The position numbers were made by a program, and so were the translations under genes. This document shows positions 1 through 64,000 of a stretch of 64,000 nucleotides of DNA, in pieces (position 1 is the stretch's first letter; every line of letters begins with the position of its first letter). The DNA is from Cereibacter johrii (GTDB lineage Bacteria > Pseudomonadota > Alphaproteobacteria > Rhodobacterales > Rhodobacteraceae), in contig NZ_MABH01000122.1 in assembly GCF_001720585.1 (NCBI RefSeq), forward strand, positions 1-64,000, given 5' to 3'. Below the pieces are notes generated by a model. That model was not told the origin of the DNA. It saw only the letters and a program-made list of their open reading frames with translations, and did not search any database.

Positions 1-1535
1 CGCCAGAGGGCGAAGGGCTCGGGCGGCAGATCCTGCACGCTCGGCCGGTCGGTTGGCAGGATACGGTCCAGCTCCGCCGGTTCGGGCAGGGCGCCGCCGC
101 AGAGCCGGTCGAGCACCGCCCGCGCCCGGCGCAGTTCGCGATGCGCGAGCTGCGGATAGAAATCCGCCAGCGCCCGCGCGCGCCGGGGCTGCCCCGAGGC
201 GGCCAGCGCCAGCAGGAACCAGGCCCAGTCCACCGGATCGGGATCGGCCGCGCCGTAATCCACCGTCGCCGCCTCGACGAGGCCTGCGAAGCGCCGCGCG
301 CCCGCCGCGGCATGGCCCTCCATCAGGTCGCAGAGACCGAGGCCGAAATGCGCCTCGGGCAGGTAGCGCACATAGCGCAGCGCCTGCTCGTAGCCCGCGC
401 GCGCGCGCACGAGGTCGTCGGCGGCCAGAGCTTCGGAGGCCTCGCGCAGCACGGCCCGATCGAGGCTGCGGGCCGTGGGGGTGAGGGTCTCGGCCGGGCG
501 CGGCGCGGGCCGCAGCACCAGATCGCCGAAGGGCCCGAGCTGCGCGATCTCTTCGCCCGGGGCCCTGCGGCCCTGCAGCTCGAGCCACTGGCGGATCTGC
601 GGCCGGTGCGCGAGCGTGTGGCGCGACTGGACGAGGTCGTAGCCCGCCTGCGTGATCCGCTCCAGCCGCTCGGGGTCGCCGAGGAGGCTGTCCACCACAT
701 CGAGCACATTGCCCGCATCGGCGAAGGCGCAATTCTCCATGTGCCGGAAGCCCGCGTCCTTCAGCCCGTCCGATTCCTCGCAGACGAGGCAGGCCCGCGC
801 GCCGGGGATCTCGAAATGCTTGCGTACCACCTCGCGCGCCATCGTCCCGCAGGTGAGCGACAGGCGGCTGGCATTCAGCGCCCGCGCATAGCCCTCGCCC
901 GACAGGGTGCGATGGGCGAGCCCGCTGCAATCGTCGAAGGCGGGCAGCACGAGGCAGGGGATCATGCGCGAGATCAGCGGGAAGACCTGCTGACGCCAGG
1001 GATATTGCTCGTGCGCCTTGCCCGACAGCATCACCGGCACCGTCTTCTCGATCCCGTAGTCGCGGAAGATCGCGGGGTTGATGAAGTTCGGCCAGACGAA
1101 GAGCTTCTCCTTCACCGTGGGCATGTATTCGGCGGCGGTGGTGGCGATGGCGAAGATCGTGTCGATCCCCCAGCCATCCATGTCCGACAGAAGGCCCGAC
1201 CGGCAGTCCGACCAGCTGTCGGCATTGTGCAGGATGGCCTTGGGGATGTCGTCGCAGCCGCGCACGTTCGAGATCTGCGGGCGGCGCGAGACGAAGGTCT
1301 GAAAGCCGCTCTCGAAGAGGGCCATGTCGGGGCGGTAGCGGTCGCAGGCGGCGCGATAGTCGCAGTCGCGGTTCACCACGATCACCTCGAACTGCGTCGA
1401 GAGGCAGAGCACATGGTCGTTCATGTGCTTGATCATGTGCGCCGACAGGCCCGCATTCGGGCTGTGGTCCCACTGGAAGAACAGAAGCCGCGGCTTGCGC
1501 CCGGACGTGCCGATTGAGGTGGTTGCCAGATCCAT
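1..1535 (-). CDS. CgeB-like glycosyltransferase, truncated by the window edge
   Basis: An uninterrupted minus-strand frame runs from an ATG at 1535 to the left edge (511 codons visible, no stop). The N-terminal ~340 residues resemble the CgeB/'glycosyl transferases group 1' fold: an opening RLLFFQWDHSPNAG loop, a YMPTVKEKLFVWPNF block and a late segment matching the donor-site half (GARACLVCEESDGLKDAGF). The remainder, with alanine-rich helical pairs such as AGYEQALRYV and EAHFGLGLCDL, looks like TPR repeats. A GGGGA sequence lies just upstream of the ATG. It is followed on the same strand by the UDP-glucuronate decarboxylase and priming-transferase genes, so a role in building a secreted polysaccharide is likely. 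The sugar specificity cannot be read. The overlapping plus-strand frame at 141-1517 is a shadow. Confidence 0.75.
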   Translation of the reverse strand, partial: MDLATTSIGTSGRKPRLLFFQWDHSPNAGLSAHMIKHMNDHVLCLSTQFEVIVVNRDCDYRAACDRYRPDMALFESGFQTFVSRRPQISNVRGCDDIPKAILHNADSWSDCRSGLLSDMDGWGIDTIFAIATTAAEYMPTVKEKLFVWPNFINPAIFRDYGIEKTVPVMLSGKAHEQYPWRQQVFPLISRMIPCLVLPAFDDCSGLAHRTLSGEGYARALNASRLSLTCGTMAREVVRKHFEIPGARACLVCEESDGLKDAGFRHMENCAFADAGNVLDVVDSLLGDPERLERITQAGYDLVQSRHTLAHRPQIRQWLELQGRRAPGEEIAQLGPFGDLVLRPAPRPAETLTPTARSLDRAVLREASEALAADDLVRARAGYEQALRYVRYLPEAHFGLGLCDLMEGHAAAGARRFAGLVEAATVDYGAADPDPVDWAWFLLALAASGQPRRARALADFYPQLAHRELRRARAVLDRLCGGALPEPAELDRILPTDRPSVQDLPPEPFALW

Positions 1536-1644
1536 CGTCCATCCCCGAAGCCCCTTCCGCGCCGCGCGCGGGCCGGGCCGATGCTGCCGAAACGCCCCCG
1601 CCGCGACCCGCCGGAGAGGCCGCGCCCCTCCGGCGGGCCGAGCC

Positions 1645-2676
1645 TCAGCGCAGCGCCTCGGAGGCGCCGTTGCGGGCGTGACCGTTCGCGACCATCGCCA
1701 TCGACATCTCGGGGACGGCGCGTTTCTGCGTCCGGCTCAGCAGCTGGTCGAAATGCGCGATCGTGCGCTGCAGGCCCTCGAACAGCGGGATCTCGGGCTT
1801 CCAGCCCAGCGTCTCGGTGGCGCGGGTGATGTCGGGCTTGCGCTGCGTGGGATCGTCCTTCGGCAGCGGCAGATGCACGCCCCTGGAGCGCGAGCCGGTC
1901 AGCTCGATCACCAGCGTCGCCAGCTCGAGCATGGTGAACTCGCCCGGGTTGCCGAGGTTCACCGGCAGCTCGATCCCGTCCGGCGCATCCATCAGGGCGC
2001 GGAAGCCCCGGATCAGGTCGGTGACATAGCAGAAGGAGCGGGTCTGCGTGCCGTCGCCGTAGATCGTGATCGGCTTGCCGGTCAGCGCCTGGACGATGAA
2101 GTTCGAGACCACCCGTCCGTCGTTCGGATGCATCCGCGGCCCGTAGGTGTTGAAGATCCGGGCGATGCGGATGTTCACGCCATATTGGCGGTGATAGTCG
2201 AAGAACAGGGTCTCGGCGCAGCGCTTGCCCTCGTCGTAGCAGGAGCGCGGGCCGTTCGGATTCACATGGCCCCAGTAGCCTTCGGGCTGGGGATGGACCT
2301 TCGGATCGCCATAGACCTCGGAGGTCGAGGCCTGGAAGATCTTCGACTTGGTGCGCCGCGCGAGGTCGAGCAGGTTGATCGCCCCCATGACGCTGGTCTT
2401 CACCGTCTTCACAGGATCGACCTGGTAATGGATCGGCGAGGCCGGGCAGGCGAGGTTGAAGATCTCGTCGGCCTCGACATGCAGCGGCACGGTCACGTCG
2501 TGGCGCATGATCTCGAAGCTGGGATGGTCCCGGAGGTGGGCCACGTTTTCGCGGGAGCCGGTCTGGAAGCTGTCGACGCAGATGACCTCGTGGCCGTCGG
2601 CAAGCAGGCTCTCGCACAGGAAGGAGCCGAGAAAGCCGAGACCGCCCGTCACCAGAATGCGCTTGTGTTCATGCAT
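1645..2676 (-). CDS. uxs: UDP-glucuronate decarboxylase (UDP-xylose synthase), NAD-dependent SDR
   Basis: This 343-residue extended short-chain dehydrogenase converts UDP-glucuronate to UDP-xylose in the cytoplasm, supplying a nucleotide sugar for polysaccharide assembly. The Rossmann nucleotide motif GGLGFLG is at residues 11-17. The catalytic Thr/Ser (T118, S119 in STSEVYG) and the Y147-x3-K151 pair are present. The segments [21 protein letters not shown] and [13 protein letters not shown] are hallmarks of the UXS family, which makes this call firmer than a generic epimerase. Length is usual for bacterial UXS. It sits 45 nt downstream of the priming transferase and ~110 nt upstream of the edge glycosyltransferase, all on the minus strand, so the three probably form one EPS operon. 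The last ~25 residues ([14 protein letters not shown]) extend beyond the conserved fold. Confidence 0.92.
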
Positions 2677-2721
2677 CGGAATGAATCCTCCTTGAAGATC
2701 GCGTCGGTCCTGAAGCGGGGC

Positions 2722-4137
2722 TCAATAGGCGCCCCGCCCCCGGAAGACGGCTCTGAACGTGCTGAAAATGATCGACAGGTCGAACCAGAAGGACCGATTG
2801 TCGAGATAGTACCCGTCGATCTGCTCCTGCAGCGCGACATCGGCCTCGCTGCGCTCGGAGATCTGCCACAGGCCGGTCAGGCCCGGCACCACCGAGGCAC
2901 GGCGCAGCCGGAAATCGGGGCGCATCGCCGCGAGGTGATAGTCGGGAAAGGGCCGCGGCCCGACCACGCTCATCTCGCCGCGGATGATGTTGAGCAGTTG
3001 CGGCAGCTCGTCGAGGCTCGACACCCGCAGGAAGCGGCCGACGAACGGCAGGATCCGCGGATCCTTGCGCAGCTTGAAGTTGGTCTGCCATTCCGCGCGC
3101 GCCGCCGGATCGCGTTCGAGCAGATCCTGAAGCATCCGCTCCGACTCGCGATACATCGTGCGCAGCTTCAGCATCGGGATCTTGCGGCCGTCCCGCCCCT
3201 CGCGCGGCTGGATGTAGAAGGCGGGGCCCGGATCGATGAAACGGATCGCGAGGGCCGCGGCCAGCACGACCGGCAGGACCACCACCGCGGCCGGCAGGGC
3301 CAGCGCGAGGTCAAGCGCCCGCTTGAGCAGGCGGACCGACGGGCCGTCCGAGGGCCGGCACAGCCGCAGGCCGAGCGAGCCGCCGTGATCGGCGGGCTGC
3401 AACCCCGAGAGCTGCAGCTTCGGCAGGTCGGAGACGAGCATGACCTCGGCATGACGCTGGCGCAGCTGATCGAGGCTCTCGGGCGGCGGCAGGGCATCGT
3501 CGGCCCAGAGCACCACCTGCGCCTCGTCGGCGCGCCGCACCGGCAAAAGCCCGTATCGCCGATTCTCCCCGAGGAACCGCTCGAGCGCCGCCGCGCGTTC
3601 GGGGCATCCGGTCACGCGCACGGGCAGGCCCCAGAGGCCCAGCCGCTCGAGCAGCGCCCGGCCGAGCCGCCCGGTGCAGAGCTGCATGAACTGGACGAGC
3701 AGGAAGGCCGCCAGCACCTCGGCAAGGGTGCCGGCGCTCGCCTCCATCAGGAGCCAGCCGCTCGAGACGGCAACGAGCGCCCCCCCGCCCCAGGCCTGCA
3801 CCGACCGGCGGAGCGCCGCATCGGAATGCAGGCCATAGCCGGGATAGAGGCCGCCGAGCGCCTTGAGGGCGATCTGAACCAGCACGGCCTGCAGGAGCAG
3901 GGGCGCAAAGGCCGCATCGGGCGCGAAAGGCGGTCCGGCCCAGCTCAGGCCCTGCGCCACCGCGACCAGCGGCGCCGCGTCGAAAAGCAGGAGCGTGGCC
4001 CCCGAGACGAGCTTGCGGCGCGACAGCGCCTCCGTCCGTCCCGCAGCCGGTCCCTGCGGCACCGGCTCGAAGCCGGACAGATCGCCCAGCGCGCCGCCCG
4101 CAGGCGCGGTGCCGAGTGGCGAAAGATTGGCATTCAT
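2722..4137 (-). CDS. Undecaprenyl-phosphate sugar-1-phosphate transferase (EPS priming enzyme)
   Basis: This 471-residue polyprenyl-phosphate hexose-1-phosphate transferase starts the repeat unit on the undecaprenyl carrier at the inner membrane. The N-terminal half carries hydrophobic segments (LLFDAAPLVAV; LLQAVLVQIALKALGGLYPG; ALVAVSSGWLL; LAAFLLVQFMQL) followed by a soluble CoA-binding-like domain. From about residue 265 comes the catalytic 'bacterial sugar transferase' domain: KRALDLALA, one further hydrophobic segment, LKLRTMY, the SSLDELPQLLNIIRGEMSVVGP core and VPGLTGLWQ. This WbaP/PssY-like arrangement is full length. It is first in the three-gene minus-strand EPS operon, preceded by a kilobase of non-coding sequence. 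The donor sugar (galactose or glucose type) cannot be told from the sequence. Confidence 0.9.
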   Translation of the reverse strand: MNANLSPLGTAPAGGALGDLSGFEPVPQGPAAGRTEALSRRKLVSGATLLLFDAAPLVAVAQGLSWAGPPFAPDAAFAPLLLQAVLVQIALKALGGLYPGYGLHSDAALRRSVQAWGGGALVAVSSGWLLMEASAGTLAEVLAAFLLVQFMQLCTGRLGRALLERLGLWGLPVRVTGCPERAAALERFLGENRRYGLLPVRRADEAQVVLWADDALPPPESLDQLRQRHAEVMLVSDLPKLQLSGLQPADHGGSLGLRLCRPSDGPSVRLLKRALDLALALPAAVVVLPVVLAAALAIRFIDPGPAFYIQPREGRDGRKIPMLKLRTMYRESERMLQDLLERDPAARAEWQTNFKLRKDPRILPFVGRFLRVSSLDELPQLLNIIRGEMSVVGPRPFPDYHLAAMRPDFRLRRASVVPGLTGLWQISERSEADVALQEQIDGYYLDNRSFWFDLSIIFSTFRAVFRGRGAY

Positions 4138-5152
4138 GCTTCCGGACCCCGGTCAGCGCCCCGGTGGCAGCGAACGGAAAGGCATTCGCCGGTGAATGAA
4201 CAGGCCTTCGAAACGCATTCCGCGAGGGACATTCTCTGACCTCAAAATGACACCAAACAACTCGATGCCCGGGATCGTATGCCACTTCGGTAATTTCGCG
4301 GAACTTGAACAAACGACGAGCGTCCGGCGCGGATCTACTCCGAATTCCTTGCGTCTCTGGCCTTTTCGGCAAGGGGGGGACAGGGGATCCTCCGTTCCGT
4401 CGAAGCCTCTCGAAGGGGGCGGGTCATGCCCCGCCTTTCCTGTCCTTTCGGCGCATCCCCGCGCCTGCGCATCCGCATCGAGGGCTGCCGCAGCGGCCCG
4501 CCTCATCGGCCGCATGAGCCGGAACGCCCGGCCCGGAGGCTCGCTCACGGGCCGCCCGTGCGGGGCGGCAGCGAAAGCGCCAAGCCTATGGCGGGCGCGC
4601 GGCCGCGCTTATCGCCCGATCGGATGAAGAAGCGACCGCGGCCGGACGGATCGGGCGATTCCCTTCGGGGTGGCTCCGAAAGACTTACCCCCCTTCCCCC
4701 GATCATATGGTCTGGCCGTCACAAGGTCCGACTTGCGCGATCGGGTGCTCCGGCGCGAAATTCATCAGAGCGGGAATCCGAGGGAGGCGTTTTTACATTA
4801 TCATGGCGATTTTCGATCCCATCGGGTCCGCGTGACAATCTTTTTCCGTCCGCCACTCCCTCTCCTGCGGCGACTCCGGGCCCTGCGGCCCATGCCTGGG
4901 GGATGACGCAAAAGGATCCGCCACGGGCCCCTGCCCGGACCGGATCCTGACGCGCCCCCCGCCCGCAGATCCCGGACGGCACCCAATCGAACCCGCCGAC
5001 CCGGCATGTCCGGGCGGGCGAAGCACCTGTTTCTGCTGATCCCTGAGCCTTGTTGCATCCTGCGCGCGCCTTCGAGCGTGCGACCCGAAGAAGCGGCAAT
5101 CGCGGCCGTCGGATGGTCCGAAGGCGCGCAAGCCACGAAAAGGACCTGACGT
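4138..5152. other. Long divergent intergenic region (about 1 kb)
   Basis: This stretch separates the minus-strand EPS operon from the plus-strand CobW gene. I see no reading frame with protein-like composition; the open frames are Arg/Pro-rich shadows. It contains AT-richer patches near 4230-4320 and 4790-4810 that could hold the divergent promoters. A hairpin (GGCGGG-tcatgc-CCCGCC) near 4416-4437 is followed by CTTTCC, which resembles a terminator although no gene precedes it. A small RNA ending there is possible but unsupported. Confidence 0.4.
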
Positions 5153-6379
5153 ATGAGTTCCGATCCCGCCCGTTCCGGCAGACTGCCCACCGCGATCCTC
5201 TCGGGCTTTCTGGGTGCGGGAAAGACGACCCTGCTCAACCACCTGCTGCGCAACCGCAGCGGCCTGCGCGTGGCCGTGATCGTGAACGACATGTCCGAGA
5301 TCTGCATCGACGCCGAGCTCGTGGCCTCGGGCGGCGCCTCGCTCAGCCACACCGAGGAAGAGCTGGTCGAGATGTCGAACGGCTGCATCTGCTGCACGCT
5401 GCGCGACGATCTGCTGCGCGAGGTGCGCCGTCTGGCGCTCGAGGGGCGCTTCGACTACCTGCTGATCGAGGCGACCGGCATCTCCGAGCCGCTGCCCATC
5501 GCCGCCACCTTCGAATTCTGCGACGGCGCCGAATCGAGCCTGAGCGACGTGGCGCGGCTCGATGCGATGGTCACGGTGGTCGATGCGGTCAATCTCACGC
5601 AGGATTACCTGAGCCGCGACCTGCTGCGGGACCGCGGCGAGGTCCGCGGCACGGACGACCAGCGCACGCTGGTCGAACTGCTGGTGGACCAGATCGAATT
5701 CGCCGACATCGTGATCCTCAACAAGACCCGCACGGCGGGCCCCGAGCGCACCGCGGCGGCGCGGCGCATCGTGCGGGCGCTCAATCCCGACGCCAAGCTG
5801 ATCGAGACCGAACAGAGCGAGGTCGACCCGCGCGAGATCCTCGACACCGGCCTCTTCGATCCGGCCCGTGCGCGCAGCCATCCGCGCTGGCTGCAGGAGC
5901 TTTACGGCTTCGCGGCCCACAAGCCCGAGGATCAGGAATATGGCATCACCTCCTTCTGCTTTCGCGCGCGGGCGCCGTTCGACGGCAAGCGCATCCGGGA
6001 GGTGCTGACGGGCGACCTGCCGGGCGTGATCCGGGCGAAGGGGCATTTCTGGACGGCCGATCACCCCGACAGGGTGCTCCAGTTCAGCCAGGCGGGCAGC
6101 CTGCGCACCATCGCGCAGAGCGGCCGCTGGTGGGCCGCCACGCCCCGCAGCGACTGGCCGGCCGATCAGCGCGTGATCGAGCGCATCGCGCGGCACTGGC
6201 GCCCGCCCTACGGCGACCGGCGTCAGGAGCTCGTGTTCATCGGCACCCGCGAGATGGACTACGGCCGGATCTACCCGCTGATCGACGCCTGCCTGCTGCG
6301 GAGCACCCCGATGCGCCCGCCGGCCATGCCGGCCGCGGCGCGGACGGGGCTCGCGGTTCAGGAAGCCGGGCGGGACTAG
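5153..6379 (+). CDS. CobW/COG0523 GTP-dependent metallochaperone
   Basis: This 408-residue G3E-family GTPase probably delivers or allocates a metal, most often zinc or cobalt in this family. The Walker A loop GFLGAGKTT is at residues 18-26, the metal-binding CxCC motif at C78, C80 and C81 (GCICCT), a Walker B-like LLIEATGISEP and the guanine-specificity stretch ILNKT. The C-terminal CobW domain begins near residue 255 (YGITSFCFRAR). The start is supported by AAAAGG 8 nt upstream of the ATG. The gene stands alone, with no cob or znu neighbours, so the target metal is open. I looked for a Zur-like palindrome upstream and found nothing convincing. The product ends in a short Ala-rich tail (residues ~390-408). 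Confidence 0.9.
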   Translation: MSSDPARSGRLPTAILSGFLGAGKTTLLNHLLRNRSGLRVAVIVNDMSEICIDAELVASGGASLSHTEEELVEMSNGCICCTLRDDLLREVRRLALEGRFDYLLIEATGISEPLPIAATFEFCDGAESSLSDVARLDAMVTVVDAVNLTQDYLSRDLLRDRGEVRGTDDQRTLVELLVDQIEFADIVILNKTRTAGPERTAAARRIVRALNPDAKLIETEQSEVDPREILDTGLFDPARARSHPRWLQELYGFAAHKPEDQEYGITSFCFRARAPFDGKRIREVLTGDLPGVIRAKGHFWTADHPDRVLQFSQAGSLRTIAQSGRWWAATPRSDWPADQRVIERIARHWRPPYGDRRQELVFIGTREMDYGRIYPLIDACLLRSTPMRPPAMPAAARTGLAVQEAGRD

Positions 6380-6458
6380 CGGATCGGAACAGGGCAGCCG
6401 GCGCGCCCCGAGCGCCGGATCGAGCTGTTGCGCGGTATTTGTTCAGGGATCTACGGAC

Positions 6459-9400
6459 ATGACAGACAATGCGATCGTCGTCGAGAACGCCCGGACCGAC
6501 GGGGTGATGCCGAAGTCCTACTGGGATGTCGAGCATTCGACCTTCATCGAAGGGTTCGCCACCGACATCAGCGTGAATGCCGGCCAGCGGATCGACTTCA
6601 AGATCAACGTCAACGACGAGGCGGGCAGCGACTACAAGGTCGAGGTCTTCCGGCTCGGCTATTACGGCGGAGAGGGCGCGCGGAAGGTGGCCGAATGGGT
6701 CAATACCGACGCCAAGGTGCAGGATCAGGCGACCTACAATCCGACGCTCGGGCTGGTGGATGCGGGCAACTGGTCGGTGACCGACAGCTGGCTCACGCCG
6801 ACCGATGCGGTGTCCGGGGTCTATATCGCGCGCGTCCAGCGGCTCGATGCCTCGGGCAACCCGATCGCGGGCGAGGTCAACCAGATCCCCTTCATCCTGC
6901 GCGAGGATGACCGTGCCTCGGACATCGTGCTCCAGACGTCGGACACGACGTGGCAGGCCTACAATGGCTGGGGCGGCAACAACGGCCAGATCGGCGCCAA
7001 CCTCTATGGCGACGTCAGCGGCACGATCGACCATCCGGACATCCCCGGCGCCAGCTCCTACGAGCCCGACCGGGCCTATGCGGTCAGCTACAACCGCCCG
7101 CTCATCACGCGCGGCCTCGACGGCCAACAGGGCGGGGTCGCGGCCGGGGCGCAGGATTACCTGTTCGGCGCCGATTATGCGGCGATCTACTGGCTGGAGA
7201 AGAACGGCTACGACGTCTCCTACATGTCGGGCGTGGATACCGACCGGCTCGGCGCCGACTATCTGAAGAAATATCAGGCCTTCATCTCGGTCGGGCACGA
7301 CGAGTACTGGTCGGGCGGCCAGAGGGCGAATGTCGAGGAGGCCCGCGACGACGGCGTGAACCTGCTCTTCTGGGGCGGCAACGACGTCTACTGGAAGACG
7401 CGCTACGAGGCGAGCGCGATCGACGGCGTCGATTACCGCACCCTCGTCTGCTACAAGGAGACGACGGCGGTCGCCGACCCGACGGCGGGGCCGGAAGACT
7501 ATTACAACCTCGATCCGACCGACATCTGGACCGGCACCTGGCGCGACACCCGCTTCCACGGCAACCCGCTGGCGGGAGGCGGCCTGCCCGACGACTTCCT
7601 CTCGGGCCAGTGCCCGACCTGCAACTGCGCCGAGAACTCGCTCACCGGCCAGCTGTTCGGGCCCGACGGCACCGGCGAATTCGGCGGCGCGCTGGATGTG
7701 ACCGGCGAATATGCGCAGCTCCGGGTGTGGCGCGACACCACCATCGCGAATGGCGGCGCGCTCGATATCGCTCCGGGCCTCCTCGGCTACGAATGGAACA
7801 CCTCGCCCGACGACTACAACCGGCCGGCCGGGCTGGTGCATCTGTCCGAGACGACCATTCCCTGGGGCGCGATCCTGACCGATCAGGGCAACACCACCGC
7901 GCCGGGCATCGCCACGCACAATCTCTCTCTCTACCGCGCCGAGAGCGGCGCGCTCGTCTTCGGGGCCGGCACGGTGTTCTGGACCTGGGCGCTCAGCAAC
8001 CTGCACGACGGCGAGCCCTACAACGCGCAGATCGAGAACCGCGACCTGCAGCAGTTCGTCGTGAACATGTTCGCCGACATGGGCATCCAGCCCGGCGTGG
8101 CCGATGCGGTGCTGGCCTCGCAGGGGCTCCTGCGCGCGCTGGCCTCGGCCGACGCGGCCCCCGCGACGGCCCTCATCAACGACCTGCCCGACACGCTGCC
8201 CGCGCTCGAGACCGTCACGATCACCGGCACCGCCACCGACGACGACGGCAATCCGCTGACCCAGGACGGCCGGGTGGCGCTGGTCGAGGTTTCTCTCGAC
8301 GGCGGCACGACCTGGACGGCCGCGCAGGGCACGACGAACTGGAGCTTCAGCTGGACGCCGACCCGCCAGGGGGTCTTCGACATCCGGGTGCGTGCCTTCG
8401 ACGATACCCTGAACCTGCCGGTGGCGGTGACGCTCGACCGCGAGACCGTCGAGATCACCGCGCCCGTGGTGCCCCCCGAGGTGAGCCTCTTCGACCCGTT
8501 CGTGACCTTCAACGGCCAGTCCCACAACGACAACATGGCGCTGGAGCTGGGGACGCGCTTCACGGCGCTGCAGACGGGCTCGGTCACCGAGCTGCGCTAT
8601 TACCGCGCGGCCTCGGATGCGACCGACACGGATACGCGGACCGGGCATCTGTGGCGCGCGGACGGCACGCTGCTGGCGACCGTGACCTTCGTCTCGACAC
8701 CGGGTCAGACGGGCTGGCAGACGGCGGAGCTGTCATCGCCGATCACGCTGGCGGCGGGGCAGAGCTATGTCGTCTCCTACACGACGCAGGACAATTACGT
8801 CGGCACGAGCGGCTTCTTCTCGACCGCCTATGTCGATCCCTACGGCATCTTGAGCGCCGGGGCGGGCACCGGCGGCGTGTTCGCTCTCGGCTCGAACATC
8901 TTCCCCAGCACGAGCTATCAGGGGACGAGCTACTGGGTGGACATCACCTTCGCCCCGCAACCGGCGGGAACCGGCTTGCCGGTCTTCGCCGGGCCCTCGG
9001 CCTTCTCGGTGGCCGAGAACGACCTTTATGTGGGCACGGTCGCCGCCACCGACCCGCAGGGCCAGCCGATCAGCTACGCCATCGCCGGCGGGGCGGATGC
9101 CGGTCTGTTCAGCATCGACGCGAAGACGGGGGCGCTGCATTTCCGCTTCCCCGCCAATCACGAGCTGCCCACCGACGCGGATGGCAACAACATCTTCCAG
9201 TTCCGCGTGACGGCCACGGACCTGACCGGAGAGGTCGCCACGCGCGACTTTTCGGTGACCCTCACCGACCTGGTCGATGAGTCCCTCCATCCGTCGCTTC
9301 TCTTCGGCCCGACGGATGCTCCCGCCGCCACGATCACCGACGACCCGACCGACTATGAGCTCGGGATGCGGTTCCAGGCCTCGAGCAGCGGCGAGATCAC

Positions 9401-10628
9401 GAGCCTGCGCTATTTCCGGGGCGCCGCCGATGCCGGCGACACGGACACGCGCACCCTCCATCTGTGGAGTGCGACGGGTGTCCTGCTCGCCTCGGTCGAG
9501 GTGACTTCGGGGGCGGGCCAGTCCGGATGGCAGACCGGCACGCTTGCCGCGCCCATCCAGATCGAGGCGGGCCAGACCTATGTGGTCTCCTACGGCACGA
9601 CGCAGAACTATGTCGCGACGCAGAATTACTTCACGTCGAACCGTGTCGGCGCCGACGGCGCCCTGACCGGCCTCGGCGGGACGGGCAACGGGGTCTACCA
9701 CGCCGGCGGGACCGGGATCTTCCCGACCTCGAGCTATCTGAACACGAACTACTGGGTGGATGTGGTCTTCGAGCCGGGCAGCAACGGCACGACCAACAGC
9801 GCGCCCACCTTCACCAGCGCCGCCACCGTCTCGGCCCCCGAGAACCAGACCGTCGCGGTCGATCTTTCGGCGGCGGATGCCGATGGCGACAGCTTCGTCT
9901 TCGCCATCGCCGGCGGAGCGGATGCCGCGAAGTTCGCGATCGATCCGAACACGGGCCTTCTCACCTTCCTGACCGCCCCCGATTACGAGGCGCCGACGGA
10001 TGCCGATGGCAACAATGCCTATCAGGTGACGGTCTCGGTGTCGGACGGGATGAGCCCGGCCACGTCGCAGGGTCTGACCGTGAACGTGACCGATGCGGCC
10101 GAGCCGGGCGGCACCGTCTGGAACCTGTTCGGGGCGGCCGCCGGGCCGGACCAGATCGTGACCTTCGACAGCGACGACTACGAGCTCGGAACGAAGTTCG
10201 TCTCGAACGAAGCGGGGCTCGTCACCAGCCTCCGCTACTTCCGGGGCGCGGCCGATGCGCAGGACACCGATGTGCGCACGCTCAACCTCTGGAGCGCGAC
10301 CGGCACCAAGCTCGCCACGGTCACGGTGACATCGGCGCCCGGCCAGACCGGCTGGCAGACGGGGACGCTCGACACGCCCTTCCAGATCCAGGCGGGCCAG
10401 ACCTATGTGATCTCCTATGGCACGACGCAGAACTACGCCTTCAGCGGCGGCTTCTTCGACACGGACTGGATCGGGCCCGGCGGCCATCTGACCGCGCCCG
10501 GCGGCCCCGTGGCGAACGGCGTCTTCCACGTCGGCAGCACCGGGCTCTTCCCCGAACAGAGCTTCAACGATGCGAACTACTGGGTGGATCTGACCGTCAC
10601 GCCGCTCGACCCGGGGCTGCTCGTCTGA
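6459..10628 (+). CDS. Large modular surface protein: DMFase-beta-like domain, Ig-like, 3 x DUF4082, 2 x cadherin-like
   Basis: 1389 residues. The first ~545 (GYYGGEGARKVAEW, the GHDEYWSGGQR segment, a CPTCNC cluster, YEWNTSPDDYNRP) match the C-terminal-like domain of the N,N-dimethylformamidase beta subunit. That domain occurs in many secreted proteins without being an amidase. An Ig-like domain follows (~560-668, VSLDGGTTWTA). Then three DUF4082 units at about 675-832, 944-1107 and 1223-1389, each with YELG-x-F, LRYFRGAADA-type, TGWQTG-type and NYWVD segments, alternating with two cadherin-like units (~835-935 and ~1113-1215; AENxT..., DADGNN). No N-terminal signal peptide or RTX nonapeptide repeat is visible, so the export route is unknown. 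It lies next to EPS genes, and an adhesin or matrix role is plausible. The ATG at 6459 lacks a strong Shine-Dalgarno sequence. Confidence 0.85.
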   Translation: MTDNAIVVENARTDGVMPKSYWDVEHSTFIEGFATDISVNAGQRIDFKINVNDEAGSDYKVEVFRLGYYGGEGARKVAEWVNTDAKVQDQATYNPTLGLVDAGNWSVTDSWLTPTDAVSGVYIARVQRLDASGNPIAGEVNQIPFILREDDRASDIVLQTSDTTWQAYNGWGGNNGQIGANLYGDVSGTIDHPDIPGASSYEPDRAYAVSYNRPLITRGLDGQQGGVAAGAQDYLFGADYAAIYWLEKNGYDVSYMSGVDTDRLGADYLKKYQAFISVGHDEYWSGGQRANVEEARDDGVNLLFWGGNDVYWKTRYEASAIDGVDYRTLVCYKETTAVADPTAGPEDYYNLDPTDIWTGTWRDTRFHGNPLAGGGLPDDFLSGQCPTCNCAENSLTGQLFGPDGTGEFGGALDVTGEYAQLRVWRDTTIANGGALDIAPGLLGYEWNTSPDDYNRPAGLVHLSETTIPWGAILTDQGNTTAPGIATHNLSLYRAESGALVFGAGTVFWTWALSNLHDGEPYNAQIENRDLQQFVVNMFADMGIQPGVADAVLASQGLLRALASADAAPATALINDLPDTLPALETVTITGTATDDDGNPLTQDGRVALVEVSLDGGTTWTAAQGTTNWSFSWTPTRQGVFDIRVRAFDDTLNLPVAVTLDRETVEITAPVVPPEVSLFDPFVTFNGQSHNDNMALELGTRFTALQTGSVTELRYYRAASDATDTDTRTGHLWRADGTLLATVTFVSTPGQTGWQTAELSSPITLAAGQSYVVSYTTQDNYVGTSGFFSTAYVDPYGILSAGAGTGGVFALGSNIFPSTSYQGTSYWVDITFAPQPAGTGLPVFAGPSAFSVAENDLYVGTVAATDPQGQPISYAIAGGADAGLFSIDAKTGALHFRFPANHELPTDADGNNIFQFRVTATDLTGEVATRDFSVTLTDLVDESLHPSLLFGPTDAPAATITDDPTDYELGMRFQASSSGEITSLRYFRGAADAGDTDTRTLHLWSATGVLLASVEVTSGAGQSGWQTGTLAAPIQIEAGQTYVVSYGTTQNYVATQNYFTSNRVGADGALTGLGGTGNGVYHAGGTGIFPTSSYLNTNYWVDVVFEPGSNGTTNSAPTFTSAATVSAPENQTVAVDLSAADADGDSFVFAIAGGADAAKFAIDPNTGLLTFLTAPDYEAPTDADGNNAYQVTVSVSDGMSPATSQGLTVNVTDAAEPGGTVWNLFGAAAGPDQIVTFDSDDYELGTKFVSNEAGLVTSLRYFRGAADAQDTDVRTLNLWSATGTKLATVTVTSAPGQTGWQTGTLDTPFQIQAGQTYVISYGTTQNYAFSGGFFDTDWIGPGGHLTAPGGPVANGVFHVGSTGLFPEQSFNDANYWVDLTVTPLDPGLLV

Positions 10629-10636
10629 GAGGCGGT

Positions 10637-10675
10637 CTCCGGCGTCCGCGCCTTCCCCCGGGCCGGACGCCGGAG
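10637..10675 (+). terminator. Strong hairpin after the DUF4082 protein gene
   Basis: The 12-nt arms CTCCGGCGTCCG (10637-10648) and CGGACGCCGGAG (10664-10675) are perfectly complementary around a 15-nt loop. They begin 9 nt after the stop codon. There is no T-run, so this is a terminator or mRNA-stabilising hairpin of the GC-rich type. Confidence 0.6.
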
Positions 10676-10765
10676 CGCGGCAGGGAACCCCCGCGGATGC
10701 CGCGGGTTGCCGTGGCCGATGCAGCGCGTGCCCCGGTCTGCCGGGCCGCTCTCGGGGGAAAGCCC

Positions 10766-11614
10766 ATGTCCTACATCCGCTTCGGCCTGATGATCCTGAC
10801 CTCGATGCTGGTCATGTTCGGGCTGATGTATCTCAACACCTACGCGCTCGAGCATGTGTTCCTTTCCGAGACGCGCGCCTACATGACGCTGCTCATGGGC
10901 GCGGCCATGGCGATCATCATGCTGGGCTTCATGTGGGGCATGTATCGCAACCGCGCCCTGAACATCGCGATCCTCGCAGGCTCCGCCATCCTCTTCGCAC
11001 TGTCGCTCTGGCTGGTCCGCAGCCAGAGCACCGTCGACGGGCAGAGCTACATGCGCGCGATGATCCCGCACCATTCCATCGCCATCCTGACGTCCGAGCG
11101 CGCGGACATGCGCGACCCGAGGGTGCGGAAGCTGGCCCAGGACATCATCGACGCACAGCAGCGCGAGATCGCCGAAATGCGCTATCTGGTGGCCGAGGTG
11201 GCGGCCGGACGCACGGTGGAGAGCATCTACAGCGATCCGCCCGCGCATGTGGGCGATCTGGCAGAGGCCCTTTCGACCGTGCGGATCGCCGAGCTCGATC
11301 CGGCGCCGGTGCCGCGCCCCGAGGCGGTGGGCGTGCTGCCCGGCGAGGAGGACTGTACCTTCCGCCGGACCGCAGCCTCGGATCCGATCCTGTGGACCGC
11401 GGAAACGGCGGGGGTGATGAAGCTCAACGGCATCCTCGTGCCGCTCGAGAAGCTGGCCGCGACCGAAGGACAGGCCTACGCCACCCCCGGCGTCTCCATG
11501 CGCGTGCGCAGGCTCGGCGACGAGGGCGGCCTGCGGGCCAATGCCGAGCTCATCTTCGCGCTGGATCAGGGCCCGACCGTCGGCTACCGCGGTTTCTGGC
11601 ACTGCGGGGCGTGA
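10766..11614 (+). CDS. DUF305 membrane protein
   Basis: 282 residues, starting at the ATG behind GGGGGAAAG. Three or so N-terminal membrane segments (FGLMILTSMLVMFGLMYL; LLMGAAMAIIMLGFMWGM; IAILAGSAILFALSLWL) lead into a DUF305 (ferritin-like four-helix) domain. That domain carries the typical MIPHHSIAI motif and QQREIAEMRYL. MxPHH proteins of this family are linked to metal binding, often copper, which makes metal handling a reasonable but unproven guess. The C-terminal ~100 residues (CTFRRTAASDPILW...FWHCGA) form a separate domain with two cysteines that I cannot place. The gene converges with the DUF4405 gene, 7 nt between stops. A longer upstream extension of the frame overlaps the preceding gene and is rejected. 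Confidence 0.85.
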   Translation: MSYIRFGLMILTSMLVMFGLMYLNTYALEHVFLSETRAYMTLLMGAAMAIIMLGFMWGMYRNRALNIAILAGSAILFALSLWLVRSQSTVDGQSYMRAMIPHHSIAILTSERADMRDPRVRKLAQDIIDAQQREIAEMRYLVAEVAAGRTVESIYSDPPAHVGDLAEALSTVRIAELDPAPVPRPEAVGVLPGEEDCTFRRTAASDPILWTAETAGVMKLNGILVPLEKLAATEGQAYATPGVSMRVRRLGDEGGLRANAELIFALDQGPTVGYRGFWHCGA

Positions 11615-11621
11615 GGGCCGC

Positions 11622-12116
11622 TCAGGGCCCGACGAGCGCCGCGATGGCGGCCATTTCCGGCTTGCCCGAGGCCCGGATGGCATCCGACAGCGGCTCATCG
11701 GCGTCTGCCACCGCGATCCCGGCAGCCCCGAGCCGCGCCGTCAGCTCGTCGGGCGTCACGCCAAGCAGCGGCGCCACATCGGCGGCCGGATTCTCGAGGA
11801 TGCGGTGCGAGAAGGCGAAGGGCGGCGGTCCCCCGCGCCCGGCCGGCCCGGACAGAAGCAGGAACGGGGCAGCCATGGCCAGCGACAGGACGAGCGCGAT
11901 CGCCATGGGCGCGCGCTTGAAATAGGTGGTCAGGCTCCGCCAGTTCTTCCAGAGATGCAGGACGAACGGCACGATCAGGAGCAGGCTGAGCCACTCGTGC
12001 ATGGCATGGAAGCCCGACGGCCCCACATGCAGGAAGAGCGCCAGTCCCGAGACGAGAGAGACGATGAACAGGCCGGTGATGAAGGGGGTGGCGTAGCGTC
12101 CGAGTAGAGAGGACAT
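11622..12116 (-). CDS. DUF4405 membrane protein
   Basis: A 164-residue inner-membrane protein. The start is set by AGGAG five nt upstream of the ATG at 12116. Membrane segments are ATPFITGLFIVSLVSGLALFL, HEWLSLLLIVPFVLHLW and MAIALVLSLAMAAPFLLL. Histidines H30, H38 and H54 sit near the second segment in the manner of DUF4405 proteins, which resemble cytochrome b561-type haem-binding helices. The soluble tail (DVAPLLGVTPDELTARLGAAGI...SDAIRASGKP) resembles a repeat seen in periplasmic domains of such proteins. It is transcribed toward the DUF305 gene. Function is not known; an electron-transfer role is inference only. Confidence 0.75.
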   Translation of the reverse strand: MSSLLGRYATPFITGLFIVSLVSGLALFLHVGPSGFHAMHEWLSLLLIVPFVLHLWKNWRSLTTYFKRAPMAIALVLSLAMAAPFLLLSGPAGRGGPPPFAFSHRILENPAADVAPLLGVTPDELTARLGAAGIAVADADEPLSDAIRASGKPEMAAIAALVGP

Positions 12117-12749
12117 GGCTGGCTCCTGCCGTGCTGGCGCCCCGGAGGGCGGGTTCCGCCGCCCGGCCGAAGCCCGGGCGGTCTGTTCCCGCTGATACGC
12201 GCCGGGCAGCGGCAACCGTCGCCGCAGGGCGGCCCCGCCCCTGCGACATGCGACCGCGCCCCCGGGCCGAAGGGACGCGGGCCAGATCCACAAGAGCGGG
12301 GGCGAACGGTGGCCTGTCTCGCGAGACGGACCGAGTGGCAGGCCGTCTGGCTCTGGAACGCGCTGACGGCGCGACAGGTGCCGATCATCTGCCTCGATGC
12401 TGCCTCGATGCCCGGCACGCCGCTTGGAGCACAGCAAGATCGGCTCTGGACTGCGCGACCAGCGAGCCAGCCGGGACACTGCCGGATGTCTCAGGTCTGC
12501 CCTGCCTGACGGCAGGACGAGGAGGCGCCGGAGCCCACGGCTCTATCCGGCACCACCGCCCTCGCAGGACTTCTTGTGACGTTCGGAGGACAACCTCACC
12601 GGCGCCGGCGCGCAGCCATGGTCTTCATGAAAGCGTACCTGCGGCGCTTCCCGGGACGAGGGCTGTCCGGTCTCGGCCGACCGCTCCTCCCTTCACCCGT
12701 TTCGGGCAAGAGGAGGTCGGCCGGACCTGCAACCTCGCCGATCCGGGGC
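12117..12749. other. Intergenic region with no supported gene
   Basis: About 630 bp lies between the DUF4405 gene and the small basic protein gene, both on the minus strand. All open frames have shadow-like, Arg/Pro/Ala-rich composition without a start signal. Nothing recognisable is seen beyond the end of the downstream promoter area. Confidence 0.5.
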
Positions 12750-13076
12750 TCAGGCGGCTCCTTCCTGCGGCGTCGCGTCCTTGGCCTTGCCTGCGGCAGT
12801 GTCGGCGGCCTCCGATGCGCTTGCCTCCTGCGCCGGCGTGCTGCTTGTATTGTCGGCAGCCGGAACCTCAGGAGCGGGTGACGCCGGCTCCGCCGCGGGC
12901 GCGGCATCGGTGTTGTGAGAGGCGACAAAAGCCCGCATGAACCGACGCAGTTCCCGCGCCGCACTCGTATCGAGGCTGTTGCAGAGCGCGACGAACGCAT
13001 CCCGCTCGCCCTTGTCGACCCGGATGACGAGCTGGCTGCCCTTCTTGCCCGACTTTTCCTTCTTCCCTTTGCCCAT
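12750..13076 (-). CDS. Small basic protein with possible ribbon-helix-helix core
   Basis: 108 residues from the ATG at 13076. The N-terminus is lysine-rich (MGKGKKEKSGKK), followed by QLVIRVDKGERDAFVALCNSLDTSAARELRRFMRAFV. The pattern is beta-strand then two helices, as in ribbon-helix-helix DNA-binding proteins of plasmid and toxin-antitoxin type. The C-terminal half is a low-complexity Ala/Pro/Glu tail. An upstream in-frame ATG at 13103 would add nine residues, but it lies inside a perfect inverted repeat (13093-13113). The downstream start, with GGGGATAAGG ahead of it, is therefore preferred. The inverted repeat just upstream would suit autoregulation. The family call is inference from pattern only. 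Confidence 0.6.
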   Translation of the reverse strand: MGKGKKEKSGKKGSQLVIRVDKGERDAFVALCNSLDTSAARELRRFMRAFVASHNTDAAPAAEPASPAPEVPAADNTSSTPAQEASASEAADTAAGKAKDATPQEGAA

Positions 13077-13092
13077 GTGCCTTATCCCCTTC

Positions 13093-13113
13093 TGTATATT
13101 CATTGCATATACA
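13093..13113. promoter_or_regulatory. Perfect inverted repeat, candidate operator
   Basis: TGTATAT (13093-13099) and ATATACA (13107-13113) are exact inverted copies separated by seven bases. The repeat sits 17 bp upstream of the preferred start of the putative ribbon-helix-helix gene, in an AT-rich patch of otherwise GC-rich DNA. Position and symmetry fit an autoregulatory operator. Confidence 0.5.
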
Positions 13114-13581
13114 ATCCGTGCTACCCATGCAAGCCCATGGCGCTCCGCGGAGATGAAGCTGGACCTGCCGACCGATCCGAAGCGGGCGACGCGAGCGACG
13201 GAGCGGGATGGCCCCTCGAAGGACAGGCCGCGCCGGGAGAGGTCAGCAAGGGAGGGACGCGGTGCCCGCTGCTCTCGACTTTCGAATGCCGGGGATATCC
13301 TTCGTCTTCACCGCCGTTCCGTCATCAGAGCGTCATGTTCGCTGCTTAGGCGTGCGCATCCGAGGCGCAGCGCCCTGCCCGTCTCGTCCCTTCGCACAGA
13401 GCCTTTCGCGAATGCGCCAGAACAGACCGGGCCAGGCAGCGGCCCGCCATCCCGGAAGAAACCGGCCGCGTCCCACCGGAACGGACAGAACCACGCCGTC
13501 TCCTGCGGCGGTCGGACCCGGCTGCGGATCCCTCCCTCGCCCACGGCTCGTCATGACGCACGCCGTGGGAATGATGCAGAC
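13114..13581. other. Divergent intergenic region upstream of the EAL-GGDEF gene
   Basis: About 470 bp lies between divergently transcribed genes. A plus-strand frame stays open through it into the EAL gene, but that stretch has shadow composition and the EAL domain begins only after 13582. No promoter motif could be assigned with confidence. Confidence 0.4.
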
Positions 13582-15369
13582 ATGATGATCGACACCGTGT
13601 GGTTGAAGGATTTCGGCAGGCGGCGCGCCCTGGAGGAAGCCGAAGCCCGGCTTTCGATCGCGCTGCAACCGATCGTCGACGCTGCCTCGGGCAAGCCCAT
13701 CGCGGCCGAGGCCCTGATGCGAGGGTTCGCCGACATGGGCTTTGCCAGCCCCAATGCCCTGCTGGATCATGCCTTCTCGCTCGACCAGCTGCTCGACCTC
13801 GACCTGCTGCTTCTGGGCAAGGCCCTCGCCATCCATGCCCGCGTGCCTGCGGCCGAGCGACCGCTGCTGTTCGTCAACCTCGACGGGCGCAACCTTCCGC
13901 ATTGGCGGGCGATCAGCGACTTTCTTCGGACAGGCTGCGAGCTGGGCGGCCTGCATCCGTTCGACATCTGCATCGAACTGTCCGAGGCCCACCAGCCCCT
14001 TCCGCTGGACGAGCTGGAACGGGCCGTCGACACCTTCCGCAGGACCGGCTTCCAGATCGCGCTGGACGACTTCGGCAACGGCACCTCCGGGCTCCAGATG
14101 CTCTATCAGACGAGCCCGGATTTCCTGAAGATCGACAGGTTCTTCATCGGCTCGATGCCGGATGACCCGAAGAAGCGGCGGCTGGTCAGCACCATCGTCG
14201 ATCTGGCGCACACGCTGGGAAGCCGCGTCATCGCCGAGGGGATCGAGACGCCGGAGGAACTTGCCTGCTGCCGCGACGTGGGCTGCGACCTGATCCAAGG
14301 CTTCCTGATCGGCCGTCCCTCGACGGATCCGGCCACGGTCAGCACCGACCTCTCGCCGAGGATCGAGGCGCTTGCCCTGTCGGCTCCGCATCCCGAGGAT
14401 CAGGTGATGAGCCGCCTTCTCGAGGAGGTGGCCGTGCTGTCCTGCGAGGATTCGCTGCGGGATCTGTTCGATCTGGCGGCCGCCAACCCGGCCCAGACTG
14501 TCTTTCCGGTGATCGACCGCCGGGGCATCCCGGTCGGTGCCGTGCGCGAAAGGGACTTCAAGGCGCTGCTTCACTCGCGCTACGGCCGGGACCTTGCCTG
14601 CAACACGTCGCTGCGGTTGCGCGTCATGGACTATGCGCGGCCGATCGCGACGGTGGAATGCACGATGCCGCTCGCGCCGCGGCTCGAACTGATCGCCGAG
14701 CGCGCGGGCGATGGGGTCGTGGTCACCAGCGGGCTGCGCTACCGCGGCTTCCTGTCGTCCACCTCGCTTCTTCGCCTGTCGAACGCGATCCGCCTGCGAC
14801 AGGCTGCAGCCCAGAACCCGCTGACCCATCTTCCGGGCAATGACGCGATCCGCGGATTTCTCGAGCGCTGCGTGGCCGAGCCGGGCGCCCCGCGGCTTGC
14901 CGCCTATCTCGACATCGACAACTTCAAGCCCTTCAACGACAAGTACGGTTTCGAGGTCGGCGACCGGGCGCTGATGATGCTGGCGACCATCCTGAAATCG
15001 CTCGAGCGCGATCACGGTCTCTTCGTCGGCCACATCGGCGGAGACGATTTCTTCATCGGCGCCGAGGGCAACGCCAGCGCTCAGGCGCAGAAGATCCTGA
15101 GCACGATCGGCGCCCGCTTCCGCCACGTTGCGGAGAGCCTCTACGACGAGGCCGATCGCGCGGCGGGCTTCATGTCGGGGCGGGCCCGCGACGGCTCGCC
15201 GCGGCAGTTCCCGCTGATGTCCTGCACCGTCGCGATGCTGCGGATCGGCGCGGCGGACCGGCCGCAGGGCACGCTGGACATCACCGCGCGCCTGACCGCG
15301 ACCAAGGCCGATGCGCGGCGGAGAGGCCTGCCTGTCGCCATCGCCGATCTGACGGCAGGAGATCGTTAA
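13582..15369 (+). CDS. EAL - CBS-like - GGDEF cyclic-di-GMP signalling protein
   Basis: 595 residues from the ATG at 13582. The phosphodiesterase domain is first (residues ~22-265): EAL signature as EALMR at 43-47, DDFGNG at 162-167, FLKIDRFFI, and IAEGIET. All the usual acidic residues appear present, so c-di-GMP hydrolysis is likely. Residues ~270-415 resemble a CBS pair (DQVMSRLLEEVAVLSCEDSLRDLF...VFPVIDRRGIPVGAVRERD). A C-terminal diguanylate cyclase domain has LDIDNFKPFNDKYGFEVGD and, at 486-490, GGDDF instead of GGDEF/GGEEF. The Asp in place of Glu may weaken cyclase activity or make this a regulatory GTP-binding domain. No transmembrane segment is seen. A chemoreceptor gene follows on the same strand; no partner is obvious. 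Confidence 0.88.
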   Translation: MMIDTVWLKDFGRRRALEEAEARLSIALQPIVDAASGKPIAAEALMRGFADMGFASPNALLDHAFSLDQLLDLDLLLLGKALAIHARVPAAERPLLFVNLDGRNLPHWRAISDFLRTGCELGGLHPFDICIELSEAHQPLPLDELERAVDTFRRTGFQIALDDFGNGTSGLQMLYQTSPDFLKIDRFFIGSMPDDPKKRRLVSTIVDLAHTLGSRVIAEGIETPEELACCRDVGCDLIQGFLIGRPSTDPATVSTDLSPRIEALALSAPHPEDQVMSRLLEEVAVLSCEDSLRDLFDLAAANPAQTVFPVIDRRGIPVGAVRERDFKALLHSRYGRDLACNTSLRLRVMDYARPIATVECTMPLAPRLELIAERAGDGVVVTSGLRYRGFLSSTSLLRLSNAIRLRQAAAQNPLTHLPGNDAIRGFLERCVAEPGAPRLAAYLDIDNFKPFNDKYGFEVGDRALMMLATILKSLERDHGLFVGHIGGDDFFIGAEGNASAQAQKILSTIGARFRHVAESLYDEADRAAGFMSGRARDGSPRQFPLMSCTVAMLRIGAADRPQGTLDITARLTATKADARRRGLPVAIADLTAGDR

Positions 15370-15485
15370 CTCGTGGAAGCGTCACATAAACTTGCGCCGA
15401 ACCCGTGGTGGAACGGACATCCGCCATCGTCTACCGCAAGGGAGAACCTGCGGTCGCTCCTCGCCCCCCGTTACCGAGACATGAC

Positions 15486-17075
15486 ATGCGCCTGACCCTG
15501 AAGACCCGGCTTTCGATCACCTTCCTGCTGCTCGTGGCCTTCGTTGCCGGCACCGGCGGGCTCGCGCTCGTCGAGATGCGGCGGATGAACGCGCAGAACG
15601 CGCAGGTTGTGTCGCGGAATGTGGAACATCTGGTGCAGGCCGAGGATCTGGCCTGGATCCAGCAGAAGATCCAGACGCTGATCCGGAATTACCTTCTGAT
15701 CGAGGACAAGGCGCAGCGGCGCGAGATCAAGGCCCGGCTCAAGGCGCTACGCGCCGAGCAGGAGGCCTTGGTCGCGAAGGCCTCGGAAAGCGCGGACGAC
15801 GGCCGGCGCGCCATGCTCGAGGACTATGTCCAGCTGAAGAACGAGATCGAACGGGTCAACGGCAAGGTGATGGAGGTGCTGCTCTTCGGCAGCGCATCGA
15901 AGGCCGGCGCCCTGCTCGTCGGAGAGGGCGATGCCGCAGCCGACAGGATGGAGGCGCTGCTTGCGGCGGCCATCGCGGCCGAGCGCAAGGAGATGGCCGC
16001 GGCCACCGCGCGGTCGGAGGAGGGCTTCCGCGCCTCGGCCCGGATGATCCTGCTGACGGGCCTTGTCGCGGCGCTCACCGGGGGGCTGGCGGCGCTCTGG
16101 ATCCTCTCGACGATCTCGCGCGGGCTGGGCACGGCGGTCTCGCTGAGCCGCCGCGTGGCGGATGGCGACCTGAGCCGGACCGTGCCCTGCTCCGGCCGCC
16201 ACGAGATCGACGACCTGCTCGAGAACCTGAACCGCATGGTCACGAACCTGCGCGGCGTCGCCGAGGAGGTCTCGGACAACATGGGAACCATCGCTGCGGG
16301 ATCGGCCCGGATGGCGGAGACCTCGGGAAGCCTCAGTGAAACCGCCGAGGATCAGGCGGGGGCGACGCAGAAGGCCGCGGCCGCCATGGAGCAGATGGTG
16401 GCCACCATCGCCCGGACGGCCGAGGATGCGCGGACGACCGAGCGGACGGCACGCGGCACCGCCGCCGCCGCGGTCGAAAGCGGCGAGGCGGTGGCCGCGA
16501 CCGCCAAAGTGATGCGGTCCATCGCCGAGCGGGTGGCGCTCGTGCAGGAAATCGCGCGCCAGACCGATCTTCTCGCCCTGAACGCCGCGGTGGAGGCGGC
16601 ACGGGCCGGCGAGCAGGGCCGGGGGTTCGCGGTGGTCGCGACCGAGGTGCGGACGCTCGCCGAGCGGAGCCAGCGCGCGGCCGAAGAGATCACGCGCCTT
16701 GCCGGGCAATCGGTGGCGACGGCCGAGGATGCGAACCGGCGTCTGCGCGCGCTCGTGCCCGAAATCGAGGCAGCGGCCGACAGCTTCTCCGCCATTTCGG
16801 CCGCCAACGACGAAATGTCGCAGGGCGCCGCGCAGATGAGCGACTTCGTGCGCCGGATCGATGCTGCCGCCCGCTCGACGACCGAGGCCTCGGAAGAGGT
16901 GTCGGCCACGGCGCGGACCCTGGCCACCAATGCCGCGATGCTCAGGCGCATCATCGGCTTCTTCCGCACGGTGGAGGCGACGTCGCCCGCGCCCGAGCGT
17001 CCGGCTTCCGCGCGGGACGGGCGTTGCCTCGCATCGGATCCTCCCGCGGCCGTCCCCCTTCCGGCCGCCGCCTGA
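15486..17075 (+). CDS. Methyl-accepting chemotaxis protein
   Basis: 529 residues from [12 protein letters not shown]; the frame extends 27 codons upstream but without signal-like composition. Order: membrane segment 1 ([17 protein letters not shown]), a ~170-residue helical periplasmic sensor of four-helix-bundle type with many charged heptads, membrane segment 2 ([21 protein letters not shown]), HAMP ([14 protein letters not shown]), then the signalling coiled coil. The highly conserved hairpin tip is seen as [33 protein letters not shown]. The C-terminus lacks a CheR-tethering pentapeptide (NWETF-like). It probably binds a small ligand and controls CheA, but no che genes are in the window. 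The ligand is unknown. Confidence 0.93.
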
Positions 17076-17184
17076 GGCTGGCCGCGCCGGCCCCCGGCGC
17101 GTCGCCTCGCCCGGTTCCTGTCACATCGATGATGCAGAAGCGGGTGTAAGGCCAGCGCGACATCAACCGGGACAGGAGACCTCC

Positions 17185-18930
17185 ATGACCCTGCGCAGCC
17201 AGCTTCTCGCAGCCAGCGCCCTGATAGCCGCCCCCATCCTCGCCCAGGCCGGCGAGATCGCCTTCGCCCCCGTGCCCTTCGCCGCCGACGATGCGGCCAA
17301 GCGTGCGGTTCTGGCGTCAGAGCGCGTCACCATCGACGGCAAGGAACATGCGATCGGCTTCACCACGCTCGCCCGCTCGGGCGACCGGATCGGCGATGCC
17401 GTCTTTGCGGCCCTCACCGACCGCCACGGACAGGTGGTGAGATCCGAGGACGGCTCGGAACATGTCTCGGTCGACGCCGACTTCACCTCGCTCCTGCGCG
17501 TGGGCGGCAAGCTCTTCTCGGTGACGCATTTCGAATCCCGGCCGGGCGCGATGTATGTCAGCGAACTGAAGCAAGACGCCTCCGGCAAGCTGACGCCCGT
17601 CTCGACGAAGCCGGTGGATTTCTCGGAATTCGGCGGGGTCTGGGTGCCCTGCGCGGGCTCTGTCACGCCGTGGGAGACGCATCTGGGATCCGAGGAATAT
17701 CCGGCCGATGCGCGCGAGATCGAGGAGGCGACCGCTCTCGAGCAGATCGACGACTACGATTTCCCGATGGTGCGTTACGAAGGCGTGGATCCCGCGACCA
17801 TGACGCTCGAGCAGTTCCGGGAGGCCTACAATCCCTACCGCTACGGCTTCCCGAACGAGGTGACGGTGGCCGAGGACGGCACGGCCAAGGCCACCAAGCA
17901 TTTCGCGATGGGCCGCGTGGCGGTGGAACTCGCCAAGGTGATGCCGGACCGCAAGACCGCCTATATCTCGGACGACGGCACCAACGTGGGCCTCTTCATG
18001 TTCGTGGCCGACCGCGAGGGCGACCTCTCGGCGGGCACGCTTTACGCCGCGAAATGGGTGCAGACCTCGGACGAGGGCGCGGGTGCCGCGACGCTGGACT
18101 GGATCGACCTCGGCCATGCCGACAATGCGACGATCCGGACCGCCATCGAGAAGGGCGTGAAGTTCTCGGACATCTTCGAGACCGCCGCGATGGCCGAGGA
18201 CGGCACCTGCCCCGAAGGGTTCCTGTCGTCGAACGCCGAGGACCGGGCGGAATGCCTGAAGGTCAGGCCGGGGATGGAGGCCGTGGCCTCGCGGCTGGAG
18301 ACGCGCCGCTATGCCTCGATGCTGGGCGCCACCACCGAGTTCCGCAAGATGGAGGGCATCGCCCACGACCCGGACCATGGCAAGCTCTACCTCGCCATGT
18401 CCGAGGTCTCGAAGGGGATGGAGGCCGGCGCGAAGCAGGACAGGGGCGGACGCGACGACATCCGGCTGGCCAAGAACGCCTGCGGCGCCGTCTATGAACT
18501 GCCGCTGGGAGAGGACTTCCGCGCGACGGCGATGAAGGCGGTGGTGGCGGGCAAGCCCACCGACTATGCCGCCGACTCGCCCTACGCTGGCAACATGTGC
18601 GACGTGGACGGGATCGCGAACCCCGACAACATCACCTACATTCCCGGCTACGACACGCTGATCGTCGGCGAGGACACCGGCGAGGGCCATCAGAACGATG
18701 CGGTCTGGGCGATGAACCTCGGGGACGGCACGCTCACGCGGATCTTCTCGACGCCCTACGGGTCCGAAAGCACCTCGGTCTACTGGTATCCCGACATCGG
18801 CGGCCATGGCTATCTGACGGCGGTCGTGCAGCATCCCTACGGCGAATCCGACGAGGACAAGCTGGCGGACGCTGCCGACGCCCGCGCCTATGTGGGCTAC
18901 ATCGGCCCCTTCCCGGCGATGGGCAAGTAA
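17185..18930 (+). CDS. PhoX/DUF839 family periplasmic protein (putative alkaline phosphatase)
   Basis: 581 residues from an ATG behind GACAGGAGAC. A Sec-type signal peptide is visible (MTLRSQLLAASALIAAPILAQA); unlike classical PhoX there is no twin-arginine motif. Family blocks include PCAGSVTPWETHLGSEE, the AYNPYRYGFPNEVTV region, YISDDGTNVGLFMFVAD, and GNMCDVDGIANPDNITYIPGYDTLIVGED. DUF839 proteins fold as beta-propellers and bind Ca/Fe; some are phosphatases. Four cysteines or more in the latter half (TCPEGF, AECLKV, NACGAV, NMCDV) may form disulfides. A strong hairpin follows the stop, and a haem c protein gene comes next on the same strand. Phosphatase activity is inferred from family only. 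Confidence 0.8.
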   Translation: MTLRSQLLAASALIAAPILAQAGEIAFAPVPFAADDAAKRAVLASERVTIDGKEHAIGFTTLARSGDRIGDAVFAALTDRHGQVVRSEDGSEHVSVDADFTSLLRVGGKLFSVTHFESRPGAMYVSELKQDASGKLTPVSTKPVDFSEFGGVWVPCAGSVTPWETHLGSEEYPADAREIEEATALEQIDDYDFPMVRYEGVDPATMTLEQFREAYNPYRYGFPNEVTVAEDGTAKATKHFAMGRVAVELAKVMPDRKTAYISDDGTNVGLFMFVADREGDLSAGTLYAAKWVQTSDEGAGAATLDWIDLGHADNATIRTAIEKGVKFSDIFETAAMAEDGTCPEGFLSSNAEDRAECLKVRPGMEAVASRLETRRYASMLGATTEFRKMEGIAHDPDHGKLYLAMSEVSKGMEAGAKQDRGGRDDIRLAKNACGAVYELPLGEDFRATAMKAVVAGKPTDYAADSPYAGNMCDVDGIANPDNITYIPGYDTLIVGEDTGEGHQNDAVWAMNLGDGTLTRIFSTPYGSESTSVYWYPDIGGHGYLTAVVQHPYGESDEDKLADAADARAYVGYIGPFPAMGK

Positions 18931-18953
18931 GCGCCGTAGCACCCCCCTCCCGT

Positions 18954-18978
18954 GCCGGGACCGCGCGCCGGTCCCGGC
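18954..18978 (+). terminator. Hairpin between the PhoX-like gene and the dihaem protein gene
   Basis: GCCGGGACCG (18954-18963) pairs with CGGTCCCGGC (18969-18978) across a five-base loop, starting 23 nt after the upstream stop. There is no T-run. It may terminate or attenuate transcription into the downstream cytochrome gene. Confidence 0.55.
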
Positions 18979-19009
18979 CGACCGCTGAATGGCCCCGATG
19001 GAGAGTCCG

Positions 19010-20674
19010 ATGCGACTGCGCCCCCTTCTCGCGATCCTCTGCGGCACCGCCAGCCTCCTCGCCGGCAGTGCGGGCGCGGTCGATCTGCTTCGTGCGACGC
19101 TCTCGAACCCGACCGCCTACATCCCGCCGCAGTGCTACACCAAGACCGAGGATGCCGCGGGCCGCGCGCACAACCCGTGCCAGACCTGCCACACCCGGTC
19201 GCGCGCGCCGCATTACATCAACGATCAGGATCTGCAGCTGTCCTTCGCCTTTCCGGCCCCGGCGCTGAAGAACCCCTGGAGCAACCTGTTCGTGGACCGA
19301 CGCGCCGCCGTCGCCGCGACCGACCCCGAAGAGCTGCGCGCCTGGGTGGCCCAGGACAATTACCGCGGGCCGGACGGGCGCCCCGCGCTGGCCGCGAAGC
19401 TCGCCCGGCCGCCGGCGGACTGGGATGCGAACGGCGACGGGCGCTGGTCGGGCTATGTCCCCGACGCCTGGTTCGACTTCGACGACGAAGGCTTCGACCG
19501 CGCGCCGGACGGCAACCTGTCCGGCTGGCGCGCCTTCGCCTACCAGCCGTTGCCCGGCACCTTCTGGCCCGCCAACGGCTCGACCGACGACGTGATGATC
19601 CGCCTGCCCGCCGCCTATCGCGAGGATGCGGCAGGCCGTCCCGACCGGCGGATCTACGCGCTGAACCTCGCCGTCACCGAGGCGCTCATCCGGCGGGCCG
19701 ACGTGCCCATCGCGCCCACCGACGAGGCGGCGCTGGGGGTGGATCTGGATCGCGACGGCCGGCTCGGCACGGCGGTGCGCGTGGCCTTCGCCTTCGCCCC
19801 GCTTCAGGGGGTCACGATGCGCTGGGTCGGCCGGGCGGGCAGCCTTGCCGCTTCCGAGGCGCCACTGGCCGCCGGGCTCTACCCGCTCGGGACCGAGTTC
19901 CTGCATTCCGTCCGCTATCTCGATCCGCGGCCCGAGGGCGTCGGCATGGCGCCCCGGATGAAGGAGCTGCGCTACATGAAGAAGACGCGCTGGCTGAGCT
20001 ATTTCGACCGGATGGACGGCGCGCTGGCCGAGGCCAAGGAGCGCCACGACTTTCCCGACCGGATCGCGCTCTTCTTCGGCGATGCCGAGACCGGGATCAG
20101 CAACGGCAGCGGCTGGCGGCTTCAGGGCTTCATCGAGGATGCGGCGGGCGAGCTTCGGCCGCAGAGCTTCGAGGAGACCGTGTTCTGCATGGGCTGCCAC
20201 GGCGGCATCGGCGTGAACGACGACGACACGCTGGCCTTCCCGCGCAAGCTGGGGGCCGACGCCTTCCGCGGCGGCTGGTATCACTGGACGCAGAAGGGCC
20301 TGTCGGGCACGCCCGACCTGATCCGCGCCGATGGCGAGGGCGACTATGTCCACTACCTGCGCACGAATGGCGCAGGCGACGAGTTCCGCTCGAACGCGGA
20401 GCTGATCCGGGCGTGGCTGGGGGACGGCGGGTTGAGCGAGGCCCGCGCCGAAGCCATCCGAGCCGATGTGGCGCCCCTCCTCCTGCCCTCGCCCGAGCGG
20501 GCGCTGGCGCTGAATGCCGCCTACCGCGAGATCGTGCGCGAGCAGAGCTTCACCAGGGGCCGCGACGCCACCATCGAGCCGCAGGACGCGACCGTCTGGC
20601 GCGAGGTGGATCAGGACCACCCGACCGGCCTCGCCGAGGCGGCCGAGCCCTGGTATCCGCGCGGCAGGAGGTGA
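19010..20674 (+). CDS. Secreted dihaem c-type cytochrome-like protein
   Basis: 554 residues from the ATG at 19010, chosen because ATGGAGAG lies six nt ahead; an earlier in-frame ATG at 18989 is possible. A signal peptide (RLRPLLAILCGTASLLAGSAGA) targets the periplasm. Two haem-attachment motifs are present: CQTCH about 60 residues in and CMGCH about 390 residues in. The sequence between them is rich in acidic loops (DWDANGDGRW, VDLDRDGRLG) that look like EF-hand-style calcium sites. No catalytic domain was recognised. The neighbouring minus-strand gene encodes a monohaem protein and converges with it, 28 nt between the ends. An electron-transfer or oxidase function is inference. Confidence 0.75.
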   Translation: MRLRPLLAILCGTASLLAGSAGAVDLLRATLSNPTAYIPPQCYTKTEDAAGRAHNPCQTCHTRSRAPHYINDQDLQLSFAFPAPALKNPWSNLFVDRRAAVAATDPEELRAWVAQDNYRGPDGRPALAAKLARPPADWDANGDGRWSGYVPDAWFDFDDEGFDRAPDGNLSGWRAFAYQPLPGTFWPANGSTDDVMIRLPAAYREDAAGRPDRRIYALNLAVTEALIRRADVPIAPTDEAALGVDLDRDGRLGTAVRVAFAFAPLQGVTMRWVGRAGSLAASEAPLAAGLYPLGTEFLHSVRYLDPRPEGVGMAPRMKELRYMKKTRWLSYFDRMDGALAEAKERHDFPDRIALFFGDAETGISNGSGWRLQGFIEDAAGELRPQSFEETVFCMGCHGGIGVNDDDTLAFPRKLGADAFRGGWYHWTQKGLSGTPDLIRADGEGDYVHYLRTNGAGDEFRSNAELIRAWLGDGGLSEARAEAIRADVAPLLLPSPERALALNAAYREIVREQSFTRGRDATIEPQDATVWREVDQDHPTGLAEAAEPWYPRGRR

Positions 20675-20702
20675 TCGCCCGCGACAACCGGCTGTCCCGC
20701 GG

Positions 20703-21314
20703 TCAGCGGGGCACGTCGCCCGGCGGCAGGACGCTCTCGAGCTCTGCCGCATCGCTCGCGTGGCGCTGCAGATAGGCGCGGATCAGCAACTGCTCGTCGC
20801 GCGGCAGCCGGGTGCGCGGGCCCATGACGCGGAAATACTCTGCCCATTCCTCGACGCTGTATTTCTCGGGCGCGCGGCGGGGATGGCAACGGGTGCAATG
20901 GGCGCGGTAGTCGGCGAAAGCCTTGTGCCAGAGCGCTTGCGCATCCCCTGTGAGCATCGAGGTGTCGAGCCAGCCCCGCAGGTCCGCCCGCATCCAGCCC
21001 TCGCCTTCGCTGTCCGCGCGCAGGGTCAGGAGCCCCGGCTCCACCCGGGCCAGTTCCACCGACGGGGACGCGGTGGCGAAAAGTGCGCGACCCTCGCGAT
21101 CCGTCCAGCCCGTCAGGATGACCTCGACCCGCCCATTCCGTTCCGGGCCGACCACGGTCACAGGGCTCGCGACGAGGATCTCTCCGGCCGGTTCGGGATC
21201 CTCCGGCGCGGCCCGCAACTCCGCGCTGGCCGTGAGCCAGCGCGGGCCCGTCTCCGCGCTGGCGGCGGCAGGGGCAAGCAGCGAGGCTGCCAGAAGAAGA
21301 CTCGTTACACGCAT
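20703..21314 (-). CDS. Secreted monohaem c-type cytochrome
   Basis: 203 residues from the ATG at 21314, where a signal peptide starts (MRVTSLLLAASLLAPAAASA); the frame is open further upstream but without signal character. Residues ~25-125 form a beta-rich SH3-like domain (VVGPERNGRVEVILTGWTD...). A C-terminal haem site CTRCH is followed by PRRAPEKYSVEEWAEYFRVMGPRTRLPRDEQLLIRAYL. This matches the single-haem end of TorC/NapC-associated cytochromes that interact with molybdoenzymes of the TMAO/DMSO reductase family. No such reductase is in the window. The gene is convergent with the dihaem protein gene. Confidence 0.8.
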   Translation of the reverse strand: MRVTSLLLAASLLAPAAASAETGPRWLTASAELRAAPEDPEPAGEILVASPVTVVGPERNGRVEVILTGWTDREGRALFATASPSVELARVEPGLLTLRADSEGEGWMRADLRGWLDTSMLTGDAQALWHKAFADYRAHCTRCHPRRAPEKYSVEEWAEYFRVMGPRTRLPRDEQLLIRAYLQRHASDAAELESVLPPGDVPR

Positions 21315-21529
21315 GACCCGATCCCGTGCCACCGGGGCCACGGCTAGGGCATTTCCGTGTCGGCCCCATGACAGCCCGGCCGGCAAGACGATGCCTGTGG
21401 CGCGGAGGCTGGAAGGCCGGGCCATCCTGCCGCGCCCCGGTCCGAAGCGCGGGCTGTTCGCAGGTCAGAACATCCTCGAGCCGGCAGACCACGCGGCCGC
21501 CGATCTTCGGGAAGGCCGGGCCCTCGCCG

Positions 21530-21700
21530 GTCCAGCAATGGCGGAGAGGTATGCTTCGGGCATGGGTCGCCGCGTGTTGCACCCCGGCGCCCGTCCTTGA
21601 GCCTTCCGAACATGATCTCGATGGGGGTTGCGTCGCTTGTCGTATTTGATGGCCTTGCCGCTGGTCGGGTTCGGTGAGACGATCGGGCAGAGCCTGTGCA
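21530..21700 (-). pseudogene. Remnant of an IS5-family transposase C-terminus
   Basis: On the minus strand, frames in this stretch spell broken pieces of the IS5-type end: KYDKRRNP, then EIMFGRLKDGRRGATR in another frame, comparable with KRRYKRRNR..EIMFGRLKDWRRVA in the less decayed copy at 56.3 kb. At least two frameshifts separate the pieces, and no ends are preserved. It marks an old insertion at the left border of the catabolic island. Confidence 0.6.
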
Positions 21701-21791
21701 ACCTCTTCGATGATCCTTGCCTCGGCGCGGGTCAGAACGCGGACCTTCCCGGGGCTGCACAGTATCTCCTACTCTGGCAACCGAAGGCCAC

Positions 21792-22571
21792 ATGACCGCC
21801 GCTCCCAAGACCGTCCGTTCTGTCGAGCGGACCCTGCAGATCCTCGAACTGATGAACCGGGCCGCTGTCGTGCGGGTCCAGTATCTTGCGGAACAGATCG
21901 GGCTGCCCGCACCCACCGTGGTGCGCCTGCTCGAGACGCTGGTGGCCGCCGGTTATGTGCGCAAGATCGGGCGGCAGGCGGGCTATTGCGTGACCGAGAA
22001 GGTCGCGGCGCTCGGCGCGGGGCATCACGGTCTGCCACAGGTCTTCGATGTGGCCCGCGAGGCGGCCGAGGACCTTACACGGCGCACGCTCTGGCCCACG
22101 GCACTGGCGACGCTCGACCTGGATGCGCTGGTGATCCGCTTCAGCACGATCCCCATGAGCCCGCTGTCGCATTACCAGTCAACGATCAATCGCCGCATGA
22201 CCCTGCTCGACTATGCCCATGGCCGCGCCTATCTGGGCTTCTGCCCGACGGAAGAGCGACAGCATCTCGTGGCCCTGCTTCAGCAGACGGCCGGCTCTGC
22301 CGACGAGGCCAGGGCCATCGCGGAGCGGGCGGCGTCCGTCGTGGCCATGACGCGGGCCAGCGGCTTCGGCGAGCGCACGGGCAACATCCAGCCCGAGACC
22401 CATTCCCTCGCCCTGCCCCTGCGGATGGGCGCGAAGATCGTGGGCACGCTGGGCATCACCTATTTCGCCAGGGCAAAGGTCGATGTCTCCGCCTTGAAGA
22501 CGCACCTGCGCGCCGCAGCGGAGGCCTGCACGAACGGGGCGAGCTATCGGGCGCCCGCCTCAAGCGGATAG
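21792..22571 (+). CDS. IclR-family transcriptional regulator
   Basis: 259 residues from the ATG behind GAAGGCCAC. The N-terminal winged helix-turn-helix (SVERTLQILELMNR...VQYLAEQIGLPAPTVVRLLETLVAAGYVRK) and the C-terminal effector domain (from ~residue 75) are both full length. Regulators of this type, such as MhpR and PcaR, commonly respond to aromatic acids or their breakdown products. That fits the catabolic genes that follow. The 3' end overlaps the convergent flavoprotein gene by 28 nt. It is the likely specific activator of the island together with the TetR regulator at 24.2 kb; the effector is unknown. Confidence 0.9.
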   Translation: MTAAPKTVRSVERTLQILELMNRAAVVRVQYLAEQIGLPAPTVVRLLETLVAAGYVRKIGRQAGYCVTEKVAALGAGHHGLPQVFDVAREAAEDLTRRTLWPTALATLDLDALVIRFSTIPMSPLSHYQSTINRRMTLLDYAHGRAYLGFCPTEERQHLVALLQQTAGSADEARAIAERAASVVAMTRASGFGERTGNIQPETHSLALPLRMGAKIVGTLGITYFARAKVDVSALKTHLRAAAEACTNGASYRAPASSG

Positions 22572-23143
22572 ACGGTCCGGGCACGGTCGTCGTCCCTGCC
22601 CGAGGCGAGGATGCGCGGCCTCGCCGTGCGCACATGATCGACATAGGCTCGGGCCGAGGCTGCGACCGCGGCATCATCGCATTCGCGAACGCCGGTCAGG
22701 GTGAAGGGCGGCAGGTAGTGCATCCCGGTGTGCCGCGCCATCAGCTCGAAGGGGACCGTGACCTCGTCGAGCGTCCTGCCATAGCGTCCGTCGGGCTGGT
22801 AATCCCGCCCGTTCGACCCGGTCGAGAGGGCGACGCCGAGGGTCTTCAGCCGGAGCGCGCGGCCTCCCGGACCGTAGGCCCAGCCGCGCGTCAGGATGGC
22901 GATCTGCCAGGCCGAAAGGAGCGGCGGGCAGGAATACCAGGTCAGGGGAAACTGCAGGATGATGCGGTCGTGCGCCTCGAGCAGCCTGCGCTCGGCGGCG
23001 CCGTCTATCCGGCCGTCCGGGTAGAGGGCGGAAAGATCGCGCAGGGTGATGTCCCCGGCGCGGCGCAGGGCCTCGGCCCAGGCGGCGTTGATCCGGCTCC
23101 GGGCCATGTCGGGATGCGCAACGATGACGAGCGTCTTGGTCAT
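22544..23143 (-). CDS. NAD(P)H:quinone oxidoreductase-like flavoprotein (KefF/MdaB family)
   Basis: 199 residues from the ATG at 23143 behind GGAGGAGATC. The flavodoxin-like fold starts with LVIVAHPDMARSRIN. The family-typical stretch DRIILQFPLTWYSCPPLLSAWQIAILTRGWAYGPGG surrounds the flavin and active site, and a second flavin segment is LGVALSTGSNG. Such enzymes reduce quinones with two electrons and could recycle quinones formed from catechols made by this island. It is divergent from the cupin gene, sharing a ~150-bp promoter region, and convergent with the IclR gene. The substrate is inference. Confidence 0.85.
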   Translation of the reverse strand: MTKTLVIVAHPDMARSRINAAWAEALRRAGDITLRDLSALYPDGRIDGAAERRLLEAHDRIILQFPLTWYSCPPLLSAWQIAILTRGWAYGPGGRALRLKTLGVALSTGSNGRDYQPDGRYGRTLDEVTVPFELMARHTGMHYLPPFTLTGVRECDDAAVAASARAYVDHVRTARPRILASGRDDDRARTVYPLEAGAR

Positions 23144-23295
23144 GATCTCCTCCTGCCGGAACGGTGAGGCATGCGAGGGCGGCACGACAAGCCGCGAAAG
23201 GGGGAATTCCACGGTGCGGAACGAAGCCGCATTTCCCGTGCAGCGCCCGCGCGGTCGTGCGACCTCCGGGAGGAGGCCCGAAGGAGGAGACGCCC

Positions 23296-24201
23296 ATGTT
23301 CGACGACAGTGATCCGCGCAAGACGCTAGCGGGCAAGGCAGAGCAGAGCTTCTCCGGCCCCTTCTGCCTTCCGGAGATCGGCCAGTTCGCCGGCGCGGCG
23401 CCGCAGGATGCGGGCCCGGGCTGGCGCGCCTGGACCCTGCGGTCGACGAACCTGGTTCTGCGGCTGGTCGAACTCGACGGCACGGCGGAATTCGCGAGGA
23501 CGGCGCAGCTCGACGAATATATGGTCTTCTCCACCGATCCGGAGATCCGCTTCACGATCGCCACCGCCCGCGGTGCGGTGACGGATCATCCCGGCAATCA
23601 CCTGTTCATCCTTCCGCCCGGCGACAGTCGGGTGCGGATCGACGGCAGGGGCAAGGTGGCGTTTGTCTACACCACGCGCTCTGCCGATCTGGTCGCGGCC
23701 TGCAGCAACCCGTCGGTTGCCGCGAATCCGGTCATCCCGCCGTTCCAGCCGTGGCCGGACCCGGTCGGCGGCTTTCGGCTGCGCGCCTACGATCTCGAGG
23801 TGCCCGACAGTCCGGGGCGCTTCGGACGGCTCTTCCGCTGCACGACGATGATGGTGAACATCCTGCCGCGCTTCACCGCACCGCGGGACCGATCGAAGGT
23901 TTCTCCGCATTACCATGCCAGCTTCGAGCAGATCAGCCTGACGCTCGAGGGCGATTTCGAGCATTTCCTGCGATGGCCCTGGACGCCCGACATGGCCGAG
24001 TGGCTGCCCGATGCGCATATCCGCTGCGCCAGCCCCTCGGTCACGGTGCTGCCGCCGCCGGCGATCCATACGACGCTCTGGGTGTCGGAGGGGGCGCAGA
24101 TCGTGGACATCTTCTCGCCGCCGCGGATGGATTTCTCGCAGAAGGACGGGTGGGTGCTGAACGCCGAGGATTACCCCGTCGCGCGGACCGTCATCGAGTA
24201 G
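23296..24201 (+). CDS. Bicupin-like protein of unknown function
   Basis: 301 residues from an ATG behind AAGGAGGAGA. The N-terminal half (VFSTDPEIRFTIATARG...LFILPPGDSRVRIDGRGKVAFVYTTRS) and the C-terminal half (HYHASFEQISLTLEGDFEHFL...VTVLPPPAIHTTLWVSEG) each look like a cupin barrel. The second half has candidate metal ligands HYH, E and a later H. It lies divergent from the quinone-reductase-like gene and converges on the TetR gene with two nt between stops. Cupins in catabolic islands can be isomerases or ring-cleaving dioxygenases, but I cannot assign a reaction. Confidence 0.7.
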   Translation: MFDDSDPRKTLAGKAEQSFSGPFCLPEIGQFAGAAPQDAGPGWRAWTLRSTNLVLRLVELDGTAEFARTAQLDEYMVFSTDPEIRFTIATARGAVTDHPGNHLFILPPGDSRVRIDGRGKVAFVYTTRSADLVAACSNPSVAANPVIPPFQPWPDPVGGFRLRAYDLEVPDSPGRFGRLFRCTTMMVNILPRFTAPRDRSKVSPHYHASFEQISLTLEGDFEHFLRWPWTPDMAEWLPDAHIRCASPSVTVLPPPAIHTTLWVSEGAQIVDIFSPPRMDFSQKDGWVLNAEDYPVARTVIE

Positions 24202-24202
24202 C

Positions 24203-24946
24203 TCAGTCCGATATGTCGCCCAGCGCCGGCATCGAGGCGATGACGATGGTGTCATGCGCGATCGCGGGCAGAGCGGGCAGCGGGCGGCGCGAGACATCCC
24301 GCGCGGCCGCCCGCGACATGCCGAAGGCCATCAGCACATGCTCCGAGATCTGCTCGGGGTAGTCGCTGACTGTGGTGCCGCTGGTGACCGACACCATGGC
24401 CGAGGCCACCGACCCCATGAGGATGTCGCGCCCGATCTCGGCCGTGGGAATGTGGAACAGCCCTTCGTCCAGGCCGCGCCGGATCGTCACCAGGGCGTTG
24501 TGCCAGACCATCTCGCCGAAAGTGTGCCCCGGCGCGGAGGAATGGATCATGGCCCAGCCCCAGGCGCGGTTCTTTTCAGCCGCGTGCAGATAGTAGCGAA
24601 TGGCGACCGCAGACTGCTCGGCCGCATTCTCCAGCGCCCCGAACATATGGTGCACGGCGCGGTCGAACTCGCCGGTCAACTCTTCCAGCAACTGGTAGCG
24701 CAGCGCTTCGAGATCGCCGAAGTGATTGTAGAACGTGCCGCGGGCCACGCCCGCCGACTTGCAGATGTCCTCGATGCGGACGAAGCGCCCGTTCTCGCGG
24801 CCGTAGCAGTCGAACGCAGCCGCCATGATCGTGTTGCGCGACTTGGCCCGGCGTGCCGCGCCGATCTCGGCGCGCCTGCCGTTCGGTGCCGTGCGATACC
24901 CCATGCGGGCGATGGCCTCGTCCGGTGTCTCGGTGCTCTCTGCCAT
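24203..24946 (-). CDS. TetR-family transcriptional regulator
   Basis: 247 residues from the ATG at 24946; an upstream in-frame ATG at 25030 would add 28 residues of shadow-like composition. The N-terminal helix-turn-helix is clear: KSRNTIMAAAFDCYGRENGRFVRIEDICKSAGVARGTFYNHFGDLEAL. The C-terminal ligand-binding and dimerisation domain (AVHHMFGALENAAEQSAVAIRYYLHAAEKNRAWGW) follows. It is divergent from the catabolic operon, with a dyad at 25061-25089 in the shared intergenic region that is a natural operator candidate. It probably represses the operon until a substrate or CoA-thioester intermediate binds. Confidence 0.88.
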   Translation of the reverse strand: MAESTETPDEAIARMGYRTAPNGRRAEIGAARRAKSRNTIMAAAFDCYGRENGRFVRIEDICKSAGVARGTFYNHFGDLEALRYQLLEELTGEFDRAVHHMFGALENAAEQSAVAIRYYLHAAEKNRAWGWAMIHSSAPGHTFGEMVWHNALVTIRRGLDEGLFHIPTAEIGRDILMGSVASAMVSVTSGTTVSDYPEQISEHVLMAFGMSRAAARDVSRRPLPALPAIAHDTIVIASMPALGDISD

Positions 24947-25060
24947 GCGCGAAGCGGGCCTTTGCCTTGCGTCCTCCGAAGCGGGACAGCCCAGATATGG
25001 CGCAGCGGAGATACGGGGGCCAGAGCGCAACCGCTCCCCGCCCCCAATTCCACGCAGCGA

Positions 25061-25089
25061 AATTTGTAAAATGACTATTTGTCCAAATT
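25061..25089. promoter_or_regulatory. AT-rich dyad, candidate TetR operator
   Basis: AATTTG (25061-25066) and CAAATT (25084-25089) form inverted half-sites around position 25075, with further symmetric pairs inside. A second overlapping pair, TTGTAA (25064-25069) and TTACAA (25088-25093), has a similar spacing. The site lies in an AT-rich patch between the divergent TetR gene and the catabolic operon. Confidence 0.5.
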
Positions 25090-25387
25090 ACAACCTCGCA
25101 TAGGATCGGGGACAGGGCAGCAGGAGGGCTGCCTTGACTCTGGGCTGGGGAGAGCCCGCAGGGAGGACTTCCGTGACACCAAGACCACAACCGGACTGAC
25201 CGGTGGCATGGCGCCCCGACGCGCCGTGACCTGACCCATTCCCGACCCTCGTACGCGACGTGACGGACGCTTCGGTCCGAACGGTTTCGTCGTGCCCGGT
25301 TCCCGGCGGCGCGCCTCGCGGCTGCCTTGACGTGTCGCCTCTGCGGTGGCCGTCCCAGACAATTTTGCCCGAAGAAAGGATCACATC

Positions 25388-26302
25388 ATGGGGATCAACC
25401 GGATAGACCACGCCGCGGTCCAGGTCGGCGACCTCGGCAAGGCCCTGGCCTGGTACGAGGACGTGCTCGGCCTGACCGTCCTGTCGCGTGACGACACCAC
25501 CGTCCATCTCGCCTGCCGCGGCACGGCCGCCGACATCACGCTGGTCAAGGGCAGGCAGTCGCTGGAGAATTTCACCTTCGGCGTCGACGATCAGGAGGAT
25601 CTGGACCGGGTCGAGAGCATCCTGCGAAAGGAAGGCGTCGCCTCCGAGCGTCTGAACGGCGACAGCCGCCCGGGCGAGGGCGCGACGCTCAAGTTCCACC
25701 TGCCCTCGGGCCACGAGCTGCGGCTCTGCACCGGCGGGGCGGAGCGTCGCGCCGGGATCTCGGACTTCGACGCGCGCGGCAGCCATGTGCCCTGCGACAT
25801 GGATCACATCAACCTGCTGGGCGCGGTCGACCCGGCGGTGATGCGCGATTTCCTGATGATGATCGGCTTCAAGTCATCGCTCAACATTTCGGTCGGCGGG
25901 CAGCTTGCGGGTGTCTGGCTGCGCGGCTCGGCCTACGACCATGACATCGCCTACATGCGGGCCGTGCGTCCCGGAGACCGGCTGCATCATGTGGCTTTCG
26001 CGGTCGAGGACGGCAACCACTATTTCCGCCTCTCCGACCGGCTGATGGACACCGGCCACCGCTGGGAGTTCGGGCCGGGCCGCCACAACGGCGGGCTGGG
26101 CAAGTCCACCGGCTTCGGCACGAACAACTACGCCTATGCCTTCGATCCCTTCGGCAACCGCAACGAGTTCTCCTCGGGCATGGAGCAGTTCGCCGACGAT
26201 ACGCCGCCCCTCGACTGCGCCATCGCGCCGGAGCAGCTGACGGAGGTGATGAACGGCTGGGGCTACGAGATGGCCGAGACCTTCATGACGGTGGGATCAT
26301 GA
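25388..26302 (+). CDS. Type I extradiol (catechol 2,3-) dioxygenase
   Basis: 304 residues, ATG behind GAAAGGATC. Two vicinal-oxygen-chelate modules are present. The C-terminal one carries the complete iron site H140 (DHINLL), H201 (LHHVAF) and E260 (NRNEF). The acid/base set known from XylE-type enzymes is also there: H185 (YDHDIAY), H233 (GRHNGG) and Y250 (YAYAFDP). It should open a catechol between C2 and C3, giving a coloured 2-hydroxy-6-oxo-hexadienoate product. It is the first gene of a run with ATGA-type overlaps, followed by an NTF2-like gene and a hydrolase gene. Substrate specificity within the XylE/HsaC range is not readable. Confidence 0.93.
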   Translation: MGINRIDHAAVQVGDLGKALAWYEDVLGLTVLSRDDTTVHLACRGTAADITLVKGRQSLENFTFGVDDQEDLDRVESILRKEGVASERLNGDSRPGEGATLKFHLPSGHELRLCTGGAERRAGISDFDARGSHVPCDMDHINLLGAVDPAVMRDFLMMIGFKSSLNISVGGQLAGVWLRGSAYDHDIAYMRAVRPGDRLHHVAFAVEDGNHYFRLSDRLMDTGHRWEFGPGRHNGGLGKSTGFGTNNYAYAFDPFGNRNEFSSGMEQFADDTPPLDCAIAPEQLTEVMNGWGYEMAETFMTVGS

Positions 26303-26769
26303 GCCTTCGGCCGCAGGCCTTCCTCGAGGTGCAGGATCTCGTCCTGCGCTTCTGGGCGGTGGTGGACGAGACCCTCGACACCGCCGGTGCCACGCTCTTC
26401 ACCGCCGATGGGGCGCTGGGGATCGAGAGCTTCCGCGCCAAGGGAACGGAAGAGCTGACCCGCTATTTCGCTGCCCGCCGCGCCCTGTCGGCCCAGCGCC
26501 AGCGCCGCACGCGGCACCTCTGCACCAACCTGCGGAGGCTGCCCGGCGACGGGATGCGGGTTGCCGCGACGATCACCGTCTTCTCCGGCTCGGGCGCAAG
26601 CCCCCTGCCGCTGGAGGCCCCGTCCTCGCTTGCGGATTTCACCTTCGACTGCGTCGAGACGCCCGATGGCTGGCGCTTCCGCGACGTGCGCGGCGCCCTG
26701 GTCTTTGCCGGGGCGGACACACCCGATCTGAGGGCCGCCGCGGACGCAGCCAGGGGCCTTCCGGCATGA
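26299..26769 (+). CDS. NTF2-like (SnoaL-type) protein
   Basis: 156 residues; the start codon overlaps the stop of the dioxygenase gene (ATGA), indicating translational coupling. The fold pattern (QDLVLRFWAVVDETLDTAGATLFTADGALGIESFRAKGTEELTRYFAARRAL...RHLCTNLRRLPGDGMRVAATITVF...) is that of a cone-shaped NTF2-like domain. Such proteins serve as small isomerases, dehydratases or accessory subunits. In aromatic pathways they often accompany hydroxylases or hydratases, so a role in processing the ring-cleavage product is possible. No catalytic residues can be named with confidence. Confidence 0.75.
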   Translation: MSLRPQAFLEVQDLVLRFWAVVDETLDTAGATLFTADGALGIESFRAKGTEELTRYFAARRALSAQRQRRTRHLCTNLRRLPGDGMRVAATITVFSGSGASPLPLEAPSSLADFTFDCVETPDGWRFRDVRGALVFAGADTPDLRAAADAARGLPA

Positions 26770-27440
26770 AACGGGTGGCGCTGATCCACGGCTGGGGCGG
26801 ATCGTTCACGGCCACCTGGGAGGCCGATGGCTGGAGCTGTGCCCTGCGTGCGGCGGGCTTCGATCCGGTCGGGGGGACGATCGCGGGCCACGGGCCCGAG
26901 GGCGGGTCGCATGACCCTGCCGACTATGCCGACCTCGCCGGGGATCTTGCGGCGAAGCTCCCCGCGGGGCTCTACGGCGCCATCGGCTTCTCGCTCGGCA
27001 CCAAGCTGCTGCTGGAGCTGGAGGCGCGCAGCCCCGGTAGCCTCGGGCGGCTGGTGCTGGGCGGTATCGGCGACAACATCTTTGCCCCGGAAGCCGCCGG
27101 TCCCGCCCTCGTTGCGGCCCTGCGGGGCGAGACAGCCGACCCTCCGCCGCAGGTCAAGGCCCTTCTGGCCTATGCCGCGAAGAGCGGGAGCGATCCGGCC
27201 TGCCTCGCCGCCCTTCTGGAACGACCCGCCAACCCGGTGCTGACCGAAGATCGGCTCGCCACCGTGAAGGCCCCGATCCTGATCTTCAACAGCCGCGACG
27301 ATGCCGTGGCGCAGCCCGACACGCGCCTCTGCCGGGCGATGCCCCATGCACGCCACCACCTGATCGAGGGCCCCGGCCATGTGGCCCTCACCTCCGATGT
27401 CCGCTTCCGCGAGGCGGCCGTCGCATTCCTGTCCAAGTGA
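26766..27440 (+). CDS. Alpha/beta hydrolase, candidate meta-cleavage product hydrolase
   Basis: 224 residues, ATGA overlap with the preceding gene. The oxyanion-hole HGWGG is at residues 8-12, the nucleophile elbow GFSLG places the catalytic Ser at 76, a candidate acid lies at D178/D179 (NSRDD), and the catalytic His at 205 (GPGHVAL). At 224 residues it is shorter than classical MhpC/HsaD hydrolases (about 285), mainly because the lid region is reduced. It may hydrolyse the C-C bond of the ring-opened product, as the position after an extradiol dioxygenase suggests. An esterase role is the alternative. Confidence 0.85.
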   Translation: MKRVALIHGWGGSFTATWEADGWSCALRAAGFDPVGGTIAGHGPEGGSHDPADYADLAGDLAAKLPAGLYGAIGFSLGTKLLLELEARSPGSLGRLVLGGIGDNIFAPEAAGPALVAALRGETADPPPQVKALLAYAAKSGSDPACLAALLERPANPVLTEDRLATVKAPILIFNSRDDAVAQPDTRLCRAMPHARHHLIEGPGHVALTSDVRFREAAVAFLSK

Positions 27441-27463
27441 CGCCTCCAGGGAGGAGAAACCCC

Positions 27464-28636
27464 ATGTTCGACGATACGACCCCGATGATCGAGCGCGTCC
27501 GCGCCATCCTTCCCCGGATCGCGGCGAATGCCTCGAAGGCGGAGGAGATGCGCGAGGTGCCGAAGGAGAACATCGACCTGCTCAAGAGCACCGGCCTCCA
27601 TCGCGCCTTCCAGCCCAAGGCCTATGGCGGGCTCGAGATGCCGCTGCCGGAGTTCGAGACCTGCATCGCGCTGATTGCCACCGCCTGCGGGTCTACCGCC
27701 TGGGCCTTCTCGCTGCTGGCCGAGCACGCGCACCAGATCGCGCTCTATTCGAAGCAATTGCAGGACGAGATCTGGCAGGACGATCCCGACACGGTCTGCT
27801 CCTCTTCGATCGCCCCCTACGGAAAGGCCGTGGATGTCGAGGGCGGCGTCCGGTTCTCGGGGGAGTTCGGCTGGTCCTCGGGCTGCGATCACGCGCAATG
27901 GGCGATCCTGGGCTTCCTGCGCGACACGCCCGAGGGCGGCAAGGTCTACAGCTTCGCGATCCTTCCGCGCAGCGACTATGAGATCAAGGACACCTGGTTC
28001 ACCGCCGGGATGCGGGGCACCGGCTCGAAGACCCTCGTGGTCAAGGACGCCTTCGTGCCCGAGCACCGGATCGAAACCGTGCCGGCGCTGATGACCCTGA
28101 CCTCGGCGGGCGGCAGCCTCTATCCCCAGAGCACCACCTATCATGTGCCCTTCATCTACGTCTTTGCCAGCTGCTTCTCTGCCGTATCTCTGGGCATCGC
28201 GGAGCGGATGATCCAGCTTTACACCGAGCGGACACAAAGCCGCGTCCGCGCCTATACCGGCGCGAAGGTGAGCCAGTCGATTCCCGCCTGCATGCGTCTT
28301 GCGGAAAGCACGCATCAGGTGGCGGCGGGCCGGGCCTTCCTCGAGAAGACCTGGGAGGACATGCGCGACCACGCCGAGCGCCGCGTCTTTCCGGACGAGA
28401 CCAAGATGGCCTTCTGGCGCACCAATCAGGCCTATGCGGTGAAGATGTTCGTCGCCGCGGTGGACCGGCTGTTCGAAGCGTCCGGCGGCTCGTCGTGGTT
28501 CGACGATGCCGAAGGACAACGCCTGTTCCGCGACGCGCACATGACCGCGGCCCACGCCTACACCGACTATGACATCTGCGCCCAGATCCTCGGGCGGGCG
28601 CTCATGGGGCTGGAGCGGGATCCCTCCCTGTTCTGA
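27464..28636 (+). CDS. Flavin-dependent aromatic monooxygenase, oxygenase component (HsaA/acyl-CoA dehydrogenase fold)
   Basis: 390 residues, start behind GGGAGGAGAAA. The acyl-CoA dehydrogenase-like fold is recognisable from YGGLEMPLPEFETCIALIATACGSTAWAFSLLAEHAHQIALY, the mid beta-domain WSSGCDHAQWAILGF...WFTAGMRGTGSKTLVV, and the C-terminal helical domain ending in DICAQILGRALMGLE. This is the group D two-component monooxygenase family (HsaA, HpaH, TesA2 type). These use reduced flavin supplied by a separate reductase to hydroxylate phenols ortho to the existing hydroxyl. The partner reductase gene follows after a GC-rich hairpin. Together they would make the catechol for the dioxygenase upstream. 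Confidence 0.88.
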   Translation: MFDDTTPMIERVRAILPRIAANASKAEEMREVPKENIDLLKSTGLHRAFQPKAYGGLEMPLPEFETCIALIATACGSTAWAFSLLAEHAHQIALYSKQLQDEIWQDDPDTVCSSSIAPYGKAVDVEGGVRFSGEFGWSSGCDHAQWAILGFLRDTPEGGKVYSFAILPRSDYEIKDTWFTAGMRGTGSKTLVVKDAFVPEHRIETVPALMTLTSAGGSLYPQSTTYHVPFIYVFASCFSAVSLGIAERMIQLYTERTQSRVRAYTGAKVSQSIPACMRLAESTHQVAAGRAFLEKTWEDMRDHAERRVFPDETKMAFWRTNQAYAVKMFVAAVDRLFEASGGSSWFDDAEGQRLFRDAHMTAAHAYTDYDICAQILGRALMGLERDPSLF

Positions 28637-28646
28637 AGCACCCGCC

Positions 28647-28671
28647 GCCCGGCCCCGCCCCCGGGCCGGGC
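28647..28671 (+). terminator. Intercistronic hairpin between oxygenase and reductase genes
   Basis: GCCCGGCCC (28647-28655) pairs with GGGCCGGGC (28663-28671) around a seven-base loop, 11 nt after the stop. Without a T-run, partial termination or mRNA stabilisation is as likely as full termination. Confidence 0.45.
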
Positions 28672-28707
28672 AGCTTCCCCTTGCCTCAACCAACCGCAGA
28701 GGTCCCG

Positions 28708-29226
28708 ATGACCGATATCTTCCCCGCAGCCGAGGGGTTCGATCCGCGTGCCTTCCGCGCCGCCATGGGCTGTTTCGCCACCGGCGTCACCGTCATCACC
28801 GCACAGGCAGACGGCCGGCGCGTGGGTGTCACCGCCAACAGCTTCACCTCGCTGTCGCTGGAGCCGCCGCTGATCCTCTGGAGCCTCCTGAAGGCCTCGT
28901 CCAGCTACCCGGTCTTCGAGGCCGCGAGCCACTTCGCCGTCAACATCCTCGCCCATGACCAGATCGCCCTGTCGAACCGCTTCGCCTGTCGCGCGCAGGA
29001 CAAGTTCGACGGGCTCGAAGTGACCGAGGGCGCGGGCGGTTGCCTGCTTCTGCCGGACACATGTGCCTCGATCCAATGCCTGCGCGAGACCATCCTCGAC
29101 GGCGGCGACCACTGGATCCTGATCGGCCGTGTCCGCGCCTTCGACAGTTCGGACCAGGCACCGCTGCTGTTCCACCGGGGCGCCTATTCCATGGCACGGC
29201 CGCATCCGCAGGTCGCAGCCTCCTGA
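28708..29226 (+). CDS. Flavin reductase (HpaC/HsaB family)
   Basis: 172 residues from MTDIFPAAEG. Family features are the opening FRAAMGCFATGVTVITAQADGRRVGVTANSF, the segment SLEPPLILWSL with the FMN-contacting region, FAVNILAHDQIALSNRFA, and the C-terminal HILIGRV-like stretch (HWILIGRVRAF) with LLFHRGAYS. It reduces FMN or FAD with NAD(P)H and hands the reduced flavin to the monooxygenase encoded just upstream. Size and order match HpaC-type partners in two-component systems. Confidence 0.9.
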   Translation: MTDIFPAAEGFDPRAFRAAMGCFATGVTVITAQADGRRVGVTANSFTSLSLEPPLILWSLLKASSSYPVFEAASHFAVNILAHDQIALSNRFACRAQDKFDGLEVTEGAGGCLLLPDTCASIQCLRETILDGGDHWILIGRVRAFDSSDQAPLLFHRGAYSMARPHPQVAAS

Positions 29227-29262
29227 ACCACCACCGTCAACGACAACAGGGAGGAGACCTGA

Positions 29263-30126
29263 ATGACGAAGACGCGCATCCTTGGGCTCGCGGCAGTCGC
29301 GCTGAGCCTTGCCGCGCCGGCCCAGGCCATCGATGTCGGCCCGGCCGATTACACGATCCTGCCCGGCGGCACCACGCTGGGCATGGTCTACTGGCAGCAC
29401 CTGAGCTCCGACACGCTGCGGCTGGACGGTGCCACGGTGCCGGGTTCGTCCTTCGAGGCCGACGTCGGCATCCTGCGCACGCTGAGCTACTTCGACTTGG
29501 GCGAGACCCCGGCGGTGTTCCATGTCGTCGCGCCCTTTGCCGGCCTCGATGCCGACATAGGCGGGGTCGGGCAGCGCACCAGCGACGGGCTGGGCGACCT
29601 GACGCTCGGCCTGACCGTCTGGCCGGTGCAGCCGGACAGCCCCGAGACCGGCACCACGCTGGGCCTGTCGCTCTTCGCGACGCTGCCCACGGGGGACTAC
29701 GATCCCGCCCGCATGGGTCTTGGCGAGGGCACCTGGACGATCACCCCCCAGATCGGGCTGATCCAAGGCCTCGGCCACGGCTTCTACTTCGACGGCGCGC
29801 TGGACGTCGCCCTGCAGCGCGATCACGACGAGGACGGCGTGAGCCATGAACGCGCGCCGTCTTGGCAGCTTCAGGCCATGCTGCGCAAGCAGTGGGGGCC
29901 CGCCACCTCGCTTGCGGTGGGCTACTCCGGCCAGCGCGGCGGCGCGCAGAGCATCGGCGGCATCGAGACGGGCCTGAAGACCCATCGCGATCAGCTCCGG
30001 ATCTACGGCAGCCACTTCGTCACCCCCACGGTGCAGGTGCAGGGCATGTATGGCCGCGACCTGAAGGTCGAGGGCGGCTTCGAATATGACAGCGTGGCCC
30101 AGATCCGCGTCGTCAAGATGTTCTGA
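29263..30126 (+). CDS. Outer-membrane channel, phenol MetA-pathway (transporter/SphA) family
   Basis: 287 residues behind GGGAGGAGACC. A signal peptide (KTRILGLAAVALSLAAPAQA) precedes a beta-barrel with alternating hydrophobic strands and a terminal phenylalanine (VVKMF), typical of BamA-recognised barrels. The pattern GGVGQRTSDGLGDLTLGLTVWP and LSLFATLPTGDYDP is characteristic of the 'putative MetA-pathway of phenol degradation' family, whose members sit in aromatic-degradation operons. It probably lets the hydrophobic substrate of this pathway cross the outer membrane. Confidence 0.85.
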   Translation: MTKTRILGLAAVALSLAAPAQAIDVGPADYTILPGGTTLGMVYWQHLSSDTLRLDGATVPGSSFEADVGILRTLSYFDLGETPAVFHVVAPFAGLDADIGGVGQRTSDGLGDLTLGLTVWPVQPDSPETGTTLGLSLFATLPTGDYDPARMGLGEGTWTITPQIGLIQGLGHGFYFDGALDVALQRDHDEDGVSHERAPSWQLQAMLRKQWGPATSLAVGYSGQRGGAQSIGGIETGLKTHRDQLRIYGSHFVTPTVQVQGMYGRDLKVEGGFEYDSVAQIRVVKMF

Positions 30127-30131
30127 GACAC

Positions 30132-30160
30132 GCCGGGCCCGGCGCTGCTCCGGGCCCGGC
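30132..30160 (+). terminator. GC hairpin after the outer-membrane channel gene
   Basis: GCCGGGCCCGG (30132-30142) pairs with CCGGGCCCGGC (30150-30160), followed by CCTTTC. It could act as a partial terminator or as a 3'-end stabiliser separating the channel gene from the BKACE and aldolase genes. Confidence 0.5.
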
Positions 30161-30183
30161 CCTTTCAACAAGGCCGTGCCTTC

Positions 30184-31104
30184 ATGAAGAAGACCATCAT
30201 CTCCTGCGCCGTCACGGGCTCGATCCACACGCCCTCCATGTCGCCCCACCTTCCGGTGACCGCCGAGCAGATCGCCGAGAGCGCGATCGGTGCCGCCGAG
30301 GCCGGGGCCGCCATCCTGCACCTGCATGCCCGCGTGCCGGACACCGGCGCGCCCAGTCAGGATCCCGCCCACTATGCCGCGTTCCTGCCGCGCATCCGCG
30401 CCGCGACGGATGCCATCGTGAACATCACCACCGGCGGCGGGCTCGGCATGTCGATGGACGCCCGCATCGCGCCCGCGCTGAAGACCGCGCCGGAGCTCGC
30501 GTCGCTCAACATGGGGTCCTTCAACTTCAACATCTCTGCGGCAGAGAAAGGGTGCCGCGATCCGCAACCGTGGGAGGTCGACTACCTGCGTGGCACCCGT
30601 GACCTCATCATGTCGAACACCTTCGCCCAGATCGAAACGGTGCTGACACGGCTCTCGGCACTGGGCACGCGGTTCGAGTTCGAGTGCTACGACACCGGCC
30701 ATCTGTATAATCTCGCGCATTTCGCGGATCGCGGACTGGTGAAGCCGCCCTTCTTCGTGCAGGCGATCTTCGGCGTGACGGGGGCGCAGGGGACGGATCC
30801 GGAGAACCTCATGCACATGCGCGCGACGGCCGAACGGCTGTTCGGGAACGACCACCTGCTGTCCGTTCTGGGGGCGGGGCGGTCGCAGTTCCCGCTGGTG
30901 ACGATGGGCGCGATCCTGGGCGGGCATGTGCGGGTGGGTCTGGAAGACAACCTCTACATCGCCAGAGGGCAACTGGCAGAGAGCAACGCCCGGATGGTCG
31001 CCAAGGTGCGCCGCATCCTCGAGGAGTTGGGCCACGAGATCGCCACGCCTGACGAGGCGCGCAGGATGCTCGGCACCAAGGGCGCGGGCGAGGTGGCTTT
31101 CTGA
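30184..31104 (+). CDS. BKACE family beta-keto acid cleavage enzyme (DUF849)
   Basis: 306 residues. Family signatures are complete: the zinc-binding HLHAR with PDTGAPSQDP, VNITTGGGLGMS, the LNMGSFNFN stretch, FECYDTGHLYNLAHF, and the C-terminal GGHVRVGLEDNLYIARGQLAESNARMV. BKACE enzymes condense a beta-keto acid with acetyl-CoA and release acetoacetate plus a new CoA ester, as 3-keto-5-aminohexanoate cleavage enzyme does. In this operon it would act on a beta-keto acid left after ring cleavage or side-chain processing, which is unusual for a meta-cleavage pathway. It overlaps the aldolase gene (stop/start TGATG), so the two are co-translated. Confidence 0.92.
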   Translation: MKKTIISCAVTGSIHTPSMSPHLPVTAEQIAESAIGAAEAGAAILHLHARVPDTGAPSQDPAHYAAFLPRIRAATDAIVNITTGGGLGMSMDARIAPALKTAPELASLNMGSFNFNISAAEKGCRDPQPWEVDYLRGTRDLIMSNTFAQIETVLTRLSALGTRFEFECYDTGHLYNLAHFADRGLVKPPFFVQAIFGVTGAQGTDPENLMHMRATAERLFGNDHLLSVLGAGRSQFPLVTMGAILGGHVRVGLEDNLYIARGQLAESNARMVAKVRRILEELGHEIATPDEARRMLGTKGAGEVAF

Positions 31105-31862
31105 TGCCCGGCGATCGCACCGGTTTCCGTGCCCGCCTGCGGGCGCCCGAGCCGATCCTCGGCACCTTCCTGAAGATCCCCTCGACCCAGCCGGCCGAGA
31201 TCCTCGCGACGCTCGGCTTCGACTTCGTCGTGATCGACGAGGAACATGCGCCCTTCAACCCGGAGACCACGGATGCGATCCTGCTGGCCTGTCGGGCGCA
31301 CGGGATGGCCGGGCTGGTGCGCGTGCGCCAACCGGCCGACATTCTGCGGGTGCTCGACTGCGGTGCGGATGGGGTGCTCGTGCCGCATGTGGCATCGCCC
31401 GAGATCGCGCGCGAGATCGTTGCCCTCGCGCGATACAGCGGAGCGCGCGGCCTGTCGCCCACGACCCGCGCCGGCACGTTCGGCGCGACGGATGTCGCGG
31501 AACACATGAGAAGGCAGGATCAACGCTGTGCCGTCATCGCGATGATAGAGGACGCGGAGTGCCTCGACAGGATCGATGCGATCCTCGCCACCGACGGACT
31601 GGACGCGATCTTCATCGGACGGGCGGATCTCGCCGCCAGCATGGGACCGGCTGCCGCAAACGGAGGGATCGAGCGCGCCGTGGATCTTGTCCTCGCCGGC
31701 GCACGGGATGCCGGAATGCCCACCCTGATCCTCAGCTCCGACCGCACCGAAGCGGATCGGTTTCGGTCGCAAGGCGCCACCGGGTTCCTGACCATGTCGG
31801 ATCAGGGCTTCCTCCGAGAACAGGCCGCCCGCATGCGCGACATCTTTTCACGAGAGGTTTGA
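31104..31862 (+). CDS. HpcH/HpaI family class II aldolase
   Basis: 252 residues. Family residues include the catalytic histidine in VIDEEHAPF, RVRQPADILRVLDCGADGVLVPHVAS with the substrate-binding Arg, the metal ligand Glu in MIEDAECLDRIDAIL, and IFIGRADLAASMG with the metal-binding Asp. Such aldolases cleave 4-hydroxy-2-oxo acids to pyruvate (or glyoxylate) and an aldehyde, the last step of meta-cleavage pathways. The start overlaps the BKACE stop. It is the last gene of the operon; 476 bp of non-coding sequence follow. Confidence 0.9.
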   Translation: MPGDRTGFRARLRAPEPILGTFLKIPSTQPAEILATLGFDFVVIDEEHAPFNPETTDAILLACRAHGMAGLVRVRQPADILRVLDCGADGVLVPHVASPEIAREIVALARYSGARGLSPTTRAGTFGATDVAEHMRRQDQRCAVIAMIEDAECLDRIDAILATDGLDAIFIGRADLAASMGPAAANGGIERAVDLVLAGARDAGMPTLILSSDRTEADRFRSQGATGFLTMSDQGFLREQAARMRDIFSREV

Positions 31863-32338
31863 ACCACCTCGCGTCCGCATCCGGCCAGAGCTTTGCCTGT
31901 GCCGCGAGGACGATGACGCAAGACACATCCGCTCTACTGGTTCGAGCAGCTGGGGGTGGATGATGTGGCCAGAAGAGCCGACCTGATGCCGAACCCACGT
32001 CCTGGCGGCCCTTCACGCTCGCACAAATCGCTTGACCGGCCCGGCCCCGGTGCCGAAGTCCTAACCCAAGAGAGTGCGAAACCCGCCAGGATCAGGGAAG
32101 ACGTCTGTATCAAAGAGCGCAATCCATCCTGCCCGGTGTGACGACCGGAAACGGCGGGGTCGTGAGCGCCGAAGTGTCGCCAGCATCGTGGGGACATTGA
32201 GCGCCCCTGCCCGACCCCTGGATCTGCCGGCAGGCGGCAGAAGCGGCGGGGGAGGCCACGATTGAATAGCAGAGTGATATTGTCGGGAGTTCCATCCCGC
32301 CGTAAGGTGCCGCGTCTCTTCCCAGTCAGGCCCGCACC
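31863..32338. other. Intergenic region upstream of the fecI-like gene
   Basis: 476 bp separate the catabolic operon from the iron-uptake locus. Open frames have no protein-like character. The promoter of the sigma-factor gene should lie near its right end; a Fur or Irr box was looked for and no convincing match was found. No strong terminator follows the aldolase gene either. Confidence 0.4.
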
Positions 32339-32836
32339 GTGCAGTCCGATCACCTCCTTCAGCTCTACGTCTCGGAAAGCGACCGGATGGAGCGGCAGAT
32401 CGCCCGCCGGATCGGCTGCGCGAGCCTCGCGCGTGACATCGTCCATGACATCTTCCTGCGTCTGTGGGAGCGTGCCACGCGGCTGAACGGGGAGCCTGCG
32501 GCCTATCTCAGTCGCTGCGCGCGCAACGCGGCCGTCGATCACCTGCGCGCGGAGCAGACCCGGGCGCGGCTGCTTGCCGAGGCCGCCCAGCGCGACGAGG
32601 GTCTGCATGCGCCCTCGGCGGAAGACGCGGTCGGCGCCCGCGACGCGCTGCAGCGGATCGATCTGGCTCTGCTCGCCCTGCCGGAGAAAACCCGGCACAT
32701 CTTCCTGCTCAACCGCGTCCATGGCCGCAGCTTTTCCGAGATCGCCGGCGCTTTCGGCATGTCGGAACGCGCGGTGGCCAAGCACATGGCCAAGGCCGTC
32801 GCCGCCTGCGCCGCCGCCGCAGAGGTCGGGGCTTGA
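32339..32836 (+). CDS. FecI-type ECF sigma factor
   Basis: 165 residues. Sigma region 2 is visible (HLLQLYVSESDRMERQIARRIGCASLARDIVHDIFLRLWERA...AAYLSRCARNAAVDHLR). Region 4 follows (ALQRIDLALLALPEKTRHIFLLNRVHGRSFSEIAGAFGMSERAVAKHMAKAVAAC). This is the iron-starvation class that partners with FecR and a TonB receptor. The FecR gene begins within its stop codon (TTGA overlap), the receptor gene follows, then a siderophore ABC transporter. It should direct transcription of the receptor operon when the cognate siderophore is bound outside. Confidence 0.93.
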   Translation: MQSDHLLQLYVSESDRMERQIARRIGCASLARDIVHDIFLRLWERATRLNGEPAAYLSRCARNAAVDHLRAEQTRARLLAEAAQRDEGLHAPSAEDAVGARDALQRIDLALLALPEKTRHIFLLNRVHGRSFSEIAGAFGMSERAVAKHMAKAVAACAAAAEVGA

Positions 32837-33807
32837 CTGGGGATCGCCACCCGACCGAGCCGCAGCGCGCGAAAGCCCGTGACCTCTTTGTCCGCCTGCG
32901 CGGCGGCGCGCTGTCGAAACGCGAACTGCAGGTCTGGCTCGCGGAGGATCCCGCGCATGTTGCCGCCTGGGCCGAGGTCGAAGCGCTCTGGGGCGAGATG
33001 CGCGCGCCCGGCGAACGGCTTGCCGAAGCCGAGGCCGGGGCGCTCTCGGTCTATCTGGCGGCGATGGATCGGGGCGCCCGGCGGCGGCGCGTTCTGCGCG
33101 GCGGAGCTGTGGCGGTGCTGGCCCTGGCGATCGGCCTCGGCGGCCTCTGGCTGCGCCAGCCCCATCTCCTGCAGGATCTCGGAGCGGATTACGCGAGCGC
33201 CCGGGGCGAGCGCCGCAGCGTCTCGTTGCCCGACGGCAGCCGGGTGCTTCTCGACGCGGACAGCGCGATCCGTGTCGACATGGACGGTCCCGACCGCCTT
33301 CTGCGGCTGCTGCGCGGGGCGGCCTCGTTCGAGGTCACCAGATCGCCGCGACCGTTCCGTGTGCACTTCGGCGAGGGCGAGGTGACCGTGCATGGCACCG
33401 TCTTCGACGTCCGGCTGCTGGAGGACGGCGGCCAGATCGTCCTCAGGCAAGGCCGCGTGAGCGTCCGCTATCCCGGTCTGCCGGTCGAGCAGCCGCTGGT
33501 CCCGGGCGAGCAGTTCAGCGTCGACGGCCCGGGTGGGCCTTCCGTGGAAGCCGTGGATCTGGCCGAAGCATCGGGCTGGCAGGACGGCAGGTTCGCCTTC
33601 TACCGGATGCGGCTCGGCGATCTGGTCGGCACGCTGGAGCGCTATCTGCCGGGGCACATCCTCATTCCCTCGCGCGACCTCAGAGACAGGCGGGTGTCCG
33701 GCAGCCTCGATCTCGATCACCCCGAGGCGGCGCTCGAGTCGTTGCGCGACACGGTGGGGCTGACCATCACCCACCTGCCCGGATCCGTCCGGATCCTGCG
33801 CCCCTAG
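32833..33807 (+). CDS. FecR-family anti-sigma factor / signal transducer
   Basis: 324 residues from a TTG at 32833, whose last two bases are the first two of the TGA stop of the sigma gene. No ATG or GTG precedes the conserved FecR N-terminus (RAKARDLFVRLRGGALSKRELQVWLAEDPAHVAAWAEVEALW), which makes this start nearly obligatory. A single membrane segment lies near residues 94-107 (VLALAIGLGGLWL). The periplasmic FecR domain (GERRSVSLPDGSRVLLDADSAIRVDM...VHGTVFDVRLLEDGG...) is followed by an STN-interacting tail (LVGTLERYLPGHILIP...VSGSLDLDHPEAALESL). It relays receptor occupancy to the sigma factor. Confidence 0.9.
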   Translation: MTGDRHPTEPQRAKARDLFVRLRGGALSKRELQVWLAEDPAHVAAWAEVEALWGEMRAPGERLAEAEAGALSVYLAAMDRGARRRRVLRGGAVAVLALAIGLGGLWLRQPHLLQDLGADYASARGERRSVSLPDGSRVLLDADSAIRVDMDGPDRLLRLLRGAASFEVTRSPRPFRVHFGEGEVTVHGTVFDVRLLEDGGQIVLRQGRVSVRYPGLPVEQPLVPGEQFSVDGPGGPSVEAVDLAEASGWQDGRFAFYRMRLGDLVGTLERYLPGHILIPSRDLRDRRVSGSLDLDHPEAALESLRDTVGLTITHLPGSVRILRP

Positions 33808-33816
33808 AGCCCGTTT

Positions 33817-33939
33817 CAGAAAAAACTTGCGACCGCCGGTTCAGTGATCCCCACCCCGGGACGTGAACCTTAGGAGTGCATGGAAAGCCTGAGCCTTCGC
33901 CATCCGTGCTGACTGTGACGAAGGACAAAAGGATAATCC
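33817..33939 (+). promoter_or_regulatory. Candidate FecI-dependent promoter and leader of the TonB receptor gene
   Basis: An A-tract element GAAAAAACTTGCGA begins near 33819, and a GTGAT/CGTG-like block lies ~20 nt downstream, in the 132-bp gap between the FecR gene and the receptor. FecI-type promoters in other bacteria carry a similar A-rich upstream element and a CGTC-type -10. The match here is suggestive only. The receptor start is preceded by AAAAGGATAATCC. Confidence 0.35.
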
Positions 33940-36294
33940 ATGCGAGGGCAATCCCTTCTCTCCCGGCTGCTGACGACCGCGCTTCTCTGCGGGGCGGCGC
34001 TCCCCGTGCTGGCGCAAGGCGTGGCGCACCGGTTCGACATTCCGGCGAAACCCGTGACGCGCGCGGTCAATGACATCGGCAGCGTGGCCGGGCTCTCGAT
34101 CGTGATGCCCGACGTGGGCGCTGTGGCGGTGCGGGGCAATCCGGTGCAGGGCTCGATGAGCGTCGAGGCGGCGATGGAGACGCTGCTTGCAGGCACCGGC
34201 CTCTCGTGGCGCTTCGCCAATGCGGGCACGATCCACGTCTTCCAGCGCGCCCCCGCGGGCGCGGCGGACGGCTCGGCCGGCGTGATGCTCGAGCGGATCC
34301 GCGTGGCGGGCGACAGCAACGGGGCCACGAGCTTCGTGGCAGGCGCCAGCGGCACGGCCAGCAAGAGCGGCACGCCCGTTCTGGAAGTGCCGCAGTCGGT
34401 CAGCGTGATCGGCCCGCGCCAGATGGAGGCGCAGGGCGCCCGCTCGGTCACCGAGGCGCTGCGCTATGTGCCGGGCGTCAACATCGAAACCTACGGCCCG
34501 GACCCCAAGGGCTTCGAATGGATCATGCTGCGCGGCTTCAACGGCCAGTCCTCCAGTGCCTATCTCGACGGGCTGCGCCAGATCGCCTCGAACTACAGCC
34601 ATTTCCGCACCGATCCGCACCAGCTCGAGACGATCGAGGTGCTGCGCGGGCCATCCTCGGCGCTTTACGGGCAGTCCGATGCGGGCGGCGTGGTCGGCAA
34701 GACCTCGAAGCGGCCGGTCACCGAACCGCTGCGCGAGGCCGAGCTCTCCTACGGCAGCTTCGCCACGACGCAGGCGGCGGTCGATTTCGGGGGCGCGCTC
34801 ACCGAGGACAAGACGCTGTCCTACCGGCTGGTCGGCGTGGCGCGCGACGGAAACACCCAATATTCCTACGGCGACGGCACGCGGATGAAGGACGACCGGC
34901 TGATGCTGGCGCCCTCGATCACCTGGGCGCCCAGCGACGCAACCAGCCTGACCGTCACGGCGCAGGCGCTGCGCGACCGCTCGGGCGGCACGGCGATCTT
35001 CTTCACGCCGACCGACATCCTGGTGGGCGACCCGAACTTCTCGCGGAGCGAGCAGGACCAGAAGACGCTGGGCTACGAGTTCAGCCACCGGATGGACAAT
35101 GGCTGGACGGTGCGCCAGAATCTGCGTTACGGGCGCGTTGATTTCGATCTCGACATGATCGCCATGATCGGGGCGGATGCCACCGGGCTCACGCGGCAGG
35201 CGCGGCGCTTCTCGGAAAGCCTCGACAGCCTTGCGGTCGACACGAACCTCCTGGGCGAGTTCCAGACCGGGCGGCTTTCGCACAAGCTGCTGATCGGGCT
35301 CGACCATTCGCGCAGCGACACGGACGCGCGCCGCTGGAACGGCACCGCGCCCTCGCTCAACCCCTATGCCCCTGTCTACGGCGTGGACGTTCCCACCCCC
35401 ACGACCGTGGCCTATGACTACACCGAAGAATATCGCCAGACGGGCCTCTACGTTCAGGACGAAATCCGGCTGGATCGCTTCCTCTTCACGCTGGGCGGGC
35501 GTCAGGACTGGCTCAGCACCAGAACCGACGACCACGTGACCGGAACCGCGCGCGATGTCGATCTCGACAATTTCTCGGGCCGGGTGGGGGTGAGCTACCT
35601 GACGGATGCGGGCTTCGTCCCCTACCTCAGCTATTCGGAGAGCTTCCTGCCGAACCCGGGCCTCGGCTCGGACGGCCGCACCTTCGATCCCACCCGCGGC
35701 CAGCAATGGGAGCTGGGAGCGAAGTATCAGCCCTCGGGCACGGACGCGCTGCTGACGGTGGCGCTGTTCGACATCACCAAGTCGAACGTGCTCACGCCCG
35801 AGCTGGGGCCGGGCGGCATTTCCACCGGCTACAACATCGCCACGGGCGAGATCCGCTCGCGCGGGATCGAGGTCGAGGGCAAGGCCTCGCTCGGCTCGGG
35901 CTGGGACATCGCGGCGAACTACAGCTACAGCGATGTCGAGATCACCGAGGACAATGCCGGCAACGAGGGCAATCGCCCCGCGCTGGTGCCGAAGTCCCAG
36001 GCCTCGCTCTGGCTGAACTACAGCTTCGGCTCGGGCGCGCTGGACGGCCTCTCGCTCGGCGGCGGGCTGCGCCATGTGGGCACGAGCTTCGGCGACAATG
36101 GCAACACGATCAAGGTGGATGGCCGGACGGTGATCGACCTCGGCGCGAGCTATGCGCTGAGCGAGACCGCGCGGCTGGCGCTCAATGTGACGAACCTGAC
36201 GGACAAAGAGTATTTCACCACCTGCGCCAGCGCCTATTCCTGCTACGAGGGCGACCGGCGGATGGTCACGGCCAAGATCGCCATCGGCTTCTGA
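33940..36294 (+). CDS. TonB-dependent siderophore receptor with STN signalling domain
   Basis: 784 residues. A signal peptide (SLLSRLLTTALLCGAALPVLAQ) is followed by an STN domain (residues ~30-105, FDIPAKPVTRAVNDIGSVAGLSIVMP) that contacts FecR. The plug starts with EVPQSVSVIGPRQMEAQGARSVTEALRYVPGV and holds YLDGLRQIASNY and IEVLRGPSSALYGQSDAGGVV. The 22-strand barrel ends in VTAKIAIGF. The 'VPQSVSVI' plug form is typical of ferric hydroxamate and related receptors (FhuA, FoxA, FpvA class). It is the transducing receptor of the sigma/FecR pair upstream and delivers ferri-siderophore to the FhuD-B-C transporter encoded downstream. Confidence 0.94.
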   Translation: MRGQSLLSRLLTTALLCGAALPVLAQGVAHRFDIPAKPVTRAVNDIGSVAGLSIVMPDVGAVAVRGNPVQGSMSVEAAMETLLAGTGLSWRFANAGTIHVFQRAPAGAADGSAGVMLERIRVAGDSNGATSFVAGASGTASKSGTPVLEVPQSVSVIGPRQMEAQGARSVTEALRYVPGVNIETYGPDPKGFEWIMLRGFNGQSSSAYLDGLRQIASNYSHFRTDPHQLETIEVLRGPSSALYGQSDAGGVVGKTSKRPVTEPLREAELSYGSFATTQAAVDFGGALTEDKTLSYRLVGVARDGNTQYSYGDGTRMKDDRLMLAPSITWAPSDATSLTVTAQALRDRSGGTAIFFTPTDILVGDPNFSRSEQDQKTLGYEFSHRMDNGWTVRQNLRYGRVDFDLDMIAMIGADATGLTRQARRFSESLDSLAVDTNLLGEFQTGRLSHKLLIGLDHSRSDTDARRWNGTAPSLNPYAPVYGVDVPTPTTVAYDYTEEYRQTGLYVQDEIRLDRFLFTLGGRQDWLSTRTDDHVTGTARDVDLDNFSGRVGVSYLTDAGFVPYLSYSESFLPNPGLGSDGRTFDPTRGQQWELGAKYQPSGTDALLTVALFDITKSNVLTPELGPGGISTGYNIATGEIRSRGIEVEGKASLGSGWDIAANYSYSDVEITEDNAGNEGNRPALVPKSQASLWLNYSFGSGALDGLSLGGGLRHVGTSFGDNGNTIKVDGRTVIDLGASYALSETARLALNVTNLTDKEYFTTCASAYSCYEGDRRMVTAKIAIGF

Positions 36295-36309
36295 CGGACC
36301 CGGACGGAG

Positions 36310-37194
36310 GTGGCCCGCCGCCTCCGTCACCCTCTCATGATCTCGCGCCGTCCTCTCCTCGCGGGCCTTCTGGCCCTGACCCTCCCCGTCCCTGCGCGGG
36401 CGGCGGCCGGCCCACGGCTGGCCGTCATCGACTGGGCCGCGGCCGAGACGCTGATCGCGCTCGACCGGCCGCCGCTCGCGATCTCGGACAGCGGCTATTT
36501 CGCCAGCCGCATGCCGTTCGACCTGCCGCCGGGCGTGGTCGACATCGGGCCCTTCTGGGAGATCAGCCTCGAATATCTGGCGCGGCTCGCGCCCGACCGG
36601 ATCATCGCGCCGGCCTCGGCCCTGATGATGACGCCGCGCATCGCCGAGATCGCCCCGGTGGACATCGTGCCGACCGAGACGCGCGGCAGCCGGCTCGATC
36701 TCGCCGCCGATCTCGCCCGCCAGATGGCCGCCGTCGCAGGGCTCGCGCCCGAGAGCGCCGCGCGGCTGGTGGAAGGGACGGAAGCTGCGCTGGCGGCGGC
36801 GGGCCGGCGCGCGGGCCGCAGCTCCGTCCTCGTCTGCGTCCCCGACCTCTCGGGGCGGCTCTTCACCCTCTACGGCCGCGGCAGCCTGCCCGATGCGGTG
36901 CTGGCGCGGATGGGCCTCGCCAACGCCTGGACGGGCCCGGTGACTGCGCTCGGCACCTACCGCGCCAGCCTCGAGGAGCTGATCGGCATGGAAGAGGCCA
37001 CGATCCTGCTGGTCGAGATCGCCTCGATGCGGCCGCGGACCGAGCGGATGCTGCGGACGAGCGCCCTCTGGCGCGCGGTGCCCGCCGTCGCGTCGGGGCG
37101 TGCGCACTGGATCGGCAATTTCTATCCACAGGGCGGGCTGCTTTCGGCCCGGCATCTGGCCGGGACGGTCGCCGCGGCCCTCACGCAAGGCTGA
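36310..37194 (+). CDS. fhuD: FhuD-like periplasmic siderophore-binding protein
   Basis: 294 residues with a GTG start at 36310, or 285 from the ATG at 36337. The shorter form begins MISRRPLLAGLLALTLPVPARA, a twin-arginine-like signal. The GGAGG in front abuts the GTG and is too distant for the ATG, so the start is unsettled. The body is a periplasmic binding protein of the FhuD type with a single long backbone helix: AVIDWAAAETLIALDRPPLAISD, LEYLARLAPDRIIAP, and the C-lobe LPDAVLARMGLANAW. It binds ferric hydroxamate-type siderophore and docks on the FhuB-like permease encoded 4 nt downstream. Confidence 0.88.
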   Translation: MARRLRHPLMISRRPLLAGLLALTLPVPARAAAGPRLAVIDWAAAETLIALDRPPLAISDSGYFASRMPFDLPPGVVDIGPFWEISLEYLARLAPDRIIAPASALMMTPRIAEIAPVDIVPTETRGSRLDLAADLARQMAAVAGLAPESAARLVEGTEAALAAAGRRAGRSSVLVCVPDLSGRLFTLYGRGSLPDAVLARMGLANAWTGPVTALGTYRASLEELIGMEEATILLVEIASMRPRTERMLRTSALWRAVPAVASGRAHWIGNFYPQGGLLSARHLAGTVAAALTQG

Positions 37195-37197
37195 TCC

Positions 37198-39135
37198 ATG
37201 GCGCGCACGCTTCTCCTTCTCCTCGCCGGCGCGCTCACGCTGCAAGGTCTGCTGCCCCTCTTGCCCGAGGCGCTGGCGGGCGACGAGCTCGCCCGGCTCG
37301 TGCTGACCCAGAGCAGCCTGCCGCGCCTCGCCATGGCACTTCTCGCGGGATTCCTTCTCTCGATGGCGGGCGAGGTCTGCCAACGCATCTTCGCTAACCC
37401 GCTGGCCGAACCCGGGCTCCTCGGCATCTCGGGTGGCGCCTCGCTGGCGCTGGCCGCGGGGCTGCTGCTGGCTCCGGCTCTCTGGCAGGCCGCGCCGGGG
37501 CTCCTTGCCCTGGCCGGAGCCGCGGGCGCGCTGATCCTGGTGCTGGCCGTCGCATGGGGCCGCGGCCTGCACAGTCAGGCGCTGGTGCTGGCGGGCGTGA
37601 TGGTCAATCTTTGCGCCGCGGCCGCCCACGCGCTTCTCGTCCTCTTCAACCACGATTTCCTGCAGGAGCTGCTGACATGGCAGGCCGGATCGCTGGCGCA
37701 GGCCGGCTGGCAATCCGGCCTCGGCCTCCTCGCGCAGACCGCCCCCGTAGCGGGGGCGCTGTGGCTGCTGCACCGGCCGCTCCAGCTTCTGATGCTGGGC
37801 GAGGAGACCGCACAGGGCCTCGGCCTCTCCGTGCGCCGGACCAAGCTCCTGCTGCTCGCCGCCGCGGCCTGGCTCACGGCTTCGGTGGTGGCGACGGTGG
37901 GGCTGATCGGCTTCGTGGGGCTCGCGGGCCCCGCGCTCGCCCGCGGGCTGGGCGGCAGGTCTGGGGGCGTCTCCCGGCCGAACCTGCCCCGCGCGGGCCT
38001 CTGGGGCGCGGTCGTGCTGCTGCTTGCCGACCAGACGGCGCGGCTGCTCTCGGGTCTCGCCGGGGACGTCCCGGTCGGCGCGGCGTCGGGCCTCTTGATC
38101 GGGCCGCTTCTGGTCCTTCTGTCGCTCAGGTCCCGAAGCCCGGATCTTCCCGCGCGCCACGAGCCGCCGGCGCAGGCCCGCCCCCGGCGCCCGATGCGGG
38201 CGCTGCTTCCCCTGGCGCTGGCCGTGCCTGTCCTGCTGGCCATCGCGCTGCTGATCGGTCGCTCGGAGACCGGCCTGCACCTCACCACGGCCGGGGATCT
38301 GGCCGCCGTCCTGCGCTGGCGCCTGCCGCCCCTGCTGCTCGCGGCCGGCGCAGGCGCCTGCCTCGCGCTCTCGGGCCTTCTGCTCCAGCGCCTCCTGCGC
38401 AACCCGCTGACGAGCCCCGACCTCCTCGGCGTCGGGCATGGGGCGGGCCTCGCCTTCGCGCTGGCCATGGTCTTCCTGCCGGAAAGCGGGCTCGTCTCGC
38501 GCTTTGTCCTGACGGCCACGGGCGCAGGCGCGATGCTGGCCCTGGTGACGCTGCTGGCCGCGCGCGCCCGGTTTGCGGTCTCGCGTCTGCTGCTGATCGG
38601 CGTGGGGCTCGGCAGCACGGCCCAGGCGTTTCTGACGCTGGTGCTCGCCTCCGGCGGGCCGAAAGGCGCAGCGCTCCTCAGCTGGTTCTCCGGGTCCACC
38701 GGCGGCGCGAGCCTCGCCCAGGCTCTGCTGGCCTGGAGCGTGGCATTCGCGGTACTGGCGGCGGCGCTCCTCCTGCGGCGCTGGTTCGACCTGCTCGCGC
38801 TCGACAAGGCGGTCGCCGCAGGGCGCGGGCTGGCCGTGACGCCCGCCCGCGCTGCGGGGCTGGCACTCGCGTCTCTTGCCGCTGCCGCGGGCACGATCGC
38901 CCTCGGCCCGATCAGCTTCGTCGGCCTGATCGTGCCCCATCTCGTGGCGACCATGGGGTTCCGCGCCACCGCGCCGGCGGCCCTCGCTTCGGTCGCGACC
39001 GGCGCCTCGGTCATGGTCCTTGCGCAATGGGTGGGCGGGCTGCTGGCCTGGCCTTGGCCGATCTCGCCTGGCCTGCTCGCAGCGCTCCTGGGCGGCCCCT
39101 TCTTTCTCTGGCAACTCCGCAAGCGTGCCGCGTGA
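37198..39135 (+). CDS. fhuB: FhuB-like fused siderophore ABC permease
   Basis: 645 residues comprising two homologous FecCD-type permease halves in one chain, as in FhuB of enterobacteria (about 660). Each half has about ten membrane segments. Half one carries QRIFANPLAEPGLLGISGGASLALAAG and half two LQRLLRNPLTSPDLLGVGHGAGLAFAL, and each also has the GxxxFVGLxxPH/A-type loop (LIGFVGLAGPALAR; PISFVGLIVPHLVA). The start follows the FhuD stop by 3 nt and a gap of 46 nt leads to the ATPase gene. A fused permease points to hydroxamate siderophores rather than catecholates, by family precedent. Confidence 0.93.
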   Translation: MARTLLLLLAGALTLQGLLPLLPEALAGDELARLVLTQSSLPRLAMALLAGFLLSMAGEVCQRIFANPLAEPGLLGISGGASLALAAGLLLAPALWQAAPGLLALAGAAGALILVLAVAWGRGLHSQALVLAGVMVNLCAAAAHALLVLFNHDFLQELLTWQAGSLAQAGWQSGLGLLAQTAPVAGALWLLHRPLQLLMLGEETAQGLGLSVRRTKLLLLAAAAWLTASVVATVGLIGFVGLAGPALARGLGGRSGGVSRPNLPRAGLWGAVVLLLADQTARLLSGLAGDVPVGAASGLLIGPLLVLLSLRSRSPDLPARHEPPAQARPRRPMRALLPLALAVPVLLAIALLIGRSETGLHLTTAGDLAAVLRWRLPPLLLAAGAGACLALSGLLLQRLLRNPLTSPDLLGVGHGAGLAFALAMVFLPESGLVSRFVLTATGAGAMLALVTLLAARARFAVSRLLLIGVGLGSTAQAFLTLVLASGGPKGAALLSWFSGSTGGASLAQALLAWSVAFAVLAAALLLRRWFDLLALDKAVAAGRGLAVTPARAAGLALASLAAAAGTIALGPISFVGLIVPHLVATMGFRATAPAALASVATGASVMVLAQWVGGLLAWPWPISPGLLAALLGGPFFLWQLRKRAA

Positions 39136-39181
39136 CGCCGCGCCGCGGAAGGCTCCTGCCCCGTCACGGCGAAGGATATCC

Positions 39182-39991
39182 ATGACCCACAGCTCTCCAG
39201 AATTCGACCTCCGTCAGGCGAGCGTGCAGATCGCGGGTCGGCAACTCCTTGAAGGGCTGGATCTCCGCATCGCCCGCGGGTCCGTGGCCGGCATCCTCGG
39301 CCCCAACGGCTCGGGAAAATCGACCCTCATGCGCCTGATGACGCGGCAGCTCGCGCCCTCCGCCGGGCAGGTCCTGTTTCGCGGCCGGCCTCTGAGCGCC
39401 TATGCCGCCGGCGACCTTGCCCGGCAACTGGCGCATCTGCCGCAGACGCCGCCCCACGTCCCCGGCCTGACGGTGGCCGAGCTGGTGGCGCTCGGCCGCT
39501 TTCCCTGGCACGGCGCCTTCGGCCGCTTCGGCGCCGAGGACCGCGCCCGCCAGCAGGACGCCCTGCGCCAGGCAGGCCTCGCCGACCAGGCGGATAGTCC
39601 CGTCGAGACCCTTTCCGGCGGCGAGCGGCAGCGAGCCTGGATCGCCATGCTCCTCGCGCAGGGGGCGGGTTGCCTGCTCCTGGACGAGCCCACCTCCGCG
39701 CTCGATCCCGCGCATCAGATCGAGGTGTTGTCGCTCCTTCGCGGGCTCAACCGCCGGCAGGGGCTGACCGTGGTGATGGTGCTGCACGACGTGAACCTTG
39801 CCGCGCGCTTCTGCGACGATCTCGTGGCGCTGCGGGCCGGCAAGATCCTCGACAGCGGCCCTGTCGCCGACATCCTGCAGCCCATCCGCCTGCAACGCAT
39901 CTACGACCTGCCGATGCTGCAGCTGCCTCACCCGGACTCCGGCCGCGCACTGGTGGTGCCGAGGGAGAAGGGCGATGGAGCCCCCTGGTGA
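39182..39991 (+). CDS. fhuC: FhuC-like siderophore ABC transporter ATPase
   Basis: 269 residues from the ATG at 39182 behind GAAGGATATC. Walker A GPNGSGKST, Q-loop (LPQTP), signature LSGGERQR, Walker B CLLLDEPTS and H-loop LHDVN are all present, in the FepC/FhuC arrangement with an extended MLQLPHPDSGRALVVP tail. It energises import through the FhuB-like permease and completes the uptake route begun by the TonB receptor. The upstream frame is open into the fhuB gene, but the Shine-Dalgarno and the domain start fix this ATG. Confidence 0.93.
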   Translation: MTHSSPEFDLRQASVQIAGRQLLEGLDLRIARGSVAGILGPNGSGKSTLMRLMTRQLAPSAGQVLFRGRPLSAYAAGDLARQLAHLPQTPPHVPGLTVAELVALGRFPWHGAFGRFGAEDRARQQDALRQAGLADQADSPVETLSGGERQRAWIAMLLAQGAGCLLLDEPTSALDPAHQIEVLSLLRGLNRRQGLTVVMVLHDVNLAARFCDDLVALRAGKILDSGPVADILQPIRLQRIYDLPMLQLPHPDSGRALVVPREKGDGAPW

Positions 39992-40403
39992 AGGGCCCCG
40001 GCCATGACGGGGTAAGGGCACGATCAGCCGGCATTTGCGCAAATTGCTGCTCCAGAGCGTCGCTCGCGAGGTCTGGCGCTGCAGCCGGGGCGTGGCTGCA
40101 GGCGCTCCTGCGATCCGCCGGCCCCTTTGGGAGGATCGGAACACGCACTGCGCCTTCGGATCGGTCGCGTCGATCATGGCCACCGGGTGGCAGGCTACCC
40201 ATCATAAGGGATGAGGACGATTTCGCCTTACCTCGGGACGTCCGACTGACATAGGGGCGATAACGGTTTGCCCCCGCCTGAGGCGCGTCACCGGCGCCGA
40301 AGCAAATCGGCTCTCCCACGCGGGCGGGCCTCCCCCTTTACTTTCATGGCAGGATCAGGGAAGTCCGCGGTGTCGGTCGGTCCGCACGAAAGCAGATCCA
40401 ATC
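39992..40403. other. Intergenic region before the second polysaccharide cluster
   Basis: About 410 bp. It contains the perfect 12-bp palindrome ATTTGCGCAAAT at 40033-40044 and an AT-richer stretch near 40195-40230 that may hold the promoter of the glycosyltransferase gene. No protein-like frame or RNA gene was recognised. Confidence 0.4.
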
Positions 40404-41492
40404 ATGCCTCTCGCTACTGATCGCGGAACCCGCCGCGTCGTGATGGTTGCGCACAGCCACGTCCTGGGCGGGATCGAGCGCCATGTGCTCGCCCTGTCGA
40501 ACGCGCTCGCTCGGGGCGGCCATCGAGTTGCCTATGCCGGGCCGCTGAACAGCTGGCTGGGCGACCAGATGACATCGGCCGGACATGCGCATATCCATCT
40601 CCCGATGCATGGGATGTACGACCCGCTGTCGGCATGGAGGCTCCGATCCTTCGCGCGCAGCTGGAAGGCGGACATTCTCCACGGCCACGGTCAGCGGGGA
40701 ACGCGCTACGCGAGATGGGCCGCCGCAACTCGCTGGCCTGTCATTGCGACCGCTCACTCCACAACCGCATGGAAATGGTTCGGGCCGAACCACCCGATCA
40801 TCGCGGTCTCGGGGGCCGTGCGCGACATGCTGCTGACGCAGGGCTTCGCGGCGGACAATGTCCCGCTCGTCCATCTCGGCGTCCCGGACGCAGGCGCGGC
40901 GGCTCCTCCGGCACCGGGTCCCATCCGGAATGAGCGGCCGCTGATGCTCGGCATGCTGGGGCGCATGGAGCCCGTCAAGGGACACGACATCGCCCTGCAG
41001 GCGCTTCGCCTTCTTTCGGGGCGCGTCCCGGCACGCCTGGTCTTCATCGGCGCGGATACGACCGATTGGGCGCAGCGCATGAGGGCGCTGACGGCCGAGC
41101 TGGGCCTCGGCCATCTGGTTGAGTTCTGGGGACAGCGGTCGGACATTCAGGAGGTTTTCGGGCGCATGGATGTGATGCTCCTGCCCTCCCGGCGCGAGGC
41201 CTTGAGCCTTTCCCTGATCGAAGGCGCAGCGGCGGGGCGCCCCACCATCGGCGCGCGCGTGGGCGGCATCCCCGAGGTCATCGAGGACGGGTTGTCCGGC
41301 TTGCTGGTGCCCCGGGAGGATCCGGCCGCGCTCGCCGATGCCATCGCGAGGCTGGCGCAGGACGACGCCGAACGTCTGCGCATGGGCGCCGAGGCCCGAT
41401 CCCGCTTCGAAACAGGCTTCCGCGAGGAGATCATGCTGGAGAGGACCGTCACCTGCTACGATCGGCTTCTGGAACGGGAAGCGGTGCGATGA
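40404..41492 (+). CDS. GT4 family glycosyltransferase
   Basis: 362 residues. GT-B fold with the N-terminal acceptor loop (MVAHSHVLGGIERHVLALSNALARGGHRV) and C-terminal GT4 donor domain: LGRMEPVKGHDIALQAL, and the E-x7-E region REALSLSLIEGAAAGRPTIGARVGGIPEVI. It transfers a nucleotide-activated sugar to a lipid-linked or oligosaccharide acceptor in the cytoplasm. It is the first gene of the second polysaccharide cluster and overlaps the deacetylase gene by 4 nt. Sugar unknown. Confidence 0.92.
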   Translation: MPLATDRGTRRVVMVAHSHVLGGIERHVLALSNALARGGHRVAYAGPLNSWLGDQMTSAGHAHIHLPMHGMYDPLSAWRLRSFARSWKADILHGHGQRGTRYARWAAATRWPVIATAHSTTAWKWFGPNHPIIAVSGAVRDMLLTQGFAADNVPLVHLGVPDAGAAAPPAPGPIRNERPLMLGMLGRMEPVKGHDIALQALRLLSGRVPARLVFIGADTTDWAQRMRALTAELGLGHLVEFWGQRSDIQEVFGRMDVMLLPSRREALSLSLIEGAAAGRPTIGARVGGIPEVIEDGLSGLLVPREDPAALADAIARLAQDDAERLRMGAEARSRFETGFREEIMLERTVTCYDRLLEREAVR

Positions 41493-42235
41493 ACGGCCTA
41501 TCGATCTTCATGTATCATCAGGTCGGGAACTTCCCCCGGATGCGCACCCATCGTGCCTCCTATTGCGACGTGGGGCGGTTCCGGGCGCAGATGCGGGCAC
41601 TGAAGTGGCTGGGCGTGGAGGTTCTCTCGATGACGGATGCCGCCCGGGCGCTGCGCGGAGAGATGCCGATCCCGCCGCGTGCCGCCGTGCTGACCTTCGA
41701 CGACGGCTGCCGGAACTTCCTCGATCATGCCCTCCCCGTTCTCGAGGAGCACGGCTTTCCCGCCATCGTCTATGCCATCGCGGGCATGGTCGGCGGGCGG
41801 GCGGACTGGCTGAGTGCGGCCGGACATGAAGCGGCCCCCCTCATGACCTGGGCGGAGCTCCGGGAGATCCAGCGGAGGGGCATCGAGATCGGGAGCCATA
41901 GCCTGCATCATCTCCGGCTTGGGGAGCAGGATCGGATCGTTCAGGAGGCGGAGCTGCGCGAGAGCAAGGCGCTCTTGCAGGACAAGCTCGGAACCGAGAT
42001 CACCCACATGTGCTACCCCTACGGCTCCGTGGGGATCGAGACTCTCCATATCGCCGCAAGCGCCGGCTACGAGACGGGCGTGACCTGCCAGAGGGCCAAG
42101 GCCACCCCTGCCTTCGATCTCCTCGCCCTACCGCGAAAGGCGATCTCGTACGGGGACAACACGCTGGGCTTCGCGTGGAAGCTCTTCATGAAGGACCGCC
42201 CCAAGCGAGAGGCCTTGCGGCGAAGCCAGACGTGA
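41489..42235 (+). CDS. NodB-type polysaccharide deacetylase
   Basis: 248 residues; the start overlaps the glycosyltransferase stop. The NodB metal site is complete: D71/D72 in TFDDGC, H137 and H141 in GSHSLHH. Further family blocks are a late LDLLA-type segment and MCYPYGSVGIETLHIA. No signal peptide is visible, so it probably works in the cytoplasm or on a lipid-linked precursor. It would remove N-acetyl groups from an amino sugar of the polysaccharide. Downstream, IS fragments separate it from the rest of the cluster. Confidence 0.9.
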   Translation: MNGLSIFMYHQVGNFPRMRTHRASYCDVGRFRAQMRALKWLGVEVLSMTDAARALRGEMPIPPRAAVLTFDDGCRNFLDHALPVLEEHGFPAIVYAIAGMVGGRADWLSAAGHEAAPLMTWAELREIQRRGIEIGSHSLHHLRLGEQDRIVQEAELRESKALLQDKLGTEITHMCYPYGSVGIETLHIAASAGYETGVTCQRAKATPAFDLLALPRKAISYGDNTLGFAWKLFMKDRPKREALRRSQT

Positions 42236-42261
42236 AACGGAGGCCGCCAGACGCTGCGGCG

Positions 42262-42419
42262 GCGTGCCGCCACACGATCGTCTATGACAACATGAAGACC
42301 GTGCTGATCGACCATAACGCTATTGGAATCGGGCAGCGCCGCTTCAACGAGGGCTCCGGGACTTCGTCAAATCCCACCGCTTCGGCCCGCGGATGCGCGT
42401 GCCGTATCGAGCGTAGCAC
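42262..42419 (+). pseudogene. IS21 istA transposase fragment
   Basis: The frame reads TIVYDNMKTVLIDHNAIG, the IstA signature YDNMKT, then RRFNEG. After a frameshift it continues as FRDFVKSHRFGPRMRVPYR, which is IS21 IstA sequence. Neither end nor istB is present. It begins ~30 bp after the deacetylase stop. Confidence 0.7.
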
Positions 42420-42535
42420 CGCCCGCATACGAGCCTCGACGGCCTAACCCGGCGGGAGTTCCTTCACCGGTCAACAGACGACCCAACCACGAACAGAACC
42501 AACTTCCGAACGATAACAAATCGGGGCGCAGGTCA
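42420..42535 (+). pseudogene. IS3-family orfB C-terminal fragment
   Basis: The frame starting at 42420 reads RPHTSLDGLTRREF and then TNRTNFRT, which matches the C-terminal end of IS3-family (IS407-type) transposases. It abuts the IS21 fragment directly, so one element was lost or inserted into the other. Confidence 0.6.
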
Positions 42536-42984
42536 CGCGCCCTGTTCGACGAGCCGAAGCTTCCCTTGCGCATCCTTATCAATTATAGTCTGCGGCAGAG
42601 AGTGGCGCCCGCGCCAGAAACCGGAAGGTTAGGTGTTCTCGCTTGAAGCGGGGCACCGTGCGGCAGCTATTGACCTCCTTCCTGGCAGGTTGCGCCTCTT
42701 GCGTCTCTTCCCCATCCGGCTCCTGCTCGGTGGGTCCCGCACTGCCCGCGCCATACCTGCCGTTCGCCGCGGTTCATCGGACAGCGAGGAGCTTCTCCTT
42801 CTCTTGGACCGCTTGACTACCCAGCGCGAGCAGGTTCCCGACCGTCACCCCTGCTGGATTCTCGATGGCACCGAGCCGCACGTTCAGGTGCCGAAACAGA
42901 CCCGGATCGGGCGCTCTTCTCAGAAATTCATCGAGCGGCTCTTCAGGAACTGCAGTCGCGATATCGGAGCGCCTGACGATGGAC

Positions 42985-43473
42985 ACCTCAAGGCCAAGGC
43001 GTGCGACCCCGAGATGTCATCAACGAGAATGGGCAAAGTTTGGTATTTCGGCATGAAGGCGCACGTCGGCGCGGATGCCGACAGCGGCGTGACCCACGGG
43101 CTCGAGACCTCACCTGCCAAGCGTCACGACAGTCAGGTATGGGACGAACTGCTGCACGGCAAGGAGACGTCGGCCTGGGCCGACAAGGGCTATGTCAGCG
43201 CCGAGCGCGAGGCGGCGTTCAAGGCTCCAGGCAAGGCCTGGGGTGTCATGCGCAAGGCACCAAAGGGTGGCGAACGGCATCCCGTCGATGCGCAGATCAA
43301 CCGTGTCATCGCCATCGTCCGCGCCAAGGTCGAGCTCCCCTTCCGCGTCATCAAACGCCAGTTAGGCATTGTGAAGTAGCCGCTACCGGGGACTTGCCAC
43401 AAACCGCGCCCAGCCCTTCTCCCTGTTCGCGCTCGGCAACCTCTTCCTGGTGCGACGGAGGTTGATGGCATGA
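42985..43473 (+). pseudogene. IS5-group transposase, truncated and frameshifted
   Basis: The frame reads KACDPEMSSTRMGKVWYFGMKAHVGADADSGVTHGL, then RAKVELPFRVIKRQLGIVK and a premature TAG at 43377. The expected ending YRGLATNRAQPFSLFALGNLFLVRRRLMA continues in another frame from 43381 to a stop near 43473. The N-terminal half is missing. DDE residues cannot all be accounted for, so it is inactive. It lies inside the polysaccharide cluster. Confidence 0.75.
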
Positions 43474-43628
43474 AGACGAGTCTGCCGGACAACCGCCAAA
43501 CCGCCGCTCCAGCGAGCCTAAAGCGGCAATTCCGGTAAGAGCTGATTGGCCGCCCGCCATGGCGTTCTGGCCACCATCTCGGCGCAGCCGAACGCGTTGA
43601 TCAGATGCTCCATAAGGCGGCCGGTTTC

Positions 43629-43815
43629 GACTAACGTCCTTGTTCGGGCTTACGCGGCGCAAGGGCGCCACGGTCCCTCACAAGCACCCTGGATGACCTC
43701 CACCACGAGCGCCGTCTTGCGCTTCGCCGTCCAGCGTTTGATCGGGTCGTCCATCGTCACGCTCTTCGTAACCTCACTCCTTGCAGCATGAGCAGAGTTT
43801 CACTGTATCGATGCA
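43629..43815 (-). mobile_element. Left-end fragment of the same IS3-family element found at 58.9 kb
   Basis: Read on the minus strand from 43815 inward, it matches the left end of the element at 58930: the tip TGCATCGATACAGTGAAACTC, a leader with AAGGAGTGAGG, then an OrfA start TMDDPIKRWTAKRKTALVVEVIQG. It contains one copy of the 32-34 bp palindromic insertion (43646-43677) and stops there. The right part is lost. Confidence 0.7.
43646..43677 (-). repeat. Palindromic mini-element inside the IS3 OrfA remnant
   Basis: Read on the minus strand it is GGGACCGTGG followed by a CGCC/GCG stem and CCGCGTAAGCCC. It shares flanks with the copies at 59034-59068 and 59110-59142, but the stem centre and loop differ. 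It interrupts the OrfA reading frame with a stop (GCGTAA). Confidence 0.6.
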
Positions 43816-43949
43816 GAATTGGCGTACAGGACCTGTCGGCTGATTTATCGGGATCGATCAGCGTTACTCTTGGCGAAACGATGTCAGCAGCAATAAAGAG
43901 TCTGAAGATTTCCATCCGAACACGAGCCATAATTCGTCTGGACTGAGCG

Positions 43950-45164
43950 ATGTTTAGTGAAATACGCACCCTCGCCGCGGAGCTGAAGTATCAAGACAGC
44001 TTCCGCGTGACATTTGCCCTAGCCCCTTTTCACGGAAGCGACCGTGAAGTCGGCTGGAATGCCTTGGAAGCAGACAGAAATGCAGGCCGAAAGGCGACTT
44101 ATATCACCACACGTGAGGATTTCCGAACCATCGCATCGCATTTCCCCAGCAGCGACCAAGGTCGCACTGGTGCGGTTCTCGAGTTCGAAACGGTCAGGGT
44201 CGTCGCATGGCCGTTCGACCTGCCGCGCAGACTGGTTCCTGTCGGCTACGTCCGGTTCTTTTTCTGGGTCGTTCTGCTTCAGCTTTTCATGGCCGCACGC
44301 TCGTGCTCCGCTGGAAGAAAGAAGGTACATTTCCTGACATATACGCAGCTGGCGACGCCGATCTTGTTGCCGAAAGCCTTCGAGATCTTTCACGGACCAG
44401 CAGGAATGATTCCGTTGATACCGTGGCGATCGCCGTGCCCGACGGCTCTGGTGCTTAAATCGCAACTGATGTGGCTGGCAATAATGCCCGTGGTTTCGTT
44501 TCTGAGGCGGCATAAGCAGGTTCGCGGAACCGTAGTTCACCCTAGCTTGTCTGCGTCCCTCGCCGGCAAGGGTAGAGGTCAGATCGACGTGCTCTCCGCG
44601 CTCAATGTCGACTACCTGAGCGATCTGCCGCCCCCCGACCCGTCGCGCGAAAAGCTGTACGATGCCATCGCGGTTGGCCGAGATATCCCGATCAAGAACA
44701 TGGGTCTGATCGCCGAGGCATTCCGCCAAGCCGGCGCCAGGCATCCCCTGTCCTTCCTTATCATCAACGGGAGCCTTCCATCCGATTATCGAGAGGAACG
44801 CGGTGGCACGACTGTGCTTGGCCGACAGGACCGGAGCGCTGTTGCCGGCTATCTGCAGCGCAGCCGTTTGCACGTGATGCTGAGTCTGGAACTGGGCGGC
44901 TATATCAACCTCGAAGCGGCCAGTTACGAGGTGCCCACACTGTGCCTTGACGGTTTTGGCGCGAGCCAAATGCTTTCGCCCACTGTTCCATATCGTATCT
45001 TGCTTGAAGACCTAGAGGCGGGAACCATCGCTCAGACGCTCGTCAACCTCCTGATGGACAGGTCAAAACTTCGGCAGGAAGGCAATAAGCAAAAAAGTAG
45101 CGCACAGAGATTCATCGAAGATAATCGGCAAAAGTTTGATTGTTGGCTTCGTGAATCCGTGTGA
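43950..45164 (+). CDS. Glycosyltransferase-like protein of the polysaccharide cluster
   Basis: 404 residues. The C-terminal half is GT-B-like: AIAVGRDIPIKNMGLIAEAFRQAGARHPLSFLIINGS, RSRLHVMLSLELGGYINLEAASYEVPTLCLDGFGAS. The N-terminal half contains a hydrophobic stretch (FFFWVVLLQLFMAA) and a HFLTYTQLATPILLPKAFEIFHGPAG region consistent with an acceptor domain. No strong Shine-Dalgarno precedes the ATG, and IS debris ends 130 bp upstream, so its original promoter may be lost. GC content is visibly lower than in flanking operons, suggesting acquisition from elsewhere. Sugar unknown. Confidence 0.75.
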   Translation: MFSEIRTLAAELKYQDSFRVTFALAPFHGSDREVGWNALEADRNAGRKATYITTREDFRTIASHFPSSDQGRTGAVLEFETVRVVAWPFDLPRRLVPVGYVRFFFWVVLLQLFMAARSCSAGRKKVHFLTYTQLATPILLPKAFEIFHGPAGMIPLIPWRSPCPTALVLKSQLMWLAIMPVVSFLRRHKQVRGTVVHPSLSASLAGKGRGQIDVLSALNVDYLSDLPPPDPSREKLYDAIAVGRDIPIKNMGLIAEAFRQAGARHPLSFLIINGSLPSDYREERGGTTVLGRQDRSAVAGYLQRSRLHVMLSLELGGYINLEAASYEVPTLCLDGFGASQMLSPTVPYRILLEDLEAGTIAQTLVNLLMDRSKLRQEGNKQKSSAQRFIEDNRQKFDCWLRESV

Positions 45165-45359
45165 TGTTGTCGTGCCATCTCAGTTCGCCCTTCCCAAAGC
45201 TCGCTGATATGGAAACGAAACGATCATTAAATCCCGTTCTTGCCTGGGTTCGATCACATTGATCGCGAGACCGCTCAATGTGAAAGCTCAGGCTCGTAAA
45301 TCGCCTCATCGCAGAAACGCTTTATCCAAGGCCATGTCCATTTTCCGCCGGACTCAACC

Positions 45360-46751
45360 ATGAGAGCAATACGTTGGATTTATATACTTCTTGCGTTGTA
45401 CTTGCCTTTCGAAAGCTATATCGCCGCCTGGCTGATAAGATCGGAAACAGGCGTGCTCTTGGCAAAACAGGTTTCCGACGGCGTTGTATTTCTGACATTT
45501 CTTGTTTTTATAGGCATACGTACAGCGAGCGGGCAAGCAAAGTACCGAGACATATGTCCGGGATGTCTGCCTTTGATGCTGTTTTTTTCTTTTTTCTCGG
45601 TACTAACGACAGCTTGGAACGGGGGTGACATCCTCGTCGGCGTCCTCCAAGTGAAAGCGACCATGCGTTATGTCCTTGTCGCATATGTTGTAGCAAATGT
45701 TGGATTTTCTTCCCGGCAGATGGGTTTGTTTTTTCGCTTCTTCACGATTGCAGTTATGGTGAACCTTGGCCTTGCATCCATCCAAGTGCTTTTTCCCAGC
45801 ATCGCGGCATCGTTCAACCCATACGGTTTCATCGGACAGAACCAATCGGGTGCACTGGTGAGCACCTCTCAAATGGAGGGCGGCTCCGCTGGCGTTGCCT
45901 TTGGTGCTGCTCTGAACACCATTGAGTTTGCCTTCCTTCTGGCAGCGTGGTGGATTGCATACGCCGGAGCAGGAGTCCCCAATGGCAGAAACCAGTTGGC
46001 GCTTTCTCTGATCTGGCTCGCCCCGGTTGCCATATTTGTTTTTCTTTCCGATTCGAAAATTGCATTTCTTGCACTTATGCTTTCGGCATATCTCCACTTC
46101 GACCGGATTTTATCCGGGCACGCCCTTCGTATCTTGAACAGCTCCATAGCCTTTATGGCAATAGTTGGGCCTTTTGCGCTCCTCATGGAACTGGGTATAG
46201 TAAAATTACCCGACACTGGCTTCCTCTCATTTCTTTCGGGCGACTACATCGAGATTGCAAAACTGCAGCGGCTTGGCATAGTGACGACTTATTTCGAGAT
46301 GATCGGGTCTTTTTCTGGGGATGTTCTCCTCGGTCTCGGCGGCGACCCAGTTCGAACGGTCACGATACTGGAAAGTCAAGGTTATCGACTTCCATATTTG
46401 CTAATGTTCTCCCCAGCTTCCATCGAAGATGTGTATTGGGTAGCCTTACTCATCTTTTATGGACTTATCGGCGCCGGAGCGATGTTTCTCGTCCTTGGGA
46501 AGCTTTTCGTTCGCAGTGTGCTGTTGTCTAGGGGTCCACGGATTTTCGAAATTGTGCGGCTCAACGCTGCGGTTGCCAACCTGCTTGTCTTCATATTCGT
46601 GACGGGGATCATGAACCAAATTCTGGAAGTGAAACAGTTCTCTTTCTATTTCTGGTTCCTTGTCGGCTACGCTCGGTTCATCGCCTGCAATATCGACCGG
46701 GATTCAACCGTAGCGCGCCTCCAAGAAACAGCAGGAAAACGGAGTGCTTGA
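45360..46751 (+). CDS. Wzy-like polysaccharide polymerase
   Basis: 463 residues with about ten or eleven hydrophobic segments (for example WIYILLALYLPFESYIAAWLI, VVFLTFLVFIGI, FFRFFTIAVMVNLGLASIQVLF, VAIFVFLSDSKIAFLALML, VNNLLVFIFV-like LLVFIFVTGI) and a large periplasmic loop between ~270 and 350. This is the topology of O-antigen/EPS polymerases, which have little sequence conservation. It should join lipid-linked repeat units in the periplasm. The gene is clearly AT-richer than the window average, typical of wzy genes and of transferred DNA. The next glycosyltransferase gene starts at its stop codon. Confidence 0.8.
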   Translation: MRAIRWIYILLALYLPFESYIAAWLIRSETGVLLAKQVSDGVVFLTFLVFIGIRTASGQAKYRDICPGCLPLMLFFSFFSVLTTAWNGGDILVGVLQVKATMRYVLVAYVVANVGFSSRQMGLFFRFFTIAVMVNLGLASIQVLFPSIAASFNPYGFIGQNQSGALVSTSQMEGGSAGVAFGAALNTIEFAFLLAAWWIAYAGAGVPNGRNQLALSLIWLAPVAIFVFLSDSKIAFLALMLSAYLHFDRILSGHALRILNSSIAFMAIVGPFALLMELGIVKLPDTGFLSFLSGDYIEIAKLQRLGIVTTYFEMIGSFSGDVLLGLGGDPVRTVTILESQGYRLPYLLMFSPASIEDVYWVALLIFYGLIGAGAMFLVLGKLFVRSVLLSRGPRIFEIVRLNAAVANLLVFIFVTGIMNQILEVKQFSFYFWFLVGYARFIACNIDRDSTVARLQETAGKRSA

Positions 46752-46753
46752 AT

Positions 46754-47956
46754 GTGAAGATCCTTACCATCAACAACTACCACAGGATCCTCGGCGGCTC
46801 GGACGCAGTGTTTTTTCGCACAGCGGAGTTGCTGCAGCGCGCCGGGCACAGTGTCGTTAGCTACGCGGCGGCAAGCGAGGGTGACGCCCCGTCCCCCTAT
46901 GCGTCGTATTTCCCGGCAACTCTCAATACCCGAGCGCCGCGGCTGCAGGACATCACGCGGTATATCCACAATCGTGAGGCCGCGCGACGTCTGGATGATC
47001 TGATCAAAGCCGAAGGCCCGTTCGATCTGGCGCATCTTCACATCTACTACGGCCAACTGACCGCCTCGATCCTGCCGGTCCTGAGACGCCATAACATTCC
47101 CATTGTCCAGACGCTGCACGAGTACAAGCTGGCTTGCCCGATCTACACCATGGAGCGCGACGGCAAGGTCTGCGACGACTGCATTGAAGGCAGCACGCTG
47201 AATGTCCTACGGCATCGCTGCAAGGGCGGGTCACTCGTCCATTCCCTTGCCGTATTTGCAGAGTTCTGGGCATCGAGGCTGCAGGGCGACATAAGCGACA
47301 TTTCCCGTTTTATCTGCGTCAGCGATTTTCAGCGCAGGATCATGGAGCGGGCGGGCGTGCCGAGGAACAAGCTTACGACGCTACACAATTTCGTCGACCT
47401 GCCTTACGAGGTTCCGGCCGCAAATCGGGGGCAGTATCTGCTCTATTTCGGTCGGATCGAGAAACTCAAAGGTGTGGGTACGCTCGTGAATGCGGCAAGA
47501 CGGTGCAACATCGCGCTCAAGATTGCCGGAACCGGGGCAATGGCCGGAGACCTTGCCGCCGCCATCGCCTCACACCCAAACATTGAATACCTCGGCTACA
47601 TGTCCGGGGCGCCGCTGGCCGGTCTCGTCGCCAATGCCCGCGCAGTCGTAGTGCCCTCTGAATGGTATGAAAACTGTCCGATGTCCGTCCTTGAGGCGAA
47701 AGCCGCCGGGGTACCCGTGATCGGCGCCCGCGTTGGCGGAATTCCTGAACTGATCCGGGATGGTAAGGACGGTTTCCTGTTCAATCCCGGAGACGAGGAG
47801 GATCTGTTGCGTGTTATCGCCTTACTTGATGGCTGCGACTTGAGGCGGATGGGCGATGCGGCGCGGCACGACATTGCCGAACGGTTCGCAGCCGAGGCCC
47901 ACCTGGCTCAGCTTCTGGAAATCTATGCCGCGGCGCAAGCGGGCAGGCTGGCGTGA
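46754..47956 (+). CDS. GT4 family glycosyltransferase
   Basis: About 400 residues. The start is either a GTG at 46754 (GGAG nine nt upstream, preferred) or a TTG at 46748 overlapping the polymerase stop. GT-B fold: NNYHRILGGSDAVFFRTAELLQRAGHSV at the N-terminus, TLHEYKLACPIYTMERDGKVCDDCIEGS with a cysteine cluster seen in many EPS transferases, and the donor half LLYFGRIEKLKGVGTLVNAA plus VPSEWYENCPMSVLEAKAAGVPVIGARVGGIPELI. It adds a sugar to the lipid-linked repeat unit. The flippase gene follows 19 nt later. Confidence 0.92.
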   Translation: MKILTINNYHRILGGSDAVFFRTAELLQRAGHSVVSYAAASEGDAPSPYASYFPATLNTRAPRLQDITRYIHNREAARRLDDLIKAEGPFDLAHLHIYYGQLTASILPVLRRHNIPIVQTLHEYKLACPIYTMERDGKVCDDCIEGSTLNVLRHRCKGGSLVHSLAVFAEFWASRLQGDISDISRFICVSDFQRRIMERAGVPRNKLTTLHNFVDLPYEVPAANRGQYLLYFGRIEKLKGVGTLVNAARRCNIALKIAGTGAMAGDLAAAIASHPNIEYLGYMSGAPLAGLVANARAVVVPSEWYENCPMSVLEAKAAGVPVIGARVGGIPELIRDGKDGFLFNPGDEEDLLRVIALLDGCDLRRMGDAARHDIAERFAAEAHLAQLLEIYAAAQAGRLA

Positions 47957-47975
47957 GGCTGTTCCAGGAAAGAAG

Positions 47976-49253
47976 ATGATCCGCAAGATTTTACTGAACA
48001 CGCTTTGGATTTACGCGCTACAGGCCTCCACCGCGATCGTTCCCCTGCTCACCGTGCCGTTCGCGACGCGCATAATCGGGCTCGACGGAATCGCCTTCTT
48101 CGGGACCGCCGTCGCCCTTGGCAGCGTCGCCTCGGTGGTGTCGGAATATTCGTTCGACCTCAGCGGCATCAAAGACGCTGCGCGCGCCCAATCGTCGCGC
48201 GCAGCGAAGAACGTGGTGATCGTCCAGCGCCTCTACGCGCAATGGAGCATTTTCATTGGTCTAGTCGCGCTTGCGGTGCTTTTTACCCTCTTGCCGTTGG
48301 GCATCTCGACAGGAGGCTGGAGCCTTGCGTTCGCCGCCATGCTGGTGACTGTTTCCAACGTGGCCTTTCCGTTCTGGGTGTCGCAAAGCCTCGGCCTCGA
48401 ACGCAGATATACGGTGCATTTCGCCCTCGCCCGGCTCCTGTCGCTGCCATTGGTTTTCCTGGCGCTGGAGAAATGGCCCACGGGCTTTTACTACGTCGTT
48501 GCACTCTCCCTGCCGCTGGCGCTCTCGCTCGGCTTCCTGCTCGTGCGAAGCCTTGGGCGCGATGTAGTGTTGGAGCCGTATCGGGTGCGTCCAATCCTGT
48601 CGGTGCTCGCTACCTCGTTCGATGTCTTCCTCTCCCGGCTTTTCGTCGCGCTCTACCAGAATGGCGGTCTGCTGGCGCTCGGCATGGTAGCCACGCCCGA
48701 GGCCGTCGGCCTTTTCGCGCTGGCGGACCGCGTTCGCAAAGCCTCGCTGTTCCTGCTGACGCCGATATCGCGCGCGCTTTACCCGGTCGCCTGTTCGCTC
48801 GCGAACGATCCCGCCGAACGCTCTGGCGCAGCCTTCCGACTTGTCTTCCTCGCCTATCTCGGGGCAGGCGCGCTGATAACGGCCGGATTGTTCGCCTTCT
48901 CCAGCCAGATCGCCGCGTTCTTCACCGATGAAGACCCGACCACACTCGCGGCCATGGTGAAGGTGTTCGCCTTCTTCCCGCTCGTCTCCTCTGGCACCAT
49001 TGTCTTGGGCCAGAACGTTCTTCTGGCCCGGGGCCATGTCTCGGCCTACACCCAATCGGTAGTCGGCGCGTTCATCTTCTACGCGATGATGGTCTTTCCC
49101 CTCGCATTCTTCGCCCAGGCGCTGGGAGCATCGATTGCCTTCCTCTCGGCCGAGGCCGCTTTGGCCGCGGCATTTCTTCTCCTCTCCTGGCGCATTCGGT
49201 CTTTACCGCGCGCCGAGGAAATGGAGGTAACTCCCGTTGAGCAACCAAGATGA
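47976..49253 (+). CDS. Wzx-like polysaccharide flippase
   Basis: 425 residues from the ATG at 47976 behind GGAAAGAAG. About twelve membrane segments in the MATE/MOP pattern, with the opening NTLWIYALQASTAIVPLLTVPFATRIIGLDGIAFFGTAVALGS typical of polysaccharide exporters. It should move the lipid-linked repeat unit to the periplasm for the polymerase. The C-terminus overlaps the sulfotransferase start by four nt. Longer upstream frame rejected because it lies inside the glycosyltransferase gene. Confidence 0.9.
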   Translation: MIRKILLNTLWIYALQASTAIVPLLTVPFATRIIGLDGIAFFGTAVALGSVASVVSEYSFDLSGIKDAARAQSSRAAKNVVIVQRLYAQWSIFIGLVALAVLFTLLPLGISTGGWSLAFAAMLVTVSNVAFPFWVSQSLGLERRYTVHFALARLLSLPLVFLALEKWPTGFYYVVALSLPLALSLGFLLVRSLGRDVVLEPYRVRPILSVLATSFDVFLSRLFVALYQNGGLLALGMVATPEAVGLFALADRVRKASLFLLTPISRALYPVACSLANDPAERSGAAFRLVFLAYLGAGALITAGLFAFSSQIAAFFTDEDPTTLAAMVKVFAFFPLVSSGTIVLGQNVLLARGHVSAYTQSVVGAFIFYAMMVFPLAFFAQALGASIAFLSAEAALAAAFLLLSWRIRSLPRAEEMEVTPVEQPR

Positions 49254-50288
49254 TCGCGCAAATAGACCGAACTTACATCCGGACTAGACCTCTCCGGCTC
49301 TGGCCTCGCCTTCTGGCTTATTTTTTGTTTGAAGGCAGGCCTTTGACCACTCGTGGGCGCTGGTTCAATCCCGTGGTCTTCGCGCTGGCCCGCGTCCTGA
49401 AGCAGCTGCCGCAATTGCAACATGTGCGCGCGCCCGTGTTCATCCTTGGCACAGGACGGTCAGGCACGACGATCCTCGGCATTGTCCTCTCGATGCACCG
49501 TGACGTGGGATTTCTCAATGAACCCAAGGCGCTCTGGGCCCGTCTGCACCCGGGCGAAGACCTGATCGGTAGCTACAATCGCAATCCGGCGCGCTACCGC
49601 CTGAACTCGGGCGATGCCACGCCGGCAGTCATACGCGGAGCGCATCGGGTCTTCGGGGGCTATGCTCGGCTAGGCGGCGCGCCGCGCGTGGTCGACAAGT
49701 ATCCCGAAATGATTTTCCGTACCGCCTTCCTGCGCGCAATCTTCCCCGACGCCCGCTTCCTGTTCCTGTCGCGCGGAGGCTTGGCCACTTGTGGATCAAT
49801 CCGCCATTGGTCGGAGCGCCTCGGCACCGAGGTGGATGGTGAAACGCATGACTGGTGGGGGGGCTGACGATCGAAAATGGCGCCTGCTGGTCGACCAGAT
49901 TGTGCCGGAACACCCCGATCTTGCCATCCATTCCGAGAAGATGGCCGAACTCAACCACGAAGCGCGCGCGGCGGTGGAGTGGATCGTGACGATGCGCGAG
50001 GGCCTGCAGCTTGTTGCCCACGACGGGGAGGGCACATTGCATGTTCCGTATGAGGCGATGTGCGCCGACCCGCGCGGTTGGGCCGATCGGCTTCAGACGT
50101 TCCTCGAATTGCCGATCGATCCCGTTTTCGAGGATTTTGCCGCTGTTACCCTCGCTGACCCAAACCGCGCCACCACGGTCGATCTGCCCGACTGGTTGGC
50201 GCCGATCTTCCACGCGACAGAGGCTGTACTCGCGGCTTCCGACGCGCGCCGCGACGGGCGGTATCAAACCGATGGAGACTGCCTGTGA
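49250..50288 (+). pseudogene. Sulfotransferase split by a frameshift at a G7 run (possibly phase-variable)
   Basis: The first frame (49250-49867) encodes the sulfotransferase N-terminus with a PAPS-binding P-loop GTGRSGTT at residues 67-74 and FLFLSRGGLATCGSIRHWSERLG. It ends with a premature TGA directly after a run of seven G (49857-49863). The rest (WRLLVDQIVPEHPDLAIHSEKMAELNHEARAAVEWI...VPYEAMCADPRGWADRL) continues in the next frame to 50288. With six G the two halves join as one ~345-residue protein. It starts in the flippase stop and its end overlaps the next glycosyltransferase start, so the operon structure is intact. It would sulfate the polysaccharide from PAPS. Confidence 0.8.
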
Positions 50289-51382
50289 GCAAACCTCGCA
50301 TCGCCATCCTCGGCACCGTCGGCGTGCCGGGCGGCTACGGCGGGTTCGAAACCTTGGCGCAGAACTTGGTCGAGTATCACGACGCCACCGCCCACAGGTC
50401 CGATCTGGCCATTTACTGCTCGGCCAAAGCGTTCCCGAACAAGCCCGAAACCTACCGCACCGCTCGGCTGCGCTATATTGGCCTCGACGCCAATGGCCCG
50501 CAGAGCATTTGCTACGACGCGCTGTCGTTGTTTGACGCGGTCCGGCGCGGCGACAACCAGCTGTTGCTGCTCGGCGTCTCTGGCGCGCTCGCATTGCCAC
50601 TGGTGCGACTTTTCAGCCGCGCCCGGATAGTCACAAATATCGACGGGATCGAGTGGAAACGCGAAAAGTGGACAGGTTTGGCAAAAGCAATCCTGCGAGC
50701 CTCTGAATGGGCTGCCGTTCGGTTTTCGCATGTGGTGATCGCCGACAACCAGGCAATTGCGGACTACGTGTCCGAAACCTACCGCGCACGGTGCGAGGTC
50801 ATCCCCTATGGCGGCAATCATGCGCTGGACGCGGAGCCGGACCCGGTCGCGGTCGTCAACCTGCCCAGCCGCTACGCCCTCGCACTTTGCCGGATCGAGC
50901 CGGAAAACAATGTCGCGCTGATCCTCGAGGCCTTCTCCGGGCTCGACACGCCGCTGGTTTTCGTCGGCAACTGGGACAGGAGCAGTTACGGCCGCGCTCT
51001 GAAGGCGCGCTACAAGGATCATCCCACGATCACCACACTCGATCCCATCTACGAGCCGCGCGGCCTGCGCGCCATCCGCGACGGGGCCTCGATCTATGTC
51101 CACGGCCATTCCGCCGGCGGCACCAATCCGTCTTTGGTAGAAATGATGCATTTCGGAATTCCTGTCCTGGCGCACGGCTGCTCGTTCAACCGTCACACGA
51201 CAGAAGGAAAGGCGCGCTATTTCATGAACTCGGCCGAGCTGGCCGCCGCCGTCCGCACCCTGTCGCCGCAAATCGCCACCCGGATCGGCACGGACATGGG
51301 AGAGATTGCCCGCCGCCGCTATACGTGGGACCAGATCGGACGGGCCTATTTCGAGTTGTTGTCGAACGGACGTGGAAATTGA
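50285..51382 (+). CDS. DUF1972/GT4 glycosyltransferase, rhamnosyltransferase-like
   Basis: 365 residues from a GTG overlapping the sulfotransferase stop. The N-terminal DUF1972 signature is clear (IAILGTVGVPGGYGGFETLAQNLVEY) and the GT4 C-terminal half holds ALCRIEPENNVALILEAFSG and GHSAGGTNPSLVEMMHFGIPVLAHGCSFNRHTTEGKARYF. Proteins of this kind include rhamnosyl- and fucosyltransferases. A dead rfbC piece directly downstream supports a former dTDP-rhamnose link. Last intact gene of the second polysaccharide cluster. Confidence 0.9.
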   Translation: MSKPRIAILGTVGVPGGYGGFETLAQNLVEYHDATAHRSDLAIYCSAKAFPNKPETYRTARLRYIGLDANGPQSICYDALSLFDAVRRGDNQLLLLGVSGALALPLVRLFSRARIVTNIDGIEWKREKWTGLAKAILRASEWAAVRFSHVVIADNQAIADYVSETYRARCEVIPYGGNHALDAEPDPVAVVNLPSRYALALCRIEPENNVALILEAFSGLDTPLVFVGNWDRSSYGRALKARYKDHPTITTLDPIYEPRGLRAIRDGASIYVHGHSAGGTNPSLVEMMHFGIPVLAHGCSFNRHTTEGKARYFMNSAELAAAVRTLSPQIATRIGTDMGEIARRRYTWDQIGRAYFELLSNGRGN

Positions 51383-51470
51383 CAGATCTCCCTCGCCCGG
51401 CGTTCTCATGCTGACGCCGCGCCGCTCCGGCGACGATCGCGGATGATCTTGCGAAACCTGGGGCCGCGCC
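51372..51470 (+). pseudogene. rfbC: rfbC remnant (dTDP-4-dehydrorhamnose 3,5-epimerase N-terminus)
   Basis: A GTG at 51372, inside the end of the preceding gene, opens MEIDRSPSPGVLMLTPRRSGDDRG, which fits the conserved RfbC start (P-G-V-x-x-L-T-P-R-x-x-G-D-x-R-G). The expected FF pair is replaced by TGA-Ser, then CETW resumes the family pattern (F-F-x-E-T-W). Similarity then fades. This is a dead end of the dTDP-rhamnose pathway gene. Confidence 0.6.
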
Positions 51471-51877
51471 CCGAAGTTCGACAGCAAAAAGGCTGGATTG
51501 GCCTGCCTGTCTCCCTCCGCCCACGTCTTCTCAATGGATTGAGTGAAAACAGCGTCCTATCCAAAGGTTTCGCGTTGTAGCACGTATTGGCGGCGTTCCG
51601 CTTGATGCGCAGGTCGTCTCACCAACACGGCCACTATCGCGTCACTGTTGGTCAGCGGTGCTGCATTCAGCCCCCATTGCCACATGGGAGCTGGAGGCCG
51701 GCAAGCGTCGCTTCCCAGGAACGTGCCGCTCCAACCCTAGCGCCACTGTGCTGCCCACTACGGCAAGGCATGCCGGGACCGTGGCGCGGCGCCGATACTC
51801 CCCCGCATCAGCACCGCGCCCGACGCCACGGCGTGAAGCGCCCCCGCTGATTAGAGGATCTAAAGCGTCATGTCGTC
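51471..51877. other. Non-coding, decayed stretch after the polysaccharide cluster
   Basis: About 400 bp without a supported gene. It contains GGGACCGTGGCGCGGCGCCGA at 51775-51795, which shares its first 13 bases with the palindromic mini-elements in the IS3 remnants, so a degenerate copy may lie here. Confidence 0.4.
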
Positions 51878-52281
51878 TCAGCCCGGGAAATGCTCGACGC
51901 GGACTTCGGCCGTGCGGCCGAGATAGAGCACGCGCCGGCCAGGGAACGAAACGAGATAGCCCGCGCAACCGGCCGCTTTCGCCCTTTGGCTGAACTCCGC
52001 ACAGCTGTAGTCGGCCCCGTTGGCCTGCGCCCAGCGGACCAAGCGTTCCAGCTCGGCTCCATCGAAAGCGGCCGCGAAGGGCTCATGGCCTGCCGCGGCA
52101 TGTCCAGCACCTGACTGTCGCCGTCCGGCAAGTAGAAGGTCTGCGTGTTGCGACGGTAGTCCACCGTATAGCCCTCGATCCCAGCGGCGATGAGCTTGCC
52201 GACGATCTCGGGAAAGCTGAGGCTGCCATGATGCGCGGCATGCAGGCAGGTTTCGGCAATAGCAGTCCGTTCCGCGTCCAT
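51878..52281 (-). pseudogene. DUF1398 family gene with a frameshift
   Basis: From the ATG at 52281 the product reads MDAERTAIAETCLHAAHHGSLSFPEIVGKLIAAGIEGYTVDYRRNTQTFYLPDGDSQVLDMPRQAM, a DUF1398 N-terminus. The second half (HEPFAAAFDGAELERLVRWAQANGADYSCAEF...GYLVSFPGRRVLYLGRTAEVRVEHFPG) is in another frame, joined near 52090. Together they make a full-length ~135-residue DUF1398 protein (phage-envelope-like family, role unknown). A one-base indel is enough to explain the break; decay is otherwise slight. Confidence 0.75.
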
Positions 52282-52350
52282 GGCGGTTGCTTTCATGTTT
52301 CTGATGTGAGCTTGCAGCCCCTCGGGTCAGTCCACCGGGGTCTTGACGAG

Positions 52351-52600
52351 TCACCGCCTTGCGGCGAGTGTTTGCAGGATCCGGCTCAGCGCTTCGCGGT
52401 CGGTCTGGGACAGCACGCCGAAATACTCGGCGTCATTCGCATCGGCCATTGCGGCCAACACCGGAACTGTTGCCCTGACCGCGTCCACCGGCCTCGGCCC
52501 GGGCGACCAACCTCTTTGCGACAAGCCGGTCGGCCAGCTTGCTGATCGCGACCACCCCGGACGCCGATCTCAGCAGTACAGCCTCGCGGCCGGCTAACCG
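52351..52600 (-). pseudogene. MarR-family regulator remnant
   Basis: On the minus strand the frames give VVAISKLADRLVAKRLVARAEAGG, the recognition helix region of a MarR protein. In another frame, VLAAMADANDAEYFGVLSQTDREALSRILQTLAARR follows with a stop at 52351, the dimerisation helices. At least one frameshift and loss of the N-terminus make it inactive. It sits just upstream of the broken DUF1398 gene on the same strand. Confidence 0.6.
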
Positions 52601-52772
52601 GGCTGTTCAGGCCGGACCTGTTAGGACAATAGAGGAACGTACCATTCCGGGATGTTCTTGCCCATCGGCTCCTCCGCAACGGAACAGTCCTTCATCGATC
52701 TGAAACCAACACAGTGGCGCATGTTGCCTGCCAATCCATGATCAGGGCCTTTAGACCTACAGGGGAGTGCTG

Positions 52773-52964
52773 TCAGGCACAAACAATCAGCACGATGAGG
52801 ATCAAGAGGGCAGGAGAAACAACGACCCAAAAAACGGCCGGGATCAACCGTTCCTCTTCGGCCTGACGATCAAGGGCCCGACTGACTGCCTCGAGATCGG
52901 TATCACGCTTGGAGGGGATTGGTCCCGAACGGTCCTTGTCGGTCTCATTCGAAATATACATCAT
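52773..52964 (-). CDS. Small single-pass membrane protein, hypothetical
   Basis: 63 residues beginning MMYISNETDKDRSG, with a charged amphipathic middle (TDLEAVSRALDRQAEEERLI) and a C-terminal hydrophobic segment (FWVVVSPALLILIVLIVCA) that would anchor it in the membrane. GGGGGG lies upstream of the first ATG. Composition is protein-like and differs from the shadow frames around it. No family recognised. Confidence 0.5.
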   Translation of the reverse strand: MMYISNETDKDRSGPIPSKRDTDLEAVSRALDRQAEEERLIPAVFWVVVSPALLILIVLIVCA

Positions 52965-53344
52965 GCGCCCCCCATTCCTGCGGCCCTGCTACAATATGAG
53001 ATGAATACATTACCGGCCACTTCGAGAGGCGCGCATTTGTCTTTCGTTTCCACAACCTATCCAAGGGAGGTGCAGTCACTTCCAGAAGACGCCTTTGCCG
53101 CTGGTATGAATTTCTGTTGGATAAGCGGAAGGCGTGGGCGTTCCTGTATCGAGCCGGAGGCTTCAGCCCCGTGCGCCTGAGGCACATTCTCCGCCAGATC
53201 GTGCCCGAAAGCGCCAATCTCCGACATGACCGTCCTCCTCGATTGGCCGTCGCAGACCCCCTTGACACATCGATGTTGCCGGGCGACGGCCACATCATCA
53301 GAGTCCTCGCGAGGACTAATCCTGTGGAGGTCGGATCCTGCTGG

Positions 53345-53968
53345 CTAGGCGAGAAGGAACTGAGAGCCCACCATGGCAGCCTGGGTTCTGTTCTTGACGT
53401 TCAATTTGGAGCAGATTGAGCGGACATGCATTTTCACAGTCACTTCACTCACGCTGAGGCTTTGACCAATTTCCTTGTTCATCATGCCGTTTATCAGGCA
53501 GCGCAGAACCTCAACTTCCTTCGGTGATAGCCCCTTTTCATCATTGATAGAGGCGCGAGCAGCATTCAGCCGGAAGGCCATAGGTATATAGGTCTCGCCG
53601 GCCAGGACGAAGTTGATTGCATTCACCAGCGAGCGAGCGCTTTGGCTCTTTTCGATGTATCCTGACAATCCACGATCCAATGCGTCATAAATAACACCTG
53701 GAGAAGCGCTACCAGAAAAAAGAAGAATGGGACCGCCCTGGTTCATGTTCTTGATACGGGAAATTGCATCAAGCCCGGGTGTCATGCCTGGCATGATCAG
53801 ATCGAGCAGGATGACGTCGAATGGTCCTTCCGTCTCGATGAGGGTCTCGAGTTCTCCGACAGAGCTGGCCTGCCGTACATCCGCTTCCATCTCGGCCCTC
53901 AGAAAATGGGCCATCACCTCCCGGACAAGGCAGTGGTCATCAGCAATGGCAATTCTTCTCTGCGACAT
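53345..53968 (-). CDS. LuxR/NarL-type response regulator (orphan)
   Basis: 207 residues from the ATG at 53968. Receiver domain with acidic pocket D10-D11, phosphoacceptor D56 (ILLDLIMP), S85 and K107 (YIEKS), then a LuxR-type helix-turn-helix (LSPKEVEVLRCLINGMMNKEIGQSLSVSEVTVKMHVRSICSKLNVKNRTQAAM). It is full length and should be phosphorylatable. No histidine kinase gene is in the window. A paralogue with the same linker (SARSLVNAINFVLAGETYIP) lies at 55272-55973 on the same strand. Local base composition is less GC-rich than the left half of the window. Confidence 0.92.
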   Translation of the reverse strand: MSQRRIAIADDHCLVREVMAHFLRAEMEADVRQASSVGELETLIETEGPFDVILLDLIMPGMTPGLDAISRIKNMNQGGPILLFSGSASPGVIYDALDRGLSGYIEKSQSARSLVNAINFVLAGETYIPMAFRLNAARASINDEKGLSPKEVEVLRCLINGMMNKEIGQSLSVSEVTVKMHVRSICSKLNVKNRTQAAMVGSQFLLA

Positions 53969-54373
53969 CAATTCCGGCTAAATAAGCACTCGTGGCTACG
54001 ACAGTGCCTGTTTTCGAACGATCATCGACCTCGGAGGGCGGAACACGACTGACATGAAGCTCGAGGGCGAGCCAAGCCTTCATCGAGCATCCCATGATCC
54101 GATAACACGGAGAAGGCGACGTCGCACCGTATCTTACGAAGGGCCTTTACATCGCGGGATACAGTCTAAGGTATCGAACGGGGGGCGATATGGCTCGCCG
54201 GGAAGCCGCCTAGACTGTTCAAAAAAATATGTTGACCAAGGAGCAGCCAGTTCGAGTCCGCAAGACAGCGCGGCCTCGCAAGCAGATAATCCATCCGATG
54301 CTCAGAGCACGGCGCTGGATCGGCCAGCACAGGCTCGCCGTCCAATATCGTGGACCCGCAAGGCCCCTGTTCT

Positions 54374-54889
54374 TCACACGAAGGGGTTTCGATATTGCTC
54401 CGGACGCGCCAGCGGTTCCTTACCGGAGAGCGCAAGGCTTCGGAGGTCGCTCCTGCGGCTGTCGAGCACTTCTGCAATTTCCGCAGGGTCCTCCTTTAAG
54501 AGCCAACCCACGAACTCCTCCACCGTCACGTCGGAAAAAAGATTGCGTTGGTCTGGGTGAGGCGCGCACCAAGCGGCAAGGGCGAGAAAGGCTGCACCTC
54601 GGCGAAGATCACTGGCGTAGAAGAGGTGGGAGACGATCGGGGTAAAGGCGCGCCTTTCCAGTTCTCTGGCCGCATCTAGGGCCCACCCACCAAACGGCCT
54701 GGGCGCTCCGTTCGTGCCAGTTCGAGGGGGGGGCGGACTGTCGACGCTGTTCAAGTGGCTGATATCTTTGAGAGAGCCTCCTTCCTGCGCAGCAAACCCT
54801 GTGGGGTTTGCAGACAGTTCTAGCGCCTCCCGTTCTTCGCAGATCGCGGCTGCGTTCTTATGCTCTGGTTTGTTATGTTTGAGTGTCAT
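54374..54889 (-). CDS. Hypothetical protein between the two response regulators
   Basis: 171 residues. The N-terminal half is polar and probably disordered (MTLKHNKPEHKNAAAICEER). The C-terminal half is helical and protein-like: FGGWALDAARELERRAFTPIVSHLFYASDLRRGAAFLALAAWCAPHPD, then VTVEEFVGWLLKEDPAEIAEVLDSRRSDLRSLALSGKEPLARPEQYR. No family recognised, and the ribosome-binding site is weak. Its place between two paralogous regulators suggests it belongs to the same module, but that is inference. Confidence 0.55.
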   Translation of the reverse strand: MTLKHNKPEHKNAAAICEEREALELSANPTGFAAQEGGSLKDISHLNSVDSPPPPRTGTNGAPRPFGGWALDAARELERRAFTPIVSHLFYASDLRRGAAFLALAAWCAPHPDQRNLFSDVTVEEFVGWLLKEDPAEIAEVLDSRRSDLRSLALSGKEPLARPEQYRNPFV

Positions 54890-55271
54890 GTGAGCTTTGC
54901 AAAAAAGTTGCTGAAGTTGGGATATTATACGCGGGCTTTCATCAGCAATAAATGCTTCGTTCTGTCAGCTTGACAACCGGTGAAACCGACCGACAGTTCC
55001 TGGGAGTCGCCCTAAGGATTCTGACGGAAAGGCTTCTCAGCATCTTCGCCGTTGCGCTAAATCCGGTTTGTTCCTAAGAGGGAGCCAGTGTATTCGACCA
55101 AAATTTGTAAAATAGTGGATGAGACGCCGGCTTCTGCCGCCGCCTCAGTTAGAGGCCTTCTCAAGCTACGACTGTTTCCCTCCTTTACAGGCCCTCATCT
55201 CGGCGGCGGCGCACCTGCCACAACAGTGATAGGTTCGGCGCTAGTCTAGGCCTCGCGGCAGGCGTCGAAGA
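54890..55271. other. Intergenic region
   Basis: About 380 bp of relatively AT-rich DNA between two minus-strand genes, likely holding the promoter of the hypothetical gene. No ORF, RNA or repeat was recognised. Confidence 0.4.
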
Positions 55272-55973
55272 TCAAACGCTCATGCCACTCCGGACAGCAG
55301 GATTGGATGCGGCACTTTCACTGGTCGCAGGCCGTTTATTGGACTCCACAGTGGTTGCGTAACCGAATTGAGAGGCCACCATCGCGGCCTGGGTCCGATT
55401 CTTGACATTCAGCTTGGCGCAGATCGCGCGGACATGCATCTTTACGGTCACCTCGGTAATCCCGAGCTGCTGAGCGATTTCCTTGTTCATCAATCCGCCG
55501 GTCAGCCCGGTGAGAACCTGGAGTTCCTTCGGCGTCAGCCCCCGCTCATCGGTAGCCTTGCGTCGTGGTGTCAGGCGCAGGAAGGCCGGCAGATAGGTCT
55601 CGCCTGCCAGGATGAAATTGATAGCGTTCACGAGTGATCGGGCACCCTGGGATTTATCGACATAACCTACCGCCCCTTTCTCCAGAGCTTCGATGACGAC
55701 GTTCGGCGCGGCACCGCTGGCAAAGAGAACGACTGGCCGACCTTTGTTCATCTCGACCAAACGTTCAAGCGCCTCAAGCCCGGGCATCATCCCCGGCAGG
55801 AGCAGATCGAGCAAGATCATGTCGACGGGGCCTTGGCCCGTGATCAGATCGTTGAGTTCTTCGACGCTTGCGGCCTCGAGGATCTCTGCGTCCATTTGCG
55901 TTGCAAGGTAGGCGGCGATCACTTCGCGGACGAGACATTGGTTCTCCGCAAGAGCAATCCTTTTCTTCGGCAT
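55272..55973 (-). CDS. LuxR/NarL-type response regulator with atypical receiver
   Basis: 233 residues from the ATG at 55973. Paralogue of the regulator at 53.3 kb over its whole length. The phosphoacceptor D56 (ILLDLLLP) and K107 (YVDKS) are kept, but the acidic pocket D-D is E10-N11 and the conserved Ser/Thr position is A85, so phosphorylation chemistry is probably altered or absent. The LuxR HTH (LTPKELQVLTGLTGGLMNKEIAQQLGITEVTVKMHVRAICAKLNVKNRTQAAM) is intact. A polar ~30-residue C-terminal tail (TTVESNKRPATSESAASNPAVRSGMSV) is extra. No cognate kinase is in the window. Confidence 0.92.
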   Translation of the reverse strand: MPKKRIALAENQCLVREVIAAYLATQMDAEILEAASVEELNDLITGQGPVDMILLDLLLPGMMPGLEALERLVEMNKGRPVVLFASGAAPNVVIEALEKGAVGYVDKSQGARSLVNAINFILAGETYLPAFLRLTPRRKATDERGLTPKELQVLTGLTGGLMNKEIAQQLGITEVTVKMHVRAICAKLNVKNRTQAAMVASQFGYATTVESNKRPATSESAASNPAVRSGMSV

Positions 55974-56250
55974 CACTGTTTTCTACCCTTCATTGGCAAT
56001 TGAAAGGCCATTGGACAACTCCATACTTATTCTCGGCGCAGTGTCTGCGCGAAGGCAGCACAGGGCAGCACGGCGCGCTATTAAGGGAAAGCCTACCGCT
56101 TTCGGCTCGACTTAGATTGCCCTGTCTGTGCATACCATGCAAAATAACGCGTGGCATCTTATCTCCCGTGCGCGCTCGGTATCGCAAGTATTAACCAAAA
56201 GGGAAAGGATGACTTAAAGCTACCAGACGTCCGCTCAGGGAAGCGGACTA

Positions 56251-57160
56251 GGGTCCAGACTCATTGATGATCAGAGCCAGAACAGGACGATGGCTGCGAG
56301 TGCGATGGCGGAGAAGAAGGCGTCCGGGCAGCGGTCGTACCGGCGAGCGACCCGTCGCCAATCCTTGAGGCGCCCGAACATGATCTCGCTGCGGTTGCGC
56401 CGCTTGTAACGCCTCTTGTCGTATCTCACATCGGTCCTGCGTGATTTCCGGCCCGGGGTACAGACCTTCATCCCCTTGTCTTTCAACGCTTCTGGCAGCC
56501 AGTCCGCCTCGTAGCCCCTGTTTGCCAGCAACCAGTCCGCCTTCGGCAGGTTGCCTGACAGCGCCGGCGCAGTCGCTGACCCGTCCAGCGGACATGAAGA
56601 ACCCGATCGGCCGCCCCTTCGCAGCGGCGGCGGTGTGCAACTTGGTGTTCATGCCCCCCTTGGTGCGCCCGATCTGACGTGCGCGCCCCCTCTTTTCACC
56701 CGCAGGCTGGAGGCCGTGCGACGCGCCTTCAGGTCCTTGCGGGGCATGCTCGGACCGATGGCGCACGCCCGCTCACGTCGATCATGATCGTCTTGTGTTC
56801 GGCACTCTCGGCCGCCGGGCTCATCATGATCCTGGCGAAGACTCCGCTCTCGCGCCAACGCTTCCAGCGATTGTAGAGGATCTTCGCGGGCCCATGCTCC
56901 CGGAGCGCATCGCATCACCGCAAGCCATTGCGAATGATGAAGATTATGCCGCTCAGCACACGCCGGTCATCGACGCGGGGCTTGCCATGGCTCGTCGGAA
57001 ATGAGGAGGATCAGACGACAGTCCAGTGGACTGTCGTCCCGGCGAACGGCCTCAGGCGCTCCATTTGCGCCTCGGATGGCCAGTAGAGGTTGCTCATCGG
57101 TCAGGTTTCCTTCCGAGGCCTGAAGCAGGCGATCCGCCCAAGATCAACGGATCTGGAGCC
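56251..57160 (-). mobile_element. Decayed IS5-family element (IS427-type), 910 bp
   Basis: Ends are imperfect inverted repeats: GGGTCCAGACTCATTGAT at the left and, read on the other strand, GGCTCCAGATCCGTTGAT at the right, each flanked by TA. Minus-strand transposase pieces are MSNLYWPSEAQMERLRPF, SHGKPRVDDRRVLSGIIFIIRNGLR (ending in TGA), YNRWKRWRESGVFAR, IGRTKGGMNTKLHTAAAAKGRPIGFFMSAGRVSD and ANRGYEADWLPEALKDKGMKV...RRNRSEIMFGRLKDWRRVARRYDRCPDAFFSAIALAAIVLFWL. They lie in several frames with stops, so it is dead. A 25-bp palindrome interrupts the N-terminal coding part. Confidence 0.8.
57014..57038. repeat. Perfect 25-bp palindrome inserted in the IS5 transposase gene
   Basis: GACGACAGTCCA and TGGACTGTCGTC are exact 12-bp inverted arms around one G. 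The transposase frame reads ...MERLRPF before it and FPTSHGKPRVDD after it, which normally adjoin. About 40 bp including this palindrome therefore look inserted. Confidence 0.65.
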
Positions 57161-57261
57161 TAACAGGCCGCTGAGATAGTCGCTCCGCCGGAACAGTTTC
57201 CCGTGGCAGTCTGACGAGGGAGGTCCGCTCTCCGGGTTCGGCATGCTCTGGCGCGACCCCT

Positions 57262-57335
57262 GATCTCATGCCGCCAGCAACTTCGGGAGCCGGGCCATGT
57301 TGCAGGCCGCCATCGTGAGGGTGAACTGGGCGCCG
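57262..57335 (-). pseudogene. C-terminal fragment of another transposase
   Basis: The minus-strand frame reads AQFTLTMAACNMARLPKLLAA and stop. This resembles the usual end of IS1182/IS5-like DDE transposases (FTLTxAAYNLVRLPKLLA). It lies between two IS5 pieces and is too short for more. Confidence 0.45.
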
Positions 57336-57337
57336 AG

Positions 57338-57531
57338 CCGAGCGCAAGACGATCATGATCGACATGAGCGGGCATGCGCCATCGGTCCGAGCATGCCCGC
57401 GCAAGGACCTGAAGGCGCATCGCACGGCCTCCAGCCTGCGGGTGAGAAAAGGGGGCGCGCACGTCAGATCGGGCGCACCAAGGAGGGCATGAACACCAAG
57501 TTGCACGCCGTCGCCGATCCGACTTGCCGTC
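57338..57531 (+). pseudogene. Internal fragment of an IS427-type IS5 element
   Basis: Plus-strand frames spell KTIMIDMSGHA, DLKAHRTASSLRVKKG and IGRTKEGMNTKLHAVAD. This is the middle of the same transposase found at 56.3 kb but in opposite orientation. It has no ends and interrupts a galU remnant on its right. Confidence 0.65.
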
Positions 57532-57544
57532 GTTCGGCTTGACG

Positions 57545-57715
57545 AGCTTGACCGGTCCAGGGCGTGGCCTCTGGTCGAGGCGTCTCCACCATGCCCCTGA
57601 GCGGGACGAGCTGTCCGTCCCCCCGGTCAATATCGAGAACACCGTAGGAGGCGGTGCTCTCCCGCGGCACCTCCATCGCCGCCATCAGGCTGGCACGTGT
57701 GCGCATCATGGGGCG
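57545..57715 (-). pseudogene. galU: galU fragment (UTP-glucose-1-phosphate uridylyltransferase)
   Basis: The minus-strand frame reads ASLMAAMEVPRESTASYGVLDIDRGDGQLVPLRGMVETPRPE, the GalU core block around MEVP-x-E-x-T-x-x-YGV and the G-x-V-E-K/T-P motif. Only about 55 codons remain; the rest is replaced by IS5 sequence. A functional copy must exist elsewhere if the cell makes UDP-glucose. Confidence 0.7.
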
Positions 57716-57723
57716 GCGAGCCG

Positions 57724-57990
57724 TCATCGTAGCCGCAGCCGCGCGAGGAGCCGACCCCAGAGGCTTGCCGCGCGCTGACCTTTCTGCGTCCCAGGTCCAT
57801 TTTCAAACGAGCCACAGCGGGCGTCGTGCAGAATAAAGTCGAGTTCGCGCTCGGTCAGGAGGCGCGTCTCGGCCGGCGGGGAACCGATTACGGCTTCAGT
57901 GTAACCTTCGCGAAGCGGAACGATTGCCGGCTCCTTGTTCCCTTCAGCGCGAGGATCGGGCCATCCACCATTCGCCACTCTCATGCCCAT
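57724..57990 (-). CDS. Hypothetical small protein
   Basis: 88 residues, or 86 from the second Met. The sequence is mixed-charge and protein-like (GSPPAETRLLTERELDFILHDARCGSFENG), ending in an Arg/Leu helix (ASLWGRLLARLRLR). Its stop overlaps an ATG of the galU-remnant frame by four nt, probably by chance. No family recognised; it may itself be a fragment. Confidence 0.35.
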   Translation of the reverse strand: MGMRVANGGWPDPRAEGNKEPAIVPLREGYTEAVIGSPPAETRLLTERELDFILHDARCGSFENGPGTQKGQRAASLWGRLLARLRLR

Positions 57991-58077
57991 ATCCAGAAAG
58001 CCCCCGTTGGCTCAATGTCTCTTTGACGAAACTGGCCGCTTCTTTTAGCGACAGGCATCCCTACCTTTGTCACCGAG

Positions 58078-58416
58078 GTGCGGGAAATCACCCAAGATCT
58101 TGGGAGTTCGGCGGCGCCCGGGCTCAGAGGACAGGCGGAAGAAGCTTTTGAACGGATCATGTTTTCTGACGGCATGCGTGCACAACAGTCTCAGGTGCCG
58201 GAACCGACCAAGCCAAAATGGAAATTTCCGCGCATGTTTCTCGAAGTAATTCCTGCGTTTGCTCCGGCGTTGGAGGTCGCCCATTCGGAGCCGGGCCTGC
58301 ATCCGGACGACACAGGAGAAGCCGCGCATCGGCGCTCGCAAGTAATGGGCTGCGCAAGAAATGTGAGAAGCTTTTTCATGTATCGCGCCGCGCCCAATCC
58401 TCTCGCGCAAGCTTAG
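58078..58416 (+). CDS. Hypothetical protein, weak support
   Basis: 112 residues from a GTG. Protein-like stretches are EAFERIMFSDGMRAQQ and KPKWKFPRMFLEVIPAFAPALEVAHSEPGLHPDD. There is no clear ribosome-binding site and no family match. An overlapping minus-strand frame (58045-58410) is open as well, so coding direction is uncertain. Confidence 0.3.
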   Translation: MREITQDLGSSAAPGLRGQAEEAFERIMFSDGMRAQQSQVPEPTKPKWKFPRMFLEVIPAFAPALEVAHSEPGLHPDDTGEAAHRRSQVMGCARNVRSFFMYRAAPNPLAQA

Positions 58417-58729
58417 ATCTTCTCCGGTTCATCCTGTCAAAGTCTAAAAAGTCGCTACCCGGCAAAATCCGATAGGAAAGGGTTAGCAAGGCATAGGCTT
58501 TGCCACTTAGGGGCAACCGCACCTTCGCACCGAAGTCGGTTGCGGTTGGCTGGAGACGCCTATGTGCGCTAAAGTCGAATACTTATCCCTTAAGTGTCCC
58601 AAAAGAATTCGGTCGGGCGTCATAAGTGAACGTATTCAATCTTAAGAGGGGCCTTGTCGCAGGACTGCGGCTTGAGGGTCGCGTCCGTCAAGCTAGTGTG
58701 AATTTTCGGAAGGCTTGAGGTCCTGATCA

Positions 58730-58926
58730 GGCGGCTTTCACGGTTATCCTGAGAATGGGGACGGTCTTCTCGATGTCTGCTCGGGCAAAGGCCTCGAACA
58801 TCATGTGCCGGCTCGAGGTCTGCCACTCGTCGTTCTGCTCGCATAGCTCCGCGACGATCAGGCGTCGTGCGCGCTGGCACCCATTGGTCGAAGAGCTTGG
58901 GCTGCCGCCGCCCAGTTTATCGGAAA
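58730..58926 (-). pseudogene. IS256-family transposase C-terminal fragment
   Basis: The minus-strand frame reads RARRLIVAELCEQNDEWQTSSRHMMFEAFARADIEKTVPILRITVKAA and stop. This resembles the C-terminus of IS256-type transposases (RLVxAxLxEQNDEWxxxRRYM). Its upstream side is cut exactly where the IS3 element at 58930 begins. Confidence 0.65.
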
Positions 58927-59033
58927 ACCTGTATCGACCCAGTGAAAATCTGCTCATGCTACAAGGAGTAAGGTAGCAATGAGTGTGACGATGGACGACC
59001 CGATCAAGCGGTGGACGGCGAAGCGCAGTTGAA

Positions 59034-59068
59034 GGGGACCGTGGCCGCGGTGCGGCCGCGTAAGCCCC
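59034..59068 (+). repeat. Palindromic mini-element 1 in IS3 orfA
   Basis: GGGGACCGTGG and CCGCGTAAGCCCC flank a hairpin with stem CGTGGCCGC / GCGGCCGCG and loop GGT. The copy at 43.7 kb lacks it: there AAGCGCAAGACGGCGCTCG runs uninterrupted. This is a real insertion relative to a homologous sequence in the same window. Confidence 0.7.
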
Positions 59069-59109
59069 GGAAACGCGCTCGTGGTGGAGATCATCCAAGG
59101 CACTTGTGA

Positions 59110-59142
59110 GGGACCGTGGCGCCAGTGGCGCCGCGTAAGCCC
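59110..59142 (+). repeat. Palindromic mini-element 2 in IS3 orfA
   Basis: It has the same flanks GGGACCGTGG ... CCGCGTAAGCCC with a different stem (GGCGCC / GGCGCC) and loop AGT. It is also present, with another loop, in the 43.7-kb fragment. It breaks OrfA between IIQG and TLAEASRSYD. Confidence 0.65.
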
Positions 59143-60268
59143 GAACAAGGACGTTGGCCGAGGCCAGCCGGTCCTATGATCGATCACCCTCCGAGATCGA
59201 GGGTTGGGTTGAGGATGCGAAGCGGGGGATGGAGAACGCCTTGAGGGCCAACCCGCACGACATCCGCGAGCAGTACGAGAAGCAGCTGAAGGATCTCCAG
59301 TAGGCTTACGGCGAGGCGATGCTGGAGCTGCGGGCTAAAAAAGCTGGTGGCCCTCATGGAGCGGGAGGACGGCAATTGATCCGGACGCTCCATGAGGGCC
59401 TTCTGGCGGACGGGATCACGGTGCCGCTGACCAAGCTGTGTGCGTGGTTCGGCGTGCCGCGACGGACAGTGTACTACAAGCCGACCAAGGCCGCGCCGAA
59501 GGTGGATCCGCGCTTCGCCGAGCCGATCAAGGCCATGATCGAGAAGGAGCCTTCCTTCGGCTACCGCACCGTGGCCTGGCTTCTTGGCTTCAACAAGAAC
59601 ACGGTCCAACGGGTCTTCCAGATCAAGGGCTGGCAGGTGCGCAAACGCCCGATCGGGATGCGATCCAGGATCGAGGCGGTGCCCTCGGTGGCGACAGCTC
59701 CCAATGAGCGCTGATCGACGGACCTTTGCCGGGTCTGGGCCGGGCACGACGGCTGGGCCACACTCGCCCTGGTGATCGACTGCCACACGCGCGAGCTTCT
59801 GGGCTGGCACCTGTCGCGCTCGGGCAAGGCCTCCAAGGCCGCGAGCGCGCTGGAACATGCGCTGATCAACCGGTTCGGCACGCGCGGCCGGGTGACGAAG
59901 GAGTTCCTGCTGAGGTCCGACAACGGCGTTCGCCATGGGCCTCGGGACCAGTGGCGGCTCCATGGCTCACTCTTCACCAGCCGAAAATATACGGCCCTCG
60001 TCCGCAGCTACGGCTTGAAGCAGGAGTTCATCACCCCCCACTGTCCCCAGCAGAACGGCATGGTGGAGCGCGTGATCCGGACCCTGAAGGAGCAGTGCGT
60101 TCACCGCCAGCGCTTCGACAGCCTCCAGAACGCGGCACGTGCCATCGGCGACTGGATCGCCTTCTACAACCACCGCCGCCCGCATCAGGCGCTGGACATG
60201 AGAACCCCCGCAGACGCATTCGCTTCAGCGGCTTAACCTGTGCAGATTCCGCCGGGTCGATACAAACC

Positions 60269-60410
60269 TGCAAACGTGATAGGGCCGGTTTGGGGTCGTG
60301 CCCCAGTGCCAGACCTCGCCCCCGCGGTTCCTCGCGCAACAGCCGCCGAGATCGCAGCCTTGTGGACATACAGCCCAATGAACAGCGATCTTGCATGCGG
60401 TCTCTCCCCC
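60269..60410 (-). pseudogene. IS110-family transposase N-terminal fragment
   Basis: Minus-strand frames read SLFIGLYVHKAAISAAVA, then RGGEVWHWGTTPNRPYHVCRF. This is the IS110 N-terminus (IGLDVHK, GGEVRxxGTIPNR); the catalytic D of DVHK is Y here. It is cut at 60269 by the IS3 insertion and continues on the other side only as IS256 debris. Confidence 0.65.
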
Positions 60411-60420
60411 GTACATGAGG

Positions 60421-60874
60421 CTCGGCACCAGCCCGTCTGCGCAACCCCCGAAGGAGACGCCGCGGGAGAAGCCAACGATCCGGTCAGGTCACACCGCGAT
60501 CATGGGGTCTAGGTGCTGACCAGTGACACCCGCCGCAGACTGACCCCGGCGCTCGCGAAGGCGCACCCTTGCCAAGGCGAATGTTCGGCCGTCTCGTCGG
60601 AGGCACCGCCACAGCCGTTTGGGCTTTCGTGCAGCACACCGACGTTCAAGCGACTCGGACGTTTCCGGCGGCGGACGCTTCCAGCGCATCTTGGCCTCCT
60701 GTTCTCGGGCCTGCACGCGCTGCCGCGAAGATGAAAGCACCGTGCGCAGCCAGTGACCGAATGCTTGGCAAGAGGCTGGCGGTCTGCGAAGATCCTGCCG
60801 TTGTCCGCCGCGACAACCGAAGGGGCCGCTCTACGACAGGACATGGCTCGTCTTGGAAAAAGGACCCTCAGTTT
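60421..60874. other. Region without a supported gene
   Basis: About 450 bp. Open frames in both strands are Arg/Pro-rich and match nothing I recognise. Given the neighbours, it is probably further eroded IS or cargo DNA. Confidence 0.4.
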
Positions 60875-61222
60875 TCAGACAAGCAGTTCTTCGGGCGTCC
60901 ATCCCGCAGCCATCGCCTGCGCGAACCACCGCGGCTTGCGCCCGCGCCCGCGCCAGACCTCTGTGGGATTGGCAGGATTGGCATAGCAGAACGGCAGCGG
61001 TGCCCGCCAATGCGCCTCGCTCACTCCTGTCAGGTCTCCCAGACTGAAGCCCAATTCGCCGGCCAGCTTGGCCAGTTCGGCGACGGCCTCCTGCTTGCGC
61101 CGATTCTCGATGGCCGCGATGGCCGCGGTGACCTCGGCCTGCAGCTCCTCCAGTTCCTCCCGTGAAAGGGCATCGAGATCTACGGCGTCACAGTCCATTT
61201 GCAGGGGTCCGACCCGCTCCAT
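60875..61222 (-). CDS. H-NS family nucleoid protein (HvrA/Spb-like)
   Basis: 115 residues from the ATG at 61222, or 107 from the Met at 61198. The N-terminal coiled coil for oligomerisation is DLDALSREELEELQAEVTAAIAAIENRRKQEAVAELAKLA. The C-terminal DNA-binding core is YANPANPTEVWRGRGRKPRWFAQAMAAGWTPEELLV with the conserved W-x-G-R-G-R hook that enters AT-rich minor grooves. It is full length for the alphaproteobacterial type. It could silence transferred AT-rich genes such as the polysaccharide block to its left, or regulate photosynthesis genes as HvrA does elsewhere. A zinc-ribbon frame ends three nt upstream. Confidence 0.9.
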   Translation of the reverse strand: MERVGPLQMDCDAVDLDALSREELEELQAEVTAAIAAIENRRKQEAVAELAKLAGELGFSLGDLTGVSEAHWRAPLPFCYANPANPTEVWRGRGRKPRWFAQAMAAGWTPEELLV

Positions 61223-61225
61223 CTA

Positions 61226-61399
61226 TTGTCCCTCTGCTGTCCCGGTGCCCTTCTTCTTCGCAGGGCGAATTTTGATCAGCCCGCCATCACAGGGGCGGCA
61301 GATGCCGACATGTCCCAGCTTTGGCCAGTCAGATGAGGTACCGCAAGTTCGGCAAAACTGGGTGTCCCCTTCACAGTTGAGCCCAGCACTGGCCAGTAT
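61226..61399 (-). CDS. Possible small zinc-ribbon protein, start unclear
   Basis: Up to 58 codons between stops encode NCEGDTQFCRTCG...WPKLGHVGICRPCDGGLIKIRPAKKKG. Two CxxC knuckles (CRTC, CRPC) suggest a zinc ribbon. No ATG, GTG or TTG precedes the first cysteine. Either a CTG or ATA codon starts it or a frameshift separates it from an upstream start (an overlapping frame from 61479 reads MDINTNGVRRNFGHILSAVELQM). It ends three nt before the H-NS gene, so the two look co-transcribed. Confidence 0.35.
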
Positions 61400-61669
61400 T
61401 TACGAAATTTCATCTGGAGTTCCACAGCGCTCAAGATATGCCCAAAGTTGCGCCGCACGCCATTGGTATTAATATCCACAAGAGAACATCACATTTGGGC
61501 GAGCCCGCTATAGGGTCCGTGGCAGCAGACTGATTCAGCGGCCAGCCATACTCCGACGGAAGACATCGGCCGGACAAAAAAATCACGCCGCCCCGATGCT
61601 GCAGTTGGCAGGTGGGCCACCGGCAAGATCCAGTATTGTTTGATGGCCCTGATTGGAGTGCGCGCCCTA

Positions 61670-62155
61670 GGGCCAGACTCATTGATTATCAGAGCCAGAA
61701 CAGGACGAGGGCTGCGAGTGCGATAGCGGAGAAGAAGGTGCCCGGGCGGCGGTCGTATTCGGCAGCGACCCGTCGCCAGTCCTTGAGTCGCCTGAACATG
61801 GTCTCAATGCGGTTACGCCTCTTGTCGTATCTCACATCGGTCTTGCACGATTTCCGGCCGGGGATGCAAACCTTCATCCTCTTGTCTTTCAACGCTTCTC
61901 GCAGCCAGTCCGCATCGTAGTCGCGGTCTGCCAGCAACCGGTCCGCCTTCGGCAGGCCGCCCAGCAGCGCCGGCGTAGTCGCTGACCCGTCCAGCGGACA
62001 TGAAGAACCCGATCGGCCACCCCTTCGCATCTCCGAGCCGCGCCCAGAAGCTCTCGTGGCGGGCAGCGTCATCGCCAGCCGCCACAGCTTCACGCTCGCT
62101 CTTGCCGACGCGAGGCGCGGCACCGAGGGTGCGTTCATCATTCGCCGGGCCACCT
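61670..62155 (-). mobile_element. Third, truncated IS427-type IS5 copy
   Basis: The left tip TAGGGCCAGACTCATTGAT matches the tip of the copy at 56251 with one base missing. Minus-strand pieces read AKGWPIGFFMSAGRVSDYAGA, then ADRDYDADWLREALKDKRMKVCIPGRKS...RRNRIETMFRRLKDWRRVA and SAIALAALVLFWL with stops between. The N-terminal third is replaced by unrelated sequence (ERTLGAAPRVGKSEREAVAAGDDAARHESFWARLG) and no right tip was found. Confidence 0.7.
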
Positions 62156-62270
62156 CCGAAGGCTTTAGATAACCCGCGCATGCTCCGCGCGTAGCGAATG
62201 CACTGAAGCGGCGCGCAAACCCGCCATCGCCTGCGCAAGGGGGCTCGAAGGCGTTGCCCGTTCGATGACC

Positions 62271-62639
62271 TCACTCGCTGCGCTGGAGTCCGACCTGGGA
62301 GGAGAAGGTGCAGTCGGCCTGTCCGCAGGCGCGGACGGTTTGGACGACGCTCCAGTTCTCGATGCCTTCGTAGCTGGCGGACCGGGAGGTGCAGTCTGCA
62401 TCGTCACAGGCCCATTCAAGGCCCTCCAGACTCGAGTCGAACTGAGCCCCGTCCGGCCCTGAGCCGTAGACGATATTGAGGCCAGTCATGGCGAAGTCAT
62501 CCGAGCCGAAAACGCCATTGCCGATCACGACGAGGCTCACGCCAGATGCGTCGGGGGAGACGGACTCAGCGAGGGCAAGCGGGGCAGAGAAGAGGAGGCC
62601 GAGCCCGATCAAAGCCGAACGCGCGATCTCAGATGTCAT
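62271..62639 (-). CDS. Small secreted protein with paired cysteines, hypothetical
   Basis: 122 residues. A signal peptide (MTSEIARSALIGLGLLFSAPLALAE) is followed by a short mature chain with four cysteines in two CxxxxC/CxxxxC pairs (WACDDADC; RACGQADC) that probably form disulfides. An acidic pI is expected. The gene lies 23 nt downstream of the outer-membrane protein gene on the same strand, so the two are likely co-expressed and may act together at the surface. No family recognised. Confidence 0.65.
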   Translation of the reverse strand: MTSEIARSALIGLGLLFSAPLALAESVSPDASGVSLVVIGNGVFGSDDFAMTGLNIVYGSGPDGAQFDSSLEGLEWACDDADCTSRSASYEGIENWSVVQTVRACGQADCTFSSQVGLQRSE

Positions 62640-62662
62640 CGAAATGCTCCTTTTCCCCTGGA

Positions 62663-64000
62663 TCAGAACTTCATGCTGTAAGAGACGAGGAGGGTGTCCT
62701 CCCGGTCGCGCAGCTCGTTGCCGAACTGATCCTCGCCATAATCATATTTGATGGACGCCCACTGGACACCGAGGACGGGCGCTCCGGGTTTGCCCAACGG
62801 GCGCCAAGAAAATCCCATGCGCGCAGCGATGTACGCATCCTCGCTGGAGGAAGGCGTGATCTGGCTGGTAAAGGACCAGTCCTCGGAGGCCCTGTAGCTG
62901 AACCCGATCGAGGTGCTCTCATCTTCCTCGCCATCCTCGGCCTGCACCAGACGGCGGCTCAGGCTGTAGGTCAGGCCCTTGGGGGTGCGATAGGACATTG
63001 CGATATCGAACGTTCGGTCGTTATCGTTGAGGGTGACGCTGGCCTGCTCGGCGGGAGCGCGATCAAGTTCCTCTGCGGCGCTGAGGCCAAAGGAGAGTCT
63101 CGCGCCGTTTCCAAGTTGTACGGCCTTGCTGATGCGCGCCTCGACCGTGCTGAAATAGTCCCGGTCGGGATGGGTGTAATGCTCGCCTCGCAGATAGAAG
63201 GAGAGCCCGCTGAGGCCGGTGTAGGAGTGATCGAAGCCTACATAGGCATTCGTCTCGTCGCCGACGATGGCACCGGCATAATAGCGGAAGACGCTTGTGC
63301 CGGAGGTGACGTTGCCCGAGAAGGCGAGATGCGGAACATATCTGTACCGCGACGTCTCCGTCGTGGTGCAGAGCGCCATGGCATCCTGACGCGTCAGATC
63401 GAGGCCTGACTGGATGAAGAGATCGTCGACATTGGCGAGTTCAAGCTGCGCGATCCGCTCGCTGATCTGGTCCACGACGTAGATTGCAGTATCGCCGGCA
63501 AGGCCGGTATCGATCCCGCCCTGCGAGAAGGCATAGCCATCCTCCAGCATGCTCTGCCGCGGGCCCGTCGTCTGCAGCCGGACCCGGGTGTCGGTGTCGA
63601 TATCCCGCACCGGCGAGAAGCCCATCCAGAAGCTGTTGAAAATGGATTTCGGAGTGTCGGCGGCGGAACGCACCGGCTTTCTGGCGTGCTCCACATGGCC
63701 CACGCCCGCATGGTAGGCCGTGAAGCTGTTGGCCGGGAGCCAGGTGTTGTTGGCGGCCAGGAACAGGTTGTTGCCGATGCTCAGGCGCGCGTTGCGATCC
63801 GTTCCCTGCAAGGGCGCGCTTGCCGAGGGCAGGATCCAGGCGAGCAGCTGGGTGGCGGCGGCCTCGGTGGTCCATTCATTCGCGTTCAGGAAAACGAGGC
63901 CGCGGGTGGTCCGGGCGAGCGAGGCTTCCTCGCTGTTGCTGCTCAGTTTCTGGCTGAAACGGTAGAGGCCGCCGATGGCACGCTTGTCGACGGACTCGTA
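62663..64000 (-). CDS. Outer-membrane beta-barrel protein, N-terminus beyond the window
   Basis: 446 codons are visible; the frame continues past the right edge. From about 150 residues before the end it shows alternating beta-strands with aromatic girdles (NAYVGFDHSYTGLSGLSFYLRGEHY; FSTVEARISKAVQLGNGARLSFGLSA; SFTSQITPSSSEDAYIAARMGFSWRPL) and ends in the outer-membrane sorting signal VSYSMKF. The upstream part (RTTRGLVFLNANEWTTEAAATQLLAWILPS...) looks like a surface domain ahead of an autotransporter-like barrel. No passenger family recognised. A TTG at 63811 could be read as a start, but codons before it are equally coding. Confidence 0.7.
   Translation of the reverse strand, partial: YESVDKRAIGGLYRFSQKLSSNSEEASLARTTRGLVFLNANEWTTEAAATQLLAWILPSASAPLQGTDRNARLSIGNNLFLAANNTWLPANSFTAYHAGVGHVEHARKPVRSAADTPKSIFNSFWMGFSPVRDIDTDTRVRLQTTGPRQSMLEDGYAFSQGGIDTGLAGDTAIYVVDQISERIAQLELANVDDLFIQSGLDLTRQDAMALCTTTETSRYRYVPHLAFSGNVTSGTSVFRYYAGAIVGDETNAYVGFDHSYTGLSGLSFYLRGEHYTHPDRDYFSTVEARISKAVQLGNGARLSFGLSAAEELDRAPAEQASVTLNDNDRTFDIAMSYRTPKGLTYSLSRRLVQAEDGEEDESTSIGFSYRASEDWSFTSQITPSSSEDAYIAARMGFSWRPLGKPGAPVLGVQWASIKYDYGEDQFGNELRDREDTLLVSYSMKF

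Follow-up and report, generated by a model that had tools for sequence, protein, structure and literature searches.

A conserved twelve-gene cluster of Cereibacter johrii that may connect extradiol ring cleavage to a bicupin, an HpaI-type aldolase and a beta-keto acid cleavage enzyme

The 64,000-nucleotide stretch of Cereibacter johrii contig NZ_MABH01000122.1 analysed here (the window) carries a putative catabolic cluster, a twelve-gene unit that starts at 21792 and ends at 31862. Eight genes on the forward strand encode an extradiol (VOC) ring-cleavage dioxygenase (25388-26302; Glyoxalase, 67 bits, over cut-off), a SnoaL_4/NTF2-like protein (26299-26769; Pfam SnoaL_4), a short alpha/beta hydrolase (26766-27440; Pfam family match, GFSLG nucleophile motif), the oxygenase part of a two-component flavin monooxygenase of the HPAH-C2 type (27464-28636), its flavin reductase partner (28708-29226; Flavin_Reduct), an outer-membrane channel (29263-30126; Phenol_MetA_deg, PF13557, 94 bits), a beta-keto acid cleavage enzyme (BKACE; 30184-31104; PF05853, 359 bits) and an HpcH/HpaI-type pyruvate aldolase (31104-31862), which matches solved aldolases and is scored by HpaI, GarL and related models at 124-131 bits, under their cut-offs. 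The first-pass annotation had placed these eight genes at 25388-31862 with several overlapping starts; all eight are there, each matching its family, and the overlaps are real (26299/26302, 26766/26769 and 31104/31104). The interval was nevertheless drawn too narrowly, because four further genes (21792-24946), among them an overlooked bicupin, belong to the same conserved unit.

These four genes encode an IclR-type regulator (21792-22571, forward strand; HTH_IclR, 46.8 bits, cut-off 22), matched in 11 of 14 dioxygenase-bearing loci; a KefF-like flavodoxin-fold NAD(P)H oxidoreductase (22544-23143, reverse strand; Flavodoxin_2 over cut-off), which reaches 163 bits with the KefF model, under its cut-off of 210; the bicupin (23296-24201, forward strand); and a TetR-type regulator divergent from the operon (24203-24946, reverse strand; TetR_N and TetR_C_40 over cut-off), whose start was taken from the annotated copy in locus L005. 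Ahead of the dioxygenase gene lie an AT-rich conserved motif, AAAATGACnATTTG (25068-25081, no strand assigned), a candidate operator or promoter element present in 12 of 14 loci including the window and absent from L015 and L016, and, 3' of predicted hairpins, a leader open reading frame with a Shine-Dalgarno sequence (25173-25199, forward strand), which is precisely eight codons long in 11 of the 14 loci, again including the window. An Rfam search of the leader region gave no match.

The first-pass annotation had proposed looking for the same gene order in other genomes, and the order was recovered: all 12 genes are matched in 7 of 14 related loci (L005, L008-L012 and L051; L019, L020 and L021, which seem to coincide with L012, L013 and L014, were not counted again). 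An eighth locus, L017 with L077, also has all 12 genes, split by phage-like DNA. The seven complete loci share a single gene order, with protein identities from 56% (the truncated channel gene of L009, 25% covered) to 98%, which argues that the cluster is more than a chance assembly. Named strains with the cassette include Sagittula marina DSM 102235 and Roseobacter sp. GAI101, and a dioxygenase search at E 1e-50 across 385 genomes of the class matched the window's own genome alone. The twelve-gene set may be a horizontally spread catabolic cassette with a patchy distribution among bacteria, as part of an overall explanation that we hold at somewhat less than even confidence. The titles and abstract openings of open-licence literature yielded no description of this cluster, which is weak evidence of absence.

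In 10 of 15 loci (L005, L008-L012, L015, L017/L077, L051 and the window) the BKACE gene is flanked by those for the channel and the aldolase, and this retention led us to reject BKACE as a pure passenger. It is dispensable, however, since L013 and L014 lack it while keeping the other 11 genes, and the genomes G495 and G404, apparently those of the two loci, have no BKACE at E 1e-40. These two loci would suit a plain meta-cleavage of phenol or an alkylphenol with hydrolytic release of formate, the BKACE serving another pathway, as would the acyl-CoA gene neighbours found in four of six regions read around BKACE relatives, none of which gave a pointer to a substrate. Given the conserved position of the gene and the overlap of its end with the aldolase start in the window, we give this alternative little credence.

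The predicted catalytic residues of the dioxygenase and the hydrolase are conserved. His140, His185, His201, His233, Tyr250 and Glu260 of the dioxygenase are invariant in 13 sequences, and we take their individual roles to be those of their counterparts in XylE and HPCD; the best NCBIfam model is catechol 2,3-dioxygenase, at 140 bits, under the cut-off of 320. Ser76, Asp179 and His205 of the hydrolase are likewise invariant in 13 sequences. HsaD and BphD are among its best solved relatives, HsaD ranking first in a profile search of the PDB (E 1.6e-10) over residues 3-110 alone, and by sequence the protein would be a C-C hydrolase or a lactonase. The model of the SnoaL_4 protein (pLDDT 86.7) has Foldseek matches that include LinA dehydrochlorinases and a ketosteroid-isomerase-like protein, and the protein is possibly a dehydratase, hydratase or isomerase.

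A two-component monooxygenase, an extradiol dioxygenase and an alpha/beta hydrolase in one operon also characterize HsaABCD/TesA-type steroid ring cleavage, and the cluster had been described at first as possessing an HsaABCD-like core. This description did not survive comparison with the family models: the monooxygenase scores 312.1 bits against the HsaA cut-off of 450, the reductase 159.5 bits against 230 for HsaB, no HsaC or HsaD model is among the NCBIfam matches listed for the cluster proteins, and the lower part of the cluster, unlike that of the steroid systems, consists of a bicupin, HpaI and BKACE. Membership in the HsaABCD group was therefore rejected. The monooxygenase instead passes the p-hydroxyphenylacetate hydroxylase C2 equivalog NF045920 (685.2 bits, cut-off 650), and its best PDB match is 2jbr. 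The reductase reaches 244 bits with the HPAH reductase model, under the cut-off of 340, matching its N-terminal half alone.

The cluster thus resembles the Hpa pathway with an A. baumannii-type HPAH, which shares the C2 oxygenase, an extradiol dioxygenase and an HpaI-type aldolase. A 4-hydroxyphenylacetate variant would open homoprotocatechuate, release formate hydrolytically and use HpaI to yield pyruvate and succinic semialdehyde or acetoacetate. HpaD is indeed the second-best NCBIfam model of the dioxygenase, and acetoacetate would fit the acetoacetate ligase and thiolase of a Rhodococcus opacus locus discussed below (L006). Yet the HpaD score is 123.5 bits against a cut-off of 321, the HpaE dehydrogenase is over cut-off in none of five cluster-bearing genomes (top score 504 bits, cut-off 638; among 14 control genomes 2 pass), the cluster having a hydrolase, a bicupin and BKACE instead, and BKACE would be futile on acetoacetate. 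Moreover, the equivalent of HPAH Arg263, which we take, from engineering work rather than a structure, to act at the substrate carboxylate, is Ile in all 13 of the cluster's monooxygenase copies checked (L077 left out), Arg in all three other close copies (L058, L059 and L060) and Gln in L026. The substitution suggests that the side chain of the substrate is uncharged; 4-hydroxyphenylacetate as sole substrate was rejected on the loss of Arg263, and we consider the variant as a whole distinctly improbable. An A. baumannii HPAH-type enzyme has been reported, in the part of the source consulted, to hydroxylate twice (PMC10816480), a point in favour of the reading preferred below.

The bicupin belongs to an unannotated family, with no match in Pfam or NCBIfam at E 0.001; when 19 members were compared with Pfam at E 0.1, no family was matched by more than one of them, and by sequence there is a weak match to single cupins and no more. 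The structure model (pLDDT 77), on the other hand, has a two-barrel cupin fold with a metal-binding motif and 255 PDB matches at E 0.001 or better, headed by YxaG and OxdC, both bicupins, at a TM of about 0.5. His206, His208, Glu212 and His259 (numbering of alignment A1) are invariant in 19 sequences and probably form the metal site, their roles as ligands being our assumption.

The BKACE passes NF053538, the 3,5-dioxohexanoate-type equivalog (471.9 bits, cut-off 430), and its closest solved chains are 3e02, 3e49 and 8rio, the last of which (357 bits) is BKACE15 of Paracoccus denitrificans. According to the part of PMC11961710 consulted, BKACE15 takes 3-oxohexanoate, 3-oxopentanoate and 3,5-dioxohexanoate, has an aromatic gene context and is of unknown role. 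The 3-oxoadipate BKACE is of the same Pfam family, and its link with aromatic ring cleavage has already been discussed for beta-ketoadipate (PMC6449761, in part), in an intradiol setting as opposed to the extradiol cluster described here. One BKACE in our data, that of L024, lies inside a pca operon. BKACE-family cleavage of phenol-derived 3,5-dioxohexanoate is also described for triacetate acetoacetate-lyase of the Clostridium phloroglucinol pathway (PMC10470551, in part), which, unlike the present cluster, is anaerobic and reductive and has no dioxygenase.

The equivalog match raises the prospect of a flavonoid, chromone or polyketide-phenol pathway akin to the Fde (naringenin) and Ifc (isoflavone) clusters, in which A-ring opening would give a 3,5-dioxo acid or a hydroxypyrone, the hydrolase would act as a lactonase and BKACE would cleave the dioxo acid. 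By description rather than by sequence, those clusters share with ours a VOC dioxygenase, cupins and an alpha/beta hydrolase, and in Ifc, as far as the consulted part of the source goes, the dioxygenase is of the glyoxalase type, a cupin acts after ring opening and IfcD acts on a hydroxypyranone (PMC11069340). The same part, however, describes IfcA as a group A monooxygenase, against the HPAH type here, reports no effect of disrupting the alpha/beta hydrolase and gives no BKACE in its description of Ifc and Fde (PMC11069340); 'fde' does not occur in the part of PMC4440368 consulted. This origin of the beta-keto acid therefore appears to us a slim prospect.

The failure of the aldolase to pass the HpaI equivalog (4-hydroxy-2-oxoheptanedioate aldolase; 124.3 bits, cut-off 368.8) leaves its superfamily membership clear, and its partnership with the bicupin recurs elsewhere. 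Outside window-type clusters, 20 bicupin loci were counted, 16 in plasmid records, two in G189 and one each in G203 and G673; 27 plasmid records have a bicupin match, and the 17 read comprise these 16 and L005, which is of the window type. An HpaI-type aldolase lies within the stretch read in 18 of the 20 (L028 and L046 have no HpaI match), and nine carry a beta-keto-acid enzyme: a BKACE within about 8 kb of the bicupin in seven (L023, L026, L040, L044, L048, L050 and L075), CoA-transferase A and B in L022, and in L006 of R. opacus, where no monooxygenase accompanies the dioxygenase, an acetoacetyl-CoA synthetase in frame with HpaI and adjoined by a thiolase. The other 11 show neither a complete BKACE nor a complete CoA-transferase or acetoacetate ligase inside the limit, the L024 BKACE (8.4 kb away), partial CoA-transferase matches in L027 and a 24% ligase match in L041 being left uncounted. 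Also outside the count are L030, on a short contig, with HpaI next door, and contig C49 of the L007 genome (coordinates only), where HpaI is 4.5 kb from the bicupin and there is no BKACE. The genome of L016 has a bicupin, HpaI and BKACE grouped inside 7 kb, away from a ring-cleavage cluster that lacks them. The seven BKACEs fall in two subgroups; those of L026, L040 and L075 match the window's enzyme at 55-61% and the other four at 34-38%. The chance of a BKACE is about 1.3% per locus, based on three such genes per genome in G000, G189 and G203 (G474 has three, G539 two and G674 four matches), and the binomial value for 6 of 19 is about 1e-7, a figure that ignores kinship between loci and depends on an 8 kb limit set after the data had been seen.

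Six of the BKACE-bearing bicupin/HpaI loci (L023, L040, L044, L048, L050 and L075) have no match to the window's dioxygenase or hydrolase, and no dioxygenase was seen there, which suggests that it is the aldolase branch that makes the beta-keto acid. The first-pass annotation had derived a beta-keto acid from a keto side chain of the phenol; genomic context favours the product, whereas these six loci speak against the side chain as its source. In such a route, with the keto group beside the cleavage site, the hydrolase would free the beta-keto acid for BKACE, and 2-hydroxypentadienoate would pass through bicupin or SnoaL and HpaI to pyruvate and acetaldehyde. The kinship of the hydrolase with HsaD and BphD and the BKACE within the operon agree with it. 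So does the result for the DmpE hydratase: none of five cluster-bearing genomes has one over cut-off, so that the bicupin or SnoaL protein could stand in. Set against this are the in-frame union of HpaI with a beta-keto-acid ligase in L006 and the twelve genes themselves, which include no acylating aldehyde dehydrogenase, and we judge the route improbable.

The meta-cleavage lower pathway is usually drawn as hydratase, aldolase and acylating aldehyde dehydrogenase. DmpG, like DmpE, is over cut-off in 0 of 5 genomes, both being negatives without a positive control, as no control genome passed either cut-off. With HpaE also at 0 of 5, we rejected the idea that the genome encodes a classical lower pathway at another site, and the earlier suggestion of a non-standard lower half, in which a meta-cleavage set is coupled with BKACE and an HpaI-type aldolase, gains support.

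The reading we prefer, tentatively and at somewhat less than even confidence, is that the cassette handles a phenol that bears no acidic side chain in the para position through ring opening, bicupin/SnoaL, HpaI and BKACE; we infer the steps, their order and the substrate alike. The monooxygenase would hydroxylate the ring once or twice at ortho positions, and the dioxygenase would open the resulting catechol or pyrogallol; the hydrolase would cut the ring-fission product or its lactone, and the bicupin and/or SnoaL protein would tautomerise or hydrate the result. The aldolase would then yield pyruvate and a beta-keto acid, R-CO-CH2-COOH, which BKACE would convert with acetyl-CoA into R-CO-CoA and acetoacetate; since acetoacetate itself would make that last step futile, R should not be methyl. 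The KefF-like reductase may hold quinones reduced, the channel may serve substrate uptake, and TetR and IclR may provide regulation. The best-fitting chemistry, rather unlikely in this exact form, runs from a 5-R-pyrogallol by ring opening to a 4-R-2-hydroxymuconate and by hydration to 4-hydroxy-4-R-2-oxoadipate, which is split. Against it, the usual products of HpaI-type aldolases are aldehydes, and it is other aldolase families that are known to liberate keto acids from tertiary alcohols. Protocatechuate 4,5-cleavage by LigI, LigU, LigJ and LigK follows the same logic of lactonase, tautomerase/hydratase and pyruvate aldolase, albeit with other enzyme families, and the beta-keto acid formed in our cluster would differ from oxaloacetate.

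More broadly, and with greater doubt, bacteria may share a module in which the new, metal-dependent bicupin works with an aldolase of the HpaI type and with one of several exchangeable enzymes for beta-keto acids (a BKACE, a CoA-transferase or an aldolase-fused ligase); together they would break unsaturated hydroxy-oxo acids down to pyruvate and a beta-keto acid. Elsewhere the module would serve imported acids (TRAP transporter and DUF6282), whereas in Rhodobacterales and a Rhodococcus it would be wired to an extradiol set as a new exit from meta-cleavage. In the cluster described here, the textbook meta-cleavage lower pathway looks to have been replaced by another enzyme set, one member of which, the bicupin, is from an undescribed family. 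The small size of the cassette and its occurrence in named strains make its substrate and pathway directly testable, and the cluster may provide the physiological context in which BKACE15-like enzymes act.

All eight genes that the first-pass annotation named between 25388 and 31862, from the extradiol dioxygenase to the HpaI-type aldolase, are present at the positions it gave, as judged from gene reading and family matches. Four upstream members belong to the same conserved unit, namely genes for an IclR regulator (21792-22571, plus strand), a KefF-like flavodoxin-fold oxidoreductase (22544-23143, minus), a predicted bicupin that matches nothing in Pfam or NCBIfam (23296-24201, plus) and a TetR regulator (24203-24946, minus); by our reading of the genes, the FecI/FecR-like pair and the TonB-type receptor downstream lie outside it. 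Between the TetR and dioxygenase genes, the motif AAAATGACnATTTG (25068-25081), found in 12 of 14 loci (window included), is a candidate TetR operator or promoter element. Upstream of the dioxygenase, after predicted hairpins, lies a leader ORF of eight codons (25173-25199; MTPRPQPD) with a GTG start and a Shine-Dalgarno sequence. Its length is exactly eight codons in 11 of 14 loci (window included), six of which end in RPG or PPG, and the peptide sequence is variable; the ORF is possibly a translational attenuator. Farther along the window, at about 42000-64000, GC falls from about 0.69 to 0.54-0.63, and reading of this region revealed apparent glycosyltransferase and polysaccharide genes, two similar response regulators (53345-53968 and 55272-55973) and an IS5-like remnant (61689-62141).

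The annotation had called for a search for the same gene order in other genomes: when the 12 proteins of the cassette were compared by tblastn with 14 dioxygenase-bearing loci, all 12 were matched in seven, from a Pseudosulfitobacter plasmid (L005), Sagittula marina (L008), Pararhodobacter (L009, with the channel gene only 25% covered), Tropicibacter (L010), Roseobacter sp. GAI101 (L011), Salipiger pallidus (L012) and a genome of the window's genus (L051). L013 and L014 match 11 each and are missing the BKACE, whereas L015 matches 10, being devoid of IclR and KefF-like genes and having the bicupin behind the aldolase. L007 also matches 10, its bicupin being represented by no more than a fragmented front part; past its channel gene, we read other genes, among them a recombinase. 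Seven proteins are matched in L016 and four in L006, a Rhodococcus opacus plasmid. Only five are matched by tblastn at L017 of Gemmobacter serpentinus (G674, contig C26), where the cluster is complete but split inside the dioxygenase gene (L017, L076 and L077); the remainder, including the last part of the dioxygenase, was found across an intervening stretch that reads as Mu-like phage genes. The dioxygenase occurs in five of 292 genomes of the order and three of 112 genera at E 1e-60, and G643, one of three window-genus genomes in that search, is without it at this threshold; at E 1e-50, the single hit among 385 genomes of a class-wide sample is the window's own genome. The patchy occurrence and the plasmid copies indicate that the cassette has spread horizontally.

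The annotation had likened the stretch to HsaABCD, a comparison that did not survive for the monooxygenase, which fails the HsaA model (312 bits, cut-off 450) and scores 685 bits with the NCBIfam model for the oxygenase of p-hydroxyphenylacetate 3-hydroxylase, above the cut-off of 650. The equivalents of His120, Ser146, Ser171, His396 and Tyr398 of p-hydroxyphenylacetate hydroxylase (HPAH) are conserved in all 12 aligned cluster copies, and that of Arg263 is Ile in the same 12 and in a thirteenth (L051), a count that leaves out L077, which was not read, and L006, which has no monooxygenase copy. Three other close relatives, two of them annotated as HPAH, retain Arg263, and a Sphingopyxis relative in L026 has Gln at this position. 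In a study of the A. baumannii enzyme, R263D is reported to let it take tyramine, and trihydroxyphenyl products can arise from it (PMC10816480). Given the Arg-to-Ile replacement and this behaviour, we infer that the substrate side chain would be uncharged and that double hydroxylation is possible. The dioxygenase belongs to the VOC extradiol enzymes and has all candidate metal and acid-base residues; it falls under the cut-off of every named NCBIfam model among the matches listed. Two plasmid proteins match it at 91% (L005) and 60% (R. opacus), and the other 28 among the matches listed at no more than 35%. The 224-residue hydrolase is a short one whose Ser-Asp-His set is invariant and whose best solved relative is HsaD. 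In L006, the dioxygenase is without an adjoining monooxygenase; about 7 kb away are tetrahydrofolate genes and, by reading, a LigM-like O-demethylase; a methoxylated substrate would be consistent with these genes, although they may have no connection with the pathway.

As the annotation had proposed, the usual hydratase/aldolase/dehydrogenase set appears to be absent: none of the five cluster-bearing genomes exceeds the cut-off for DmpE, DmpG or HpaE (best matches 22 of 409, 76 of 286 and 504 of 638 bits, respectively), although among 14 control genomes HpaE was passed by two and DmpE and DmpG by none, so that the latter two are negatives without a positive control. Other enzymes must complete the pathway, the candidates being the bicupin, the SnoaL protein and the HpaI-type aldolase. 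Structures similar to the SnoaL model (pLDDT 86.7) include LinA dehydrochlorinases and a ketosteroid-isomerase-like protein, a resemblance that fits, and does not prove, a role in hydration or isomerisation. The AlphaFold2 model of the bicupin, built from 10 sequences, is of moderate confidence (pLDDT 77, pTM 0.81), with quercetin dioxygenase YxaG and oxalate decarboxylases as its top PDB matches (TM about 0.5); an HxHxxxE...H set, which we take to be the metal site, is conserved in a 19-member alignment.

Outside window-type clusters, we counted 20 bicupin loci; in 18 of them, the stretch read includes an HpaI-type aldolase, which is no more than 1.4 kb away, centre to centre, in 14. In the remaining two, L028 has a gene annotated as RraA, another pyruvate-aldolase family, and no aldolase was seen in the stretch read of L046. 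A cluster of HpaI, bicupin and DUF6282 genes recurs in L022, L025, L040, L041, L043 and L047 by annotation and in L048, L049 and L075 by reading, frequently accompanied by genes for IclR, for a TRAP transporter and for a reductase whose fold differs between loci. Seven of the 20 loci have a BKACE at a distance of about 8 kb or less from the bicupin: the copies in L026, L040 and L075 are 55-61% identical to the window's copy, whereas those in L023, L044, L048 and L050 (34-38% to the window's copy; the other three 55-67% to that of L044) form a second subgroup. In Microvirga (L022), the bicupin has CoA-transferase subunits A and B as neighbours, each above cut-off. In L006, no stop codon separates HpaI from an acetoacetate-CoA ligase in the same frame (795 bits against a cut-off of 521), and a thiolase and a crotonase adjoin. 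This single open frame of aldolase and acetoacetyl-CoA synthetase (L006:8176-10944, minus strand, R. opacus G13 plasmid) possibly encodes a fusion protein. Thus, nine of 20 loci have one of three unrelated beta-keto-acid-using routes and 11 do not. When all 20 loci were searched in the same way by tblastn for CoA-transferase, ligase and BKACE, no other complete example turned up inside the distance limit; partial CoA-transferase matches in L027, a 24% ligase match in L041 and the BKACE of L024, 8.4 kb away in a pca operon, were left uncounted.

No match to the window's dioxygenase or hydrolase was found in any of the seven BKACE loci; L026 has an annotated bphC and the HPAH-type relative, and no dioxygenase was seen in the other six, four of them unannotated. 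BKACE is, therefore, tied to the bicupin/HpaI pair rather than to ring cleavage. A BKACE that near a bicupin is expected by chance in about 1.3% of loci (three BKACE per genome in G000, G189 and G203), and the binomial probability for six of 19 loci is about 1e-7, a value that ignores kinship among loci and rests on a distance limit set post hoc. L040 carries annotated IclR, DUF6282, TRAP and KefF-type NAD(P)H oxidoreductase genes, and L075 the same set by reading of frames; judging from these gene sets, the window cluster has the appearance of a ring-opening set to which the core of a bicupin/HpaI/BKACE module has been attached. L075 is an instructive case, residing in the same genome as L016, whose ring-cleavage cluster is without bicupin, HpaI and BKACE; in the genome of L007, by contrast, HpaI lies 4.5 kb from a second bicupin, on a contig where BKACE was not found. 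The absence of BKACE at E 1e-40 from G495 and G404, the apparent genomes of L013 and L014, counts against our best explanation, as does the lack of a monooxygenase beside the dioxygenase of L006. A BKACE match in L054 (G539 C1:290317-291231) showed one in-frame TAG in one search, whereas a shorter match in another showed none.

In the proposed mechanism, extradiol cleavage would convert a 5-R-pyrogallol into 4-R-2-hydroxymuconate, and hydration would give 4-hydroxy-4-R-2-oxoadipate, the substrate of the aldolase if the latter makes a beta-keto acid, which BKACE would turn into R-CO-CoA and acetoacetate; R would not be methyl, because the BKACE reaction would then be futile. The Lig pathway follows the same logic, whereas the window route would use other enzymes. 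The broader statement of this explanation is plausible, if a little short of probable, and the exact route via 5-R-pyrogallol and 4-hydroxy-4-R-2-oxoadipate is rather doubtful. The nearest solved relative with reported activities that we found, BKACE15 of Paracoccus denitrificans, shares the IHTPSMSP segment with the window BKACE; according to its description, it accepts 3-oxopentanoate, 3-oxohexanoate and 3,5-dioxohexanoate, and its authors regard its role as unknown and its context as aromatic (PMC11961710). A link between BKACE and aromatic catabolism has precedents: a beta-ketoadipate role is discussed in PMC6449761, and L024 has a BKACE in its pca operon. No paper on an extradiol version with BKACE, or on this bicupin family, was found in the open-licence literature searched.
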